Under the pieces are notes generated by a model that saw nothing but the letters and a program-made list of their open reading frames with translations, had not been told where the DNA came from and made no database searches. Both the position numbers and the translations under genes were made by a program. From contig JBBFLE010000012.1 of assembly GCA_037481695.1 (NCBI GenBank), positions 1 through 64,000 of the forward strand: a DNA stretch of 64,000 nt. Direction: 5' to 3'. This document shows positions 1 through 64,000 of the stretch, one piece after another (positions within the stretch are counted from its first letter, which is position 1; every line of letters starts with the position of its first letter). Source of the stretch: a bacterium. Lineage in GTDB: Bacteria > Desulfobacterota > Desulfocorpusculales > Desulfocorpusculum.

Positions 1-230
1 CTGTGGACATACTGGCGGAATCCACCCAGATCCACCGATTCGCCACCCACATTGGTGCGATGAACATCCAGATCGCCCGTCTCCTGCGCATGACGGGCGA
101 GAATCATGCTGTGCACCACGCTCGATTTTCCGGAACTGTTCGCACCATAGATCAAGGTCAAGGGACGGACGGGAATTCGCTGCGATTCTGCAAAGGCCTT
201 GAAATTTCCAATTCGTAAGGCGGTCAGCAT
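1..230 (-). CDS. AAA-family ATPase, N-terminal part (runs off left edge)
   Basis: The minus-strand frame opens at ATG 230 after an AGAGGT ribosome site and stays open to the window edge, 76 codons. It begins MLTALRIGNFKAFAES, continues through LTLIYGANSSGKSS (a Walker A P-loop of the SMC/OLD/RecF type), and then a stretch rich in Gly and His. This start, a short beta strand followed by 'NFKAF' and 'GxNSSGKSS', is typical of DUF3696/OLD-like ATPases found as the last gene of type I restriction operons. The C-terminal part is not in the window, so the effector domain (for example TOPRIM) is unknown. It lies just downstream of the rhuM-like gene on the same strand, separated by repeat copy A, and probably belongs to the same operon. 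Confidence 0.75.
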   Translation of the reverse strand, partial: MLTALRIGNFKAFAESQRIPVRPLTLIYGANSSGKSSVVHSMILARHAQETGDLDVHRTNVGGESVDLGGFRQYVH

Positions 231-244
231 GGGTACCTCTTTTT

Positions 245-323
245 AACCACGGAACACACGGAACACACGGAAATAATTTCTATTTTAGATTTTTCTTCCG
301 TGTTTTCCGTGTGTTCCGTGGTT
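245..323. repeat. Palindromic repeat, copy A (CCACGGAACACACGGAA family)
   Basis: Two inverted 28-bp arms (245-272 and 296-323) surround a 23-bp AT-rich centre. Each arm differs by one base from the perfect arms at 6639-6666 and 7056-7083. The copy starts between the partial ATPase gene and the rhuM-like gene and extends into the latter: the right arm plus centre encode its last residues (KPRNTRKTRKKNLK) and stop codon. Confidence 0.9.
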
Positions 324-1341
324 TCATGTTTTCCAGTTTTTTCACTTCCTTCACCGCTTCGATAAAATGGCGCTCTACCGGCGAAGGCTCTTCCAATACC
401 CGTTTGCGGAATTTTTCATATTCAATCCGTGCCTTCTCAATGGCCTCTTCATGGCCGATCCTGCCTGCATGGGTGAGGATGTCCCGTTCGCTGACCTTCA
501 GAAACTCATCCAGCTTGGCGATCCAGTCTTTCATGTACATGGGTTTGCGGCTCAAGGCCTGAAGCTCGGCAAAATCAAGATACATGGTCACAATCCGGTT
601 AAGGGTGTCCAGTTCCTCGGCGGAGAGATAATTCTTGGCAATCTCAATATCCTCCTGGGTTGGCCGGGCGCCGGTCCAGGAGGTCAGCCCCATATAGGGC
701 TTATCAGCATCGGCACGCCCGGCGATGATCTCGGCGGCGGTGTGGCCGTGGGCTGCCCAGTGCATCTTGTTCTGGACGATCTGAAAGAATCGGCGGGACA
801 TCTCCGTGTTCGGGTCGTAGTCAATGCTCGTGGCGTAAATATCCAGCACCTTGCGCCAGAAGACCTTTTCCGATGCCCGGATATCCCGAATGCGGGCGAG
901 CAGTTCATCGAAATAGTTGCCGCCGCCCGACTGTTTGAGCCGCTCGTCGTCGAGTGTAAATCCCTTGACGATATACTCCCGCAGCCGCTGGGTGGCCCAG
1001 ATGCGGAACTGGGTGCCGCGATGGGATTTGACCCGATAACCAACCGAAATAATGACATCCAGATTATAGAAATCTACCTCCCTTGATACCTGCCGGGAAC
1101 CCTCGGTTTGAACTATCCGGAATTTCCGGATGGTTGCCTCCGGTGAAAGTTCCCCCTCCTCGTAAATGTTGCGGATATGTTCATTGATGGTCCGCACATC
1201 CTTCTGGAACAATTCTGCAATGAGCTTTTGGGTCAACCATACCGTTTCATCCTCCAGCCGGACCTGGATACGGGTGCGGCCATCCTCGGTCTGGTAGATG
1301 AGGAGCTCGGAGCGGGATGGTTTGGTGGGGAGATGGGTCAT
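280..1341 (-). CDS. RhuM-family protein (virulence RhuM-like)
   Basis: A 353-residue protein of the RhuM family, which is often found in restriction-modification and other defence operons; its biochemical role is not established. The N-terminal third has ELLIYQTEDGRTRIQVRLED followed by a DNA-binding-like segment (VWLTQKLIAELFQKDVRTINEHIRNIYEEGEL) and the family's characteristic VDFYNLDVIISVGYRVKSHRGTQFR-type region near residues 90-115. The rest is helical and rich in charge. The start overlaps the stop of the DUF3644 gene by 4 bases (ATGA), so the two are probably translationally coupled. The last 14 residues (KPRNTRKTRKKNLK) and the stop come from palindromic repeat copy A, so the native C-terminus has been replaced or extended. 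Confidence 0.85.
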   Translation of the reverse strand: MTHLPTKPSRSELLIYQTEDGRTRIQVRLEDETVWLTQKLIAELFQKDVRTINEHIRNIYEEGELSPEATIRKFRIVQTEGSRQVSREVDFYNLDVIISVGYRVKSHRGTQFRIWATQRLREYIVKGFTLDDERLKQSGGGNYFDELLARIRDIRASEKVFWRKVLDIYATSIDYDPNTEMSRRFFQIVQNKMHWAAHGHTAAEIIAGRADADKPYMGLTSWTGARPTQEDIEIAKNYLSAEELDTLNRIVTMYLDFAELQALSRKPMYMKDWIAKLDEFLKVSERDILTHAGRIGHEEAIEKARIEYEKFRKRVLEEPSPVERHFIEAVKEVKKLENMKPRNTRKTRKKNLK

Positions 1342-2360
1342 GCCTTCTTCCTCCGCGCTCTTGCCCGCATGTGTTCTTTATAAGCCGAGACAGCCGCATC
1401 AACCTGCTTCTTGGATAACCGGCGAATGATCGCAATGACTTCACGGGAATATTTGGTCAAAACTCCCTCTTCTGATATCCAGCATAGATGAGATTTTTCT
1501 TTGATTTTGTTGTGCCAAATGACGGCTTCAAAGGTGTGGGAGGTGAACTTACGGCCATGGAGTTCGGTGATCTCTTCGAGAATTTCCTTGCGCCGAACCC
1601 AGTTTGGATCGTTCGGGTCGAACCGTTTCTCAATGACCAAAGGACCGCTTCCTTGGCCTCCGCTACTGGCTTGAACGCCAGCGACCACGTCCGCGTGTTC
1701 CACTTTCTTCACCGACTCCAGTTTCACGCGGAATACGGTCATAAGGCGACCGGTATCCGAGCCCTGCGATTCAACCTCCTTCAATGCAGACGCGAGTTCC
1801 GTAAGAAATTGAGTTACAGGCGCGCTGGCGGCTGTCTTTCGTGATGAATCGTCCGACAAGTAGGTAATGGGGTCCACCGGACAGTGCAACCCAAGGGGCA
1901 TCAAACTCCAGGTAATTTCTTCCTCAATATGGACTCCAAACGCTTCAGCCAAAAGGTCACGGAAATTCACGATGCTCGTCTGGGCAAGGGAATAAATGAT
2001 AGACCCGAAATTCTTTGCATTGTAAAAGTGAACGGCATTGTTCCTGTATGTATTCAGCATTTCCAAATTTCTTCGCACCGGAAACGCCGGAAGATTGTTC
2101 GGGAAAAACTTCTCGGCGCGGGAAAAGGCATCTTGCAATGTGAATGTCTTGTATGCCTCACCTCGGCGTTTCTTGTAATATATGGACTTGCGGTTTTTCG
2201 AGAGCAAAGCCTTGAGAATGAGTTCCCAAGCGTTGATCAGGAGAATTGAAAAGCACTCGTCTCGGTATTGAAAGCGTGGCTTGTTGTAAATTTCGATAGC
2301 CGCCAACATCGCCGCCTGAGCATTCTGAAGCAGATTTCTATATGAACCGAAATAGTTCAT
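1338..2360 (-). CDS. DUF3644 domain protein
   Basis: A 340-residue protein. Residues 14-45 (AQAAMLAAIEIYNKPRFQYR, then FSILLINAWELILKALL) match the N-terminal signature of DUF3644, a family that recurs in type I restriction operons and other defence loci and has no assigned activity. The C-terminal half includes RKFTSHTFEAVIWHNKIKEKSHLCW, which resembles a small DNA-binding or recognition segment; that reading is inference. It overlaps hsdS by 4 bases upstream and the rhuM-like gene by 4 bases downstream. The gene is visibly more AT-rich than the housekeeping part of the window. Confidence 0.8.
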   Translation of the reverse strand: MNYFGSYRNLLQNAQAAMLAAIEIYNKPRFQYRDECFSILLINAWELILKALLSKNRKSIYYKKRRGEAYKTFTLQDAFSRAEKFFPNNLPAFPVRRNLEMLNTYRNNAVHFYNAKNFGSIIYSLAQTSIVNFRDLLAEAFGVHIEEEITWSLMPLGLHCPVDPITYLSDDSSRKTAASAPVTQFLTELASALKEVESQGSDTGRLMTVFRVKLESVKKVEHADVVAGVQASSGGQGSGPLVIEKRFDPNDPNWVRRKEILEEITELHGRKFTSHTFEAVIWHNKIKEKSHLCWISEEGVLTKYSREVIAIIRRLSKKQVDAAVSAYKEHMRARARRKKA

Positions 2361-3625
2361 ATCTCCTTAGCTCCCTCTGTTCTCAATGCCCTGGCTTGCT
2401 GTTCCATCTCCTGCAGGAGTTCCTTCATATGCGCCTCGCGCCATTTTGCCGTGAGGTCACCGGTAAAGGCGCGGTGAAGCAAGACGGCAAAGGTTTGGTC
2501 GAGGGTTTCTCCTGAGCGTACCCGCTGTGCCCTCAGAGACAAGAGGTTTTGGAATGCTTTCGTGAACACTTGAAGCGGTTTCTCGTCCGGCAACGGAATG
2601 CGAAGGGCTGCAAGTGAAGATTGAGCCACGGTTGACTGGTTGACCCACCTTTTTGCAATAGAAGGGAAGAACCTCTTCGACCATAGCAGATGGAGGAAAC
2701 TGGCAAGGTACTCTGGGGTAATTCGCGAGTCAAATACACGAAGACGGATTAGATGATTGCTGAACAGGTAGGTTCGTTCATCTGGAGGTAAGAACAGACA
2801 GGTCTTGCCGATCTTGTCTTCGCTGTTAGTGCCCATGAAAAGCACGTCTCTCTTTATTAGTCGATATCGTTCCGAATCGCGGTCGAGCGGGACTGTCCGG
2901 ACAAGTTCCAGATTGAGCACGCCTGAATCGTCGATGTTGTTCATGCGGAGGTGCGGAACGCCATCCTCCACGTCCTTTTCGCCACAGGCAAATCCGTTCT
3001 GCAGGTCTACTTCAAGTTCAGAAAGAGGGACACCCTCACCAGAATTTATCAGTGTTAGAGGATCACCGAACATTTTGTAGAAGAGCGCGGGGAGGATGCG
3101 GGCGGCTTTGGCATCGGCCTCGGCGCGCTTCTTATGTAACGCATCAGCCTGATCGAGTATTTCGACAATACGCCGTTGCTCCGAAGGAGGGGCTAAAGGT
3201 ATAGGAAGAATCTCGATATCTTTTCGCGTAATACCCTTTATTGTCGCGCCACGTTGGGCTGCCAAAATAATGGCCATTTTATTTCGAATAGCGGATAGTA
3301 CATATTTTGCAGACAATCCAGATTTGGGCACTATTCCAGTAATATCTTGACTAATTGCTACATCAGCAGGAGCTATTGCAATCTTTCCAACTCCTGTCCG
3401 AGTTACCATTAGGATTGAACCTTTAGGGACAATATTGGTTGCGCTGTTGTTCACTGCGCTCTTATTTATGTATCTTCGGCCAATAGCGACCTCTCCATCT
3501 AGAAAATCAGCGCCGGTTATCCATGGGATATCCCCCTGCCAATATTCCTCTATCTTAGTAGAGGGGGTGCCACCGCTTATAAATCGTTCCGTAAGGTGAG
3601 AAAGTCGATATTCAGGCCACCTCAT
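2357..3625 (-). CDS. hsdS: Type I restriction enzyme specificity subunit (HsdS)
   Basis: A 422-residue S subunit with the usual two target-recognition domains. TRD1 starts at the N-terminus (FISGGTPSTKIEEYWQGDIPWIT) and closes with the family phrase IPLAPPSEQRRIVEILDQADAL near residue 150, which begins the first long spacer helix. TRD2 follows (LSELEVDLQNGFACGEKD to LRIPLPDEKPLQVF) and is closed by a second coiled segment at the C-terminus. The subunit directs HsdM methylation and HsdR cleavage to a bipartite target that cannot be predicted from sequence by eye. It sits between the DUF1016 gene and DUF3644, overlapping the latter by 4 bases. AT content in TRD1 is higher than in its neighbours, as expected for exchangeable specificity modules. 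Confidence 0.93.
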   Translation of the reverse strand: MRWPEYRLSHLTERFISGGTPSTKIEEYWQGDIPWITGADFLDGEVAIGRRYINKSAVNNSATNIVPKGSILMVTRTGVGKIAIAPADVAISQDITGIVPKSGLSAKYVLSAIRNKMAIILAAQRGATIKGITRKDIEILPIPLAPPSEQRRIVEILDQADALHKKRAEADAKAARILPALFYKMFGDPLTLINSGEGVPLSELEVDLQNGFACGEKDVEDGVPHLRMNNIDDSGVLNLELVRTVPLDRDSERYRLIKRDVLFMGTNSEDKIGKTCLFLPPDERTYLFSNHLIRLRVFDSRITPEYLASFLHLLWSKRFFPSIAKRWVNQSTVAQSSLAALRIPLPDEKPLQVFTKAFQNLLSLRAQRVRSGETLDQTFAVLLHRAFTGDLTAKWREAHMKELLQEMEQQARALRTEGAKEI

Positions 3626-3672
3626 TTCCCTGCCTCCACTTTCCGAAGCAGCGTTTCCATTTCAGATTGTCG

Positions 3673-3721
3673 ATTTATGATTGAAGGTCTTAGGTTTAGA
3701 GGCCGATTTTCAATCATCAAT
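3673..3721. repeat. Imperfect inverted repeat between hsdS and the DUF1016 gene
   Basis: ATTTATGATTGAA (3673-3685) pairs with TTCAATCATCAAT (3709-3721), 12 of 13 bases matching, inside the 105-bp spacer between hsdS and the upstream nuclease gene. Related ATTGATGAT strings occur in the hsdR upstream spacer at 9373-9400, so this may be a second small repeat family of the island. Confidence 0.6.
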
Positions 3722-3730
3722 CTAAAATCA

Positions 3731-4918
3731 TCACTCATCGATCTTCCCTTTCCCTGTTCTCCTTGGTTTCTTCTTCTTCTTTTCGTCTCCCAGCACCCCG
3801 CTCAGTTCGGCCTCGATCTCTTCCACACTGGGCAGGCTGGACTTGAATTCCTTGGGCAGGGCGCGGGTCAGTTGGTAAGTCGAGATGCCGATGGGCTTGT
3901 CTATGCCCGCAAAGCTGTATTCCGCGAGCAATCGGTCACGGCTTTGGCAGAGAATCAAACCGATGGTCGGCTGGTCGGTGGGGTGTTTGAGCCGGTCGTT
4001 GACGACGCTGCAATAAAAGTTCAGCTTGCCGGCATATTCGGGTTTGAATTTTCCCTTTTTGAGATCGATAACAATAAATGCGCGCAAGCGCAGGTGATAA
4101 AAGAGCAGATCAATGTAGAAATCTTCATCCCCCACCTCGATTCGATACTGACGACCGACAAAGGCAAATCCCTGACCAAGCTCGATCAGAAATTTCTCCA
4201 GATGGCGGACAAGCTCTGTTTCCAGTTCTCTTTCCTGAAACGGTTCGGTCAGCGTCAGAAAATCGAAGATATACGGATCCTTGAGCGTCTGTTGAACAAG
4301 GTCGGACTGATGCGGCGGAAGAGTAACGGCGAAATTGGAGGTCAGTTTGCCGTGTCGGGTATGGGCCTGCATGTCTATCTGCAAGGCCAGAATATTCCGG
4401 CTCCAGCCGTTGGCAAGCGCTTGCTCCATATACCAGCACCGGGTATTGAGATCCGGCACTTTGTCCATGAGAATAACATGATGTGCCCAGGGAACGAACC
4501 AGAGCAGGGAACCGGTTAATTGTGCCACCGGCAGTGGCACTGTTGCGGATGGGTCTGTTTGTGCATCGGCCTGCGGCAAAGCCGGAGCTGACGGCAATTG
4601 TGCCACAACCTGTGGCACAATTGCGCTTGGATCGGGATAATCACGATAAAAGGCCAGCATCCTCTTGATATTTCGTTCGGAAAATCCTTTGAGTTCGGGC
4701 AGCTCATTCTTCAGCCCCGCAGCCAGTCGCGGTATGACCGCAGCACCCCATCCTTCACGCTTTTGGCGTTGGTGAATGATTCGGCCGACATCCCAATAAA
4801 GCTGGACCAGCTCGGAATTGACCACTGCCATGGTCCGCACCTGTGATGCTTGAATGCGGGCCTTGATTTCGGCAAACAATAGGGCAAATTCCGTGCGATC
4901 TGTACCGCGACCGCTCAT
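3731..4918 (-). CDS. DUF1016 / YhcG-type PD-(D/E)XK nuclease
   Basis: A 395-residue protein with the two parts typical of the YhcG family: an N-terminal DUF1016 helical domain (MAVVNSELVQLYWDVGRII near residue 30, then LKGFSERNIKRMLAFYRDYPD) and a C-terminal PD-(D/E)XK nuclease domain. The nuclease core is visible as GFAFVGRQYRIEVGDEDFYID, LLFYHLRLRAFIVIDLKKG and FKPEYAGKLNFY, supplying the acidic and D-x-K active-site residues. Such proteins are common cargo of type I restriction operons. The start overlaps the hsdM stop by 4 bases. Unusually, the linker between the domains carries two copies of a decapeptide of the form A(I/T)VPxxVAQL, each encoded by a DNA palindrome (see the repeats inside this gene). 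The lysine-rich C-terminus is low complexity. Confidence 0.88.
   Translation of the reverse strand: MSGRGTDRTEFALLFAEIKARIQASQVRTMAVVNSELVQLYWDVGRIIHQRQKREGWGAAVIPRLAAGLKNELPELKGFSERNIKRMLAFYRDYPDPSAIVPQVVAQLPSAPALPQADAQTDPSATVPLPVAQLTGSLLWFVPWAHHVILMDKVPDLNTRCWYMEQALANGWSRNILALQIDMQAHTRHGKLTSNFAVTLPPHQSDLVQQTLKDPYIFDFLTLTEPFQERELETELVRHLEKFLIELGQGFAFVGRQYRIEVGDEDFYIDLLFYHLRLRAFIVIDLKKGKFKPEYAGKLNFYCSVVNDRLKHPTDQPTIGLILCQSRDRLLAEYSFAGIDKPIGISTYQLTRALPKEFKSSLPSVEEIEAELSGVLGDEKKKKKPRRTGKGKIDE
4518..4544. repeat. In-gene palindrome, degenerate copy, encoding ATVPLPVAQL
   Basis: AATTGTGCCAC (4518-4528) and GTGGCACTGTT (4534-4544) form an 11-bp inverted repeat with two mismatches around a 5-base loop, in frame within the DUF1016 gene. 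Confidence 0.75.
4594..4622. repeat. In-gene perfect palindrome encoding AIVPQVVAQL
   Basis: CAATTGTGCCACA (4594-4606) and TGTGGCACAATTG (4610-4622) are perfect inverted repeats around a 3-base loop. It lies in frame in the DUF1016 gene, about 78 bp from the degenerate copy at 4518-4544. Together they duplicate a VPxxVAQ peptide in the interdomain linker. Confidence 0.85.
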
Positions 4919-6624
4919 CCTTCTCTCTCTATTTCCTTGAGCAATTTCTCCAAGCCTTCTGCGATTTCCCTCTCGATGGCGAGCGTTTCCCGGATGAGTT
5001 GCGCCGGGTCCTCATCCGGCGCCTTTTCGGCGATCTGCGGCTTGTAGCGGCCGGCCGCAAGATTGTAATCGTTTTCCGCAACGGTCTTGATGGTTGCCCA
5101 CCAGCAGCGCGGCTCCTCGCTTCCAGCAGGCAGGAGCGTTCCGGCTTCGACACCCGGCGGATTCGAGAACTTCGATTCCTTGTAGGTCTTCCACTTCTCG
5201 AGCAGGTCAGGAATGTCGTTACGTTCGGGGGTTTCAGGTCTGCCGCCGCCGGAAATCTTGTCAGGGTCGAAGCCGTCCGCACGCACCTCGTAGAACCATA
5301 TCTTTTTTTCAGACCACGGAATACACGGACCACACTGAATTTCTTTTTTTCTTTTTTCCGTGTATTCCGTGTGTTCCGTGGTTTTTGGTTTTCTAAATAC
5401 AAGCACGCCGGTCTTTACGCCCGCGTAGGGTTTGAATACTCCAGCGGGCAGGGAAACTACGGCCAGCAGATCGAAATCCTCGACCAGCTTGCGCCTGAGT
5501 TCCACATGCGCCGAGGTCGAACCGAAAAGCAGCCCCTCGGGCACAACGACGGCACACTGGCCGCCCGGAGCAAGGGCCTCCATCATCACGCCCAGGAAAA
5601 GCAGCTCGCTCTTCTTTGAGTTGGTGGGAAGGTCCTTGCGGATGGATTCCTTGGGGAGAACACCGGCAAAGGGCGGATTGGAAAGGATCACCTTGTAGCG
5701 GCGGTTCAGGTCGTCTTCGGTGAGGCCGCCCATATCGGAAAGCGTATTGGCGCGCTTGACATTGGCCTGACGGATGCCGTGCAGCACCAGATTCATCATG
5801 GCGATGCGCATCATCTGGCGCGATACATCGATACCGTAGATAGAGCGCTCCAAGAGAGTCCAATCGGGGATCTTCTCCCCTGGACCCTTTCGGTAGGTTT
5901 GCAAACTCGGGATTTCCTTCTTGGCCTCTTCGATGGATTGGCCACGCTTTTCCAGCCACTCCTCACCGTAGATGGGCACTTCCTGAGGTTCGGTCGAGTA
6001 TCTGGCCAGGATGTACTCGACGGCGTCGATGAGGAAGCCGCCGGTACCGCAAGCCGGGTCATAGATCGTATCCCCAAGATCGGGGTCCAGCATCTCGACC
6101 ATCATGGTTCTTATCTGTCGTGGCGTCCGGAATTGGCCGTTGAGGGCGGACTGTCCCAGGTGGGTCAGCATGTACTCGAAGATGTCGCCCTTCACATCGG
6201 TGCCGAGCTTGGCGAAGTCGATGCCGTCGATCTCGTCCACCACTTGCTTGAGCACGTTGGGGTCAACAATCTCGAGCACGGCGTCGCGGAAGTACTCGGC
6301 GATTTGCGGCTCTTCCTTTACCAGCGAAGCCATATAGGGAAAAACGTGATCGCGCACGAAGTCACGCAGGTCCGTGCCGCTCTTGAAACGCCACTTGGAC
6401 CAGCGGAAACGTTCGGCCTGTTTGGGGAAGAGCAGGGTGCCGTTGCCGTTTGTCTGTTTTCCCAGAAGCCGGGCCTTGAGTTCGCGGCTGGATTCCTCCT
6501 CGTCGAGCAGCTTGAGGTAGATGAGATAGGAAATCTGTTCGATATAGGTGACCGGATTGGTCACCCCGCCTGCCCAGAGGATGTCGGTGATCCGGTTCAA
6601 CTTTCTGCGAAGGTCTTGGTTCAT
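4915..6624 (-). CDS. hsdM: Type I restriction-modification methyltransferase subunit (HsdM)
   Basis: A 569-residue N6-adenine methyltransferase of the type I M-subunit family. The N-terminal helical HsdM_N domain (ILWAGGVTNPVTYIEQISYLIYLKLLDE) precedes the catalytic domain, which shows the SAM-binding motif DPACGTGGFL near residue 190 and the catalytic NPPF (SNPPFAGVLP) near residue 320. It methylates the recognition sequence together with HsdS. Residues about 415-438 are not native to the family: they are encoded by palindromic repeat copy B, inserted in frame between the conserved strands GVLVFRKP and IWFYEVRADGFDPDKISGGG. The stop overlaps the DUF1016 gene start by 4 bases. An AAGGGGA ribosome site precedes ATG 6624, just after the left arm of the GxxExxY cassette. 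Whether the enzyme tolerates the insertion is unknown, but the reading frame is intact. Confidence 0.95.
   Translation of the reverse strand: MNQDLRRKLNRITDILWAGGVTNPVTYIEQISYLIYLKLLDEEESSRELKARLLGKQTNGNGTLLFPKQAERFRWSKWRFKSGTDLRDFVRDHVFPYMASLVKEEPQIAEYFRDAVLEIVDPNVLKQVVDEIDGIDFAKLGTDVKGDIFEYMLTHLGQSALNGQFRTPRQIRTMMVEMLDPDLGDTIYDPACGTGGFLIDAVEYILARYSTEPQEVPIYGEEWLEKRGQSIEEAKKEIPSLQTYRKGPGEKIPDWTLLERSIYGIDVSRQMMRIAMMNLVLHGIRQANVKRANTLSDMGGLTEDDLNRRYKVILSNPPFAGVLPKESIRKDLPTNSKKSELLFLGVMMEALAPGGQCAVVVPEGLLFGSTSAHVELRRKLVEDFDLLAVVSLPAGVFKPYAGVKTGVLVFRKPKTTEHTEYTEKRKKEIQCGPCIPWSEKKIWFYEVRADGFDPDKISGGGRPETPERNDIPDLLEKWKTYKESKFSNPPGVEAGTLLPAGSEEPRCWWATIKTVAENDYNLAAGRYKPQIAEKAPDEDPAQLIRETLAIEREIAEGLEKLLKEIEREG
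5312..5383. repeat. Palindromic repeat, copy B, in frame inside hsdM
   Basis: A 72-bp copy, exactly 24 codons. Its right arm (5356-5383) is identical over 28 bases to the arm at 7056-7083; its left arm (5312-5339) matches at 23 of 28 positions. It is translated in the hsdM frame as TTEHTEYTEK followed by a basic run and a Cys/Pro-containing tail. The frame used differs from that used in copy A. Confidence 0.92.
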
Positions 6625-6638
6625 TTATTATCCCCTTT

Positions 6639-7083
6639 AACCACGGAACACACGGAATACACGGAAGGAGTCATAAAACAATCCTTTCAATTTGGGCTTT
6701 CGGATAATGGCCGAAATTCACCAAAAACCCCAGCTCATAACCCGTGGCTTTCAAGTAATTATGGACCTGAGCACGGTGTTCATCCGATAATTCCTTTACA
6801 GCCTTGATTTCCAAAATAATCTTTCCAAAGCATACGAAATCGGGCCTGTAGGTTTGATTGAGTTTTTCGTTCTTGTAGTGCAGGATCAATTCTGCTTGAG
6901 AAATAAATGGAATCCCGGCGCGCTTAAGCTCCCTTTCCATGCATTCCTGATATACTGCTTCCAAAAATCCACATCCCATCTCCCGGTAAACCTCAAAGAC
7001 AGCCCCTCGTATTTGGTAACTCTCTTCTTCAAACCGGATTTTGCTCATTGTTCTTTTCCGTGTATTCCGTGTGTTCCGTGGTT
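6639..7083. mobile_element. GxxExxY gene flanked by perfect 28-bp inverted repeats
   Basis: The arms at 6639-6666 and 7056-7083 are exact reverse complements over 28 bases and enclose only the 125-codon GxxExxY gene. The right arm abuts the hsdR stop codon and the left arm ends 15 bases before hsdM. The same arms occur without the gene as copies A and B. The arrangement resembles a transposon-like unit with its short non-coding derivatives, but no transposase or target-site duplication has been identified. Confidence 0.65.
6671..7048 (-). CDS. GxxExxY protein (PD-(D/E)XK_3-like small nuclease family)
   Basis: A 125-residue protein with the signature GFLEAVY (residues 27-33; GxxExxY) and a PD-(D/E)XK-like core, RPDFVCFGKIILEIKAVKEL, with the D and E-x-K residues in place around residues 69-80. 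The family is annotated as a putative nuclease and is often found next to CCACGGAA-type repeats in environmental genomes; that statement is from memory. No enzymatic function is established. Here it sits between hsdR and hsdM, an unusual position, and is the only gene between two perfect inverted repeats. It may act on those repeats, much as RAYT proteins act on REP elements; this is inference. Confidence 0.88.
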   Translation of the reverse strand: MSKIRFEEESYQIRGAVFEVYREMGCGFLEAVYQECMERELKRAGIPFISQAELILHYKNEKLNQTYRPDFVCFGKIILEIKAVKELSDEHRAQVHNYLKATGYELGFLVNFGHYPKAQIERIVL

Positions 7084-9359
7084 CATATAGCTTTTCTAAA
7101 AACCGAATCGTTCAAATCCTGGATGATTTCCTTGAGCCCCCTCTCGCCGAAGAGCTCAACGCCCAACTCTGCCGCATTCAAAATGGAAAGTGGCGGCTGG
7201 AACAAATCCTCCAGCTCGATGCGGCCGCGGGCGATGCCGCGGTTCTTGAGGAGTGATAGATACTGCGCCTGCTGGGGTGTGATCGATTTTGCGACTAGCC
7301 ATGCCTGGAAATTCTCGGTCAACTCCTCTTCGCGGGGTTTGATCTTGAGGCTACCCAGAGCGGCCTTGATGAAATCGATCAGGTTGCCGCCCGGCTGTCG
7401 GTAAGCCCTGCGAAGGTTATCCTCGTTGAAATACATCCCCGGCCTGTTTAACCGGTCAGCCAGCGCCTTTTCCTCGCCTTCGGTGAGGAATTCTCCCCGC
7501 CGCACCTTCTGGATGATCGGGTCATCCTTCAAGGCCGATCGAACGGTGCTTTCCCAGTTGGTGACATAATCGCGCTTATCGACCCGCTCACCCTCCGGCC
7601 CCACCTCGACATAAGTGACTGCATGAAGCCACTCGTCCTCGAGGCCAAGCTCGACAAGGTCGCCTGGCGGTTTGGGCGGCTTGCGTTCGCCGCCCAGAGC
7701 ATGTCCGCGACCGGTGCCGGTGAAAATGTCGGTATCGCTGTCGTTGAAGTATTCGTGGTTACCGAAGAAGTCGTAGATGACAAATTTCTGTTTCTGGATA
7801 TGATCCGCCGTGCGCGTTCCGCGACCCCGCATCTGCTGGTAGAGGATGGGGCTGCGCACCCGGCGGCACATTACCAGATGGAGAACCTCCCGGCAGTCGA
7901 AGCCGGTATCCAGCATACCCACGCTGACGGCTACCTGCGGATAGTCCTCACGTTTGAACTTGCGGATGAGATCATCGGCGTTGGCAACATCGCTCGTGAT
8001 AACCTCGGCATACTGACCTTTGAGTTCAGGATGCAGTTCGTTCAGGTAATGAGCCAGCCTTGCAGCATGGTGTTTGGTAATCGCGAAGACAATAGCTTTG
8101 CCCGGTGCGGTTTTTTGACCCGGGGCAAGCTCTTTGTAGTTCTCCCAGGCGAGCCGATTGAACTCTTCCATCATCTTGCGGTTGGTGTCCTCGTTTGTCC
8201 ATTTGCGTTCGAATTCGGCCGGATCATAGGTCTCATCATCGATCTCCGCGCCCTCAGCAAGGATTTGGGTGATACCGGTGGCGAATTTATAAGGACACAA
8301 ATATCCTTCCTGAAACGCCTGGAGGATCGGAAAGGCAAAATCCGGCTGGCCGTCGCGGCACTGATAGAATTGGAACGTGTTCCGCTCGATATAGGCGGAG
8401 GGGGTAGCGGTCAGCCCTATGTGTAGTGCATCAAAATGGGTGAGCGCCGTCTGCCAAGAGCCATAGATGGAACGGTGGCATTCGTCGGCTATCACCACGT
8501 CGAAGTAGCCGCTGGTGAATTCCGTATAACGGCTGATCATGGTCTGAAGCAGGCAGACGGTAATCTGTTGCTCCTGCCGTACCATGCCTGGCCGCAGCCA
8601 GTAACTGCTGTAATGGTTCAGAATGTCTTGAATGGCTTCGAGCGCCTGTTTGGCGAGCTGTTCCCTGTCTACCAGGAACAAAACGCGCTCGGCGCGTCCG
8701 GCCTGGATGAGGCGCTTAATGCATATGCAGACGAGATCCGTCTTGCCTGTCCCGGTAGGTAGTTCAATCAGAAAACGACGCTTGCCGAGTTCCACAGCGT
8801 GGTCCAGGGCCTGCATGGCCTCTCGCTGATAGGGACGCACCTGCCGGGTCTCGCCCTGGCGGAGGTAATACTCGGGGATTTCTATGGTCGCGAGCGGCCT
8901 TCGGGTGGCGCGCATCTCCACCAAGCGTTCAAGGTCACGGCGGGAAAAGAAGGAATTGACGATACGGGCGTCGTCGTTGCCGTAGTCCCAGAAATAGATG
9001 AGCTCGCCGTTGGTAAGAAAGATGAACGGTGCGGCAATTATCTTTGCATAAGGTAAAGCCTGTTGTTTAGCTGTATAGGGTTCTATCGCAGAGCGTTTCG
9101 CTTCGACAATGGCAAGCGGGCGTCCGCGACGGTCCATCAAGACATAGTCAGCGCGACCGGTTGGTATCACATCACCATCTTTCGTTATCAGGCTGGGTTT
9201 GTACCCATAAGGGGCCACGGATTCAGAAATCACCGAAGACGTGTCACGAATAGACACCTCGGTGAGCACCTGTGACTTGTCGGCGGGATCCCACCCCGCT
9301 TGGCGGAGCAGATCGTCGATGACAATCCTGGCATCTGCTTCAGTGGAATAATCCTTCAC
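7083..9359 (-). CDS. hsdR: Type I restriction enzyme endonuclease/translocase subunit (HsdR)
   Basis: A motor and nuclease subunit of 758 residues if it starts at GTG 9359, which follows GGAGGAG by five bases; an ATG at 9374 is an in-frame alternative. The N-terminal PD-(D/E)XK nuclease shows ADYVLMDRRGRPLAIVEAKR. The SF2 helicase core follows with LPTGTGKTDLVC (Walker A), IADECHRSIYG (DECH box), GLTATP and a QMRGRGTRT motif VI, then an EcoEI-type C-terminal domain. It translocates and cleaves DNA unmodified by HsdM/HsdS. At about 760 residues it is shorter than EcoKI HsdR and like the EcoEI branch. The stop codon is the first base triplet of the GxxExxY right arm. It is downstream of the SNase-like gene and probably transcribed from the sigma54 promoter at 9780-9795. 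Confidence 0.94.
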   Translation of the reverse strand: MKDYSTEADARIVIDDLLRQAGWDPADKSQVLTEVSIRDTSSVISESVAPYGYKPSLITKDGDVIPTGRADYVLMDRRGRPLAIVEAKRSAIEPYTAKQQALPYAKIIAAPFIFLTNGELIYFWDYGNDDARIVNSFFSRRDLERLVEMRATRRPLATIEIPEYYLRQGETRQVRPYQREAMQALDHAVELGKRRFLIELPTGTGKTDLVCICIKRLIQAGRAERVLFLVDREQLAKQALEAIQDILNHYSSYWLRPGMVRQEQQITVCLLQTMISRYTEFTSGYFDVVIADECHRSIYGSWQTALTHFDALHIGLTATPSAYIERNTFQFYQCRDGQPDFAFPILQAFQEGYLCPYKFATGITQILAEGAEIDDETYDPAEFERKWTNEDTNRKMMEEFNRLAWENYKELAPGQKTAPGKAIVFAITKHHAARLAHYLNELHPELKGQYAEVITSDVANADDLIRKFKREDYPQVAVSVGMLDTGFDCREVLHLVMCRRVRSPILYQQMRGRGTRTADHIQKQKFVIYDFFGNHEYFNDSDTDIFTGTGRGHALGGERKPPKPPGDLVELGLEDEWLHAVTYVEVGPEGERVDKRDYVTNWESTVRSALKDDPIIQKVRRGEFLTEGEEKALADRLNRPGMYFNEDNLRRAYRQPGGNLIDFIKAALGSLKIKPREEELTENFQAWLVAKSITPQQAQYLSLLKNRGIARGRIELEDLFQPPLSILNAAELGVELFGERGLKEIIQDLNDSVFRKAI

Positions 9360-9372
9360 AGGCACTCCTCCC

Positions 9373-9400
9373 ATTGATGATCTCTGATTGATGATCTCTC
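9373..9400. repeat. Short tandem direct repeat upstream of hsdR
   Basis: ATTGATGATCTCT occurs at 9373-9385 and again at 9387-9399, a 14-bp period, in the 87-bp spacer between the SNase-like gene and hsdR. Related ATCATCAAT strings follow at 9424-9455. No promoter is evident here. Confidence 0.6.
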
Positions 9401-9446
9401 ATGGAATGTTTGAAACTCTCGAAGCTCATCAATCGTCAATCTTCGA

Positions 9447-9725
9447 TCATCGATCGAAATACTCCGCGAGGTTCCGGTTCCTGAAAAACACATCGCAGAC
9501 CAGCCGACCGCGGTCGATTCTGTAGGCTGTGCGAAGCTCAATCTGCTGCCCAAGGATGAGCCTTGCGAGCTTGTCCTTTGCGACCTGGCCTCCATAAGTG
9601 TGAAGTTCCGGGGCATAGTAGCCTGTGGGGCGGACACGGGTTCCGGTCTGCCCGTTCCATTGCCACTGAGGGGTGACCTCGAACGTATCGCCGTCGATGA
9701 CTGATGTGACCGTAAATGTAGGCAT
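9447..9725 (-). CDS. Small staphylococcal-nuclease-like (SNase) protein
   Basis: A 92-residue protein starting at ATG 9725 after AAGGAG. It carries the SNase signature in order: VIDGDTFEV (residues 9-17), TRVRPTGYYAPEL (Arg and Glu equivalent to the catalytic pair), a YGGQVAKDKLARLILGQ helix, and DRGRLVCDVFF near the end. Typical SNase proteins hydrolyse DNA or RNA with a calcium ion; this one is shorter than usual (about 150 residues), so the last helix is reduced. It has no signal peptide. It is the first gene after the -24/-12 promoter and therefore probably the first gene of the induced operon. Activity is inferred from motifs only. Confidence 0.8.
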   Translation of the reverse strand: MPTFTVTSVIDGDTFEVTPQWQWNGQTGTRVRPTGYYAPELHTYGGQVAKDKLARLILGQQIELRTAYRIDRGRLVCDVFFRNRNLAEYFDR

Positions 9726-9779
9726 GGCTGCTCCTTTCTGGTTTCGGCCCCTTGATCGATCTGTCTATGCCCGATGGAA

Positions 9780-9795
9780 AGCAAAGCCCATGCCA
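9780..9795 (-). promoter_or_regulatory. Sigma54 (-24/-12) promoter of the restriction operon
   Basis: Minus-strand TGGCATGGGCTTTGCT fits the sigma54 consensus TGGCAYRNNNNTTGCW at every defined position, with GG and GC separated by the required 10 bases. It lies 55 bases upstream of the SNase-like start, and directly downstream of a gene for a sigma54 activator. Confidence 0.85.
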
Positions 9796-9872
9796 CTTCC
9801 CGGAGTGAGCCGCAACCCATTGTTATCACGCGCGTTAGCTTCCTTGTCGCTAACCCTGGCATCATCTTATCC

Positions 9873-9910
9873 TTCAACCCAGGTTGAAACATCTTAAACC
9901 CTGGTTTAAG
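9873..9910. promoter_or_regulatory. Two tandem palindromes, likely enhancer sites for the sigma54 activator
   Basis: TTCAACCCAGGTTGAA (9873-9888) and CTTAAACCCTGGTTTAAG (9893-9910) are perfect palindromes with a shared AACC-N2-GGTT core. Their centres are 21 bp apart, two helical turns, and lie about 100 and 120 bp upstream of the -12 element. A weaker related site, TAACCCTGGC, is at 9851-9860. The second palindrome overlaps the stop codon of the activator gene. Confidence 0.75.
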
Positions 9911-11402
9911 TCTTTGGTCTCGATTGCAGGAACTTGTGCACCGCCTGCGGCGTGATCCCAAGCATTCGAGCCGCTTGGCTTTGGTTGCCATTGGCTGCTT
10001 CAAGCGCACGGAGAATCATTTGCTTCCGAGCGCTCCCGAGAAACTCATCCAATGAGAATCCCTCGTAGGGCTCGGGAAGTGCATCCAGTGGGTCCGCGTA
10101 GGTGACCGGTTCCGTGATCAGGAGATCGTCTGCGTCCAAAACATCATTGCGGCAAAGACGAACAGACCTCTCGATGACGTTTTCCAGATCGCGAACATTC
10201 CCCGCCCAGTTGTGAGATTGCAGCCTGGACAAGGCTTCCGCCGACAACCTCTTGGGTCGTCGCAATGAGTCATTCAATCTATCGAGAATGTGAAGCGCCA
10301 GTTTGGGAATGTCAGAGCGTCTTTCACGGAGCGGAGGAAGTTTGATTTCACCGACGTTGAGCCTATAAAAAAGATCTTCACGGAATTTACCTTGCCTCAC
10401 CAGCTTGCGTAAGTCCCGATTCGTCGCCCCCACAATCCTAACGTCAACCTTATGCGGCTTGACCTGCCCAATCGGCTCCACCAGTCCATCTTGAAGAACT
10501 CTAAGCAACTTGGCCTGTGCGGGCATGGGAAGCTCTCCCAGTTCATCAAGGAAAAGGGTCCCCTTATCTGCCGTATCGAACTTGCCAACCTGGTCGTTGA
10601 TCGCGCCAGTAAAGGCTCCTTTCTTGTGACCGAACAGCAGGCTCTCGACAAGGTCTTCTGGAATTGCGGCACAATTTACAGCAACAAAGATCTCTCGCGG
10701 CCTTCCACTCAATCGGTGAATGTACCGTGCGAATAGCTCCTTGCCGGTGCCTGTCTCACCAAAGATGAGGACAGGAGCCTGTGATGGGGCCAGCATGGCA
10801 CCCATCTCCAGAGAACGCTGAATCGCGGGGTGATCCCCCACAATGCCAAGTTGCGCCCTGACAGAATCAGCATCGACCCGGCTCTCTTCAACAGGGATAG
10901 GTCCGTCCTGGAACCTGACGGTAGGGAACTCACGGGAGGATAGATCCACCTCGGTAACTAGCGGATGCTGTTTCGTTACAAACTGCGGTGGTCGCACATG
11001 GAGGATGCGGGCGGGAATTTCGCCGGAAGCTGTAAGGAGAACCCAGCAGGCATGCATGTGAGGGGTTCCCGATGCCACTGCGACAAAGAAACGTGCTGGA
11101 GCAAAATCCTCAATGATGCGATGAAGATGAGCTCTGAGCCCCCTGAATATCTCTTGATAACTTGTTGGATCGGCAAGGTTGATTTCGAGAACGTGAACCT
11201 CGCTCCTGTGATAGATCTTTTTTATAGCGTCCTTCGTTTCCTCGGTAATCCGCTGAGTGCTTGGTGTATCGAAGAGAAAGATATGTTCGAATGAGCGTGT
11301 TGTTAAGAGGGAAAGGATGGGTCCAGGCTGTTCTTCCTGGTCAACCAATCCCTTGAAATATGGGTCATGAAACCCTGTAAATGTCAGCAGAACATCCATC
11401 AT
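9906..11402 (-). CDS. RtcR-like CARF-domain sigma54-dependent transcriptional activator
   Basis: A 498-residue bacterial enhancer-binding protein. Residues 1-170 are colinear with the CARF-type sensor of E. coli RtcR: a strand ending in [27 protein letters not shown], a [19 protein letters not shown] turn where CARF ligands bind, and [11 protein letters not shown]. The AAA+ domain has Walker A GETGTGKE, the sigma54-contacting loop GAFTGA and Walker [13 protein letters not shown] Fis-type HTH ([20 protein letters not shown]) ends the protein. ATG 11402 overlaps the HTH gene stop (ATGA) and is preferred to an upstream in-frame ATG at 11492, which lies inside that gene. RtcR itself activates rtcBA; here the adjacent sigma54 promoter leads into a restriction operon. 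The ligand is unknown. Confidence 0.9.
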
Positions 11403-11608
11403 TTCTTTCCCGTATCCGAATTCTGAGAACCTGACTCCCCTGCTCCCCCTGTCTTTACCCACTCGTCCACCTCTTCCTTGCGGAATTTCCACAGGCGGCC
11501 CATCCGGTGAGCGGGCATTTGCTTTTCAGATATCCATTTGTAGACCGTATCCCGCTTGATGCCGAGATAGGCCGCGATCTCATCTACGGAAAGCCATCGA
11601 TCTTCCAT
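11399..11608 (-). CDS. Excisionase-type helix-turn-helix DNA-binding protein
   Basis: A 69-residue protein starting at ATG 11608 (MEDRWLS), whose start overlaps the stop of a 33-codon frame upstream (TAATG). WLSVDEIAAYLGIKRDTVYKWI is a MerR/excisionase-type winged helix and MGRLWKFRKEEVDEWVK is the usual second half. Proteins of this form precede several methylation-linked defence operons (for example MAD1 in MADS). It is translationally coupled to the sigma54 activator. It may tune its own operon or serve as an excision factor for the island; sequence alone does not decide. Confidence 0.85.
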   Translation of the reverse strand: MEDRWLSVDEIAAYLGIKRDTVYKWISEKQMPAHRMGRLWKFRKEEVDEWVKTGGAGESGSQNSDTGKK

Positions 11609-11709
11609 TATTGACTCCAGTCGCGCAGGGTCTCGTCCCATTCCTGAACGGCCTCAAACCGTCGTTTTAACGAATCGGCCCCGTCCTGGATAGCCCTATC
11701 GGCTTCCAT
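11608..11709 (-). CDS. Possible 33-residue leader or small protein
   Basis: The frame ATG 11709 to TAA 11608-11610 encodes an acidic, helix-prone 33-residue peptide starting MEADRAIQDGADSLKRR. It lies about 20 bases downstream of a predicted sigma70 promoter and its stop overlaps the HTH gene start, which argues for translation. The ribosome site is weak and I recognise no family. It could be a leader peptide or chance. Confidence 0.35.
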   Translation of the reverse strand: MEADRAIQDGADSLKRRFEAVQEWDETLRDWSQ

Positions 11710-11737
11710 CCGGTCCGATCAGACCAAACTGGCATAT

Positions 11738-11765
11738 ATTATGCGAAATACGGTGTGCCTGTCAA
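11738..11765 (-). promoter_or_regulatory. Sigma70-type promoter of the regulator cassette
   Basis: On the minus strand, TTGACA (11760-11765, perfect -35) and CATAAT (11738-11743, 5 of 6) are 16 bp apart, placing transcription start near 11731, upstream of the HTH and activator genes. The -10 lies in a GCATA-TAT-TATGC palindrome that could be an operator. Two TCGGAAAAAC-like direct repeats lie just upstream (11770-11795). Confidence 0.6.
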
Positions 11766-11971
11766 ACGGTTTTTCCGAGTTTTTCCGGATTTTACCGAAC
11801 GGAAGCTGCCGGGGCCAGCGGGACCCACCGAGCGGGGTAAGCCTGGCCGAGAGATCTTTACCCGCATGGAGCCGGGCAGCCCTCAGGACGTGCCCTAGAG
11901 CCTGGATCGCAGAACGGACTATGCTCCCGAGTATACGGGCAGTGAGTGTGAGGCGATTTGCTGTAAGGTGG

Positions 11972-12184
11972 GGGATTGAGCATACGCTTGTTCCTGTAGG
12001 GCGGCCTACGGGCAATGCTGTGGCTGACCCGGCCAAGGCGGGGCAGACGCTCAAGGTGGAGCTGATCTGGACCAGAGATTGGGAGACGATGGGAGAGCTT
12101 CGCGAGGCAATCAAAGTGTGGTTGGAGGATTACAACCATCTCCGGCCTCATCAAGCACTCAACTGGCAGGACCCGGCTGAGTGA
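11972..12184 (+). pseudogene. Transposase fragment (IS3/rve-type C-terminus)
   Basis: The frame contains GIEHTLVPVGRPTGNAVA, then LKVELIWTRDWETMGELR and KVWLEDYNHLRPHQALNW, the C-terminal part of an integrase-core transposase of the IS3 type. The segment between GNAVA and LKVEL reads DPAKAGQT where intact enzymes have ERFIRT-like residues including the third catalytic Glu, so the active site is lost. Upstream of 11972 the frame has no recognisable transposase sequence. No terminal inverted repeats were recognised. It lies between the island's regulator promoter and the tRNA gene, consistent with a scarred island boundary. Confidence 0.75.
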
Positions 12185-12269
12185 AGGGCCAAGAACCCGA
12201 GCCCAATGAGTGCATTAGCTTGCAGTGGTGGGTGTCAGAGTTGGGCTTGAATTTAGCTGGATGTCAGGG

Positions 12270-12357
12270 TGGTGCCTGGGGCGGGAATCGAACCCGCACG
12301 GGGCAAAGCCCCAAGGGATTTTAAGTCCCTTGCGTCTGCCTATTCCGCCACCCAGGC
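12270..12357 (-). tRNA. tRNA-Leu (anticodon TAA), CCA encoded
   Basis: The minus strand begins GCCTGGGTGGCGGAA and ends with the matching acceptor CCCAGGC, discriminator A and an encoded CCA (12270-12272). The anticodon arm CAAGGGA-CTTAAAA-TCCCTTG gives TAA at positions 34-36. A long variable arm (GGGGCTTTGCCCC region) and the T arm GCGGGTTCGATTCCCGC are present, as expected for a type II tRNA of about 88 bases. The 3' end faces the defence island. Confidence 0.95.
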
Positions 12358-12566
12358 TCGGAAAAATATACTAACCCGGATCCATTACCAAAGCCAACCG
12401 CTTCCAAGGGTTGGCAAAGAGCCCAAGAGAATCTCTCATGCCTTTTCTGGGGCCAGGCCCAATTGGTTAGCACAGAGAGCCGGGGCAGGAATTTTCTGTG
12501 AAGAGCGCCGGCCCAACCGTAACTCTCCCTCAAAGCTCTGGAGTCAAAACAGGGCAATGAGACTCA

Positions 12567-13325
12567 TCACTGGGCATTTTCGGACAAATAGAATAGGGGG
12601 TTTCTGGCCACATTTTTCACACGCACCTCGAAGTGGAGGTGTGCACCCTCGCTTTGGCCGCTATTACCAACGGTGCCTATGGTTTCTCCCTGCCTGACCC
12701 GCTGATGCTCCGATGCACGGATTTCGTTTAGATGAGCGTAAACCGTGGCCAGCTCCTCGGAGTGCCTCAATATCAAGATGTTTCCATAGCCCCTCAGCTG
12801 GCCTTTGTACATCACCTCACCTTCGGCCGCAGCCACCACCGGGGTTCCCAAGGGCGCAGTGATGTCTATGCCCGAGTGCTTCATTCCATTTCTGACTCCG
12901 AAGGAAGAGGATACCTGCCCTCTAACAGGCCAGATGAGTTTTCCAACAAAAAGCTGTATCTTGGGCTCAGCCTCAAGAGCTTTGTCCACAGGGCCCTTGG
13001 GGAGTTCCACTCGAGTCGCCCCAGATGCACCTGGGATAAATATTTTTTGGCCTTCCCGGATTTGGGAGGGATCCCTTATGTTATTGATCTCAGCCACCTG
13101 CTGAAGGTCTGCCCCATAGGCTCGACAGATGCGCCAGAGGGTCTCTCCCTTTTTCACCACATGGTATGTGCCTTGGGCTTTTTCCTGGGGAGTATCCAGG
13201 GCTGGTACCTGGATGGGCTTGGCAGCCTTTCTCACAGGAGGCGGGCTCACCTGTCTTTTGGCATCGCACCCGGCCAAAAGCACAAGAGCTGCCGCCAGGG
13301 CGGTCCAGGCAACCCACCCTCTCAT
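12567..13325 (-). CDS. nlpD: NlpD-like LysM and M23-domain lipoprotein
   Basis: A lipoprotein starting at ATG 13325: MRGWVAWTALAAALVLLAGC ends in a lipobox, so it is probably anchored in the outer membrane. A LysM domain follows (YHVVKKGETLWRICRAYGADLQQVAEINNI), then a LytM/M23 domain (GQVSSSFGVRNGMKHSGIDI, GYGNILILRHSEELATVYAHL, HLHFEV). The HxxxD and HxH zinc ligands appear as HSGID and HLHFE, so unlike E. coli NlpD, which is degenerate and only activates amidases, this one may be a catalytic endopeptidase. It lies at the end of a surE-pcm-nlpD run, an arrangement conserved in many proteobacteria. An upstream in-frame ATG at 13346 would break the signal peptide pattern. Confidence 0.92.
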   Translation of the reverse strand: MRGWVAWTALAAALVLLAGCDAKRQVSPPPVRKAAKPIQVPALDTPQEKAQGTYHVVKKGETLWRICRAYGADLQQVAEINNIRDPSQIREGQKIFIPGASGATRVELPKGPVDKALEAEPKIQLFVGKLIWPVRGQVSSSFGVRNGMKHSGIDITAPLGTPVVAAAEGEVMYKGQLRGYGNILILRHSEELATVYAHLNEIRASEHQRVRQGETIGTVGNSGQSEGAHLHFEVRVKNVARNPLFYLSENAQ

Positions 13326-13352
13326 GAAAGAGCTTCCCTGCCACATCTGGGA

Positions 13353-13997
13353 CTAAGGATTCCAGCCATACTTTCCCACCAGGTCCACGAAACGGCAGCC
13401 TCCAAGATCTTCCTGGTGAAATTCTTGCCCCCTGCGGATGACCTTGTAGAGAGTCTGGGAGAAGCGGTCACCCACGGGAATCACCAAACGGCCTCCGTCG
13501 GCAAGCTGCTCCTTGAGGGGTTCAGGAATCTCCGGGGCCCCGGCAGTCACAAGAATGCCGTTGTAGGGGGCATTTTCCATCCAACCCTCGGTGCCATCCC
13601 CAATGCGTATGGAGACATTGTAGAGCCTGAGCTGATCCAGGACCTTTCTGGCCCTTAGAGCCAGGGATCGGATTCTCTCCACTGAGTATACCCACTCGCA
13701 AAGGCTGGCCAGTATGGCTGTCTGATAACCGGAGCCGGTTCCTATTTCCAGGACCCGGTCCCTGGGTGTGGGCTCCAGGGCCTCTGTCATGAGGGCCACT
13801 ATATAAGGCTGTGAAATTGTTTGCTTTTCGCCTATGGGTAGTGGGTGATCCTGATAGGCCTGTTCCCACATGCCTTCGTCCAGAAAAAGGTGGCGCGGGA
13901 TCTCCCTCATCACCTGCAGCACCCTGGGGTTTCTGATGCCACGGGCCGCTATTTGGGTCTCAACCATCTTACGGCGGGCCACTTCGAAGTCTTTCAA
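13353..13997 (-). CDS. pcm: Protein-L-isoaspartate O-methyltransferase
   Basis: It methylates L-isoaspartyl residues in damaged proteins using SAM. The SAM-binding motif [18 protein letters not shown] is near residue 80, preceded by the family phrase [16 protein letters not shown] (the Ser-Gln-Pro substrate loop) and followed by [25 protein letters not shown] place the start at TTG 13997, overlapping the surE stop (TTGA) behind a GGAGG ribosome site, because it gives the usual N-terminus ([20 protein letters not shown]) and a normal length of 214 residues; an ATG at 14018 and a longer frame to 14087 are alternatives. Located between surE and nlpD. Confidence 0.92.
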
Positions 13998-14755
13998 AAA
14001 AAGTCCTCCACCAGGCATTCCTCCCTGAGGCGCACCATGCTCTCCTCGTCCGTGAGATCCAGGCGCAAAGGAGTAACAGAGATCCAACCTTCCAATACTG
14101 CCTCTATGTCCGAATCTCTAAGTTCCTCGTATCCTGGCTCCTCACCCCCTATCCAGTAATAATCCTGTCCCCTCGGGTCGGTCTTCTCCACCACAGCCCC
14201 GTTGTACAGCCTCTTGCCCTGCCTCGTGACACGCACTCCTCTTATTTCCTCTGGGGCGCAATTGGGGACATTCACATTCAAAAGTAGACATGCTGGGTGC
14301 CCGCTTTGCAGAATCCTGGAGGCCAGTTTCCTGGAAAAAACACAGGCAGCCTGGAATCTGAAATCCTTCCTGGCAGCAACAGACACGGCAAAAGATGGTA
14401 TCCCCATCCTGGCTCCTTCCATGGCCGCCGATACGGTTCCCGAGTACAAGATGTCATCTCCCAGGTTAGCCCCTTTGTTTATCCCTGAGATGACAAGATC
14501 CGGTCTTCTTCCTCTGAGCACCCTATGCATGGCCAGAAGAATACAATCCGTTGGGGTGCCATCCACGGAGAAAAAGCCCGGAGCCACCTGTTTCAGCCTA
14601 AGGGGACGGTGCATGGTCAGGGCGTGACTGGAGGCGCTTTGCTCCCTGTCAGGAGCCACGGCCACCACTTCGCCCAGGGGGCTCAGTGCATCGGCAAGGG
14701 CCCTGAGTCCCTCTGAGTGAATACCGTCATCGTTACAGACAAGAATCAGGCTCAT
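13994..14755 (-). CDS. surE: 5'/3'-nucleotidase SurE
   Basis: A 253-residue survival protein SurE, a metal-dependent nucleoside monophosphatase. The N-terminus [17 protein letters not shown] carries the conserved Asp-Asp metal ligands, [15 protein letters not shown] the Ser/Asn-binding loop, and [29 protein letters not shown] the central signature. The C-terminal dimerisation part ends with a [18 protein letters not shown] sequence. First gene of the surE-pcm-nlpD cluster, overlapping pcm by 4 bases. Linked in other bacteria to stationary-phase survival. Confidence 0.96.
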
Positions 14756-14912
14756 TTAGGGCAAGCAGCTCCCGGCCAAGGCTCATGGCCATTTATACCA
14801 CGGCCCCCATGCACCATCAACCGGCCCCAGGCCCTGGTGTTCCTTGGGGCTCATGCCTGGGGCAAGGCCTGGATGCCACATGCTACCTGCTGATCTGGAT
14901 CCTGATGGTACC

Positions 14913-15701
14913 TCACAAAGAGGGCACGGCCTGCACCCACTTTTTCACCTTGAGCCAGGCAAGGCCCAGGTACTCGTGAAGAGCACGGCGGACCTTGCGC
15001 AGATTTTCGCAGGATGGATACTTCTCAGAGTAACCCCCATGAGGCCGTTGTTTGAGCATATGATTCGTTGGGGCTGCAATGGGGTTCATTCCCATGGCCC
15101 GAAAGAGTTCCATGGCTCTTGGCATGTGAGCTGCAGAAGTCACAAGCACAAAAGGCTCTTCACCCAGCATGTGTTTTATTTCCCTGGCCTGATCCTCCGT
15201 GTTTCTTGAGGTTTTCTCCAGGGCCAATTTCCCAGGCTCCACCCCAAGGCACAAGGCTGCCTCAGCCATGACCTGCGCATTGGCAACAGGATCATGGAGG
15301 CTTCCTCCTGAAAGCAGAAGTCGGCTCTGCCAAAGGAGCCTATGGATGCGGATTCCCTCTACCAGTCGGGCCAAAGAGGCCTCGTCCAGGCGGGTTACAG
15401 GCGGCAGTCTGGGATCTGAAACATGCCCGCTTCCCAACACCACCACCCAGCGGATCTCCTTCATGCCTTCATGGAAAACCCAAGCCCCTTCAGATTGCTC
15501 CAGAGGCTTTAACATGCTGTCTGCCACAGGCCCCCAGCTAAGCCCTGCCAGGACAAGAGTGCCCAGGGTTACAAGCAGCCTTCCTGCCCTCTTCCAGGGT
15601 GTGATCCAAAGTAACAAAACACCCAATCCCAAGATCATTAAAATCGTGGGCACTGGGTAAAGCATGTGGGAAAGCGACTTTCTGACAAGAAACCAGTCCA
15701 T
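14913..15701 (-). CDS. YdcF/ElyC-type DUF218 membrane protein
   Basis: A 262-residue protein with two N-terminal membrane segments (TILMILGLGVLLLWI and LLVTLGTLVLAGLSW) followed by a DUF218 domain: WVVVLGSGHV, LLLSGGSLHDPVANAQVMAE, LEKTSRNTEDQAREIKHML and VTSAAHMPRAMELFRAMG, including the conserved SxNTxxxA and T-x-x-H-x-x-R motifs. ElyC of E. coli, the closest named relative by architecture, affects peptidoglycan and lipid carrier homeostasis. It stands alone on the minus strand between surE and an SDR gene. The specific substrate is unknown. Confidence 0.85.
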   Translation of the reverse strand: MDWFLVRKSLSHMLYPVPTILMILGLGVLLLWITPWKRAGRLLVTLGTLVLAGLSWGPVADSMLKPLEQSEGAWVFHEGMKEIRWVVVLGSGHVSDPRLPPVTRLDEASLARLVEGIRIHRLLWQSRLLLSGGSLHDPVANAQVMAEAALCLGVEPGKLALEKTSRNTEDQAREIKHMLGEEPFVLVTSAAHMPRAMELFRAMGMNPIAAPTNHMLKQRPHGGYSEKYPSCENLRKVRRALHEYLGLAWLKVKKWVQAVPSL

Positions 15702-15869
15702 TCAGACCTCCATGCCAGCAGGGGCCCTCTCAGAGACCTCCTGCCTTCTTTAATGGGAGCTGCCAGGGCCCATCCGGCTGTCGCTTCGTGCAGCTCTGTC
15801 AGGGGCCTCCCAGCTTGAATCGCAGGAAAAAGATCCGGTAAACCCTAGCTGGTAGCGGGAGCTCCGGGC

Positions 15870-16724
15870 CTAGGATACTGGCCTTCTCACACCTTTTAGG
15901 GCCTCTTTTACCGAACGCGGGCTCCAGCCCAGAAGTCTTGCAGCCAGAGAAACCTCCAGTGTGAGATCCCTGGGCCTCGGCATCCTAGTATCCCCAAGTT
16001 TGGCCCTTGGGATGGGCCCTGGGTCAAAGCCCATGGCCTCGGCCAAAAGGCAGGCCAGGCAGTAGCGGCTCAGGGACTCGGGCCCGGCCAGATGAACAAT
16101 GGGAGGAATGGGTCCTTCTGCCAGGGCCAACTGGGCCATGGCAAGACAAAGGTCCTCCAGGGCTATGGCCGAGCGCATCTCATCCTCGAAGTAAGGGTAA
16201 TCGAAGACCCCTCTCATAAGCCCAAGTCTCAAAGATTCCGTGCGGGGATCCATTGGAGACAATCCATAGACCAAAGAACTCCTCAGCACGCAAGCTCCGG
16301 CCTCCAAGGCCATGAGCTCTGCCTTGAGTTTTGCTTCCCCATAAGGGATCACGGGCCTGGGCAAATCCGTCTCTTCGTAAGGAGGATTTTCCCCGTCGAA
16401 GACCATGTCAGTGGACATGTAGAAAAAACGCCCCTGTCTGCCCGTGCAGGTCCATGCCTCCAAAAGGTTCCTGGTGCCTCGTACCACGCTTCCATCCAGA
16501 TCTTCCATGTCATAGGCCAGGTGGAAGATTACATGGGGCCTGAACTCCCTCAACAAAGCCTGGACCCCTTTGGGGTCTCTAATATCCAGGAATCTCTCAT
16601 CCGACCCCTGTGTTTTGGGGTGTCTAAAAAAGGTGGGCAACACCTCCAGAGCCTTTCTCCTGAGCAGATCCAAGAGGAATGTGCCCACGTACCCGCTTGC
16701 TCCCACAATGAGGACTCTTGCCAT
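15870..16724 (-). CDS. SDR-family NAD(P)-dependent reductase, RmlD-like
   Basis: An extended short-chain dehydrogenase/epimerase starting at ATG 16724 (MARVLIVGASGYVGTFLLDLL; the glycine-rich NAD(P) motif is at residues 7-13). VIFHLAYDMEDLDGSVVRGTRNLLEA and RFFYMSTDMVFDGENPPYEE match RmlD (dTDP-4-dehydrorhamnose reductase), and YGEAKLKAE carries the catalytic Tyr-xxx-Lys. The C-terminus is shorter than in epimerases, as in RmlD. No other rhamnose genes are nearby, so the substrate is uncertain. About 284 residues. Confidence 0.82.
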   Translation of the reverse strand: MARVLIVGASGYVGTFLLDLLRRKALEVLPTFFRHPKTQGSDERFLDIRDPKGVQALLREFRPHVIFHLAYDMEDLDGSVVRGTRNLLEAWTCTGRQGRFFYMSTDMVFDGENPPYEETDLPRPVIPYGEAKLKAELMALEAGACVLRSSLVYGLSPMDPRTESLRLGLMRGVFDYPYFEDEMRSAIALEDLCLAMAQLALAEGPIPPIVHLAGPESLSRYCLACLLAEAMGFDPGPIPRAKLGDTRMPRPRDLTLEVSLAARLLGWSPRSVKEALKGVRRPVS

Positions 16725-16986
16725 GATTCCCGCCCAAAAACTCAAATGAATGAGATGATCTGCTTGCAGCAGCCCGGATATTAAAAAATCATCCTCTGTG
16801 GGTCAATCCAATGGGGGTCCGGCCGTAAAAAGAGTGTTTCGGAGCCGGCCCATGGGAAGATCCAGACCAGTCCAAGGTGTGGGACTTGGGTCTTGAAGAA
16901 ATCTCGATTCTTATCCTAGGGGTTGCGGCCCTGGGTCTGAGCAAGCATAATAATCCCCCTGAGCCATGTAAGCTTGGAGACGGCCT

Positions 16987-17745
16987 TTGAAGAAAAGCAA
17001 CGAGGAAGGTTCCCGGCCATTTCAGGAGGCTCAAGCCCCGGGAAGACCGCGCATCTGGCTAAGGCTACTCATTTTGGCTCTCTTGGTGGGAGGCGCTACT
17101 TTTCTCCTCTATGAAACAGGGGTGATAAGGTTTTTCCTCCACAAGGAAAAGCTCCTCCAGCTGCTCAAGTCCATGCGGCCCTGGGACGTGGTGGTATTTG
17201 TTCTGCTTCAGGCCTCTCAGGTGGTGGTGGCCCCAATACCAGGAGAAGTAACGGGTCTGGCCGGCGGATACCTGTACGGCCCATTTCTGGGGATTCTTTT
17301 GTCCACCATTGGTCTTACCATGGGTTCTTACCTGGCATTCACCCTGGGCCGCGCCCTGGGCCGTCCGGCTATAGAGAAATTCGTGCCCCAATCCACCATG
17401 GCCAGGTTTGATTATCTCCTGAAACACAAGGGAGCCTTCATCGTCTTTCTTCTTTTTTTGATCCCCGGCTTTCCCAAAGACACCCTGTGCTGGTTCCTGG
17501 GACTTGGGCACTTGAGCTCTCTGGAGTTCTTGCTGATAAGCACCACCGGAAGGCTCCTGGGGACCATCCTGCTGACCCTCGGGGGAGACTTTATTCGTCA
17601 TCACCAGTACGTGCGGTTTTCTATTCTGGTGGGAGTGGCTCTCTTGTTCATACTGGCTGCCATGGCTTACAGAGACAAGCTGGAGAGGCTCTTTCGCATC
17701 TGGCACATAAGAAGAGCCAGAAAAAGCCGTAACTCCAGGCGCTAG
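16987..17745 (+). CDS. TVP38/TMEM64 family (VTT-domain) membrane protein
   Basis: A 252-residue polytopic membrane protein. After a basic N-terminus come a hydrophobic segment (LLILALLVGGATFLLYE) and the VTT/SNARE-associated domain, recognised by QASQVVVAPIPGEVTGLAGGYLYGP, GLTMGSYLAFTLGRALGRP and LFLIPGFPKDTLCWFLGLG. Related DedA and TVP38 proteins are lipid scramblases or flippases; the exact cargo is unknown. The start is TTG 16987 behind GGAG, with no ATG nearby. It converges with the M23 peptidase gene, three bases apart. Confidence 0.88.
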   Translation: MKKSNEEGSRPFQEAQAPGRPRIWLRLLILALLVGGATFLLYETGVIRFFLHKEKLLQLLKSMRPWDVVVFVLLQASQVVVAPIPGEVTGLAGGYLYGPFLGILLSTIGLTMGSYLAFTLGRALGRPAIEKFVPQSTMARFDYLLKHKGAFIVFLLFLIPGFPKDTLCWFLGLGHLSSLEFLLISTTGRLLGTILLTLGGDFIRHHQYVRFSILVGVALLFILAAMAYRDKLERLFRIWHIRRARKSRNSRR

Positions 17746-17748
17746 GAA

Positions 17749-18462
17749 TCATTTCCCACCCAGGCTGAGGAGCTCCTGGTAAGGGTTGTAAGGACTCATG
17801 CGGCCATCATCAAAGAAAAGACACATGAAGTGGAGGTGTGTGGGGGAGCGGCTGGGAAAGGCGTTCTTGCCGCTTCTGCCCAGGGTGCCCAGGGTCTGTC
17901 CGGCCTCAACCCATTGTCCCACTTCCACAAGCACCTCCTGGAGGTGAGCGTAGTAACAGTAAAGCTCCCTCCAGGGAGTGAAGACCCACACATAATTTCC
18001 ACCTCTTATGTTGCTGCCAGGCTTCCAATCCCTGTTAAGCCCCACCACCACCCCCGATAGGAAGGCAAGTACCTCCACTGGCTTGCCGCTTCTGTCTTCC
18101 AGAGAGTCCTGGTCTCTGTCCAGAATGAAGATATCATGGGCCGGATGGCCTCCATGACGGTTACCCTGAAAAAAATCATAGCCTCTGGCCACAAAGCCGC
18201 TTCCTCCTCTCCCACCCAAATCCCTCCATGAACCGCCTTTGATGGGAAAGGCCATTTTCTTGTCTTTATCCTTTTCGCGAAAGAGAAGTGTCAGCTGCCC
18301 GTGGAGCTCTAGGAGTCTTTCTCTGGCTTCTTGATGTGAGATCTTGTTGTCTCTAACCAGGGCCTGAAGAAGATCCCATTGATGGGCAGCGTCCTGGCCC
18401 CAAGTCTTAGCAAGAGAAAGACTTAGTAGCAGAAAACCCAAAGAAAACCAAAAGACTCTCAT
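17749..18462 (-). CDS. Secreted M23-type peptidase
   Basis: Starts at ATG 18462 with a signal peptide (MRVFWFSLGFLLLSLSLAK, then TWGQ). After a helical linker rich in Glu and Lys, the M23 domain shows RHGGHPAHDIFILDRDQDSLED (HxxxD zinc ligands), YAHLQEVLVEVGQWVEAGQTLGTLG and THLHFMCLF (HxH). Domain order and size (about 237 residues) fit an exported cell-wall endopeptidase. It is distinct from the nlpD copy: no LysM domain and no lipobox. Confidence 0.87.
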   Translation of the reverse strand: MRVFWFSLGFLLLSLSLAKTWGQDAAHQWDLLQALVRDNKISHQEARERLLELHGQLTLLFREKDKDKKMAFPIKGGSWRDLGGRGGSGFVARGYDFFQGNRHGGHPAHDIFILDRDQDSLEDRSGKPVEVLAFLSGVVVGLNRDWKPGSNIRGGNYVWVFTPWRELYCYYAHLQEVLVEVGQWVEAGQTLGTLGRSGKNAFPSRSPTHLHFMCLFFDDGRMSPYNPYQELLSLGGK

Positions 18463-18528
18463 GGATTCCAAATCTCCGCAAACACTAGGACCTATGCTGT
18501 ACAAGAGTCCTCAGCCCTGCCACAGGCC

Positions 18529-19656
18529 TTACCCCAGGGCCATCTGCACTTCTTTTCGAACAGTTTCCGAGGGGTCTCCCAGGGCCCTCTCCAGGGCTCT
18601 TCTGGCCGAGGCACTGCCCATGCGGCCCAGCGCCCATGCGCACATGGCCCTGACGTTTTCAAAGGGGCTCTCCTTTAGTTTTCTTGCCAACAGAGGAATA
18701 TCCCTTGTATCTCGTACGTTACCCAAGGCCCTCGCCGCATTCATCTGCCACCTGTCTGGCCGGGATCTTGAGATATAGAAGAACTGGGGCCACAGCTTTT
18801 CCTGATAATAGTCGAGGTTCATATCAAGGATCAGGCGAAGGTCCCATCCCTGGCCCCTTTCCATCAGGTCCTGATTCAATGCAAGGGGCCTTTTGGCCCA
18901 GGCCTTATTTATGGGGCAGGCTTCCTGGCACAGATCACAACCGTAAATCCAGGTCCCCATAGGTTCTCTAAATTCAATGGGAGTAAGCTGCGGTCCGTAA
19001 TATGTCAAAAAAGCAATGCATTTTTGGGGCTCCATTCTAAGAGGTTCGTAAAGGGCTCCTGTGGGGCAGGCCTTGAGACACTCCATCTTACAGTTCTGGG
19101 GGCAGCCCAAGACCATGCTGGGTTCATCGGGTTGCAGCTCCACATCCACCAACAATGGGATTATCTCCAGCCAAGAGCACCTGCCCATGGAGTTACGGGC
19201 AAAGGCAAAACAGTTGTTTCCATACTGGGTTATGCCTGCCCTGGCAGCAGCCATGCGGGCTGGGAGCTCTTCGTCGTAAAGGCAGTGAATTCCAAGTCCT
19301 TTGAGGAAGTCCAACAGGGACTTGAATCGCAAGTACTCTTCCCCCCTTATCTTTCTCTCGTCCACCATGTAACATCTGCCATAGACGTGCAGCAGATGCT
19401 CTGGGAAGCTTTTCCTGTGATAGTTACGGATCAGAACCACGATGGATCTGGCCCAAGGGTGTTTGGATGCAGGCCTGGATCCCCTCAGGGTGCTGAAGGA
19501 ATCTGTTTGGACCCAATGGTACATGGCAGGCCTGCGTTGGATCTCCTCCACATACAGGTGGAATGGGGCTACATCTGTGAAGCCAACATCCTCAAAACCC
19601 AAACTCAAGGCCTGCTCTCTTATGATTCTCTTTAATGCTTGACTCATGAGGGCCAC
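18529..19656 (-). CDS. QueG-like double [4Fe-4S] reductase with HEAT repeats
   Basis: A 375-residue protein related to epoxyqueuosine reductase and reductive-dehalogenase-like enzymes. The cobalamin-domain counterpart is at residues 50-190, where AAARAGITQYGNNCF aligns with the RAGxGxxGKN loop of QueG. Two ferredoxin-type motifs follow: NCKMECLKACPTGAL and YGCDLCQEACPINKAW. C-terminal HEAT-like repeats (AARALGNVRDTRDIPLLARKLKES, CAWALGRMGSASARRALERALGD) match QueG architecture. The N-terminal domain departs from canonical QueG (GNN for GKN and a different strand order), so tRNA epoxyqueuosine may not be the substrate. Divergent from the DUF166 selenoprotein gene. Confidence 0.78.
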   Translation of the reverse strand: MALMSQALKRIIREQALSLGFEDVGFTDVAPFHLYVEEIQRRPAMYHWVQTDSFSTLRGSRPASKHPWARSIVVLIRNYHRKSFPEHLLHVYGRCYMVDERKIRGEEYLRFKSLLDFLKGLGIHCLYDEELPARMAAARAGITQYGNNCFAFARNSMGRCSWLEIIPLLVDVELQPDEPSMVLGCPQNCKMECLKACPTGALYEPLRMEPQKCIAFLTYYGPQLTPIEFREPMGTWIYGCDLCQEACPINKAWAKRPLALNQDLMERGQGWDLRLILDMNLDYYQEKLWPQFFYISRSRPDRWQMNAARALGNVRDTRDIPLLARKLKESPFENVRAMCAWALGRMGSASARRALERALGDPSETVRKEVQMALG

Positions 19657-19856
19657 CTCCCAGGTTCATGCCAGAGTATGATGGGATTTCAAGTGTGTGT
19701 GAAGGCCTTTTGGAGCCCTTTCATCACTGGTTGCATCTTGTTGACATTATAATCCTTTTGCTCATCAAGGCGCTTCTCCAGAGGCTCTTATTGATTCCCC
19801 TTTATCCAAAGGCTATTCTACAGGGTGTAACCCCTAGATCAATGGAGAGCTATAAG

Positions 19857-20528
19857 ATGCAGGAGATTTGGGTCTTCCAGCAAAGGGGAAGTGGCATGGC
19901 CAAGATTCGTGCCATATCGGCCAGGGGCAAGGGTATGCGCATAGGCAGGATCCTTTCTGTGGATGAGGCTTTACCTGCCGTGCTAGAGGAGCCAGGCAAA
20001 TACCTTCCCCAGGAGATCCATGCTGATCTGGTCCTGGATTTTCTTCGTCACCCAGACCTGTCCCTGGAGCTGGCCTTGAGGTGCAGGGAGCTTAGTATTC
20101 CTGTGGTGGCTTCGGGCAAGAAGTTGAGGGTGGAGGGCACCATCACGCCGCCTACCTGATGCGGGCTTGCCAGGCAGGTCTGCCTGGGCCCTTACGGGGA
20201 ACAGTTCGGGGCCCCGGAGCTGGAGGTGGAGCTGGAAGGCACTGTGGTGCGTGGTGTGCGAGTCAGAAGAGGAGCCCCCTGCGGAGCCACCTGGGAGGCT
20301 TCTGAGCGCATCTTGGGGCTGGAAGCAAAAGAGGCCCTTTCCAGAATCGGGCTAGAGACTCAGTTCCAGTGCATTGCAGATCCCTCGGGCTGGGATCCCC
20401 TTTGGGGCAAGAGTCCGGTCCATTTTGCGGCGGATGTTCACACGGCAGCCCTGGAAAGAGCCCTCTCTGGACTCAGAAACCGTAATCCCCTGTGCGGATG
20501 TCATTCAGAATCCCGTTTTCGAACCTAA
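19857..20528 (+). CDS. DUF166-family selenoprotein (Sec at residue 101)
   Basis: The frame from ATG 19857 (GGAG nine bases upstream) meets TGA at 20157-20159 and continues without another stop to TAA at 20526-20528, 223 residues in all. Both sides belong to one DUF166 protein: ADLVLDFLRHPDLSLELALRC and ITPPT before the TGA, then CGLARQV, FGAPELEVELEG and RVRRGAPCGATWEASERILG after it. At this place relatives have a Cys-Cys pair, as I recall them, so TGA replaces the first Cys. A SECIS-type hairpin follows directly. The role of DUF166, sometimes labelled thymidylate-synthase-related, is not established. The end overlaps the convergent DUF2845 gene by 56 bases. Confidence 0.85.
20163..20191 (+). 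promoter_or_regulatory. Bacterial SECIS hairpin for the DUF166 Sec codon
   Basis: Sixteen bases after the TGA, CCAGGC (20170-20175) and GCCTGG (20182-20187) form a perfect 6-bp stem capped by AGGTCT; GGGC (20163-20166) and GCCC (20188-20191) extend it below a 3-base bulge. As I recall it, the apical loop matches that of the E. coli fdhF SECIS, which binds SelB. Confidence 0.85.
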
Positions 20529-20835
20529 GATAATACATGAGGCTGTGGGGGCCAAAGTTGTAAGTCCACTCCTCTATGAGAACCTGCTGTACGGCCCAAG
20601 GTTTGATATAGCGTTTTTCTCCGGGATCGTAAAGAAAGAGGCGTCCTTCTGGAATACCCAGGCGTTCTTCATATCTCTGTTCTACAAAGCTGGGCGCTCC
20701 ACACTTGGCCGTCACCTCATATCGAGTCTCCCCCAAAGACACTATCCTTCCCTGGCATCTCAGGGCCGAGGCCTCAATGGGTGCCCAGGTTGACAATAGG
20801 GCCATAAGAGAAAAGGCTATTTTGCATATGTTCAT
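20473..20835 (-). CDS. DUF2845 secreted protein
   Basis: A small exported protein starting at ATG 20835 (MNICKIAFSLMALLSTWAPIEASA is a signal peptide; an alternative start lies 15 bases upstream). The mature part LRCQGRIVSLGETRYEVTAKCGAPSFVEQR, with two cysteines, and EWTYNFGPHSLMYYLRFENGILNDIRTGDYG are typical of DUF2845, a periplasmic family of unknown function common in deltaproteobacteria and pseudomonads. It converges with and overlaps the end of the selenoprotein gene. Confidence 0.85.
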   Translation of the reverse strand: MNICKIAFSLMALLSTWAPIEASALRCQGRIVSLGETRYEVTAKCGAPSFVEQRYEERLGIPEGRLFLYDPGEKRYIKPWAVQQVLIEEWTYNFGPHSLMYYLRFENGILNDIRTGDYGF

Positions 20836-21259
20836 GTGCCACTTCCCCAATGGTTGTCTCCAGGCTCAACTTACAGAACTGGCAGGATATAGTCAAGATT
20901 CTTGGTCTGCGTTTTTTGATTAATGAACTGTGGTGCGTGGCTCCACTATGTCCTGGTATGGATGGATTCAGGTCCCAAGGAAACTGGAATCTGCCCATGG
21001 GGGCCTATTGGGTCCAGGACTCCAAATGAGCAAAGCCACCGGGTGGGCCTTTGGCCCTCAACCTCACTGGTCCTGTAGAATGATCCGGGTCAGATGTCTT
21101 GTTGCTTGACATCTGTGATGCCATTTCCTATTATTCGCCTGTCTCTGGCAAGGCACAGGGCAGCCAGGCCGCAGGTTGGACTCTCAGCAAAATGGAACCC
21201 CAAAGTGTTTCTGCTTCATGGGGCATACTCTTGGAAGCCTAAAGGAAAGGAGGATTGCC
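20836..21259. other. Intergenic region with one hairpin
   Basis: About 420 bp with no supported gene between the divergent DUF2845 and TAXI receptor genes. CAGATGTC (21091-21098) and GACATCTG (21108-21115) form an 8-bp stem with a 9-base loop and no following T run, so it is more likely an operator or mRNA hairpin than a terminator. No convincing -35/-10 pair was found. Confidence 0.5.
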
Positions 21260-22216
21260 ATGAGAAAGGCTTGGAGGTTGATGGGTGCGGCTTTAGTCGT
21301 AGCTTTGGCAATTGCAGGCCCTTGTTTTGCGCAGCAGAAGGTGGACCTCAAGATGATGACTGGCCCCATGGGCGGTTCCTGGTATCCCTTGGGAGGGGCC
21401 ATATCCGAGCTGATCCAGAAAGCAGTGCCTGGCTCCAGCGTCTCTGTGCTTCCAGGGGGAGGCATAGCCAATGTGGTGGCTGTGGAGGAAGGCAAGGCGG
21501 ACATTGGTTTCGGTAACTCCAGCTCCAGCGTGGATGGGGTGGCAGGCAGGGATCCCTTCAAGGCCCCCACCAAGAACGTCATGCAGCTAGCAACCCTGTA
21601 TCCCCAGTATTTCCAGATGGTTGTAATGGAGGACTCCGGCATTAAGAGCCCAGCGGATTTCAAAGGCAAGGCCATCTGTCCTGGACCCAAGGGCCATACC
21701 GGGGAGCTTCTTGCCAGGCAGGTTCTGGAGCTCTATGGCCTCTCTTACAACGACATGAGCAAGGTAAACCACGTCAGCTACTCTGACGCGGTATCCCTTC
21801 TCAAGGACAACCATGCCCACGTTTTCTTGCTGGGCACTACGATTCCAGCCTCTTCCATCCTGGATCTGGCCACCACAAGAAAGATCCGCATGATTCCACT
21901 GCCTGATGAGAAGATCCAGCAGCTCCAAAAGATGAACGCCGGGTACCTCAAGAGGGTAATTCCCAAGGGCACGTATCCTGGGGTGGACTATGACGTGCCT
22001 GGAGTGGGCTATTTCACGCATCTGGTGATAAGCGCCAAGCTGCCTGAGGATCTTGTGTACAAGATCACCAAGGTGATCACAGAGAACGTGGCCCAGCTAA
22101 GCCAGGTGGTTAAGGACATGGAAGGAGTCAAGGCCCAGGATCTGGCTTTGGATATCGGAGTGCCTTTCCATCCCGGGGCACTGAAGTATTACAAGGAAAT
22201 AGGAGCCATTAAGTAG
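21260..22216 (+). CDS. TAXI-family TRAP transporter solute-binding protein
   Basis: A 318-residue periplasmic receptor. ATG 21260 follows AAAGGAGG; the signal peptide MRKAWRLMGAALVVALAIAG ends near CFAQQ. KMMTGPMGGSWYPLGGAISELIQK and PGGGIANVVAVEEGKADIGFGNSSS are the hallmark of the TAXI (TRAP-associated extracytoplasmic immunogenic) family, which binds acidic ligands such as glutamate or other carboxylates; the ligand here is unknown. It is followed at once by its permease gene. Confidence 0.93.
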   Translation: MRKAWRLMGAALVVALAIAGPCFAQQKVDLKMMTGPMGGSWYPLGGAISELIQKAVPGSSVSVLPGGGIANVVAVEEGKADIGFGNSSSSVDGVAGRDPFKAPTKNVMQLATLYPQYFQMVVMEDSGIKSPADFKGKAICPGPKGHTGELLARQVLELYGLSYNDMSKVNHVSYSDAVSLLKDNHAHVFLLGTTIPASSILDLATTRKIRMIPLPDEKIQQLQKMNAGYLKRVIPKGTYPGVDYDVPGVGYFTHLVISAKLPEDLVYKITKVITENVAQLSQVVKDMEGVKAQDLALDIGVPFHPGALKYYKEIGAIK

Positions 22217-22291
22217 GCCTGTCAAGGCTCTAGACCCGGTAGGGAAAGCTCTGGAGAGCTGGGCATAGGTTGTCTTAATCTAGATCTATGA

Positions 22292-22312
22292 GGCGGGGCT
22301 GGATGCCCCGCC
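22292..22312 (+). promoter_or_regulatory. GC-rich intercistronic hairpin
   Basis: GGCGGGGC-TGGAT-GCCCCGCC, an 8-bp perfect stem with a 5-base loop, between the receptor and permease genes. No T run follows, so it probably protects the receptor mRNA or attenuates readthrough, giving more receptor than permease. Confidence 0.7.
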
Positions 22313-22329
22313 TTGCTCTTGGATGGGCC

Positions 22330-24228
22330 ATGGAAAGAGTTCATAGCGGAGTCAGATTTGTCCTGAAGCTCACGGCCATAGGCATGTCTCTTTATCACCT
22401 CTGGGCAGCCACCTTCGGCTCTCCAGAGGCCATGATGCACAGATCCATACATCTCACCTTCACCTTGGGCCTCATATTCTTGATCTCCATCTCCAACAGG
22501 AAGAGTCATCAGAAGCTGGGCTTGCTCTTGGATGTCTTGCTCTTGGGTGGATCTTTGTTGGCCATGGGCCACATCTTCCTCAACTATGATTATGTGGTGA
22601 CCCGCTACCCCTACGTGCAGTCTCTTAGCCAGTGGGACTTCTGGCTGGGGATACTGGTTACCCTTTTTCTCCTGGAGGCCTCCAGGAGAACCATTGGCTG
22701 GGCCCTTCCTCTGACTGCAGTGGCATTTCTACTTTACGGGCTTTTGGGCCAGAATCTTCCAGGAATTCTCAGGCATACAGGCTTTAACCTGGAGACCCTG
22801 GTGGATCAGCTTTACCTGACCACAGAGGGGATATTTGGGATACCCTTGGGAGTCTCTGCCACTTACGTGATTCTGTTTGTGATCTACGGATCATTTCTGG
22901 AGGAGTCCGGAGCCGGGGAGGCTTTCACCAAATTCGCTGTTTCCCTGGTGGGAGGAACCAGGGGGGGGCCTGGAAAGATCTCATGCGTGTCCTCTTCCCT
23001 GTTTGGGACCATCTCGGGGAGTGCGGTGGCCAACGTGATGGTGGACGGCTGGCTCACCATACCCCTGATGAAGAGGGCAGGGTTCAGGCCAGCTTTTGCT
23101 GCTGCAGTGGAGGCCACAGCTTCCACCGGAGGGCAGATAATGCCACCTGTGATGGGGGCTGCGGCATTTGTAATAGCTGAGTTTACGGGCATCTCCTACA
23201 TAGACATATGTAAACACGCCCTGGTGCCAGCTCTTTTGTATTACTTGGCCTTGTTCATGGCCATTCACTTCGAGGCTTCCAGAAGCGACCTGTTGGGCAT
23301 ACCCAGGGAGGAGAGGCCGGGTCTAGCAACGGTCTTGTTGGAGAAGGGTCACCTCTTTGTGCCCATTTTGGTCATAGTGTATTTCATGATTGGTGGCTAT
23401 ACCCCGATGCTGGCATGTCTTTACGCCATAGCAGCGGTGCTTCCCATGTCATTTGTAAGAAGAGATTCCAGAATGGACCTCAAGAAGATCTTGAGGGCCC
23501 TGGAAGGCGGAGCCAGAAACATGCTGGCCGTGGCTGCAGCATGCGCCTGTGCAGGGATAGTGGTAGGTATCATCAATCTGACTGGACTGGGCCTGAAGTT
23601 CACAGGCCTGATGCTGGATGTGGCTGGAGGGAGTCTTGCCCCTGCTCTAATACTTACAATGGTAACGGGGATCATTTTGGGCATGGGTCTTCCCACAACC
23701 GCTGCGTACATAGTGCAGGCTGCACTTCTGATCCCAGGCCTCATAAAGCTGGGAGTGCCTGTAATAGCGGCCCATCTCTTTGTTTTCTATTTTGCCATCA
23801 TCTCGGCCATTACTCCTCCTGTGGCCATGGCAGTCTACGCCGCTGCTGGAATAAGCGGCTCCAATGTATGGCAGACAGGAATTCAGGCAGTCAGGATAGG
23901 AGCTACAGGCTTCATAGTGCCCTTCATGTTTGTTTATGGGCCTTCGCTTTTGCTCATCGGGTCTTGGTGGGAAGTGCTCACAACAATCCTTTCGGCCTCC
24001 ATGGGGGTGATTCTGCTTTCGGCAGGCCTCATGGGCTGGTTCATGGGAGAGACCAAGAGATGGCAGCAGTTGGTACTGGTTGTTGCAGCAATTCTGCTTA
24101 TCAAACCGGGCCTGGCAACAGACCTAGTGGGAGTTGGTCTGGCGGTTGTCATAGGCTTTTGGCAGCATTTGGCAAAACTCCAGGGGAGAAAAGCTGCTGC
24201 TGAAAGCGCCACCAGGCAGGAATCCTGA
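22330..24228 (+). CDS. TRAP transporter fused permease (DctQM-type)
   Basis: A 632-residue polytopic membrane protein in which small (DctQ) and large (DctM) TRAP permease subunits are fused, as is usual for TAXI systems. Membrane segments include FTLGLIFLISISN, FWLGILVTLFLLEASRR, and the DctM core with SVSLVGGTRGGPGKISCVSSSLFGTISGSAVANV, GGQIMPPVMGAAAFVIAE and GMGLPTTAAYIVQAALL. I put the start at ATG 22330, after the intercistronic hairpin; an in-frame ATG at 22288 lies at its foot. Together with the upstream receptor it should drive sodium- or proton-coupled uptake. Confidence 0.92.
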   Translation: MERVHSGVRFVLKLTAIGMSLYHLWAATFGSPEAMMHRSIHLTFTLGLIFLISISNRKSHQKLGLLLDVLLLGGSLLAMGHIFLNYDYVVTRYPYVQSLSQWDFWLGILVTLFLLEASRRTIGWALPLTAVAFLLYGLLGQNLPGILRHTGFNLETLVDQLYLTTEGIFGIPLGVSATYVILFVIYGSFLEESGAGEAFTKFAVSLVGGTRGGPGKISCVSSSLFGTISGSAVANVMVDGWLTIPLMKRAGFRPAFAAAVEATASTGGQIMPPVMGAAAFVIAEFTGISYIDICKHALVPALLYYLALFMAIHFEASRSDLLGIPREERPGLATVLLEKGHLFVPILVIVYFMIGGYTPMLACLYAIAAVLPMSFVRRDSRMDLKKILRALEGGARNMLAVAAACACAGIVVGIINLTGLGLKFTGLMLDVAGGSLAPALILTMVTGIILGMGLPTTAAYIVQAALLIPGLIKLGVPVIAAHLFVFYFAIISAITPPVAMAVYAAAGISGSNVWQTGIQAVRIGATGFIVPFMFVYGPSLLLIGSWWEVLTTILSASMGVILLSAGLMGWFMGETKRWQQLVLVVAAILLIKPGLATDLVGVGLAVVIGFWQHLAKLQGRKAAAESATRQES

Positions 24229-24234
24229 AAAGAA

Positions 24235-25035
24235 TCAGCCCAGGAAGAAATCCATAAGAACTTGATTGACCTCCTGAGGTCGCTCCACGAAAAAGAGGTG
24301 CCCGGCCCCCTGTACCAAATAGAGCTTTGCTCCGGGTATTCTCTGGGCCAGAAGCCTTGAGTTCTCAGGATCCATCATGCGGTCCAGGCTGCCGGTGATC
24401 ACCAGGACCGGACAGCTTATTTCCCGGAGCCTTTCCCTGACATTGAACCTGGAAAGAGCCCTCATCTGGAGGGCTGCACCCTGGGCAGTAGGAGCATGTT
24501 TGACCGCCCCGGAGATCCATTGCTCAAGTCGGGAGGGCTCTTCCTCGAGAAATCTGTCCCCAAAAAGAATGGGAACCCGCATTCTGACCGCTTCTTCTGG
24601 CGAAAGGCAAGGGTCTGCTGCCTTGGCCATGAGCTCCATGACCTGTGGGGCCGGAGCCACAGCCTCCTTACCTCCGTGTGTGGTGCAGCCCAGGGCCATT
24701 TTTTTCACTCTCTGGGGTTGTTCCAGAGCCATGCTTTGGGCTATGAGGCCTCCCATGGAAATCCCAAATATGTTGGCAGAGGATACTCCAAGGGCATCCA
24801 GGAGGCCCAAGGCGTCCTGTGCCATATCAGAGATGCTGAAAGGCTCCTGGGGCACTGTGGATTCTCCCACGCCCCTGTTGTCAAAAGTGATCACCTGGAA
24901 TCTCTTGGACAGGCCCTCCACCTGGTATGCCCAAGCCTCCTTTACCATGGTGAATCCCCCTATGAGTAAAAGGGGATCTCCCTGACCGTGCACCTCGTAC
25001 GCCAGCTCCACTTCACCTAGGTTCACTTTAGCCAC
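24235..25035 (-). CDS. Alpha/beta-fold hydrolase
   Basis: A 266-residue hydrolase. GTG 25035 is chosen because AGGAGGG lies five bases upstream; an in-frame ATG at 25104 has no such site. LLLIGGFTMVKEAWAYQ carries the oxyanion region, FDNRGVGES the following strand, and FGISMGGLIAQSMA the nucleophile elbow G-x-S-x-G. The acid and His of the triad appear as TGSLDRMMDP and GAGHLFFVERP. It resembles 3-oxoadipate enol-lactone hydrolase-type enzymes, but nothing in the neighbourhood fixes its substrate. Convergent with the TRAP permease gene. Confidence 0.86.
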   Translation of the reverse strand: MAKVNLGEVELAYEVHGQGDPLLLIGGFTMVKEAWAYQVEGLSKRFQVITFDNRGVGESTVPQEPFSISDMAQDALGLLDALGVSSANIFGISMGGLIAQSMALEQPQRVKKMALGCTTHGGKEAVAPAPQVMELMAKAADPCLSPEEAVRMRVPILFGDRFLEEEPSRLEQWISGAVKHAPTAQGAALQMRALSRFNVRERLREISCPVLVITGSLDRMMDPENSRLLAQRIPGAKLYLVQGAGHLFFVERPQEVNQVLMDFFLG

Positions 25036-25486
25036 GGGTACCCTCCTGTCTATGATTTGGCTAGAATCAGATTCGGCTTTCCTCGGAGAAGCTACCAAGA
25101 GCAACTAAAGCCGTCAACTCAAAACAAAGAGCTTTGGGTCTTCTCTCAACTGTGGAATCATCTTTCTTTTTCCAGAAGCTTGCAAGCATGCCAAATCCAG
25201 GTATCATGCGTTTGTTTTTCTTTGCTGAAGTGCCATCTAGGGGCCAAGGCACAGGCTTGGCTCAGGCCGGCTCATCTTGAGCTCATAGCCCCCAGGGGCA
25301 AGGATTGATGGTTTTTTTTGAGGGACAGCTCCTCAAAAAAGTGAGGAGCTCGGGTGGTTTGATGGCAAGGTTTTGGCCTTGAGATATTGAAGGCTCAGTG
25401 GGCATCTCAACTGTTTGTGAAAAAAAAAGAGTTGTTTCTTGAGGCACTCTTGGGAAGAGCTATTTCTTGTGGATGGGAGGGAAGCT
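25036..25486. other. Intergenic region with a 9-bp hairpin
   Basis: About 450 bp between divergent genes. AGCTCCTCA (25327-25335) and TGAGGAGCT (25342-25350) form a perfect stem with an AAAAAG loop. No T run follows on either strand in the reading direction, so it is not a standard terminator. No gene or clear promoter was found. Confidence 0.5.
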
Positions 25487-26704
25487 ATGGCGTCTGCCTT
25501 GGAAGGAATAAGGGTTTTGGACCTCTCTCAGTTTCTCTCGGGCCCCAGGTGTACCCAGATTCTGGCCGATATGGGGGCTGAGGTGATCAAGTTGGAGCCG
25601 CCAGGGCATGGAGAGACCCTCAGGCTAATGCTCTCACCCATACCGGGCATGGATCGAATACTTTCCAACTGGCACAGGAACAAGAAGGGCATAACTCTGG
25701 ACATCAGACACCCGCGAGGCAAGGAGCTGTACTGGAGACTGGCTGCTGCCTCGGACGTGGTGGTCGAGAACCTGGCCCCGGGTCTCATGAATCGCCTGGG
25801 CTTGGGCTGGGAAGAGCACAGGGCCAGGCTTCCAAGGCTAATATACTGCTCCATAACCGGCTTTGGCCAAAGCGGTCCATACAGTGGAAGATTGGCCTTT
25901 GATCTAATAGCTCAGGCTTCAGGGGGCATCATGTACGCCCAGAAAACCCCTCACATGACCCCTGGGGTCTTTTTTGGGGATTTTGTCAGCGGGGCTTTTG
26001 CTGCCATCGGTATCCTCCAGGCGCTCATAGCCAGGTCCCGCACAGGGGAAGGCCAACTAGTGGATATCTCCATGCAGGATGTGATGTATTTCCATAACTT
26101 CCGTGCCTTTGACTGGAGAAGCACCCAGGACATAAGGGAAAAAGTGAAGGAAACCTTGGGGGAGAACCTGGATGATGTGCTAACCAGCCAGGAAAAGCCC
26201 TTCCCATGCTGGTATTCCTATCCGGTCAAAGACGGCCACGTGGCCTGTGTGATCCTGACCGACAGGCAGTGGAATGATTTTGTTTCAAAGGTCCTGGATC
26301 GTCCTGATCTCTGCACCGAAAACCCCAGATTCTCCAACTTTATCTTCAGGCTCAGGGCCAGGGAGGAATACCTGGAAGTCTTCAGGCAGTGGTTCTCCCA
26401 AAGAAGCGCCCAGGAGGTAGAGCGCATACTGAACGAAAATCGCATTCCCTGCTCTATTGTGAAGGATCTGGAACAGGTGAATCATGACCCGCAGCTAAAG
26501 GCCAGGCAGATGCACGAATTCGTGGAGCATCCGCAGTATGGCAGGATTCCTGTTGTGGGAATACCCATAAAGCTGAGTTTTACTCCTGGAAAAATCCACA
26601 GTGCGGCCCCGGCTTTGGGCCAGCACAACGAGGAGGTTTACGGAGAATTGCTTCAATTGGGCCGGGAAGAAATAGAAAAACTGAGCCAGGAAGGGGTAAT
26701 CTAA
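25487..26704 (+). CDS. Family III CoA-transferase (CaiB/BaiF type)
   Basis: A 405-residue CoA-transferase starting at ATG 25487 behind GGGAGGG. The N-terminus ALEGIRVLDLSQFLSGPRCTQILADMGAEVIKLEPP and WHRNKKGITLDIRHPRGKELYWRLAAASDVVVENLAPGLMNRLGLG are family hallmarks, followed by YCSITGFGQSGPYSGR. The catalytic Asp is likely that of GVFFGDFVSGAFAAIG. It moves CoA between carboxylic acids such as succinate, formate or aromatic acids; the substrate cannot be told. The gene stands alone, with an alpha/beta hydrolase divergent to it. Confidence 0.92.
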   Translation: MASALEGIRVLDLSQFLSGPRCTQILADMGAEVIKLEPPGHGETLRLMLSPIPGMDRILSNWHRNKKGITLDIRHPRGKELYWRLAAASDVVVENLAPGLMNRLGLGWEEHRARLPRLIYCSITGFGQSGPYSGRLAFDLIAQASGGIMYAQKTPHMTPGVFFGDFVSGAFAAIGILQALIARSRTGEGQLVDISMQDVMYFHNFRAFDWRSTQDIREKVKETLGENLDDVLTSQEKPFPCWYSYPVKDGHVACVILTDRQWNDFVSKVLDRPDLCTENPRFSNFIFRLRAREEYLEVFRQWFSQRSAQEVERILNENRIPCSIVKDLEQVNHDPQLKARQMHEFVEHPQYGRIPVVGIPIKLSFTPGKIHSAAPALGQHNEEVYGELLQLGREEIEKLSQEGVI

Positions 26705-29259
<2,555 letters not shown>

Positions 29260-29274
29260 TCACCAGGGTCAAGT

Positions 29275-29303
29275 ACTTTGGGGGGCCCAGGGCTCCCCAA
29301 AGT
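29275..29303 (+). terminator. Hairpin between convergent katG and rtcB
   Basis: ACTTTGGGG (29275-29283) and CCCCAAAGT (29295-29303) form a 9-bp stem just after the katG stop. No T run follows, so any termination would be through the strong hairpin or Rho. Confidence 0.5.
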
Positions 29304-29366
29304 GCCTGCCCAATGATTTGAATCGCATTGTTCATGAAGAGCTGAGGAAACCTTTTTTGCTCCAGC

Positions 29367-30824
29367 CTATCCTTTCACGACCCCCAGTGGCCTGAGCCTT
29401 ACCACCTTTCGACTGATTCCAGCCCCATGAACCACATTGACCACGTCGTTCACATCCTTGTAGGCCTCGGGTATTTCTTCCACCAGAGTCGCCTTGCTGG
29501 CCCCACGTACTATTATGCCTTTGGACTCCAGCTCCCTGGAGATGGCCCTGCCTTTGGAGGCCTTGATGGCTTGGTGACGGCTCATCAACCTGCCAGCTCC
29601 GTGGCAGGTGGAGCCGAAGGTCTCTTCATAAGCTTTTTGTGTGCCGGCCAGCACGTAAGAACAGCGACCCATGTCTCCTGGGATCAAGACCGGCTGTCCC
29701 ACCTCCCTGTAGTCCTCTGGGATATCGGAATGCCCGGGGGGGAATGCCCTGGTGGCCCCTTTTCTGTGGACGCACAGTCTGAGTTTCTTACCCTCTAGCT
29801 CGTGCTCTTCCAGCTTGGCTATGTTGTGGCATACATCGTATACCAGCTCCAGGCCCAGTTGTCTGGGCCCAAGGCCGAATACCTGTTCAAAGGTCTCCCT
29901 CACCCAGTGGCTTATCATCTGGCGATTCACAAAGGCAAAATTAGCAGCTGCGGCCATGGCGGCCAGATAGTCCCTGCCCTCGGGGGATTGCACAGGAGCA
30001 CAACAAAGCTGGGGATCTGGCAACTCTATGCCGTGATCCCTGGAGGCCTTCATCATGATCTTTATATAATCGTCGCAGACCTGATGTCCTAGCCCCCTGG
30101 AGCCCGTGTGCACCAGCACGGTGGCCATGTCTTTTTCCAGGCCGAAAGCACGGGCAGCCTCCTGGTCAAAGATCTCCTCAACATAACCCACCTCCACAAA
30201 GTGGTTCCCCGAGCCCACTGTGCCCAGCTGGGACTTGCCCCTTTCCATGGCCCTGTCGCTAACTAGTGCGGCGTCAGCCCCGGGTATGCAACCCCCGGCT
30301 TCCATGTGTTCCATGTCCGATGCCGATCCAAAGCCCCTTTGAACAGCCCATTTGACTCCCATCTCCAGCACGCGGGCCAGCTCCTGGGGCCCCAACTTAA
30401 GATCCTTTCTCTGAGATCCCACTCCTGATGGGATGTTCCTGAAAAGAGCATCCACCAATGGGTGAATCATCTTTTGCACTTCCTCGCGGCTCAGACCTGA
30501 GCGCATGAGCCGGACCCCTCAGTTGATGTCGTATCCCACACCCCCTGGGGAGACAATCCCCGAATCAACCCTGAAGGCTGCAACTCCCCCTATGGCAAAG
30601 CCGTAACCCCAGTGAATGTCTGGCATGGCCAGGGAGCGGCCCACTATTCCAGGCAGGCAAGCCACGTTGGCAACCTGCACCAGGCTCTGGTCCTTCCTTA
30701 TGACCTGCATCATCTCCTCATCTGCATAAACGAGCCCTTCTGTGAGCATCCGACCCTCTCGGGGGATGATCCACCTCCAATCATCCAGCTTCTGAAGCTT
30801 GATCTGGGTTTGCTGGCTTTTCAT
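29367..30824 (-). CDS. rtcB: RNA ligase RtcB with selenocysteine at the catalytic cysteine (Sec102)
   Basis: RtcB joins RNA 2',3'-cyclic phosphate to 5'-OH ends using GTP and Mn2+. The frame from ATG 30824 (GAGGAGG upstream) meets TGA at 30519-30521 and continues in frame to 29367, 485 residues in all, the normal RtcB length. The TGA falls in [20 protein letters not shown], where ordinary RtcB has the metal-binding catalytic Cys (DINCGVR). Other active-site parts are intact: [36 protein letters not shown] and [10 protein letters not shown], with the guanylylated His. A SECIS-type hairpin follows the TGA. The gene lies downstream of archease on the same strand, 193 bp apart. Translation without Sec would end after 101 residues. 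Confidence 0.92.
30486..30512 (-). promoter_or_regulatory. Bacterial SECIS hairpin for the rtcB Sec codon
   Basis: On the minus strand GCTC (30502-30499) and GAGC (30492-30489) close an AGGTCT loop 20 bases after the TGA, extended by a GC pair pair below a one-base bulge. An alternative 7-bp pairing, CGGCTCA with TGAGCCG, uses the same 3' arm. The loop is identical to that of the DUF166 hairpin. Confidence 0.8.
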
Positions 30825-31017
30825 GAGACACCTCCTCTTTACTGCCCACCTCTGGCAAAAAGAGCTTGATGGCGGTAAGAACCCGAGCCCCGTCTCCAGG
30901 GCCAATAACCAGTTTTGGACCAGGAGCATCTCATGGAAGCGCCTGCCGGGGGGGGTCTTGGGGGCGTAGACCCCGACTCACAGCCCCTGGTCCATGATTG
31001 GGGCTATGGACTCAATG

Positions 31018-31470
31018 TCATATGTCCAGAATGATCCTTGCCCTCCAAAGCCCTCTGCGTTTCTCCACCTTTATCTGGTGGTAGGTGACGGCCTTGATGC
31101 CGGTCTTTATCACATGGCGGCCTTGCTCATAGGGTTCACCCCAGGCCATTGCATGCAGCAGGTGGTTCTCCAGGGTCTCAAACCGGAAATCACTGAAGAG
31201 AAGCCCTCTGGCATCAAACAGAAAGAGCAGCTCTCCCAGCCACTGCACAAGCAAGGACTCCAGCTCCGGAGCCGAAATATTGATGCTTTCCTTGATGCGT
31301 CTCCTGATCCGCCTTCTGTCTGTGATAACGGAAAAAAGAGCCTTGGCAGCGTTTTGGAAGAGTTCTTCGAGGCTTCTTCCCCTCACCGCAAAGCCCACAT
31401 CGCCAGTATGATCCAAAAAAGTGAAGGTGCCCACAGCCCTTTCCCCATATGAAAAGCATTTACCAGCCAT
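31018..31470 (-). CDS. Archease, RtcB activator
   Basis: A 150-residue protein of the archease family (DUF101). FTFLDHTGDVGFAVRGRSLEELFQNAAKALFSVI carries the conserved DHTxDxG motif with metal-binding Asp residues, and the C-terminal GIKAVTYHQIKVEK and RARIILDI complete the family pattern, including the terminal Asp. Archease speeds RtcB guanylylation and allows multiple turnover. It precedes rtcB on the minus strand and the two probably form an operon, which supports the view that the TGA-containing rtcB is functional. The exact start is not certain. Confidence 0.93.
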   Translation of the reverse strand: MAGKCFSYGERAVGTFTFLDHTGDVGFAVRGRSLEELFQNAAKALFSVITDRRRIRRRIKESINISAPELESLLVQWLGELLFLFDARGLLFSDFRFETLENHLLHAMAWGEPYEQGRHVIKTGIKAVTYHQIKVEKRRGLWRARIILDI

Positions 31471-31515
31471 AAAGGATTATACTTCAAGAGGGCCTTATAG
31501 TGCTTGCCACTGTTC

Positions 31516-31545
31516 TTGACACTCCCTGGAAGGGGTGGGTATGAT
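31516..31545 (+). promoter_or_regulatory. Sigma70-type promoter upstream of the TPR gene
   Basis: TTGACA (31516-31521) and TATGAT (31540-31545) are 18 bp apart, 35 bp before ATG 31581, in the divergent spacer with archease. Confidence 0.6.
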
Positions 31546-31580
31546 CAGGACACATCCTTATAAGAGGGAGCAGCTCTAAG

Positions 31581-32303
31581 ATGCCCAAGGAAAAGGTTGA
31601 CAGAAAGAGGCTTCTCAAGGAGCCGGACGAATTCATAAGCACCAGCATGAGGCTCATGGGCTGGCTGCGCAGAAACAGCCGCTGGGTGACAGCCGGGGCC
31701 GTGTTGGTGGTGGTATGCGGGGTAGCATTTTGGGGGTGGAGAGTATACCAGTCCCGCATAGAGGCTCAGGCCCAGGATCTGTTTAGCCAGGCTTATGGCC
31801 TGTATGCCAGGGCCATGGAAGAGAACCAGACGGCTGTTTCCCAGGACTTACTGGGTAGGGCAGCCGAGAGATTTCAGGCTATCATAAAACAGTTTCCCGA
31901 TACCACTGCGGGATGGATGGCAAGGGTCTACCGCGGCAGGGCCTGCTATGGATTGGGAAAGTACCCGGAAGCCATTGAGGAATTCGAGGCAGCCCTGGCA
32001 TCTCTTCCTTCCTCGGGCGACGGAACCATGAGGGCCGTTGCCCTCCATGGTTTGGGATTGGCACTACAGGCAAAGGGAGATTGGGATAGGGCCGTTAGGG
32101 TGTTCAGCAGTCTCAAAGAGACCGCCTCAGGAAGCTTCGGCCGTGTGGCCGAGCTGGAGCTGGCCAAGTGCTATGAGAAACAAGGTAATGCCAAGGAAGC
32201 CCTTTCCCTTTACAGGTCCCTTCTGGGCACCCTGAACGAGCCACTCCAAAGAGAGATGATCCAGGCCCAGGTGGCCAGGCTGTCCCAGAGCCTCAAGGAG
32301 TAG
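31581..32303 (+). CDS. Membrane-anchored TPR protein (YfgM-like)
   Basis: A 240-residue protein with a cytoplasmic basic N-terminus, one membrane segment (WVTAGAVLVVVCGVAFWGWRVY, residues 34-55) and a periplasmic array of TPR-like helices (AAERFQAIIKQFPDTTAGWMARVYRGRACYGLGKYPEAIEEFEAAL and following repeats). The layout matches the YfgM/tol-pal-like single-pass TPR proteins, which help periplasmic protein folding. The gene has a likely promoter of its own and starts a plus-strand group. Confidence 0.8.
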   Translation: MPKEKVDRKRLLKEPDEFISTSMRLMGWLRRNSRWVTAGAVLVVVCGVAFWGWRVYQSRIEAQAQDLFSQAYGLYARAMEENQTAVSQDLLGRAAERFQAIIKQFPDTTAGWMARVYRGRACYGLGKYPEAIEEFEAALASLPSSGDGTMRAVALHGLGLALQAKGDWDRAVRVFSSLKETASGSFGRVAELELAKCYEKQGNAKEALSLYRSLLGTLNEPLQREMIQAQVARLSQSLKE

Positions 32304-32343
32304 GTTTTTTCCCTTGTCTCATGGTCTCTAGGGGGGATTCCCC

Positions 32344-33252
32344 GTGCTCAGAAGCAAGCTTCTGTTTATTTTCCTTTTTTCATTGCTGGGCCTGGGAATG
32401 GGGCATTTGCAGGAGTTGTGGCAGGGGATCTGCTATGCCCAGCAGCAGGATTCGGATCTTCAATGGGCCCTGGCAGAGCATCTTTCGGGCAAAGGGGAGC
32501 ACTACCGGGCCATAACAGAGTATGAGCGGTTCATGTTTTATTTCCCTGAGGATAAGAGGGCGGGGCTTGCAAGGCTGAAGGTTCTGGAGTCATATGTTGC
32601 CGGGAAATGGTGGCCCGAGGGCTTGAGGGCAGCCCAGGAGGCTTTGGAGGAGCCTGGATTCCCCCAGGAGTTGCGCTGCCGGGTGCTGGAGCTGGCTGGG
32701 ATCTGTCACATGCGCATGGGAGATTCTCAAAAGGGGCTGAAGGCCTTGAGATCGGCCCTAAAGATATGTGCTGATCCGGCAGCCAGAGACAGAATAAGGC
32801 TGCTCATGGCACAACTGCAATCAGATCTGGGCCATTGGGCACAAGCAGCCCAGAGCCTGGAGACCTTTGAAACCACGGGTAAGGCAGGCTTGGCGGCCAG
32901 GCAGCAGGCAGCCAGGGTAATAAGGGGTGAAGTCTCATCCCAGATTAGATCTCCGTGGACAGCCGGAATCCTTGCCGGGCTCTTGCCTGGGGCAGGTCAT
33001 GCCTATTTGGGAAGATGGGAGGATGCAGCCCTGGTCTTCTTGGTCAACGGAGCGTTTCTGGGAGCCACTCTGGAGGCTGTTGAAAAGAGGCAGCCAGCCC
33101 TGGCAGGAGGCATGGCCTTGGCCGAGCTAATCTGGTACTCGGGCAATATCTTCAGCGCCGTTTCCAACGCCCACAAGCACAACAAAGGCCTGGCCGAGCA
33201 ATGGATCAAAGACATAGGCTGGGAACTGGATTTGGCAGGGCAAGGACCTTGA
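32344..33252 (+). CDS. TPR protein with C-terminal hydrophobic domain
   Basis: A 302-residue protein beginning at GTG 32344 after AGGGGGG. A signal-like segment (LLFIFLFSLLGLGMGHL) is followed by TPR helices (ALAEHLSGKGEHYRAITEYERFMFYFPEDKRAGLARLKVLESYVAGKW, SQKGLKALRSALKICADP) and a C-terminal module, TAGILAGLLPGAGHAYLGRWEDAALVFLVNGAFLGA, resembling the small PGxGxxY hydrophobic domains of DUF5683/TM2-like proteins. Function unknown. It precedes a YidD-like gene with 11 bp between them, so both may act in membrane or envelope assembly. Confidence 0.72.
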   Translation: MLRSKLLFIFLFSLLGLGMGHLQELWQGICYAQQQDSDLQWALAEHLSGKGEHYRAITEYERFMFYFPEDKRAGLARLKVLESYVAGKWWPEGLRAAQEALEEPGFPQELRCRVLELAGICHMRMGDSQKGLKALRSALKICADPAARDRIRLLMAQLQSDLGHWAQAAQSLETFETTGKAGLAARQQAARVIRGEVSSQIRSPWTAGILAGLLPGAGHAYLGRWEDAALVFLVNGAFLGATLEAVEKRQPALAGGMALAELIWYSGNIFSAVSNAHKHNKGLAEQWIKDIGWELDLAGQGP

Positions 33253-33263
33253 AAGCCTTGAGA

Positions 33264-33701
33264 ATGATGATCAGCCTGGGCACCTTGATGATGCTTTTCT
33301 TGGGTGCCTCTTTGGCCTGGGCCGCCAGGGATGCTATGGGGGCTCCACCAGAAGAGCTTCGAAAAAGACTCCCTTGTGCGCCGCAGACAGGGCAGCAGAA
33401 TATGGCAGAGGCTCCCTTTAGATTTCTCAAGGATGTGATATCCAGGGTAGATGGTCCCAGGTGTTCCATGTATCCCACAGACACCCAGTTCGCCCTGGAG
33501 GCTGCCCGAAAGCACGGGATGGTTGTGGGGCTTCTGTTTCTTGTGGACAGGCTGTTTCATGAGTGGTCCGAGTCCAAGAAAGCACCCTTGATAATGATCC
33601 ATGGAAAAGAGCGGTTTTACGATCCATTGGATGCCAACGATTTCTGGCTTTCCACATGCATGGGGCCAGGGAATCCTGCCTCTTACGGTAGCGAGCAATG
33701 A
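33264..33701 (+). CDS. YidD-like membrane protein insertion factor, secreted form
   Basis: A 145-residue protein with a signal sequence ([21 protein letters not shown]) and a YidD-type core: [48 protein letters not shown]. Canonical YidD has CRFxPTCSxYA; here the first Cys is kept and the second is replaced (YPTDTQFA), and the protein is exported rather than membrane-peripheral in the cytoplasm. It is therefore a divergent variant with uncertain activity. The start is uncertain: TTG 33249 and ATG 33264 are both possible. The stop overlaps the Nudix gene by 4 bases. Confidence 0.7.
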
Positions 33702-34171
33702 GCCTGAAAAGGGAGCTTGTATGCCCCAGGTGCGGGGAAAAAGTGCTCGTGTACAGGAATCCATTTCCCACCGTGGACGTGATAATTCGTTGTAAGAGTC
33801 CTGGAGGCCAGGAGGGAATAATCCTGGTGGAAAGACACAACCCCCCCTTGGGTTGGGCTCTGCCGGGCGGCTTTGTGGATTATGGAGAGACCCTGGAGCA
33901 GGCTGCGGTGAGAGAGGCCATGGAGGAGACCGGGTTGGAGCTAAGGGCTCTCAGGCAATTCCACGCCTATTCAGATCCCTCCAGGGATCCCAGACAGCAC
34001 AACATATCCGTGGTTTTTCTGGCCGAGGCCCAGGGAATACCCAAGGCCGGAGATGATGCAGCTCGCTGCGGAGTTTTTCCCCTGGACTCCCTTCCCGGAC
34101 CTCTGGCTTTTGACCATTCCAATATCTTGGCTGACTACCTGCGCTATCTCTCCACAGGGATGCTTCCATGA
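33698..34171 (+). CDS. Nudix hydrolase with N-terminal zinc ribbon
   Basis: A 157-residue protein. [24 protein letters not shown] is a short zinc-binding leader (only one CxxC pair) and [26 protein letters not shown] is a complete Nudix box (GxxxxxExxxxxxxREAxEExGL). [25 protein letters not shown] is typical of ADP-ribose or NUDT-type pyrophosphatases. It hydrolyses nucleoside diphosphates linked to a further moiety; the substrate is unassigned. ATGA overlap with the YidD-like gene suggests co-translation. Confidence 0.92.
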
Positions 34172-34380
34172 ATCAGTGGGATGTGGCCTGGTAGTCAGGG
34201 ACAAGCTCCATGAGGGAGGATCTTAAGATAGCCTCATGTGCTCCTTGAACAGTTGCCGGGTCATATAAGGGGAGCTTGGGGTTTCTACACCTTGACGCCA
34301 AGAGCCTCAAAGGATACAAAGGGAACGGGGCCTTTTGCTGAGAAGGAAGCTTAAACACTCTTAGGGGAGGAGGGGCGGCC

Positions 34381-34815
34381 ATGAGACTGGGGTTTCGCAC
34401 TTGGGTTGGCTTGGCAATCTTTTTGGGGCTTGTCATGACACTGACGGCTTGTGAATCCACCAAGCATGCACTGGGTATAGGTGAGCCTCCACCGCCTCCG
34501 GCTCCCAGATATTATGACTTCCCGGATGTGCTGGTGCCCCCGGAGCTGGAGCTGGACACCAAGGGATCAGTGGTTTACGAGGTGGGGGGAACAAAGGCGG
34601 GGGTGCTCCTTTTTTCCGGAAGAGTTGAGGTGGAGTCCCTCTCGGAGTTCTTCAGAAGATCCATGCAGAGGGACGGTTGGAGCCTGGTCAGCAGCGTCAG
34701 GTTCAACAGGATGCTTCTTAGCTTCATAAAGGCCGATAGAGCCTGCCAGATATTGATCTGGGAGAAGCCTCTTACCACAGAGGTGGAGATACAGCTCTTG
34801 CCCATAAAGAAGTAA
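34381..34815 (+). CDS. Conserved lipoprotein of unknown function
   Basis: A 144-residue lipoprotein. The signal peptide (MRLGFRTWVGLAIFLGLVMT) ends in LTAC, a lipobox, followed by a proline-rich segment EPPPPPAPRYYDFP. The globular part (GGTKAGVLLFSGRVEVESLSEFFRRSMQRDGWSLVSS, then MLLSFIKADRACQILIWEK) looks like a small alpha/beta domain found in deltaproteobacterial lipoproteins next to coaBC. I do not know its role. It lies 18 bp before coaBC. Confidence 0.8.
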   Translation: MRLGFRTWVGLAIFLGLVMTLTACESTKHALGIGEPPPPPAPRYYDFPDVLVPPELELDTKGSVVYEVGGTKAGVLLFSGRVEVESLSEFFRRSMQRDGWSLVSSVRFNRMLLSFIKADRACQILIWEKPLTTEVEIQLLPIKK

Positions 34816-34833
34816 GGCATAGGGGAGCCTGGC

Positions 34834-36048
34834 ATGATGGTCAAGCTGCAGCAGCGCAATGTTCTCCTGGGTGTAACCGGCGGCATTGCCGCGTACAAGG
34901 CCTTGGAACTCCTCAGGCTTCTGGTGAAGGAGGGGGCCAGAGTCTGGACCATCATGAGCCGGGCTGCCACGGAGTTCGTGGGGCCTCTGAGCTTTCAAGC
35001 CTTATCGGGTAATCCGGTGCGCACCGAGATGTTCTCCCACACCCAGGAAAGCCAAATCCAGCACATAGCCCTGGCAGATCTGGCACATGTGGTGGTGGTG
35101 GCTCCGGCTACGGCCAACTTTGTGGCCAAGATGGCCCATGGTCTGGCCGACGACATGCTGAGCACCACCGTGCTGGCCGTGCGATGTCCGGTGGTTGTAT
35201 GCCCTGCCATGAACGTGAACATGTACGAGCATCCGGCCACCCAGAGAAACATGGAAATACTCAAGCAAAGGGGGGTTTGGCTAGTAGAACCCGAGGAAGG
35301 AGAGCTGGCCTGTGGGTGGGAGGGAAGAGGAAGGCTCGCGGATCTGGATGCCATAGTCGAGACCATCAAGGCGGCTTTGAGCCCACAGGACCTGACTCAG
35401 GAGAGAGTGCTGGTGACTGCCGGTCCCACCTGGGAATCAATGGATCCCGTCAGGTTCATCTCCAACCGTTCCTCAGGAAAGATGGGTTTTGCCATAGCCA
35501 GGGTGGCCAGGCGAAGGGGAGCAGCCGTTACCTTGGTGAGCGGGCCCACAGGGCTGAAGCCACCCCCTGGGGTAGGTTTTGTGCAGGTAGAGTCAGCATC
35601 ACAGATGATGGATGCTGTGATGGAAAAAATGCAGGAGGCCACTGTGGTGGTGAAAGCTGCGGCAGTTGCAGATTATAAGCCAGAGGAGTTCCAGGAACAT
35701 AAGATCAAGAAAGATCAAGAGAAGTGGAGCTTATCTTTGACCAAGACCGCAGATATTTTGGCCCAGCTGGGCCAAAGAAAAGGTAACAGGATCCTGGTGG
35801 GTTTTGCGGCTGAGACCCGTTCTCTCCTGGAAAATGCCAAGGATAAGCTTGCAAGAAAGAACCTGGATTGGATAGTGGCAAATGACGTCACCAAGCCAGG
35901 CTCGGGCTTTGGAGTAGAGACCAACCAGGTAGTAATCATGGGTAGGGACGGCACCATTGAGGAATTACCTCAGATCTCCAAGGAAGAAGTGGCTTGGGCT
36001 ATACTGGATAAGGTGGTACACACAATAAGGGCTCGAAAACAAAAATAG
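34834..36048 (+). CDS. coaBC: Bifunctional phosphopantothenoylcysteine decarboxylase / phosphopantothenate-cysteine ligase
   Basis: A 404-residue CoA biosynthesis enzyme. The CoaC part has NVLLGVTGGIAAYKALELLRLL, SHTQESQIQHIALADLAHVVVVAPATANF (catalytic His, FMN contacts) and PAMNVNMYEHPA with the Asn and the Cys-containing flap GELACGWEGRGRL. The CoaB part follows with VLVTAGPTWESMDPVRFISNRSSGKMGFAIA and the C-terminal IVANDV signature. It makes 4'-phosphopantetheine from phosphopantothenate and cysteine. Length is typical. Confidence 0.97.
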   Translation: MMVKLQQRNVLLGVTGGIAAYKALELLRLLVKEGARVWTIMSRAATEFVGPLSFQALSGNPVRTEMFSHTQESQIQHIALADLAHVVVVAPATANFVAKMAHGLADDMLSTTVLAVRCPVVVCPAMNVNMYEHPATQRNMEILKQRGVWLVEPEEGELACGWEGRGRLADLDAIVETIKAALSPQDLTQERVLVTAGPTWESMDPVRFISNRSSGKMGFAIARVARRRGAAVTLVSGPTGLKPPPGVGFVQVESASQMMDAVMEKMQEATVVVKAAAVADYKPEEFQEHKIKKDQEKWSLSLTKTADILAQLGQRKGNRILVGFAAETRSLLENAKDKLARKNLDWIVANDVTKPGSGFGVETNQVVIMGRDGTIEELPQISKEEVAWAILDKVVHTIRARKQK

Positions 36049-36095
36049 CTTTCCGCAAGAGTTCTTGGGTGGCCCAAGCTCCTGGAGGGCCACAG

Positions 36096-36833
36096 ATGCC
36101 CGGGATGCTGGGGAAAGAGGGCTTAGTGGAGCTGGTGGAGATCCTGACTCAGGTGGGATCCAGGCTTAGAATCAGAGCCGGGTTTTCAGACGGGAGGCTT
36201 CCTTCATCGGTGGCCAGGGCTCTGGAGAATCTGCTCAAGGATTCAAAGCCGGACAAAGAAGATGGCGCAAGCCTACAGCAGGTGGCCCTGGATGTCCAGG
36301 AATGCAAGGCTTGTGCCTTACACAAGCATCGCAAGAAGGTGGTGGTGGGAGAGGGCGATCCAAGGGCTGAGCTGGTTTTTGTGGGGGAAGGCCCTGGGGA
36401 GGAAGAGGATCTGCAAGGAAGGCCCTTTGTGGGTGCGGCCGGGCAGCTCCTAGACAAGATCATAAAGGCCATGGGTCTTGCCCGCCAGGAGGTTTTCATA
36501 TGCAATGTGGTCAAGTGTAGACCTCCTGCCAACCGAACGCCCAGGCCAGAAGAGGTGGAAGCCTGTTCGCCTTTTCTCTTCAGACAGCTCAGAGCCATAC
36601 GCCCCAAGGTCATATGTGCTTTGGGCACTGTTGCGGCCCAGGCCCTGTTGTGTACTTCAGAGCCCATAGGAAGGCTGAGGGGCAGTTTCCGACAATGGGA
36701 GGGTATAGCTGTGATGCCCACTTTCCATCCCTCATACCTTCTTCGCAATCCGCACAGGAAGAGGGATGTGTGGGAGGACATGAAAGAGATCCTGGGGCTC
36801 TTGGGCCGCAAGATTCCTCTTCGCTCCGGTTAG
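36096..36833 (+). CDS. Uracil-DNA glycosylase, family 4 (Fe-S)
   Basis: A 245-residue thermophile-type UDG starting at ATG 36096 behind GGAGGG; GTG 36069 is an upstream alternative. The C-x2-C pair ECKACALHKHRKKVVVGEG starts the [4Fe-4S] site, completed by later Cys residues in VKCRPPANRTPRPEEVEAC. Motif 1 GEGPGEEEDLQGRPFVGAAGQLLD and motif 2 PTFHPSYLLRNP are complete. It removes uracil from DNA. Located between coaBC and nfeD. Confidence 0.95.
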   Translation: MPGMLGKEGLVELVEILTQVGSRLRIRAGFSDGRLPSSVARALENLLKDSKPDKEDGASLQQVALDVQECKACALHKHRKKVVVGEGDPRAELVFVGEGPGEEEDLQGRPFVGAAGQLLDKIIKAMGLARQEVFICNVVKCRPPANRTPRPEEVEACSPFLFRQLRAIRPKVICALGTVAAQALLCTSEPIGRLRGSFRQWEGIAVMPTFHPSYLLRNPHRKRDVWEDMKEILGLLGRKIPLRSG

Positions 36834-36867
36834 GAAGGTTCTACCTTCCAGAGAAATGGTGGAACAA

Positions 36868-38178
36868 ATGAAGAAAAGTCTACTAGTTAGAGCCTTTTGG
36901 GTTGGTTTGCTCTTCTTGGCATGGACTTTGTCCATGGGTGAGCTATTTGCCCAGAAGGGTTCGGGACCGGTGATAGTGCTTCATGTGGATAGCGTGATCA
37001 ATCCTGTGACCGCCGAGTTCATAGATGAAAACGTCAAAAGGGCGGCATCCAGGGATGCGGCCTTGGTGGTGGTGCAGTTGGACACACCTGGTGGTCTGGA
37101 TACTGCCATGAGGGAGATAGTGAAGAGCATCCTCAACAGTCCTGTGCCTGTGGCTGTATATGTGGCTCCCTCAGGAGCGAGGGCAGCCTCGGCAGGGGTT
37201 TTCATAACGCTGGCAGCTGATGTGGCTGCCATGGCCCCTGGTACCAATATAGGGGCTGCACATCCCGTGGCCATGGGTGGCAAGGACATGGGTGACGAGA
37301 TGGCCAAAAAGGTGGAAAACGATGCCGTGGCCTACATCCAGAGCATAGCTGCCAGGAGGAATCGAAATGCTCAGTGGGCCGAGCAGGCCGTCAGAAAAAG
37401 CGTTTCTATACCGGCTGAAGAGGCTCTGAGGCTGGATGTCATAGATTTGGTGGCAAAGGACCTGGATGACCTTCTGGCTCAGCTCCAGGGCGGAACTCTC
37501 ATGAGAGACTCTGGAGAGATGAAACTGGATGTGAAAGGCAGGCCTGTGGAGCACGTGGAGATGGGCTGGCGTCAAAGGATCTTAAACGCCCTGAGCAATC
37601 CCAATGTGGCCTATATCCTCCTCATGATCGGACTGGCAGGACTTTACTTCGAGCTGGCTCATCCAGGCTCCATTTTCCCTGGTGTGATAGGCGGAATATC
37701 CTTGATCCTGGCCTTTTATGCCTTGCACACCTTGCCCATAAATTACGCAGGGGTGATGCTGATTTTGTTGAGCATAGTTTTCTTCATAGCAGAGCTCAAG
37801 GTAAGCAGTTACGGACTGTTGACCTTGGCCGGAGTTGTCTCCCTGACCCTTGGCTCCATCATGCTTTTCAATGCTCCTGGGGCTTACCAGAAACTGGCCT
37901 GGAAGGTGCTGATACCTACTGTTTTGGCTGTGTCTGGGTTTTTTGCTGTTGTGGCCACCTTGGCCTTCAAGGCCTATATGAGAAAACCCGTTGCCGGAAG
38001 CAGGGGCATGATAGGAGAGAAGGGCAGTGCCATGAGCCGGATTGCACCCAGGGGGAGAGTTTTTGTGCATGGGGAAATCTGGGATGCTATGAGTGAAGAG
38101 CCCATAGAGGAAGGCCAGCGGGTGGAGGTAACAGGCATCCAGGGCTTGACCCTACAGGTGCGCAGGGCAGAAGAATAG
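36868..38178 (+). CDS. NfeD-type membrane-bound serine protease (ClpP-class)
   Basis: A 436-residue protein beginning at ATG 36868 (36856 also possible) with signal peptide MKKSLLVRAFWVGLLFLAWT. The ClpP-like protease domain holds QLDTPGGLDTAMREIVKSIL and YVAPSGARAASAGVFITLAAD (nucleophile Ser) plus a Lys farther on (VRKSVSIPAEEAL). Four to five membrane helices follow (ILLMIGLAGLYFELAHPGSIFPGVIGGISLILAFYAL and others) and a C-terminal OB-fold NfeD domain (GEIWDAMSEEPIEEGQRVEVTGIQGL). Such proteases process stomatin C-termini; the slipin gene next to it is the probable partner. Confidence 0.93.
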   Translation: MKKSLLVRAFWVGLLFLAWTLSMGELFAQKGSGPVIVLHVDSVINPVTAEFIDENVKRAASRDAALVVVQLDTPGGLDTAMREIVKSILNSPVPVAVYVAPSGARAASAGVFITLAADVAAMAPGTNIGAAHPVAMGGKDMGDEMAKKVENDAVAYIQSIAARRNRNAQWAEQAVRKSVSIPAEEALRLDVIDLVAKDLDDLLAQLQGGTLMRDSGEMKLDVKGRPVEHVEMGWRQRILNALSNPNVAYILLMIGLAGLYFELAHPGSIFPGVIGGISLILAFYALHTLPINYAGVMLILLSIVFFIAELKVSSYGLLTLAGVVSLTLGSIMLFNAPGAYQKLAWKVLIPTVLAVSGFFAVVATLAFKAYMRKPVAGSRGMIGEKGSAMSRIAPRGRVFVHGEIWDAMSEEPIEEGQRVEVTGIQGLTLQVRRAEE

Positions 38179-38207
38179 AAAATTAACCTATTGAACAGGA
38201 GGTGCAC

Positions 38208-38999
38208 ATGTCTTTTACGCTTTTGATCCTGGTGGTCCTGGGAGTGATGTTGCTGGCATCAGCCATCAAGATAGTCAAAGAGTACGAGCAGGCCGTGATC
38301 TTTCGTCTGGGCAAGTACATAGGCCGTCTAAAAGGTCCGGGCATCATATTCTTGTGGCCGGTGATAGATAAAATGGAGCGAAAGGTGGATCTCAGGGTGG
38401 TGACTCTGGATGTGCCCCCCCAGGACGTTATCACCAGAGACAATGTCTCGGTTAAGGTCAATGCCGTGGTGTACTACAGGGTAATGGATCCCAACAAGGC
38501 TGTGATCCAGGTGGAAAACTACCACCTGGCCACCTCTCAAAAGGCCCAGACCACCTTGAGAAGTGTCCTGGGAGAAGTGGAGCTGGACGAGCTTCTGGCC
38601 CACAGAGAGAAGATAAACGAAAGGCTCCAGGGCATACTGGACAGGGAGACCGACCCATGGGGGATAAAGGTCTCCTCAGTGGAGGTGAAACACGTGGATC
38701 TCCCCCAGGAGATGCAGCGGGCCATGGCCAGGCAGGCCGAGGCAGAAAGAGAGAGGCGCTCCAAGGTAATCAATGCCGAAGGAGAGTTCCAGGCGGCCCA
38801 GAAGCTGGTGGAAGCAGCGACCATGATCTCCAAGACTCCTGTGGCTCTTCAACTGCGTTTTTTGCAGACCCTCACCGAGGTGGCTGCCGAGAACAATTCC
38901 ACCATTGTGTTCCCCATTCCCATTGATCTGGTTCAGCATCTCATACCCTTAAGACAGCCTGGTTCCAGGGAGAATCAGATTCAAGGGGAGGCCAAGTGA
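38208..38999 (+). CDS. Slipin / stomatin-like SPFH protein
   Basis: A 263-residue SPFH protein starting at ATG 38208 after AGGAGG; a GTG at 38202 is too close to that site. One N-terminal membrane segment ([17 protein letters not shown]) is followed by the PHB domain ([54 protein letters not shown]) and a coiled-coil ([28 protein letters not shown]). It makes oligomeric membrane scaffolds with NfeD. Its stop overlaps the downstream holin-like gene start by 4 bases. Confidence 0.95.
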
Positions 39000-39394
39000 A
39001 AGGGCTCATGATGCGTTGGGCCATCAGCGCCTTAGGACTATTGCTGACAGCCGCAGTGCTTCCCGGAATAAGGATCGGAGGGGTCTTCTCCGCCTTTGTG
39101 GCAGCGGCAGTGCTGGGTATATTCAATGCCTTGCTGCGGCCGGTGATTCTGGTGTTGACCCTTCCCATCAATATCCTCACCTTAGGGCTTTTTACTCTGG
39201 TCATCAACGGTCTTATGCTGCAACTGGTGGGCTCTGTGATCAAGGGAGTGGAGATAGACGGCTTGGGTTGGGCGGTCTTGGGTTCCTTGATCCTGGGGAT
39301 CATCAACTGGGGGGCCAGCGCTTTCATAGGAGACAGGGGTAAGGTGGAGGTTATCGAATTGAGAAAAAGCAGGGATGGAACTTGGCAGATCTGA
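38996..39394 (+). CDS. Small four-helix membrane protein (PF04020 phage-holin-like)
   Basis: A 132-residue membrane protein starting at GTG 38996, overlapping the slipin stop (GTGA). It has four hydrophobic segments ([78 protein letters not shown]) and the family phrase FNALLRPV. Assigned to a 4-TM 'phage holin' family by name only; there is no phage context. It may be part of an nfeD-slipin membrane unit. Confidence 0.82.
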
Positions 39395-39880
39395 AAACAT
39401 AACCTGCCTTCCACAAGCCCCGGCGGTTTGGACCCAATAAATCCGTCCAGGGCCGGTGATGTGCCTGGCTCCAATGGGTTTCCTGGGTTCCATTGATCTT
39501 CAGACCAGCATCATTCCCCGGGATAAAGAACTTCTGGGGCCAAGCTCTCAGGGGTATTTGGCCACTTGAGGGTCTAAAACCGGTCTCCATCCCAAAGAAA
39601 AAATCATTGATTGCTTGAGCATGAACCAGTTTACCTTGGACTATCATGGAATCGTCCCGCATCATTCGTCCACCGTGAGTGAGGCGGCCCGAACTAGTTG
39701 CTCCTTTTCCTGGATTTGATCAAATAGCATGATTTGGCAGCCAGGTGGTTGGGCCCTTTCCCTTGCAGCAGGCCTCTCAGGGGTAGAGGAGAGCTTTGGT
39801 GGGCTTTGCCGAATCCCCAAGGGTTGGCTAATATGATGGATGAAAGATCCTTTCTGTCGAGGTGAGGCCAGGGAAGTCCC
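39395..39880. other. Intergenic region without a supported gene
   Basis: A 486-bp stretch before mutS. A minus-strand frame at 39351-39665 exists but has no recognisable motif, overlaps the holin-like gene and has no ribosome site of note. I see no RNA motif or strong hairpin. Confidence 0.5.
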
Positions 39881-42511
39881 ATGGAAAGAATGACTCCCAT
39901 GTTCCAGCAGTATTTGGAGATAAAGGAGAAGCACAAAGATGCCATTGTCTTTTACCGCATGGGAGATTTCTATGAGATGTTCTTCGAAGATGCAGAGCTG
40001 GCCTCCAGGATCCTGGAGATAGCCCTGACCAGTAGGGACCGGGACAAGGACTCCGGGGTGCCCATGTGCGGAGTGCCTTACCACTCGGCTGCTTCATACA
40101 TAGCCAGGCTGGTGCAGCAGGGACATAAGGTGGCCATATGCGAGCAAATGGAAGATCCCAGCCAGGCAAAGGGGTTGGTCAGGAGACAGGTGGTGCGGGT
40201 GGTCACCCCAGGGCTGGTGGTGGATCCCGACGCTCTGGTATCCCAGGAGAACAACCATCTCATGGGAGTTTACCCCCAAGAAGATGCTTATGGAGTGGCG
40301 GTTCTGGATGTCTCCACAGGGGAGTTTAGGGTCACCGAGTTGTCAGGCGAAAAGACGCTCCTGTCAGAAGGGGAGAGGATAAGGCCGAGGGAACTGTTGC
40401 TACCACAAGGATGTGAGGGGAGCGAGGAGCTGGCCTTATGTCTGCGCACATGGAACCCTGTTCTTGTCACTTACCGGACCCCAAGTGAGTTTTCCAAAGA
40501 GAGGGCCATTTCCTTGCTTTGTTCTCACTTTAAGGTTCAGTCCCTGGAGGGCTTTGGTTGTGGTGGCATGAATGCAGGCATAGTGGCTGCCGGGGCGGTG
40601 CTTTCCTATGCCATGGAAACCCAGGGGGAGCAACTTCCCCATGTGAGAAACCTGAAACCATACATCCTGACTGAGCACATGGTGCTGGATGAGTGGACCA
40701 GGAGGAATCTGGAACTCTTCGAGAACCTCCAAGACCGCTCGCGAAAGAACACCTTGCTCCATGTGCTGGAGCGAACCATGACCCCCATGGGAGCCAGAGC
40801 CCTCAGAAGATGGCTGGCCTATCCTTTGACGGATCTGGAAAGAATAGAGCAAAGGCTGGACTCTGTGGAGGAGCTTTTTAAGGGAAACGGGCTCAGGGAG
40901 AAATTACGCAAGGCTTTGGGGCAGATACAGGACCTGGAAAGGCTTGCGGCTAGGATCTCTCTGGGTGTGGCCAATGCCAGGGACTTGGTTTGTCTCAAGG
41001 ACTCTCTCAAGGCTCTTCCAACTTTGAAGGAAACCCTCGAGGGCACCAAAAGCTCCATCTTGTCTGAAATCCAGCAGTGCTTAGACCCCCTGGAGGACGT
41101 GGTGCAGTGGGTGGAGCGCACCCTGGTAGAGAATCCTCCCCTCTCATTTAAGGAAGGGGGTCTGATCAGGCAGGGCGTTCACCCAGAGCTGGACGAATGG
41201 ATGAGAATAGGCAGAGACAACAAGCAATACATAGCCGCCATGGAGGAGAGGGAGAGACTCAAGACCGGCATATCGGGTCTGCGCATAGGTTACAACAGAG
41301 TCTTCGGATACTACCTGGAGGTGAGCAGGTCTCAGACCAGGCTAGTGCCGCCTGATTACATCCGCAAACAGACCCTGGTCAATGCCGAGCGGTACATCAA
41401 CGAAGAGTTGAAACAGTATGAACTCAAGGTGCTGGAGGCAGAGCAGAGAAGGGCGGCCCTGGAGCAGCAAATTTTCGAGGAGCTCAGGGAGCGGGTGGCA
41501 GGCCAGGTGGAAAGGATACAGCAGGCTGCCCAACAAGTGGCCCAGCTGGATTGTCTGGCCAGCCTGGCACAGGTGGCAGTGGAAAACCGCTATGTGAGAC
41601 CTCGGCTGGACAAGGGCAATGGCCTTAGGATCCGCGACGGGCGTCACCCGGTCTTGGAAAGCATCTCCATGGGTGAGAGATTTGTGCCCAATGATCTCGA
41701 GCTGGACGGGACCTCCACCCGCATGATCGTGCTCACAGGGCCCAACATGGCTGGCAAGTCAACCTACTTGAGACAGGTGGCTCTCATAGTGCTCATGGCT
41801 CAGGCCGGCTCTTTTGTGCCTGCTTCGGAGGCCTCCATAGGGCTTGTGGACAGGATATTTACCAGGGTGGGAGCCAGCGACAACCTTGCCAGGGGTCAGT
41901 CCACTTTCATGGTGGAAATGACCGAGACAGCCCAGATCCTCCATAATGCCACTGCCCGAAGCCTCATAATCCTGGATGAAGTGGGCAGGGGAACCGGCAC
42001 CAGGGACGGGCTTTCCATAGCTTGGGCCGTTGCTGAGTACATCTTGGAAAACCCCCAGTTGAGATCCAGGACTCTTTTTGCCACCCACTATCACGAACTG
42101 ACAGAGCTGGCCCTCACCAAGGAAGGAGTGCGCAACGTTCACATGGCAGTCAAAGAATGGAATGACCGTGTAATATTCCTTCGCAGGGTGGTGGAAGGGG
42201 GAACCAACCGCTCCTATGGCATCCAGGTGGCAAGGCTGGCAGGTCTACCTCCGCAGGTATTGGAAAGGGCCAAGGAGATCCTGTCCAACCTGGAAAAAGA
42301 GGAACTGGATGAGCTGGGCCGTCCCAGATTGGCCAGGACTCGTAGCAGGTCAAGGTCTTCAAGGGTGGATCCCAGGCAGATAAGCCTCTTCGGGGCACAT
42401 ATCAGTGAAGATGGCCGCATAAAAGAGGAACTCCGCAAGCTGGATTTGGACACCCTCACCCCCCTTGAGGCCCTAAACCTGCTCCACAGGTGGAAAAGGA
42501 CTCTTCAGTGA
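39881..42511 (+). CDS. mutS: DNA mismatch repair protein MutS
   Basis: An 876-residue mismatch sensor. The mismatch-binding domain has YRMGDFYEMFFEDA (F-x-E) near residue 28; the core lever and clamp follow; the ATPase has GPNMAGKSTYLRQ (Walker A, residue about 620), STFMVEMTETAQIL (signature), IILDEVGRGT (Walker B) and FATHYHELTEL. The C-terminus carries the usual linker and HSL-type helices (ITLTPLEALNLLHRWK-like end). It recruits MutL for repair; mutL is not in the window. xerD overlaps its stop by one base. Confidence 0.98.
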   Translation: MERMTPMFQQYLEIKEKHKDAIVFYRMGDFYEMFFEDAELASRILEIALTSRDRDKDSGVPMCGVPYHSAASYIARLVQQGHKVAICEQMEDPSQAKGLVRRQVVRVVTPGLVVDPDALVSQENNHLMGVYPQEDAYGVAVLDVSTGEFRVTELSGEKTLLSEGERIRPRELLLPQGCEGSEELALCLRTWNPVLVTYRTPSEFSKERAISLLCSHFKVQSLEGFGCGGMNAGIVAAGAVLSYAMETQGEQLPHVRNLKPYILTEHMVLDEWTRRNLELFENLQDRSRKNTLLHVLERTMTPMGARALRRWLAYPLTDLERIEQRLDSVEELFKGNGLREKLRKALGQIQDLERLAARISLGVANARDLVCLKDSLKALPTLKETLEGTKSSILSEIQQCLDPLEDVVQWVERTLVENPPLSFKEGGLIRQGVHPELDEWMRIGRDNKQYIAAMEERERLKTGISGLRIGYNRVFGYYLEVSRSQTRLVPPDYIRKQTLVNAERYINEELKQYELKVLEAEQRRAALEQQIFEELRERVAGQVERIQQAAQQVAQLDCLASLAQVAVENRYVRPRLDKGNGLRIRDGRHPVLESISMGERFVPNDLELDGTSTRMIVLTGPNMAGKSTYLRQVALIVLMAQAGSFVPASEASIGLVDRIFTRVGASDNLARGQSTFMVEMTETAQILHNATARSLIILDEVGRGTGTRDGLSIAWAVAEYILENPQLRSRTLFATHYHELTELALTKEGVRNVHMAVKEWNDRVIFLRRVVEGGTNRSYGIQVARLAGLPPQVLERAKEILSNLEKEELDELGRPRLARTRSRSRSSRVDPRQISLFGAHISEDGRIKEELRKLDLDTLTPLEALNLLHRWKRTLQ

Positions 42512-43440
42512 TGGATAGAAGTAAGCCCGTGGAAAATCGGACAAACACCATGGAGTTGATGGTGGATGGTTTTCTAAACCATCTGGCCCTGGAGAGGGGT
42601 TTCTCTAGTAACACCCTGGAGGCATACAGCCGTGATCTGCTAAGATTCCTGGAGCATGTTGAAAAGGCAGGCATTACGGGATGGGATCAGCTCAAGCCCA
42701 CCCACGTTCAACTTTACCTTGCCTGGCTCCACGAAAAGGGCCTCGGCCCGAGAAGCACTGCCAGGAGCCTTGCTGCCCTGAGGTCTTTCTTCAAATACCT
42801 GGTGAGGGAGAAGCTCCTGGTCTCAAACCCTACCACACCGGTCTCTTCCCCCAGACTGGGCCGTCCTTTGCCCAAGGCCATGAGCCGTGAGGAGGTGGAA
42901 AGGCTCATGGCTGCGGTGCAGGGAAAGGCTCCCCTCAAGTTGAGAGATCAGGCCATATTGGAGCTTCTCTACGGCGCAGGAATACGCATAGGCGAGCTGG
43001 TGGGGCTGGATATTCCCCAGGTAAGCTTGGTCACGGGAACCCTGGTGGTGCGGGGAAAGGGGGAGAAGGAAAGAGTGGTGCCCCTCGGGGAATATGCCAT
43101 GGAGGCCATCAAGGTGTACCTGGAGAGAGGCAGGCCCGAGCTTTGCAAGTCCCGATCCTCGCAAGCTCTTTTCGTAAACTCTGGGGGTAAACGCATCAGT
43201 AGACAGGGAGTATGGAAAATGCTCAAAGCTTGTGCCAAGAAGGCCGGGATCCCCAGGGCGGTTAGCCCTCACATGCTTCGGCATTCCTTTGCCACCCATC
43301 TGCTGGAGGGGGGGGCAGATCTGAGGGCCATTCAGGAGTTACTAGGTCATTCGGACATCTCCACCACCCAGATCTATACCCATGTGGCCAGGGCCAGACT
43401 CAAGGAGATTCACCGGCGCTACCATCCGAGGGGGAGGTAA
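42511..43440 (+). CDS. xerD: Tyrosine recombinase XerD-like
   Basis: A 309-residue site-specific recombinase. ATG 42511 shares one base with the mutS stop. The N-terminal SAM-like domain (MVDGFLNHLALERGFSSNTLEAYSRDLLRFL) and catalytic domain are complete: ARG in GAGIRIGELVGLD, Lys in VRGKGEKERVVPL, H-x-x-R in [37 protein letters not shown], with the nucleophile Tyr. With XerC it resolves chromosome dimers at dif. A second Xer protein lies at 46298-47233. Confidence 0.92.
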   Translation: MDRSKPVENRTNTMELMVDGFLNHLALERGFSSNTLEAYSRDLLRFLEHVEKAGITGWDQLKPTHVQLYLAWLHEKGLGPRSTARSLAALRSFFKYLVREKLLVSNPTTPVSSPRLGRPLPKAMSREEVERLMAAVQGKAPLKLRDQAILELLYGAGIRIGELVGLDIPQVSLVTGTLVVRGKGEKERVVPLGEYAMEAIKVYLERGRPELCKSRSSQALFVNSGGKRISRQGVWKMLKACAKKAGIPRAVSPHMLRHSFATHLLEGGADLRAIQELLGHSDISTTQIYTHVARARLKEIHRRYHPRGR

Positions 43441-43442
43441 AG

Positions 43443-46097
43443 GTGGGGCAAATTCGGGTCATCTCCACGCACATGAATGCCGACTTCGACGGGCTGGCCT
43501 CCATGCTGGCGGCCAAAAAACTCTATCCAGATGCACGCCTGGTTTTCCCTGGCGCTCAGGAGAGGAGCCTGAGGGAGTTTTTCGTGCAATCCACCTTTTA
43601 CTTGTTTGAGGTGGACCGCATCAAGGACATAGAGCTAGAGGAGGTCTCGACCCTCATACTGGTGGACACCAGACAAAGGAGCCGCATAGGAAAGCTGGCC
43701 GAGATTCTGGATCGTCCGGGTGTAAAGGTGATCATATACGATCACCATCCCCCCAGCGAGGATGATATCCATGGAGATGTGGAGGTGATCAAGGAGGTTG
43801 GGGCCACTGCCACCATCATGGTGGAACAGCTCAGAAATCGTGGAATCAGGCTGACCCCTGACGAGGCAACTGTGCTGGCCCTGGGCATATACGAGGACAC
43901 GGGTTCTCTCACCTTTTCCTCCACCAGAGAAGAAGATTTCCAGGCCATGGCCTTCTTGAGGGCTCAGGGGGCTCGCCTGAGCATGATCCCTGATCTCATA
44001 ACAAGGGAGTTGACCGCAGAGCAGGTTTTCCTTCTCAATGATCTGATCCGCTCAGCCCACAAGGTTAGGGTACATGGGGTGGAAGTGGTGATAGCTTCTG
44101 CCTCCTCTGACCACTACGTGGGGGATTTCGCAGTGCTGGTTCACAAGCTGAGGGATATGGAAAACATAGATGTGCTCTTTGGCCTGGCTCGCATGGAGGA
44201 GAGGATATACCTGGTGGCCAGAAGCAGGGTGGATGCGGTCAACGTGGGGCGCATAGCCCTGGAATTCGGTGGGGGAGGTCATGCCACCGCAGCCTCTGCC
44301 ACCATAAGGGACATGAGCCTGGTACAAGCCGAGCAAAAGCTTCTGGCCTTGCTCCAGGAGCATGTGAGGCCCCTGCGCACTGCCCGCCAAATAATGTCTT
44401 TCCCGGTCAAGACCATTGGAGCCACCAGATCCATCAAAGATGCAGCAGAGCTGCTCTCCAAGTTCAACATCAACGTGCTGCCGGTTCTGGAGCAAGGGGA
44501 ACTGGTGGGGCTCATATCCAGAGTGGTTGTACAGAGGGCTTCCTTCCACGGCTTGGAGCATCTGCCAGTCAAGGAATACATGACCTCTGATTTTGAGACA
44601 GCCACTCCGGACACCCCGCTAGAGGAGATCCGAAGAATAGTTGTGGAGGATGCTCAAAGGTTCGTGCCCATTTTGGAGGGAGATACACTGGTGGGGTGCA
44701 TCACCCGCACCGACGTGCTCAGGGATCTGGGCTCCCAGGGGCTGCAGTACAACGGTTATGCCTTCGACCATGTGCAGCGGGACGAAACGGTCAGGAGAAA
44801 AAAGGTGCACCAGATGATGCAGGAGAGGCTTCCTGCGCCCATCTTGAACCTGCTGCTGGAATTGGGAAAAGTGGCTGAAGAGATGCGCATGAATTCCTTT
44901 GTCGTAGGAGGTTTTGTAAGGGATCTGCTTCTGAGGCAGGAAAACCTGGATGTGGATGTGGTAGTGGAAGGCGACGCAGTGGCCTTTGCCCGCAGTTATG
45001 TGGAAAAACATGGGGGCAGATTTCGGTCCCATAGGAAGTTCCAAACTGCCATGTTGATTTTTCCAGATGGCTTCAAGGTGGATGTGGCCACAGCCCGCAC
45101 GGAATACTATGAGCATCCCGCAGCGCTTCCCAGGGTGGAGCTGAGTTCCATCAAGCTGGACCTGTACAGAAGGGACTTCACCATAAACACCCTTGCCATT
45201 CGTTTGAATCCACCCTTTTTCGGAGAGTTGCTGGACTTCTTCGGAGGACAGAGGGACATAAAGGAGCGCATAGTAAGGGTGCTTCACAACCTGAGTTTTG
45301 TGGAAGATCCCACCAGAGTTCTCAGGGCGGTGAGGTTTGAGAAACGATTCGGCTTCAGGATAGGGAAACACACCTTGAACTTGATCCAGAATGCTCTAGG
45401 ACTGGGCATCCTGGAGAAGGTGGAAGGAAGGCGGCTCTGGCATGAGCTTCAGATGATCTTGCAGGAGAAGAGGCCTCTGCCAGCCGTGGAAAGATTGGAG
45501 GAGCTAAAGGTCTTGGGGGCAATACATCCCAGACTGGGTTTTCCCGAGTCCAAGCGCACGCTTTTCCAGGAGGTGGAGGGGGCTCTGGCCTGGTACGACC
45601 TTCTGGACCTGGAAGAACCGGTCCAGGGGTGGAAGGTTTATTTCCTTGCACTGGTGGACCAGTTAAGCGACAAGGAGCTGGTGGAAGTATTGGACCGCCT
45701 GGGTTTCAGCGCCAGAGATGGGGAGGAACTGGCAGCTGGAAAAAAGGCAGCTGACAGGACCCTTAGCAGGATTCATGCGTCCCCGAGGCTCTCTCCCAGC
45801 CAGACTTACGAGCTTCTAAAGCCATTTTCCACAGAAACGCTGCTATACATGGTGGCCAAGGGAAGGGACAAGCAGACCAAGAAGAAAATCTCCCGCTTTC
45901 TCAGCAAGGACAAGGAGGTCAGGCCCATGCTCAAGGGAGAAGATCTCAAGGCCCTGGGCCTGCAGCCGGGCCCTGTGTTCCGTGAGGCCCTAGACGCCCT
46001 CAGGCAAGCCAGACTGGACGGAAGGGTTCACACCCGTCAGGAAGAGGAAGCCCTTATCAAGGAGAGGTTCTTGAGGGGAAAGGCTGCGGCTTCCTGA
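43443..46097 (+). CDS. Multidomain tRNA nucleotidyltransferase-type protein (DHH-DHHA1-CBS-CBS-PolA polymerase)
   Basis: An 884-residue protein starting at GTG 43443, five bases after GGGGAGG. Domains in order: DHH phosphoesterase (STHMNADFDGLASMLAAKKL; DHHPPSEDD near residue 100), DHHA1 (EFGGGGHATAASA near 280), two CBS domains (MSFPVKTIGATRSIKDAAELLSKFNINVLPVLEQGELVGLISR and MTSDFETATPDTPLEEIRR), then a nucleotidyltransferase head (SFVVGGFVRDLLLRQENLDVDVVVEGDAVAFA) with the two catalytic Asp and the RRDFTINTLAIRL motif. Such fusions occur in deltaproteobacteria and Aquificae, and act as A-adding or CCA-adding enzymes. The DHH part could be a nanoRNase or cyclic-dinucleotide hydrolase. Confidence 0.93.
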   Translation: MGQIRVISTHMNADFDGLASMLAAKKLYPDARLVFPGAQERSLREFFVQSTFYLFEVDRIKDIELEEVSTLILVDTRQRSRIGKLAEILDRPGVKVIIYDHHPPSEDDIHGDVEVIKEVGATATIMVEQLRNRGIRLTPDEATVLALGIYEDTGSLTFSSTREEDFQAMAFLRAQGARLSMIPDLITRELTAEQVFLLNDLIRSAHKVRVHGVEVVIASASSDHYVGDFAVLVHKLRDMENIDVLFGLARMEERIYLVARSRVDAVNVGRIALEFGGGGHATAASATIRDMSLVQAEQKLLALLQEHVRPLRTARQIMSFPVKTIGATRSIKDAAELLSKFNINVLPVLEQGELVGLISRVVVQRASFHGLEHLPVKEYMTSDFETATPDTPLEEIRRIVVEDAQRFVPILEGDTLVGCITRTDVLRDLGSQGLQYNGYAFDHVQRDETVRRKKVHQMMQERLPAPILNLLLELGKVAEEMRMNSFVVGGFVRDLLLRQENLDVDVVVEGDAVAFARSYVEKHGGRFRSHRKFQTAMLIFPDGFKVDVATARTEYYEHPAALPRVELSSIKLDLYRRDFTINTLAIRLNPPFFGELLDFFGGQRDIKERIVRVLHNLSFVEDPTRVLRAVRFEKRFGFRIGKHTLNLIQNALGLGILEKVEGRRLWHELQMILQEKRPLPAVERLEELKVLGAIHPRLGFPESKRTLFQEVEGALAWYDLLDLEEPVQGWKVYFLALVDQLSDKELVEVLDRLGFSARDGEELAAGKKAADRTLSRIHASPRLSPSQTYELLKPFSTETLLYMVAKGRDKQTKKKISRFLSKDKEVRPMLKGEDLKALGLQPGPVFREALDALRQARLDGRVHTRQEEEALIKERFLRGKAAAS

Positions 46098-46133
46098 GAT
46101 GAGACAGGGAGGTTTACAGCCAAAGCCGCAGGT

Positions 46134-46162
46134 GGCTCTCAGGGAGGGAGCCCAGGTTTTTT
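46134..46162 (+). terminator. Possible Rho-independent terminator
   Basis: GGCTC (46134-46138) and GAGCC (46148-46152) form a short stem and T6 follows at 46157-46162, 40 bp after the preceding stop. The stem is weak. Confidence 0.4.
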
Positions 46163-46297
46163 CTTGAATTCGTCCGAGACTGTGTTAATATCTCTTGGGT
46201 CTCGATGCTGGGCATAAAGCTTTTCCCAGGGCGTATGAGGCCTTTTCTTTTTCTTGGGATGGCCCGGGTTTTTGAAAAAATCTTCAATCGGTGTTTC

Positions 46298-47233
46298 ATG
46301 AAACAATGGATAGCCAGGTTCAAGTCCCAACTTGAGGCCGGGGGGGCATCTCCTCATACCCTCAGGGCCTACATGAAGGATTTGGAGTCTTTCAGAGGTT
46401 TCCTGGCCGAGAGGCTGGGCAAGGAACCCCTCTTGGAGGACATCAGCCCAGAACTTGTTCGAATGTACCTGGCCAGGAGGGCCAGGGAACGCCAGCGTTC
46501 CACGGTGGCACGGGAACTCACATCTTTGAAGAGCTTCTCCAGGTTCCTGGCAAGAGAAGGGGTGGCAGCCCCAGAGGGAATGCTGGAGATCCCTGCTCCC
46601 AAGGTGAAGCAGAGGCTGCCGCAGATTCTTTCGGTGGAAGAGGTCCTGGAGTTGATTCGCACCCCTGACTACAGGACAGCCTTGGGGGTGCGCAACAGGG
46701 CCATTCTTGAACTCCTCTATTCTTCTGGGCTCAGGGTCAGCGAGCTGGTGGGATTGAATCTCATGGATGTGCGTTGGGATCTGGGAGTGGTGAGGGTGAG
46801 CGGGAAGGGAGGCAAGGAGCGTATTGTTCCTGTGGGGGACCCTGCACTGGAGGCTTTGCGTGTTTACGTGGAAAGACGCAGTGAACTGGCCAGAAGGATC
46901 CTGGAGCCCGAGGCCCTGTTCCTCAATCCCAGGGGTGGAAGGCTCACGGCCCGAAGCGTGGCGCGCATGCTGGACAGATACATAACCCGTTGCTCCATGC
47001 GAAGGGGTGTCAGCCCTCACAGCCTCAGGCATACCTTTGCCACCCACCTCTTGGATGGGGGGGCTGACCTGAGGGCAATACAGGAGATGCTGGGGCACAG
47101 CAGCCTTTCCACAACGCAGAGATACACCAGGGTGAGCATGATGAGATTGATGGAGATCTATGACAAGGTTCACCCCAGGGCCAAGAAACCGCAAGAAGGT
47201 GTGGGTTTTGTCCCTAAGAAGGACGACATATGA
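46298..47233 (+). CDS. xerC: Tyrosine recombinase XerC-like
   Basis: A 311-residue recombinase starting at ATG 46298 ([12 protein letters not shown]); an in-frame ATG at 46259 is an alternative and a longer frame begins at 46205. The core has [13 protein letters not shown] (Arg), [15 protein letters not shown] (Lys) and [39 protein letters not shown] with the nucleophile Tyr. The position ahead of hslVU repeats the xerC/codV-hslV-hslU order known from several phyla. Its stop overlaps hslV by 4 bases. Confidence 0.92.
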
Positions 47234-47769
47234 GACGGCACTCGATGCTATCCACCACTGTACTGGTTGTCAGAAGGGGACCAAAGGTGGCCATGGCTTC
47301 AGACGGACAGGTCACCCTGGGACAGACGGTCATAAAACATGGGGCCAGGAAGGTCAGAAGGCTTCATCATGACAGGGTGTTGGCAGGCTTTGCCGGCGGC
47401 TCGGCGGATGCTCTCACCCTGTTCGAGCGCTTTGAACAGAAGCTGGAGCAGCACGGAGGGACTCTAACGCGTGCGGCAGTGGAGCTGGCCAAGGACTGGA
47501 GAAGTGATAGGATTCTCAGGAGGCTGGAGGCCATGCTGCTGGTGGCCGACAGGGTCTCTTCCCTGATAATCTCGGGCACCGGGGATGTGGTGGAGCCTGA
47601 CGACGGACTGGCAGCCATAGGTTCCGGTGGGCCCTTTGCTTTGGCTGCGGCCAGGGCCTTGATCCGCCATACTGATCTGGAGCCCAGATCCATAGCCGAG
47701 GAGGCTTTGGCCATAGCCTCCCAGATATGCATATTCACCAACAGCAATTTTGTGATAGAGGAGCTTTAG
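47230..47769 (+). CDS. hslV: ATP-dependent protease HslVU, peptidase subunit
   Basis: A 179-residue proteasome-like peptidase. After processing, the N-terminal Thr of [23 protein letters not shown] is the nucleophile; [37 protein letters not shown] and [20 protein letters not shown] are family features. It forms two hexameric rings capped by HslU. ATG 47230 overlaps the xerC stop and has AAGGACG six bases upstream. Confidence 0.97.
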
Positions 47770-47777
47770 AAAAGGTC

Positions 47778-49157
47778 ATGTTCACCCCCAGGGAGATAGT
47801 TTCAGAGCTGGACCGATACATCGTGGGCCAGAGAAACGCCAAGAGAGCCGTGGCCATAGCCCTCAGAAATAGATGGCGCAGGCAGCAGATTCCAGAGGAG
47901 CTCAGGGACGAGGTAGCCCCCAAGAACATCCTGATGATCGGGCCCACAGGCGTGGGAAAGACAGAGATAGCCAGGAGGCTGGCCAGGCTGGCTCAGTCTC
48001 CCTTCATAAAGGTGGAGGCCTCCAAGTACACGGAGGTGGGCTATGTGGGCAGGGATGTGGAGTCCATGATCAGGGATCTGATGGAACAGGCCGTGAACAT
48101 GGTGCGCGAGGAGGAGATGCAAAGGGTGAGGGTTCAGGCCGAGCAATTGGCCGAGGAGAGGCTGCTGGACCTGTTGTTACCGGGTGCTCGCAGCGTGGCC
48201 AGGGGGCAGCCAAGGAGCCTGCAAGAAGCCTTGGAGGTCTTGCGGCCCCAGCCAGAAGAGCAGACCTCCGGCCCAAGCTCCTCCACCAGGGAGCGTTTGA
48301 GGCAGATGCTCAGGGAGGGAAAGCTGGATGAGAGGTTCGTGGAGGTGGAGGTGACAGACAGGGCCGTGCCCGTTATGGGCGTGCTTTCGGCCGGCGGTTT
48401 GGAGGATTTGGAGATCCAGCTAAGGGAGATGTTGGGGAACATTTTTCCAGGCAAGACAAAAAAGAGAAACGTAAAGATAAAAGAAGCTCTTGAAATACTG
48501 GTCAGAGAAGAAGCCCAGAAGCTGGTGGATATGGACAGAGTGACCGAGCTGGCTCGCCAGAGGGTGGAGACAGGTGGCATAGTGTTCATAGATGAGATAG
48601 ACAAGATAGCCAGCAAAGGATCCTCGCACGGACCGGATGTCTCCAGAGAGGGTGTCCAAAGGGACATACTCCCCATAGTTGAGGGCACCACGGTGAACAC
48701 CAAGTATGGATGGGTGCGCACAGACCACATCCTGTTCATAGCAGCCGGGGCCTTTCACATGAGCCGCCCATCGGATTTGATCCCAGAGCTGCAAGGCAGA
48801 TTCCCCATCAGGGTGGAATTGGAGCCTCTGGGCCGCGAGGAGTTCTACAGGATACTCAAAGAGCCTGAAAACTCCCTTCTCAAACAATACCAGGCCCTCC
48901 TTGCAACAGAGGGCATTGATCTACAATTCACCGACGAGGCAGTGGAGGAAATAGCTTTCATAGCGTCCCAGGTCAACGAGAGGGGCCAGAGCATAGGTGC
49001 CAGGAGGCTCCACACGGTCATGGAAAAACTCTTGGAGGACATATCCTTCGAGTCCCCAGACATGGAGAAGGGCTCCATCACAGTGGACAGGGAATATGTC
49101 AGGAGCCGATTGGGGGATGTGGTCAAGGATGAGGATCTGAGCAGATATATCTTGTGA
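47778..49157 (+). CDS. hslU: ATP-dependent protease HslVU, ATPase subunit
   Basis: A 459-residue AAA+ unfoldase starting at ATG 47778 ([33 protein letters not shown]), eight bases after hslV. Walker [10 protein letters not shown] is at residue 55, [14 protein letters not shown] the pore loop, the I-domain covers residues about 110-240, FIDEIDKIA is Walker B, and [15 protein letters not shown] is the Arg-finger region. The C-terminus ends SRYIL, the tail that inserts into HslV. Confidence 0.97.
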
Positions 49158-49217
49158 GCCTGTCAAGGTTTCTCAAGTCAAAGGTTGGAAGCCAAGAGGA
49201 AAGGAAGAATTGGTTAG

Positions 49218-50144
<927 letters not shown>

Positions 50145-50366
50145 CCCTCATCTTAGGCCCTAGAGGCTGGGTGGGCTAAGGTGGCGGTATTTTGAAAACA
50201 AATTGGCAAGGACCGGAGATTCCAGAGAACTGTTGGCATCATCCCATGTACATGAATCATGGTAGACCGGCTTTGGGAGAAACTTGGAGGCAGGGCCGGG
50301 CCACGGGGAAGGTGGCCCTTGGGATTGGCCCAGGGTGGGCCAATAGAGAGGCATCGGAGGGTTTAG

Positions 50367-51560
50367 ATGGGATCATGGCCTGAGAGGGCGGACAGAGTTC
50401 TTTTTCAGACCTATGGCAGGTTCCCCCTCACTTTTGTCAAGGGCGAGGGGGCCAGGCTTTGGGACGACACAGGGCGCTGCTTCCTGGATCTGGTGGGAGG
50501 GTTGGCCGTGTGTAATGTGGGTCACTGCCATCCCAAGGTGGTGCGGGCCATCCAACAGCAGGCAGCCAGGCTCATTCATGTATCCAATTTCTATTACCAT
50601 CCCCCCATGGTGGAGCTGGCCGAGCGGCTTGTAGAGCTGAGCTTTGCCCAAAGGGTCTTTTTTTGCAACAGCGGAGCCGAGGCCAATGAAGGGGCCATCA
50701 AGCTGGCCCGGAAGGTGGCCAAGGATCGGGGGATGGGGCAGAGGTTCGAGGTGATCACCATGGAGGGCTCCTTCCATGGAAGGACTCTGGCCACTGTCAC
50801 AGCCACGGCCCAGGAAAAGTATCACAAGGGCTTTGAGCCTCTGGTGGAGGGATTCAAATACGTTCCCTTCGGGGACCTGGAGGCAATAAGAAGAAGTATT
50901 TCTTCCAGAACCTGTGCGGTCATGGTGGAGGTGATCCAGGGAGAGGGAGGGGTTAGGCCGGTGCCCCAGGGTTTTCTGGCCGGACTCAGGGAGCTTTGCG
51001 ACAAAGAAGGGATTCTTCTTATCTTGGACGAAGTGCAGACTGGTGTGGGAAGAACCGGGCAGCTTTTTGCTTACCAAGCAGAGGGAACAAGCCCACATGT
51101 AATGACCCTGGCCAAGGGCATTGCGGGGGGGCTGCCCATGGGAGTTTTGTTGGCCGAGGACAATGTGGCAGCATCCTTGACCCCAGGAACTCATGCCAGC
51201 ACCTTTGGGGGCAATCCCGTGGCTGCTGCGGCCGGCCTGGCTGTGCTTTCCATCCTGGTACAAGACGGACTCCTGGAGCAAATGGCCCCTGTAGCCAAAA
51301 GTTTCAGGCAGGGGCTTGAGAAACTGGCTGGAAAGTACCCTGAGCTGATCATGGATGTAAGGGGCAGGGGGCTGATGCTGGGGATGGAGCTCAGATATCC
51401 TTGTAGGGCCTTGGTAGAGGTTTGTATGGCCAGGGGAGTGCTCTTGAACTGTACTGTGGAGAGGGTAGTGAGGTTCGTGCCGCCTCTGGTCATCACGCTG
51501 GAGGATGTGGAAGAGGCTTTGGAGGTCCTGGATAAGAGCATGCAGGAGGTTTTCGGCTGA
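50367..51560 (+). CDS. argD: Acetylornithine aminotransferase
   Basis: A 397-residue class III PLP enzyme making N-acetylornithine from the semialdehyde and glutamate; it may also serve succinyl-DAP steps, though an LL-DAP aminotransferase is present here. VCNVGHCHPKVVRAIQQQ, FFCNSGAEANEGAIKLARKVA, GSFHGRTLATVTATAQ, LILDEVQTGVGRTG and VMTLAKGIAGGLPMG (catalytic Lys) are all present. ATG 50367 follows GGAGGG. Confidence 0.96.
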   Translation: MGSWPERADRVLFQTYGRFPLTFVKGEGARLWDDTGRCFLDLVGGLAVCNVGHCHPKVVRAIQQQAARLIHVSNFYYHPPMVELAERLVELSFAQRVFFCNSGAEANEGAIKLARKVAKDRGMGQRFEVITMEGSFHGRTLATVTATAQEKYHKGFEPLVEGFKYVPFGDLEAIRRSISSRTCAVMVEVIQGEGGVRPVPQGFLAGLRELCDKEGILLILDEVQTGVGRTGQLFAYQAEGTSPHVMTLAKGIAGGLPMGVLLAEDNVAASLTPGTHASTFGGNPVAAAAGLAVLSILVQDGLLEQMAPVAKSFRQGLEKLAGKYPELIMDVRGRGLMLGMELRYPCRALVEVCMARGVLLNCTVERVVRFVPPLVITLEDVEEALEVLDKSMQEVFG

Positions 51561-51809
51561 GGGAGAAGGCCAGCTTTGTTTTTGTAGGGTCCTGGCCCAC
51601 ACACGTGCTCTGGGAGCTCTTGCTACTGGATGCGGCTGCATGCTTGAGGGCATGCGCAGATGGGGTTCTTTTGGGAGATGTGAAAAAAGCCTCGGATGTT
51701 ATTCGGCCAGGATGCATCTTCATGCTCGAAGATGCACTACGGCAGCGTTTCAAAAGGGGTGGATAAGAGATTTCAGGCTCAGGATAAAAGAAAGGGCCGG
51801 GAGGTCAGG

Positions 51810-52745
51810 GTGCCGAGACATCTTCTTAGGTTGTGTCAGCTATCGGAGCAAGACTTGGAGAACATTCTTACCCTTGCCAGGGTCATAAAGGACAAGACCA
51901 AGCGTGGGGTGCCTCACAGGACACTGGAGGGAAAGGTGCTGGCCATGATCTTCGAAAAGGCCTCCACCCGCACCCGCATTTCATTTGAGGTAGGAATGTA
52001 CCAGTTGGGAGGCACGGCCCTTTACCTGGAAGCTCACACTACACAGCTGGGCAGGGGAGAGAGCATTGCTGACACCGCACGAGTGCTTAGCCGCTACGTG
52101 GACGGTGTCATGATAAGGGCATACTCCCACAGCTCCGTGGAGGAGTTTGCGGCCAGCTCTTCGGTGCCTGTGATAAACGGCCTCACGGACAGGTTTCATC
52201 CCTGCCAAATACTAGGGGATCTGCTCACCATTCAGGAAAAACTCGGAGATCCACGCCAGGTCAAGGTGGCCTATGTGGGAGACGGCAACAACGTGGCCAA
52301 TTCCTGGATAGAGGCCGCCAAGTTACTGGGCTTTGAGCTGGTCTTGGCATGCCCCGAGGGATATGAACCGGATCAGGAACTCATGGCGCAGCCTGGCCCC
52401 AATGTGAGGCTGGTTAGGGACCCTAGGGAGGCGGTCAGAGGAGCCAGGGTCATTTACACTGACGTGTGGGTCAGCATGGGGCAGGAGCAACAGGAGCAAG
52501 AGAGGAAGAGGGCCTTTGCCGCCTACCAGGTCAACGAGGCGCTTCTGAGCCATGCCGGAACTCAACCCATTGTGATGCACTGTCTTCCGGCACACAGAGG
52601 GCTTGAGATCACAGACGGAGTCATGGACGGGCCCAATTCCGTGGTCTTCGACCAGGCAGAGAACCGGCTGCATGTTCAAAAAGCAGTGATGGAGCTGCTC
52701 ATGGGCGGGCATAGAGCAAGGGGAATGGGTGTCGAGCACTCCTGA
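51810..52745 (+). CDS. argF: Ornithine carbamoyltransferase
   Basis: A 311-residue OTC. The start is GTG 51810, five bases after GGGAGG, giving the standard N-terminus PRHLLRLCQLSEQDLENIL; earlier in-frame codons lead to a 38-residue non-homologous tail. EKASTRTRISFEVGMYQLGG contains the carbamoyl phosphate S-T-R-T-R site, FHPCQILGDLLTI the H-P-x-Q motif, MHCLPAHRG the ornithine loop. Acts on ornithine and carbamoyl phosphate. Confidence 0.95.
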   Translation: MPRHLLRLCQLSEQDLENILTLARVIKDKTKRGVPHRTLEGKVLAMIFEKASTRTRISFEVGMYQLGGTALYLEAHTTQLGRGESIADTARVLSRYVDGVMIRAYSHSSVEEFAASSSVPVINGLTDRFHPCQILGDLLTIQEKLGDPRQVKVAYVGDGNNVANSWIEAAKLLGFELVLACPEGYEPDQELMAQPGPNVRLVRDPREAVRGARVIYTDVWVSMGQEQQEQERKRAFAAYQVNEALLSHAGTQPIVMHCLPAHRGLEITDGVMDGPNSVVFDQAENRLHVQKAVMELLMGGHRARGMGVEHS

Positions 52746-52801
52746 GGAAATAAGTGGTTCCCAATGGGGTCTGATGCCTTTGGAATAAACTGGAGGGGGA
52801 C

Positions 52802-54019
52802 ATGGGAGAGATAAACAAGGTAGTGTTGGCATACTCTGGGGGCCTGGATACATCGGTGATCCTCAAGTGGCTTCTGGAGACATATGGGTGCCAGGTGGTT
52901 GCCTTTACTGCCGATATAGGACAGGGTGAGGAGCTGGAGGGGTTGGAAGAGAAGGCCTTGGCAACTGGCGCTGCCAAGCTGGTGGTAAGGGATCTAAAGG
53001 AAGAGTTTGCACGTGATTATGTGTTTGCAGCCATAAGGGGTAATGCCGTTTACGAGGGTGGATATCTGCTGGGCACATCCATAGCAAGGCCCATAATCGC
53101 CAAATATCAGGTGGAAGTGGCCCACCTAGAAGGTGCTGATGCCGTGGCTCATGGAGCAACAGGCAAAGGCAACGACCAAGTTCGCTTCGAGCTCACTTAC
53201 ATGGCTTTGGACCCAGGTTTGAAGATCATAGCCCCCTGGAGGGATCCACGCTGGAGCTTCAAGTCCAGAAGCGATATGTTGGCCTATGCCCGGCAGCACG
53301 GGATCCCGGTGGAGGCCACCCCCGAGAAGCCTTACAGTTGTGACAGAAACCTGATGCACCTGAGCTTTGAGGGTGGTATCCTGGAGGACCCCTGGCTTGA
53401 GCCTCAGGAGTCTATGTTCAAACTCACGGTCTCCCCGGAAAGGGCGCCGGATGAGCCTACTTACCTTGAGATAGACTTCAAGGACGGCAATCCGGTTGGG
53501 GTGGACGGAGTGGAGATGTCTCCGGGCAGACTTCTGGCACACCTAAATGAGCTGGGTGGCAGAAACGGAATCGGCAGAGTGGACCTGGTGGAGAACCGCT
53601 TCGTGGGCATGAAGTCCCGCGGTGTATACGAAACCCCAGGGGGCACCATACTGCACGTGGCTCACAGGGCCATGGAATCCCTGACCATGGACAGGGAGGT
53701 CATGCACATCAGGGACTCCTTGGCGCCCAGGTATGCTGAGCTAATTTATTATGGTTTCTGGTTTTCTCCGGAAATGGAGCTTCTCCAACGTACCATGGAT
53801 CAGGCCCAAAAGGGCGTCACAGGCACAGTAAGACTCAAACTGTACAAAGGCAATTGCATGGTGGTGGGTAGGAAGGCGCCCAAGTCCCTGTACGTGCCGG
53901 ATCTGGCCACCTTTGAGACAGAGCAGGTTTACAACCAGCAGGATGCCACGGGGTTCATAAGGCTCCAGGGCCTGAGGCTCAGGGTCAGGCATCTGGTAAA
54001 AGGGGCAGCTGAAGTCTGA
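52802..54019 (+). CDS. argG: Argininosuccinate synthase
   Basis: A 405-residue ligase joining citrulline and aspartate. [19 protein letters not shown] is the ATP pyrophosphatase loop near residue 8; [41 protein letters not shown] and [11 protein letters not shown] complete the type I family. ATG 52802 follows GGAGGGG. Between argF and argH. Confidence 0.98.
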
Positions 54020-54067
54020 GTTTTCGAGGATCAACACAGTGGAAGGGGCAAGAGGGATCTTCTCAGC

Positions 54068-55456
54068 ATGAATGAGCAGAATTCTTTTCCGGAATTTCTA
54101 AGAGCCTTTGGGGCATCCCTGCCATGGGATAGGAGGATGTACAGGCAGGACATAAGAGGCAGCCAGGCTCATTGCAGGATGTTAGCCCGCCAGGGAATCA
54201 TAAGCCAGGAGGAGGCCCAACTCATATTGAAAGGGCTTCAAGAGATCCTGGAAGAGATGGAGGCCGGAAGCTTTCCCTTCTCCCTGGAATGGGAAGATAT
54301 CCACATGAATGTGGAGCACAGGCTCATAGAAAAGATAGGGGAGGTGGGGGGAAAGCTTCATACTGCCAGGAGCCGCAATGATCAGGTGGCCCTGGACGAG
54401 AGACTCTTTCTGAGGGAAGAGGTGACAGCCATCCAGTTACAACTCCTGGATCTCTTGGAGACCCTGGTGGAGAAGGCTGCCGGCAGCCTCAGAGCCGTAA
54501 TGCCGGGGTACACCCATCTCCAAAGAGCACAGCCTGTGCTGTTTTCCCATCACATGCTGGCCTACTATGAGATGTTCTTGAGAGACTACAGGCGCATGGA
54601 GCAGTGCAGGGAAAGCCTTCTGGAGCTGCCCCTGGGGGCAGGGGCGTTGGCAGGGGTGGATTTCCCCATAGACAGGAAATGGGTGGCCATGGACCTGGGC
54701 TTCAAGAGGATTTCCAGAAACAGCATGGACGCGGTGAGCGACAGGGATTACCTTTTGGAATTTCTTGCGGCCTGTAACATACTGGGGGTGCATATGAGCC
54801 GGGTGAGCGAGGAGCTGATCCTTTGGAGCTCACAAGAGTTCAACTTCATCAGGCTGGCCGACCCCTTTTGTACAGGCAGCAGCATCATGCCCCAGAAGCG
54901 CAATCCCGACTGCGCAGAGCTCATCAGGGCCAAGGCCTGTTCCCTCATGGGGCATCTGGTGGCCATGTTGTCCATTCTGAAGGGCCTTCCCATGGCTTAC
55001 AACAAGGATCTACAGGAAGATAAGAGGCCCATGCTGGAGAGCTCTGACACGGTGAGGGCATGTCTGCGTGTCTTGGTGCAGATGATAAGAACAATGGAGA
55101 TAAGGCCCTCCAAGATGGCTGCTGCAACCGAGGAAGGGTATCTTACGGCCACGGACCTGGCAGACTATCTGGTGGCCAAGGGAAGACCTTTTCGCAAGGC
55201 CCACGGAATAGTGGCAGAGATCGTGCGTTCTTGCGTGGATAGGGAGATCAATCTGTCCTCCATGGGTTTGGAGGAACTGAGGCGCTTCGATGAGGTGTTT
55301 GAGGATGACGTCTATCAGGTTCTGGATCCCAGGGCTTCAGTGGAGAGAAGGCAAAGCCTTGGAGGAACAGCCACGGTGCGGGTCATGGAGGCCATAGAGG
55401 AGGCCCGCAGGGAAGTGGGCGAGCTGAGAGCGGCTTGCCAAGGGAGGTCCGCATGA
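54068..55456 (+). CDS. argH: Argininosuccinate lyase
   Basis: A 462-residue lyase of the fumarase/aspartase superfamily. WEDIHMNVEHRLIEKIGEVGGKLHTARSRNDQVALDERL and MPGYTHLQRAQPVLFSHHMLAYYEM are substrate regions, and GSSIMPQKRNPDCAELIRAKA is the superfamily loop with the catalytic Ser. It yields arginine and fumarate. The ATGA at its end starts the next gene. Confidence 0.97.
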   Translation: MNEQNSFPEFLRAFGASLPWDRRMYRQDIRGSQAHCRMLARQGIISQEEAQLILKGLQEILEEMEAGSFPFSLEWEDIHMNVEHRLIEKIGEVGGKLHTARSRNDQVALDERLFLREEVTAIQLQLLDLLETLVEKAAGSLRAVMPGYTHLQRAQPVLFSHHMLAYYEMFLRDYRRMEQCRESLLELPLGAGALAGVDFPIDRKWVAMDLGFKRISRNSMDAVSDRDYLLEFLAACNILGVHMSRVSEELILWSSQEFNFIRLADPFCTGSSIMPQKRNPDCAELIRAKACSLMGHLVAMLSILKGLPMAYNKDLQEDKRPMLESSDTVRACLRVLVQMIRTMEIRPSKMAAATEEGYLTATDLADYLVAKGRPFRKAHGIVAEIVRSCVDREINLSSMGLEELRRFDEVFEDDVYQVLDPRASVERRQSLGGTATVRVMEAIEEARREVGELRAACQGRSA

Positions 55457-56559
55457 GAGTGGGAAAGGCCGTGTTCATCCTCCTGGCCGCAGTGGGATCC
55501 GCTGCTTTGATTTTGTCTTGGGGATGCGGTCTCAAGAGCAAACCCAAGCCTCCTACCCTGGTGATACCAGGGACTCCCACCGGGCTCAGGACAGAGGTGG
55601 AAGCCCAGGGGGTGAAGGTAAGCTGTGTTGTGCCGGAGCGCAACACGGATGGATCGGCCCTCACGGATCTGGAAGCCCTGGAAATTCAAAGAGCCGTAGA
55701 ACTTCCCCAGGAGTGTCCCCATTGCCCGGTCAACTTCATGCAAGTAGGGGAGGTTTCTTATTCTTACAGCCCAGGCGAACCCATGCCCAAAGGAAGGCTG
55801 AGCTTTCTGGATCCGGTTGGGAAACCGGGGCTGTACAGGTACAGGGTAGTGGCCAGAAACAGTCAGGGGCAGAGAAGCAAGCCTTCAGCTGCAAGCCAGG
55901 TTTACTGGGATGTGCCCCCAGAGAAGGTGGAGGGGTTAAGAGCCGTGGGCCAAGATCAGAGAGTGGAGCTACAGTGGTCCCATGTGACCAAGGCTGTGGA
56001 CGGCAGTCCCCTTTCCCCGGAGCTGGTAACGTACCAGATCTTCAGGAGCAGGGAGGGAAAAGCTTTTGGCCTGGCCCCCATCAATGCCTCTCCCATTTCC
56101 CAGAACTCTTACGTGGACAGTGCGGTTCAAAACCAGGTGGCCTATGTTTACAAAGTGAGGGCGCTTCGCAAAGCAGGGGACAAGATGGTGCCTGGGGCCT
56201 TCTCCGAGCCGATGGAGGCCATACCTCAGAGGCTTGCACCCCCCGAAGCTCCCAAAGGTCTGGTTGGTTTTCCCACTTCCCTGGGAGTTCGTTTGGTATG
56301 GGAGGGAGGCCCTGGCAAGGGGTTAAGTGGATACAAGGTTTACAGGGCAGCCCGAGCCGAAGGGCCCTGGGCGCTGCTGAGCCAAGAGCTTGTGACTACC
56401 CCTTACTTTGATGACAAGGATGCCGAAGCAGGCCGCACTTACTGGTACAGGGTGAGCAGCTTGGATGACAGCACTCCACCCCTGGAAGGGCAGATGTCAG
56501 AACCTGTAAGGGTTCATGTGCCCAAAACAGCCCCGCCCACCAGGAAGCCAGGGCCTTGA
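55453..56559 (+). CDS. Fibronectin type III-like lipoprotein
   Basis: A 368-residue lipoprotein starting at ATG 55453, overlapping the argH stop. The signal peptide ends LSWGC. About three FN3-like units follow (GTPTGLRTEVEAQGVKVSCVVPERN, EKVEGLRAVGQDQRVELQWSH, APPEAPKGLVGFPTSLGVRLVWEGG), each with GLYRYRVVARN- or YVYKVRALRK-type strands. A similar lipoprotein commonly lies between argH and lysA in related genomes, as I recall; function unknown. The C-terminus is proline-rich. Confidence 0.85.
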   Translation: MRVGKAVFILLAAVGSAALILSWGCGLKSKPKPPTLVIPGTPTGLRTEVEAQGVKVSCVVPERNTDGSALTDLEALEIQRAVELPQECPHCPVNFMQVGEVSYSYSPGEPMPKGRLSFLDPVGKPGLYRYRVVARNSQGQRSKPSAASQVYWDVPPEKVEGLRAVGQDQRVELQWSHVTKAVDGSPLSPELVTYQIFRSREGKAFGLAPINASPISQNSYVDSAVQNQVAYVYKVRALRKAGDKMVPGAFSEPMEAIPQRLAPPEAPKGLVGFPTSLGVRLVWEGGPGKGLSGYKVYRAARAEGPWALLSQELVTTPYFDDKDAEAGRTYWYRVSSLDDSTPPLEGQMSEPVRVHVPKTAPPTRKPGP

Positions 56560-56577
56560 GGGGAGGAAAGGCCGGCC

Positions 56578-57861
56578 ATGCATCATTTCCAATATGTCTC
56601 AGGAGAGCTTCATTGTGAGGGGGTGCCTCTTTCTCGAATAGCCCGAGAGGTGGGCACCCCTGTCTACGTTTACAGCAGTCAAACATTGATTAGGCATTTC
56701 AGGGCCTTCGAGGATGCCTTCCAGGGAGTCCCCCACCTGGTTTGCTTTTCGGCCAAGTCCAACAGCAACCTGGCCATCTTGAGCCTTTTCGGAAGGTTGG
56801 GCTGTGGAGTAGACATTGTTTCCGGAGGAGAGCTGTACAGAGCCCTTAGGGCCGGGATACCTCCAGAGCGAATAGTGTATTCAGGAGTTGGCAAGACGGA
56901 CCAGGAAATGGAAGAGGCTCTCAGGGCTTCCATACTCATGTTCAACATAGAATCCTCCCAAGAGCTGGAGGTTCTCCAGGCCAAGGCCGCAGCATTGGGC
57001 ACAAGGGCTCGCATATCCATAAGGGTAAACCCGGACGTGGATCCCCAGACTCACCCATACATTTCCACGGGGTTAAAGAAGAACAAGTTTGGGATTCAGA
57101 TGGAGAAGGCCTTGGATGATTACAGAAAGGCCAGCCGCATGTCCCATGTGGAGGTGGTGGGTGTGGACTGCCATATAGGCTCTCAGATAACGAGACTCGA
57201 GCCTTTCCTGGATGCCTTGGAGCGCTTGGGAGAGCTGGTGAAAGCCCTGAGAGCAGAGGGCATAGATGTGAGGTATCTGGATGTGGGAGGAGGACTGGGC
57301 ATAACCTACCAGGAAGAATCCCCTCCCCACCCCACTGAGTATGCCAGGGGAATTCTTAAGATCACCCAAGACTTGGGGTGCACGCTGGTGCTGGAGCCTG
57401 GCAGGGTGCTGGTGGGTAATGCAGGGATTCTCCTCACAAGGGTTCTTTATACCAAGGAGGGGGCTTCCAAGAAGTTCGTCATAGTTGATGCGGGGATGAA
57501 TGATCTGGCCAGGCCAAGCCTTTACGGCTCATATCACAGGATACAGCCGGTGGAGGAAAGCCTTCTTCTGGCCGAGGAGCAGGTGGCGGATATGGTGGGT
57601 CCCATCTGCGAATCCACGGATTTCATGGCCCGAGACAGGACAATGCCCTGCTTCAAGAGGGGGGACCTGGTGAGTCTTATGAGCGCGGGGGCATATGGGT
57701 TTAGCATGTCCTCCAACTACAATTCTAGGCCGAGGGTGGCCGAGGTGCTGGTAAGAGGAAACCAATACCATGTGATTAGAGCCAGGGAGACATATCAGGA
57801 TCTGGTGGCCCTGGAGGCGGTCCCCGAGTGGGTCAGGGAGCTGGATGGTCCCAAAGGGTAA
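56578..57861 (+). CDS. lysA: Diaminopimelate decarboxylase
   Basis: A 427-residue fold-III PLP decarboxylase producing lysine from meso-DAP. VCFSAKSNSNLAILSLFGRLGCGVDIVSGGEL contains the PLP Lys, CHIGSQI and LDVGGGLGITYQEE contact the phosphate, and the second-subunit Cys loop is ICESTDFMARDR. ATG 56578 begins right after the lipoprotein gene. Confidence 0.97.
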   Translation: MHHFQYVSGELHCEGVPLSRIAREVGTPVYVYSSQTLIRHFRAFEDAFQGVPHLVCFSAKSNSNLAILSLFGRLGCGVDIVSGGELYRALRAGIPPERIVYSGVGKTDQEMEEALRASILMFNIESSQELEVLQAKAAALGTRARISIRVNPDVDPQTHPYISTGLKKNKFGIQMEKALDDYRKASRMSHVEVVGVDCHIGSQITRLEPFLDALERLGELVKALRAEGIDVRYLDVGGGLGITYQEESPPHPTEYARGILKITQDLGCTLVLEPGRVLVGNAGILLTRVLYTKEGASKKFVIVDAGMNDLARPSLYGSYHRIQPVEESLLLAEEQVADMVGPICESTDFMARDRTMPCFKRGDLVSLMSAGAYGFSMSSNYNSRPRVAEVLVRGNQYHVIRARETYQDLVALEAVPEWVRELDGPKG

Positions 57862-57951
57862 GTCTGAACTCAGGCAAGCTGTTGGGGCTTGGGGCCCTGG
57901 CCGTGGAAAGAGAATTTTCAGAAGAGTTCAAAAAGCTTGGGAGAAGATCTA

Positions 57952-58791
57952 ATGAGGGAGTTTCCCTTTGTGAAAATGAGTGGGAGCGGTAATGACTTCA
58001 TCTTTGTGGATCACAGAGACCTGCAATGGGAGGGCTGTGATCTGGCCCAGCTGGCCAGACTTCTGTGCAGGAGGCGTGTTTCTGTGGGGGCCGACGGCTT
58101 GGTTCTGATAGTGCCCCCCAAAGATCCAGCCCATGATTTTGCATGGAGGTTTTTCAATGCCGACGGCTCCGAAGCAGAGATGTGCGGAAATGCGGCCCGC
58201 TGTGCAGCCAGGTTTGCAAACCTAAAGGGGCTTGTGAGCTCTACTCAGATGCGTTTCGAGACCCTCTCAGGGGTCATAGAAGCCACAGTGGTGGGAGAAG
58301 GGGTAAGGGTCCGCATGGGGGATCCCACTGGAGTTAGGCCCCAGGTGAATTTGATTCTACCAGAAGGTGAACTGGAGCTTGTGTGCATCAATACGGGCGT
58401 GCCCCATGCCGTGAACTTTGTACAAGACCTTGAAGGGGTGGAAGTGGTGGAACTGGGCAGGTTCATCCGTCATCACCAGGCCTTTGCCCCTGCTGGCACC
58501 AACGTGGATTTCGTGCAGGCCATAGACTCCTCTACCATCAAGATGAGAACATATGAAAGGGGAGTGGAGGATGAGACATTGGCCTGCGGCACCGGAGCGG
58601 TTGCCTCGGCCTTGGCGGCCCATCTGACGGGCAAGGCCAAGCCCCCGGTGGAGGTCATAACCAGGAGCGGGGGCAGGCTCAAGGTGGATTTCCTAGCCAA
58701 GGGGGAAGGTCACTACACCCAGGTTTTCCTGGAAGGGGATGCCAGGGTCATATACGAGGGCTCGGTGAAAAAGGATGCCTTCTTAGTGTGA
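57952..58791 (+). CDS. dapF: Diaminopimelate epimerase
   Basis: A 279-residue epimerase starting at ATG 57952 (MREFPFVKMSGSGNDFIFVDHR), after GGGAG; a longer frame starts at 57889. The two active-site Cys lie in EMCGNAARCAARF and LACGTGAVASALAAH. It converts LL-DAP to meso-DAP. Confidence 0.97.
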   Translation: MREFPFVKMSGSGNDFIFVDHRDLQWEGCDLAQLARLLCRRRVSVGADGLVLIVPPKDPAHDFAWRFFNADGSEAEMCGNAARCAARFANLKGLVSSTQMRFETLSGVIEATVVGEGVRVRMGDPTGVRPQVNLILPEGELELVCINTGVPHAVNFVQDLEGVEVVELGRFIRHHQAFAPAGTNVDFVQAIDSSTIKMRTYERGVEDETLACGTGAVASALAAHLTGKAKPPVEVITRSGGRLKVDFLAKGEGHYTQVFLEGDARVIYEGSVKKDAFLV

Positions 58792-58801
58792 GGTGCAAGA
58801 C

Positions 58802-59638
58802 ATGAGTGAGCACTTCGAGACAAAGGCTGCGGCCATAAAGGTGGCCCTGGCAGGAGCTGCGGGCCGGATGGGCCAAAGGCTGGTGCATGCTGTTACCCAG
58901 AGCCAGGGCATGGTTCTTACAGGAGCTCTGGAAGCGGCCAATCACCCCTGCCTGGGAAAGGATGTGGGGCTTGTGGCAGGCACAGGGGAGCTAGGGGTTA
59001 AGATAAGCCAGGACCTGAGACAGGTTCTTCAGGAGGCTGATGTTCTCATAGATTTTACCCATCATGAGGCTTCCATGGGCCATCTGAGGGAAGCTGTGAT
59101 GGCCAAGAAGGCTATAGTGATAGGCACCACGGGTTTCAGCAGGCAAGAATGGGATGAAATCCGTTCCATGGGTCCAGGCACAAGATGTCTTGTTTCTCCC
59201 AACATGAGCGTGGGGGTCAACGTTGTTCTGGGGATCCTGGCTCAGGCCGCCAGGATTCTGGGACCGGATTATGATGTGGAGATCATAGAAGCTCACCATA
59301 GGCAAAAGGCAGATGCCCCCAGCGGCACGGCCCTTCGAATGGCCGAAGTCCTCGCAGAGGCCCTGGGCAGAAACCTGGAGGAGGTCGGGGTCTTTGCCCG
59401 CCATGGGCAAATAGGTCCCAGGAGAAGCGCTGAAATAGGCCTCCAGAGCGTGAGGGCCGGGGACATAGTGGGGGAGCACACAGTGATATTCGGGGGTCTG
59501 GGGGAGCGTGTGGAAATAGTGCACAGGGCCCACAGCAGGGATAATTTCGCTAGGGGAGCTGTCAGGGCCGCGGCTTGGCTAGTGGGGCAGCCCCCTGGAC
59601 TATATGACATGCAAGATGTGCTGGGGTTGAGAAAATGA
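58802..59638 (+). CDS. dapB: 4-hydroxy-tetrahydrodipicolinate reductase
   Basis: A 278-residue reductase. VALAGAAGRMGQRLVHAV is the NAD(P) site near residue 15, DVLIDFTHHEASMGHL and IGTTGFS follow, and EAHHRQKADAPSGTALRMAE holds the catalytic His/Lys region. It takes the product of dapA, which is not in this cluster, to tetrahydrodipicolinate, the substrate of dapL. Its stop overlaps the next start by 4 bases. Confidence 0.96.
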   Translation: MSEHFETKAAAIKVALAGAAGRMGQRLVHAVTQSQGMVLTGALEAANHPCLGKDVGLVAGTGELGVKISQDLRQVLQEADVLIDFTHHEASMGHLREAVMAKKAIVIGTTGFSRQEWDEIRSMGPGTRCLVSPNMSVGVNVVLGILAQAARILGPDYDVEIIEAHHRQKADAPSGTALRMAEVLAEALGRNLEEVGVFARHGQIGPRRSAEIGLQSVRAGDIVGEHTVIFGGLGERVEIVHRAHSRDNFARGAVRAAAWLVGQPPGLYDMQDVLGLRK

Positions 59639-60390
59639 AAAAGTTCGTAAGGTTCCAGCATCAAGGGCAAACAGGCTGGGGAATCCTGGAAGAGGATCTG
59701 GTGTTGTGTTTGGAGGGCACTCCTCCTCATGAGACCAGGGAGTCGGGGCAGAGGCTGAAGCTCGAAGAGGTGCGTCTCCTGGCGCCCTGCATGCCTTCAA
59801 AGGTTGTAGCTGTGGGGCTGAACTATAGAGACCATGCCGAGGAGACGGGTCATCCCATACCAGAGGAGCCACTTCTTTTCATGAAACCCTCCACAGCGGT
59901 GATAGGTCCGGGAGAGAGCATAAGACTCCCTTCAGCCTCACAGAGGGTGGACTATGAGGCTGAACTGGCCGTGGTCTTGGCCAAGCGCACCTATTGCGTG
60001 TCAGAAAAAGAAGCCCTGGATCATGTTTGGGGTTATACATGTCTCAATGATGTAACAGCCAGGGACCTCCAAGCCAAAGACGGCCAGTGGACCAGGTCCA
60101 AGAGCTTTGACACGTTTTGTCCCTTGGGGCCATGGATAGTGGAAGGCTTGGATCCCACTGAGCTTAGCGTGGAAGGCTGGCTAAACGGAGAGCTAAGACA
60201 GCGCTCCAGCACCAGAAACCTGATTTTTCCGGTGCCCAGGCTGGTCTCTTTTGTCTCACACATCATGACCTTGCTGCCGGGAGACGTGATAGCCACAGGA
60301 ACCCCTTCGGGAATAGGACCGCTTAGAAGTGGTGATCGCTTTCAAGTGCGTATAGAGAAAGTAGGAATTCTGGAAAATCCAGTGGGTTGA
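59635..60390 (+). CDS. Fumarylacetoacetate hydrolase family protein
   Basis: A 251-residue FAH-fold enzyme. CMPSKVVAVGLNYRDHAEETG, RVDYEAELAVVLAKRTYCVS (metal ligands Glu), GYTCLNDVTARDLQAKDGQW and LLPGDVIATGTPSGIGPL are the family landmarks. Relatives hydrolyse or decarboxylate 2-oxo acids (acylpyruvases, HpcE-like). Its presence between dapB and dapL is notable but its substrate is unknown. It overlaps dapB by 4 bases. Confidence 0.93.
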   Translation: MKKFVRFQHQGQTGWGILEEDLVLCLEGTPPHETRESGQRLKLEEVRLLAPCMPSKVVAVGLNYRDHAEETGHPIPEEPLLFMKPSTAVIGPGESIRLPSASQRVDYEAELAVVLAKRTYCVSEKEALDHVWGYTCLNDVTARDLQAKDGQWTRSKSFDTFCPLGPWIVEGLDPTELSVEGWLNGELRQRSSTRNLIFPVPRLVSFVSHIMTLLPGDVIATGTPSGIGPLRSGDRFQVRIEKVGILENPVG

Positions 60391-60449
60391 GAGAAGATTC
60401 GGCCCAGATTCAAAGGGAAGAGTTCCCTGTTAAGGAGAGAGTTTTTGCC

Positions 60450-61619
60450 ATGTGGAGCGACAGAATTGCAGGACGTCTTAAGAAGCTTCCCCCTTACCTC
60501 TTTGCTGAGATAGACAAACTCAAGGGAGAACTTCTGGCCAAGGGTGTGGACGTCATAGATCTGGGAGTAGGTGACCCGGATCTGCCCACCCCGGAGCACA
60601 TAGTGGAGGCCTTGAACAGAGCCGCCAGGGACCCTGCAAACCACCGATATCCCTCTTATTCAGGAATGGGAGATTTCAAGGTATCGGTGGCTCGTTGGTA
60701 CAAGAAGCGTTTTGGTGTGGAGCTGGATCCGGAATCAGAGGTGGTGTCCCTGATAGGATCCAAAGAGGGCATTGCACACATCCCCCTGGCCTTTGTTGAT
60801 CCGGGCGAGATCGTGATAGTTCCTGATCCGGGCTATCCGGTCTACCAGGCAGGGACGGTTTTTGCAGAAGGGGTTCCATGGTTTCTGCCCCTGAGAGAAC
60901 AGAGGGGTTTCCTGCCGGATCTGACCGAAATCCCGCAAGAGGTGGCTTGCAAGGCCAAGATGATCTTCTTGAATTACCCCAACAATCCCACGGGTGCCAC
61001 GGCAAACCTGGATTTCTTCCGGGCCCTTGTGGACTGGGCCAGACACTACGAGGTGATGGTCTGCCATGACGCGGCCTACACCGAGATATCCTACGACGGG
61101 TACAGGGCTCCCAGCATACTGGAGGTGGATGGGGCCAAGGAAGTGGCCATAGAGTTTCACTCTTTGTCCAAGACCTATAACATGACAGGGTGGCGAGTGG
61201 GTTTTGCGGTGGGTAACAGGGAATTGGTATCTGGGCTGGGCAGGATAAAAACCAATGTGGACTCGGGCATTTTCCAGGCCGTACAGTGGGCTGGCATGGC
61301 TGCCCTGGAGGGTTCACAGTCCTGCGTGGAAGAAAATAATCGAATATATGGGGAGAGAAGAGATGCCCTGATCAGAGGGCTTCGTAAGGCTGGCTTAGAA
61401 GTGCAGCCCCCCAAGGCCACATTTTACGTCTGGGCTAAAGTGCCAAAGGGACAGAGTTCCAAGGAGTTCGCCAGTCACCTCTTGTCCGAAGCAGGCATAG
61501 TTGCCACTCCGGGGGTGGGCTTTGGTTCCTGGGGAGAAGGTTACATTCGTATGACCCTGTGCGCCCCCCTGGAAAGAATCCAGGAGGCTGTGGAACGTAT
61601 CTTGAAACTGGGGCCTTGA
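60450..61619 (+). CDS. dapL: LL-diaminopimelate aminotransferase
   Basis: A 389-residue class I/II aminotransferase from ATG 60450 (AAGGAGAG upstream; a GTG-type longer frame begins at 60387). RLKKLPPYLFAEIDKLK, DLGVGDPDLPTPEHIVEAL, YSGMGDFKVSVARWYKKRFGV, FLNYPNNPTGATA and FHSLSKTYNMTGWRVGFAVG (PLP Lys) match the DapL family of the MTH52 type. It makes LL-DAP directly from tetrahydrodipicolinate, so no succinyl or acetyl steps are needed. Confidence 0.93.
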   Translation: MWSDRIAGRLKKLPPYLFAEIDKLKGELLAKGVDVIDLGVGDPDLPTPEHIVEALNRAARDPANHRYPSYSGMGDFKVSVARWYKKRFGVELDPESEVVSLIGSKEGIAHIPLAFVDPGEIVIVPDPGYPVYQAGTVFAEGVPWFLPLREQRGFLPDLTEIPQEVACKAKMIFLNYPNNPTGATANLDFFRALVDWARHYEVMVCHDAAYTEISYDGYRAPSILEVDGAKEVAIEFHSLSKTYNMTGWRVGFAVGNRELVSGLGRIKTNVDSGIFQAVQWAGMAALEGSQSCVEENNRIYGERRDALIRGLRKAGLEVQPPKATFYVWAKVPKGQSSKEFASHLLSEAGIVATPGVGFGSWGEGYIRMTLCAPLERIQEAVERILKLGP

Positions 61620-61651
61620 GAAGCAAAGGGGAAAGGAAGGGCCGGGGCCTC

Positions 61652-62158
61652 GTGGAAGATGTTTTCATAGGCTTGGGCTCCAACATCCAGGATCCCAGGG
61701 CCAGGCTCCAGGAGGCTCTTTCTCTGCTGATCTGCCTGCAGGGTATAGAGCTGGTGAGGGTCTCCTCCATTTACAGGAGCGAGCCCGTGGGCTTGGAGGA
61801 GCAACCATGGTTCCTCAATGCAGTGGCTTGGCTGCGCTCTGGGCTGAGGGCAAAGCAGCTCTTGGAGATTTTGCAGGACATAGAAAATCGCATGGGCCGT
61901 GTGAGGAGTGTGCCCATGGGTCCTCGGATCATAGATCTGGATCTTCTGCTGGTAGGACAGAGAATCATACAGGATGAAGGGTTGGAGGTTCCTCACCCCA
62001 GGATGCATCTCAGGAGATTCGTCCTAGAGCCCCTGGTGGAGATCTGTCCCTGGGTTCGTCACCCGGTGTTTTGGAAAACGGCCCGGGAACTCCTCTCAGA
62101 GCTAAAGGACAGCAAAGAGGTGGAGCTTCTAGAGGCGTGGGAGGTGCCAGGGTGCTGA
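61652..62158 (+). CDS. folK: 6-hydroxymethyl-7,8-dihydropterin pyrophosphokinase
   Basis: A 168-residue HPPK. Start at GTG 61652 gives EDVFIGLGSNIQDPRARLQEAL, the family N-terminus. SSIYRSEPVGLEEQPWFLNAVAWL, RMGRVRSVPMGPRIIDLDLLLVG (Asp-x-Asp magnesium site) and VPHPRMHLRRFVLEPL are intact. It catalyses the pterin pyrophosphorylation step of folate synthesis. The next gene starts inside its last codons. Confidence 0.92.
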   Translation: MEDVFIGLGSNIQDPRARLQEALSLLICLQGIELVRVSSIYRSEPVGLEEQPWFLNAVAWLRSGLRAKQLLEILQDIENRMGRVRSVPMGPRIIDLDLLLVGQRIIQDEGLEVPHPRMHLRRFVLEPLVEICPWVRHPVFWKTARELLSELKDSKEVELLEAWEVPGC

Positions 62159-62418
62159 TCCGGCTCATTCTCATTGCAGCAGCTATTTACTTGATCTACA
62201 GGTTGTTTTGGAAAAAAAAGCCCAAGATGCCCTTTGCAACCCGAAGCCGTGAGTCGGGCCATGAGGAGGTGCTTGTTCAGGATCCATGGTGTAAGAGCTA
62301 TGTTCCCAAGGGCCAGGCCATAAGTCTCCATCATGCCGGAGAGACCCTTTACTTCTGCAGTCCTGAGTGCAAGGAGCGATTCCTCTCCAAATCAGAATCC
62401 CATGAACAAGAAGGCTGA
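62152..62418 (+). CDS. Small membrane protein with zinc-finger-like C-terminus
   Basis: An 88-residue protein whose GTG 62152 lies seven bases after GGGAGG and overlaps folK by 7 bases. One membrane helix (LIRLILIAAAIYLIYRLF) is followed by a basic stretch and a Cys motif, DPWCKSYVPKGQAISLHHAGETLYFCSPECKERFL, of the MYM/TRASH or PP0621 type: four potential ligands (Cys, Cys, Cys, plus His). It is not in the larger families I can name. Confidence 0.78.
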   Translation: MLIRLILIAAAIYLIYRLFWKKKPKMPFATRSRESGHEEVLVQDPWCKSYVPKGQAISLHHAGETLYFCSPECKERFLSKSESHEQEG

Positions 62419-62443
62419 GCAATAAAGAAACCCGGAGGAAGAA

Positions 62444-63091
62444 ATGCAGTTTTTCATTGATACAGCGGACATTGATGAGATAAGAGAGGCCAAGCGTATG
62501 GGCATCCTGGACGGTGTTACCACCAATCCTTCCCTGATTGCCAAGACCGGGAGGGACTTTCAAAGTGTTGTGCATGATATCTGTAGAGAGGTGGACGGTC
62601 CCATAAGTCTGGAGGTCATCTCCACCCAAGCGGAGGAGATGGTCAAGGAAGCCGAGGGCCTGGCCGGGATCCACAGGAATGTGGTGGTCAAGGTGCCCAT
62701 AACAGTGGAGGGGATGAAGGCCATGGTGTCCCTGAGCAAGAAGGGCATAAAGACCAACTGCACCTTGGTCTTCTCTCCCATTCAGGCCTTGCTGGCTGCC
62801 AAGGCAGGGGCCACTTATGTCAGCCCTTTTGTGGGGCGCCTGGATGACATATCTGAAGATGGCATGGAACTGGTGGAAAAGATAATACAGATTTATGACC
62901 AGTACGAAATGGATACTCAGGTGATTGTGGCCAGCGTGCGTAATCCCATGCACGTTCTGAGGGCTGCTCTTCTGGGAGCCGATGTGGTGACTGTGCCTTT
63001 CCAGGTGTTGGTGCAGCTGGCAAAGCATCCCCTCACGGACATAGGGCTCAAGAAATTCCTGCAAGATTGGGAAAGGGTTCCCAAGAGATAG
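62444..63091 (+). CDS. Transaldolase / fructose-6-phosphate aldolase-like (TalC/FSA)
   Basis: A 215-residue small-type transaldolase. [54 protein letters not shown] (Schiff-base Lys), [33 protein letters not shown] and [25 protein letters not shown] are all characteristic. It exchanges dihydroxyacetone units in the pentose phosphate pathway or cleaves fructose 6-phosphate. Confidence 0.94.
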
Positions 63092-63094
63092 CCG

Positions 63095-64000
63095 ATGGCT
63101 GTAGAGGCTTTGGCCTCTGGCACATGGGGTGCTGGTTTGGGAAGTGCGGATGAGCCTGGAGGCAGGTGGGATTGGTCAGGTGTGCTGGACGCCCTTTGCG
63201 AACCATTGCTGGGTGTTCAGCCCGACGGGAGGATCATATTTTGCAACCGGGCAGCCAGCGAGGCATGGGGTTACGGTGTGGAGGAGATAAAGAAGGTGGG
63301 CCTCAGAGGCCTTCTGGCGGATGCAAAAGAAGAAGACTGCACCCGGGGCATTCTAGTGGAGGCAAAGAACAAGGGGCAGTGCCAGGGGGATTTTCTGTTT
63401 CAAAGAAAAGACGGGGGCAGATTCTTGGGCTCCATGAGGGCCTGTCTTGTAGAGGGGGAGCCGAGCCTGGTGGTATTGTCTGTGCGGGATCTCACGGAGC
63501 AAAGAAGGCTGCAACAGAGATTCCTGGAAACCCAAAAGCTGGGCTACTTGGAAAAGGTGGTGGATGGGCTGGCTCACGAGATCAGAAACCCCATAGTGAC
63601 TCTGGGGGGGTATGCCAGGAGACTCCAGAAGATGTTGGAGCCAGATCATCCAGGACTGGTCCCATTGAGGATAATGCTCTCGGATGTGGAGAGACTGGAG
63701 TCCATGCTCAGGGAGGTGGAGGACTATCTGGATTTCGCACGTTCGCACAGGCTTTCCTTCCGCAAAGTGGACCTGAAGGAAGTGGTGCAGGAGGCCCTGT
63801 CATTGGTGCCCGTTCATCAAAACATTCGGGTGGAGCAGAGTTACATGGATGAGGGGCCCTGGATCTTTGGAGACCCGGTGCACCTCAGGGAGCTTTTTCG
63901 CCATCTCTTGGACAATGCGGCGGAATCCATGCCCCAGGGAGGCTTACTGAAGATAAGCGTCTCCCAGGAGGGCCCCCATGCCCTGGTGAGGATTCAGGAT
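63095..64000 (+). CDS. PAS-domain sensor histidine kinase, truncated at right edge
   Basis: The frame opens at ATG 63095, four bases after the transaldolase stop, and runs past the window end, at least 302 codons. A PAS domain occupies residues about 30-140 (LDALCEPLLGVQPDGRIIFCNRAASEAWGYGVEEI, then FLFQRKDGGRFLGSMRACL), followed by the DHp H-box LAHEIRNPIVTLGGYARRL near residue 165 and the ATPase N-box HLLDNAAESMPQGG at the edge. No membrane segment is seen, so it is probably a cytoplasmic sensor. The partner regulator lies beyond the window. The signal is unknown. Confidence 0.92.
   Translation, partial: MAVEALASGTWGAGLGSADEPGGRWDWSGVLDALCEPLLGVQPDGRIIFCNRAASEAWGYGVEEIKKVGLRGLLADAKEEDCTRGILVEAKNKGQCQGDFLFQRKDGGRFLGSMRACLVEGEPSLVVLSVRDLTEQRRLQQRFLETQKLGYLEKVVDGLAHEIRNPIVTLGGYARRLQKMLEPDHPGLVPLRIMLSDVERLESMLREVEDYLDFARSHRLSFRKVDLKEVVQEALSLVPVHQNIRVEQSYMDEGPWIFGDPVHLRELFRHLLDNAAESMPQGGLLKISVSQEGPHALVRIQD

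Follow-up and report, generated by a model that had tools for sequence, protein, structure and literature searches.

Predicted selenocysteine beside a putative metal or sulphur-transfer site in DfsP, a DUF166-family protein of the Desulfobacterota

The window analysed here, positions 1 to 64,000 of contig JBBFLE010000012.1 (assembly GCA_037481695.1) from a bacterium of the genus Desulfocorpusculum, carries on its forward strand a gene, dfsP, whose reading frame is open on either side of an in-frame TGA codon. The features of this locus, in window coordinates, are as follows.

19844-19849, + strand: Shine-Dalgarno-like GGAGAG, read directly from the sequence, a few bases 5' of the ATG at 19857
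19857-20528, + strand: dfsP coding sequence, 223 residues with the TGA taken as selenocysteine (Sec); stop codon TAA at 20526-20528
19860-20135, + strand: N-terminal domain, residues 2-93, Rossmann-like on weak signals only
20136-20468, + strand: C-terminal domain, residues 94-204, predicted IscU/SufU-like fold
20157-20159, + strand: TGA, predicted Sec101; Sec or Cys in 63 of 63 DfsP orthologues
20160-20162, + strand: Cys102, invariant in all DUF166 proteins sampled, distant ones included
20163-20191, + strand: predicted bSECIS hairpin, upper stem CCAGGCA/TGCCTGG (20170-20176 with 20181-20187), lower stem GGGC/GCCC, loop GGTC
20280-20282, + strand: Cys142, in an APCGAT motif; invariant, and aligned by profile comparison with the second cluster-ligand Cys of IscU
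20370-20372, + strand: Cys172, invariant in all DUF166 proteins sampled
20421-20423, + strand: His189, invariant in all DUF166 proteins sampled

A preliminary description of this DNA had proposed that one DUF166 protein is encoded across the TGA, and the profile matches bear this out. The product exceeds the gathering score of PF02593 (DUF166; 3.7e-36, 125.2 bits against 24.4) and the cut-off of NCBIfam NF041372 (3.4e-90, 301.2 bits against 200), and both matches cross the TGA, the second over the full length of the family, with residues 2-203 aligned to positions 1-202 of a 203-position profile. In family, length and domain it agrees with the DfsP proteins of NF041372, as it does in having Sec or Cys immediately before an invariant Cys; it differs in nothing of substance, having only a tail of about 20 residues past the profile, ending NPLCGCHSESRFRT. 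This end of the tail lies where the 3' end of dfsP overlaps, by 56 bases and on the opposite strand, a gene for a DUF2845 protein (window 20473-20850, - strand). The gene is present in a single copy in the 4.1-Mb genome. Its divergent neighbour (window 18529-19656, - strand) encodes a QueG-like protein with 4Fe-4S and HEAT domains which, at 132 bits against a cut-off of 200, is probably a relative of QueG and not QueG itself. Across 72 dfsP loci no partner gene is conserved between lineages; glutaminyl-tRNA synthetase, MreB, 2-oxoacid:ferredoxin oxidoreductase, iron alcohol dehydrogenase and CBS proteins, all named by sequence, recur only within lineages.

DfsP is already catalogued, NF041372 being entitled 'DUF166 family (seleno)protein DfsP', and two reviews list a DUF166 selenoprotein, one of which, from 2026, gives NF041372 and credits the protein to Zhang & Gladyshev 2007. 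With the family so listed, the present copy changes little on the question of whether DfsP is a selenoprotein. The 2007 study reportedly dealt with an Olavius algarvensis symbiont.

Is the codon at 20157-20159 nevertheless a true stop? TGA is a stop codon in bacteria, and dfsP might then be a gene in mutational decay, or a pair of short genes. A search of 395 genomes of the phylum gave 57 with a match above the DfsP cut-off, and with four named loci added and duplicates removed there remained 63 distinct domain sequences. At the column in question 25 of these have TGA and 38 a Cys codon, with no other residue found there, so that the in-frame TGA of a conserved coding sequence stands, as had been suggested, in the place of a conserved cysteine. 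The TGA forms come from many families of the phylum, many of the matches have a single in-frame TGA, and no TGA copy has a further stop within the domain; the additional stops in relatives that would speak for decay are thus missing. On the tree Sec and Cys must have replaced one another at least five times, and the direction of these changes is not given by it. One genome (G131) encodes DfsP in the Cys form as well as in the Sec form (L080 and L096), which makes a natural comparison.

The hairpin that follows the TGA fits all the constraints of the published bSECIS model, namely a loop of 3-9 nt, an upper stem of 4-16 bp, a distance of 16-37 nt from the UGA, a G in the first two loop positions and a minimum free energy of at most -7.5 kcal/mol (PMC13188914). 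The hairpin segment has a minimum free energy of -15.5 kcal/mol, and its apical loop AGGUCU (20176-20181) starts exactly 16 nt past the TGA when the closing A-U pair is taken as part of the loop; it can equally be described as a 7-bp stem with a GGTC loop at 17 nt, or as 6 bp with AGGTCT at 16 nt. In loop and spacing it is close to the SECIS of Escherichia coli fdhF, which has the apical loop AGGUCU at a spacing of about 17 nt. The window holds 2061 TGA trinucleotides when both strands are counted, and just two of them, that of dfsP being one, are followed at SECIS distance by a GGTC-type loop on a stem of 6 bp or more. The preliminary description had called this a strong hairpin 16 bases downstream; the position stands, but the folding energy of the 74-nt region is ordinary for so G+C-rich a stretch (z = 0.10), and single-sequence folding sometimes favours another hairpin. 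Folding energy taken alone lends the true stop some weight, and the case for the hairpin is accordingly one of comparison.

That comparison separates the two kinds of orthologue. TGA genes usually have a GG-loop hairpin 16-18 nt downstream, which is mostly missing after a Cys codon, and a strong stem with a GG-loop (stem score at least 8) occurs in 18 of the 25 TGA genes, compared with 3 of the 38 Cys genes. On this strict test the seven remaining Sec genes fall short, with a 4-bp stem in four and none in three. Across the 14 TGA genes with a common register, both sides have changed at three of the six stem pairs, as in locus L025, where AGA...TGT replaces the AGG...TGC of the window as a synonymous, compensatory pair; stem covariation is 0.207, compared with 0.078 for shuffled sequences, and 92.9% of cells are paired in register, compared with at most 69% when the register is slid. 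One Cys-type dfsP (L020) still has, beyond its TGC codon, a 10-bp stem with a GGT loop, possibly left over from a SECIS since lost.

The same loop recurs elsewhere in the window, as the preliminary description had noticed. The gene for the RNA ligase RtcB (window 29370-30929, - strand) has an in-frame TGA at 30521-30519, within GVGYDIN-U-GVRL, and 20 nt beyond it lies AGGTCT, in a short stem. We take this TGA to occupy the place of the conserved metal-binding cysteine of RtcB (Cys98 of Pyrococcus horikoshii). One TGA, counted at any column, is likewise present in 17 of 97 genomes with a close rtcB match, and a literature search by title found no description of natural RtcB selenoproteins.

The genome encodes the full Sec machinery: selA, selB, selD and tRNA-Sec, the last confirmed by ARAGORN. 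The selD gene (L213, G000:C3:67670-68590) itself contains one in-frame TGA, so that selenophosphate synthetase is probably a selenoprotein here. Another tRNA gene, a tRNA-Cys(GCA) of 94 nt by ARAGORN (L004, G000:C16:63349-63441), scores 50 bits with the tRNA-Sec model, which suggests a long variable arm. The selB gene scores above the cut-off in all Sec genomes tested and in 60 of the 61 genomes with DfsP, Cys forms included; loss of the Sec machinery therefore does not explain most Cys forms. Since selB is found in 353 of the 395 genomes across the phylum, its co-occurrence with DfsP says little.

The one-column TGA/Cys pattern, the covarying hairpin and the full Sec machinery together make it very likely, from sequence comparison, that Sec is inserted at the UGA of dfsP. 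A true stop is highly improbable: it would have to account for 25 distinct sequences, spread over many families, in which one column holds a TGA and there is no other stop, for a hairpin that covaries, for a genome equipped to insert Sec and for a family curated as Sec/Cys.

What, then, might the Sec residue do? The preliminary description placed it in a Cys-Cys motif suggestive of redox or metal chemistry. Sec101 does adjoin Cys102 in all Sec-type DfsP proteins, but the two positions do not form one unit, only the second being invariant across the DUF166 proteins sampled. More distant PF02593 members from the same phylum (L084 and L088, for example), which score about 70 bits, far under the DfsP cut-off, have Phe or Leu in place of Sec/Cys101, yet have Cys102, Cys142, Cys172 and His189 in common with DfsP. 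By this alignment Sec/Cys101 is specific to the DfsP branch, and Sec is an addition beside an older site.

These residues bear on a simpler explanation, in which Sec101 and Cys102 are a plain thiol/selenol redox pair, joined in a vicinal selenenylsulphide and free of metal or cluster, with structural roles for Cys142, Cys172 and His189. The adjacency of the two residues suits such a pair, as does the view, stated in PMC9312934, that selenoproteins mostly take part in redox reactions. The other four residues, however, are invariant even where position 101 is Phe or Leu, which implies that the Sec-Cys pair is not the core of DUF166, and a thioredoxin-like fold is absent from the Foldseek matches of both models described below. 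We regard the redox pair as unlikely. The suggestion of redox or metal chemistry stays an inference with which the four invariant residues are compatible.

Structural prediction suggests an IscU-like fold. IscU-type scaffold proteins are the platform for iron-sulphur cluster assembly, and IscU has a ligand set of three Cys and one His. The order of motifs in DUF166 had pointed to IscU and TSCPD domains, a suggestion that predates the Foldseek result. AlphaFold models, built on 4-5 sequences, have a mean pLDDT of 58 for the whole protein and of 69, with a pTM of 0.66, for the C-terminal part from residue 94. With the whole-protein model IscU/SufU structures occupy Foldseek ranks 1-20 (best E 0.018, probability 0.82-0.99), and with the isolated C-terminal domain ranks 1-31 (best E 0.046, TM at best about 0.5); neither model has a match reaching E 0.001, and a search against viral structures gave nothing. 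In hhalign the C-terminal profile matches NifU_N with P 1.8e-4 (probability 48%), compared with a best value of 3.2e-3 from 13 families unrelated to it, used as controls, and only 0.11 for the N-terminal half; the printed control row ctl2 is a DUF166 fragment, thus a positive, and was left out of the 13. Cys142 falls on the second cluster-ligand Cys of IscU, and a longer, less certain profile alignment sets Cys172 opposite the Cys of the IscU HCS motif. The TSCPD domain was rejected as a relative (hhalign probability 0.3%). A small protein encoded elsewhere in the genome (L182, G000:C5:119256-119591) matches the NifU_N and TSCPD models alike.

The C-terminal half might alternatively have a separate fold, peculiar to DUF166 and containing a structural metal site, the likeness to IscU being an artefact of thin alignments. 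The models are of low confidence, with no E < 0.001, and sequence searches agree with such a reading: none of 40 DUF166 members matches Pfam NifU_N (PF01592) at E up to 10, and PDB sequence searches returned nothing for the full-length profile, hence no solved relative by sequence, and for the C-terminal profile just repeat proteins and chance-looking matches, with no IscU. Two models, the profile comparison and the motif order nevertheless concur, and a separate fold seems to us distinctly unlikely. On the strength of the models the C-terminal half probably has an IscU-like fold, while the evidence that the N-terminal half is Rossmann-like is weak. DfsP would share with the N-terminal domain of IscU, SufU and NifU (PF01592) the predicted topology, the position of Cys142 and a set of three Cys and one His, and differ from it in ligand spacing, in a fused N-terminal domain, in Sec, and in the CGD motif with the first ligand Cys of IscU, which is missing, FGxP being found at the aligned place. 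Since no DUF166 member matches Pfam NifU_N, we say that DUF166 is predicted to fold like IscU, not that it is a member of that family.

The mechanism that we favour is as follows. Ribosomes would decode the UGA at 20157-20159 as Sec by means of SelB and the in-frame bSECIS 16 nt downstream, giving a protein whose N-terminal domain is Rossmann-like and whose C-terminal domain is IscU/SufU-like. Cys102, Cys142, Cys172 and His189 would form a metal or sulphur site resembling the three-Cys-plus-one-His set of IscU, and the DfsP branch would add to it, just before Cys102, a Sec or Cys that serves either as an extra ligand or as a reactive selenol; in the latter case Sec101 could reduce, or transfer, sulphur or selenium at that site. 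We give this account as a whole a probability of about 0.5. The putative metal or sulphur-transfer site with Sec101 alongside, judged from residue conservation and the models, is itself an evenly balanced proposition. More tentative, and rather less probable, is the broader possibility that the IscU/SufU scaffolds include DUF166 as a branch so far unrecognised and joined to a Rossmann-like domain, in which DfsP has an encoded selenol beside a cluster or sulphur-transfer ligand and handles sulphur or selenium.

In our literature search no paper dealt with what DUF166 does or how it folds, and as far as that literature shows the proposal of a fold and a site is new. It is this functional part that is useful, offering four invariant candidate ligands, a branch-specific Sec and the hypothesis of an IscU-like fold for a family without a known role. 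If true, it would link selenocysteine to iron-sulphur or sulphur-transfer chemistry in the Desulfobacterota.
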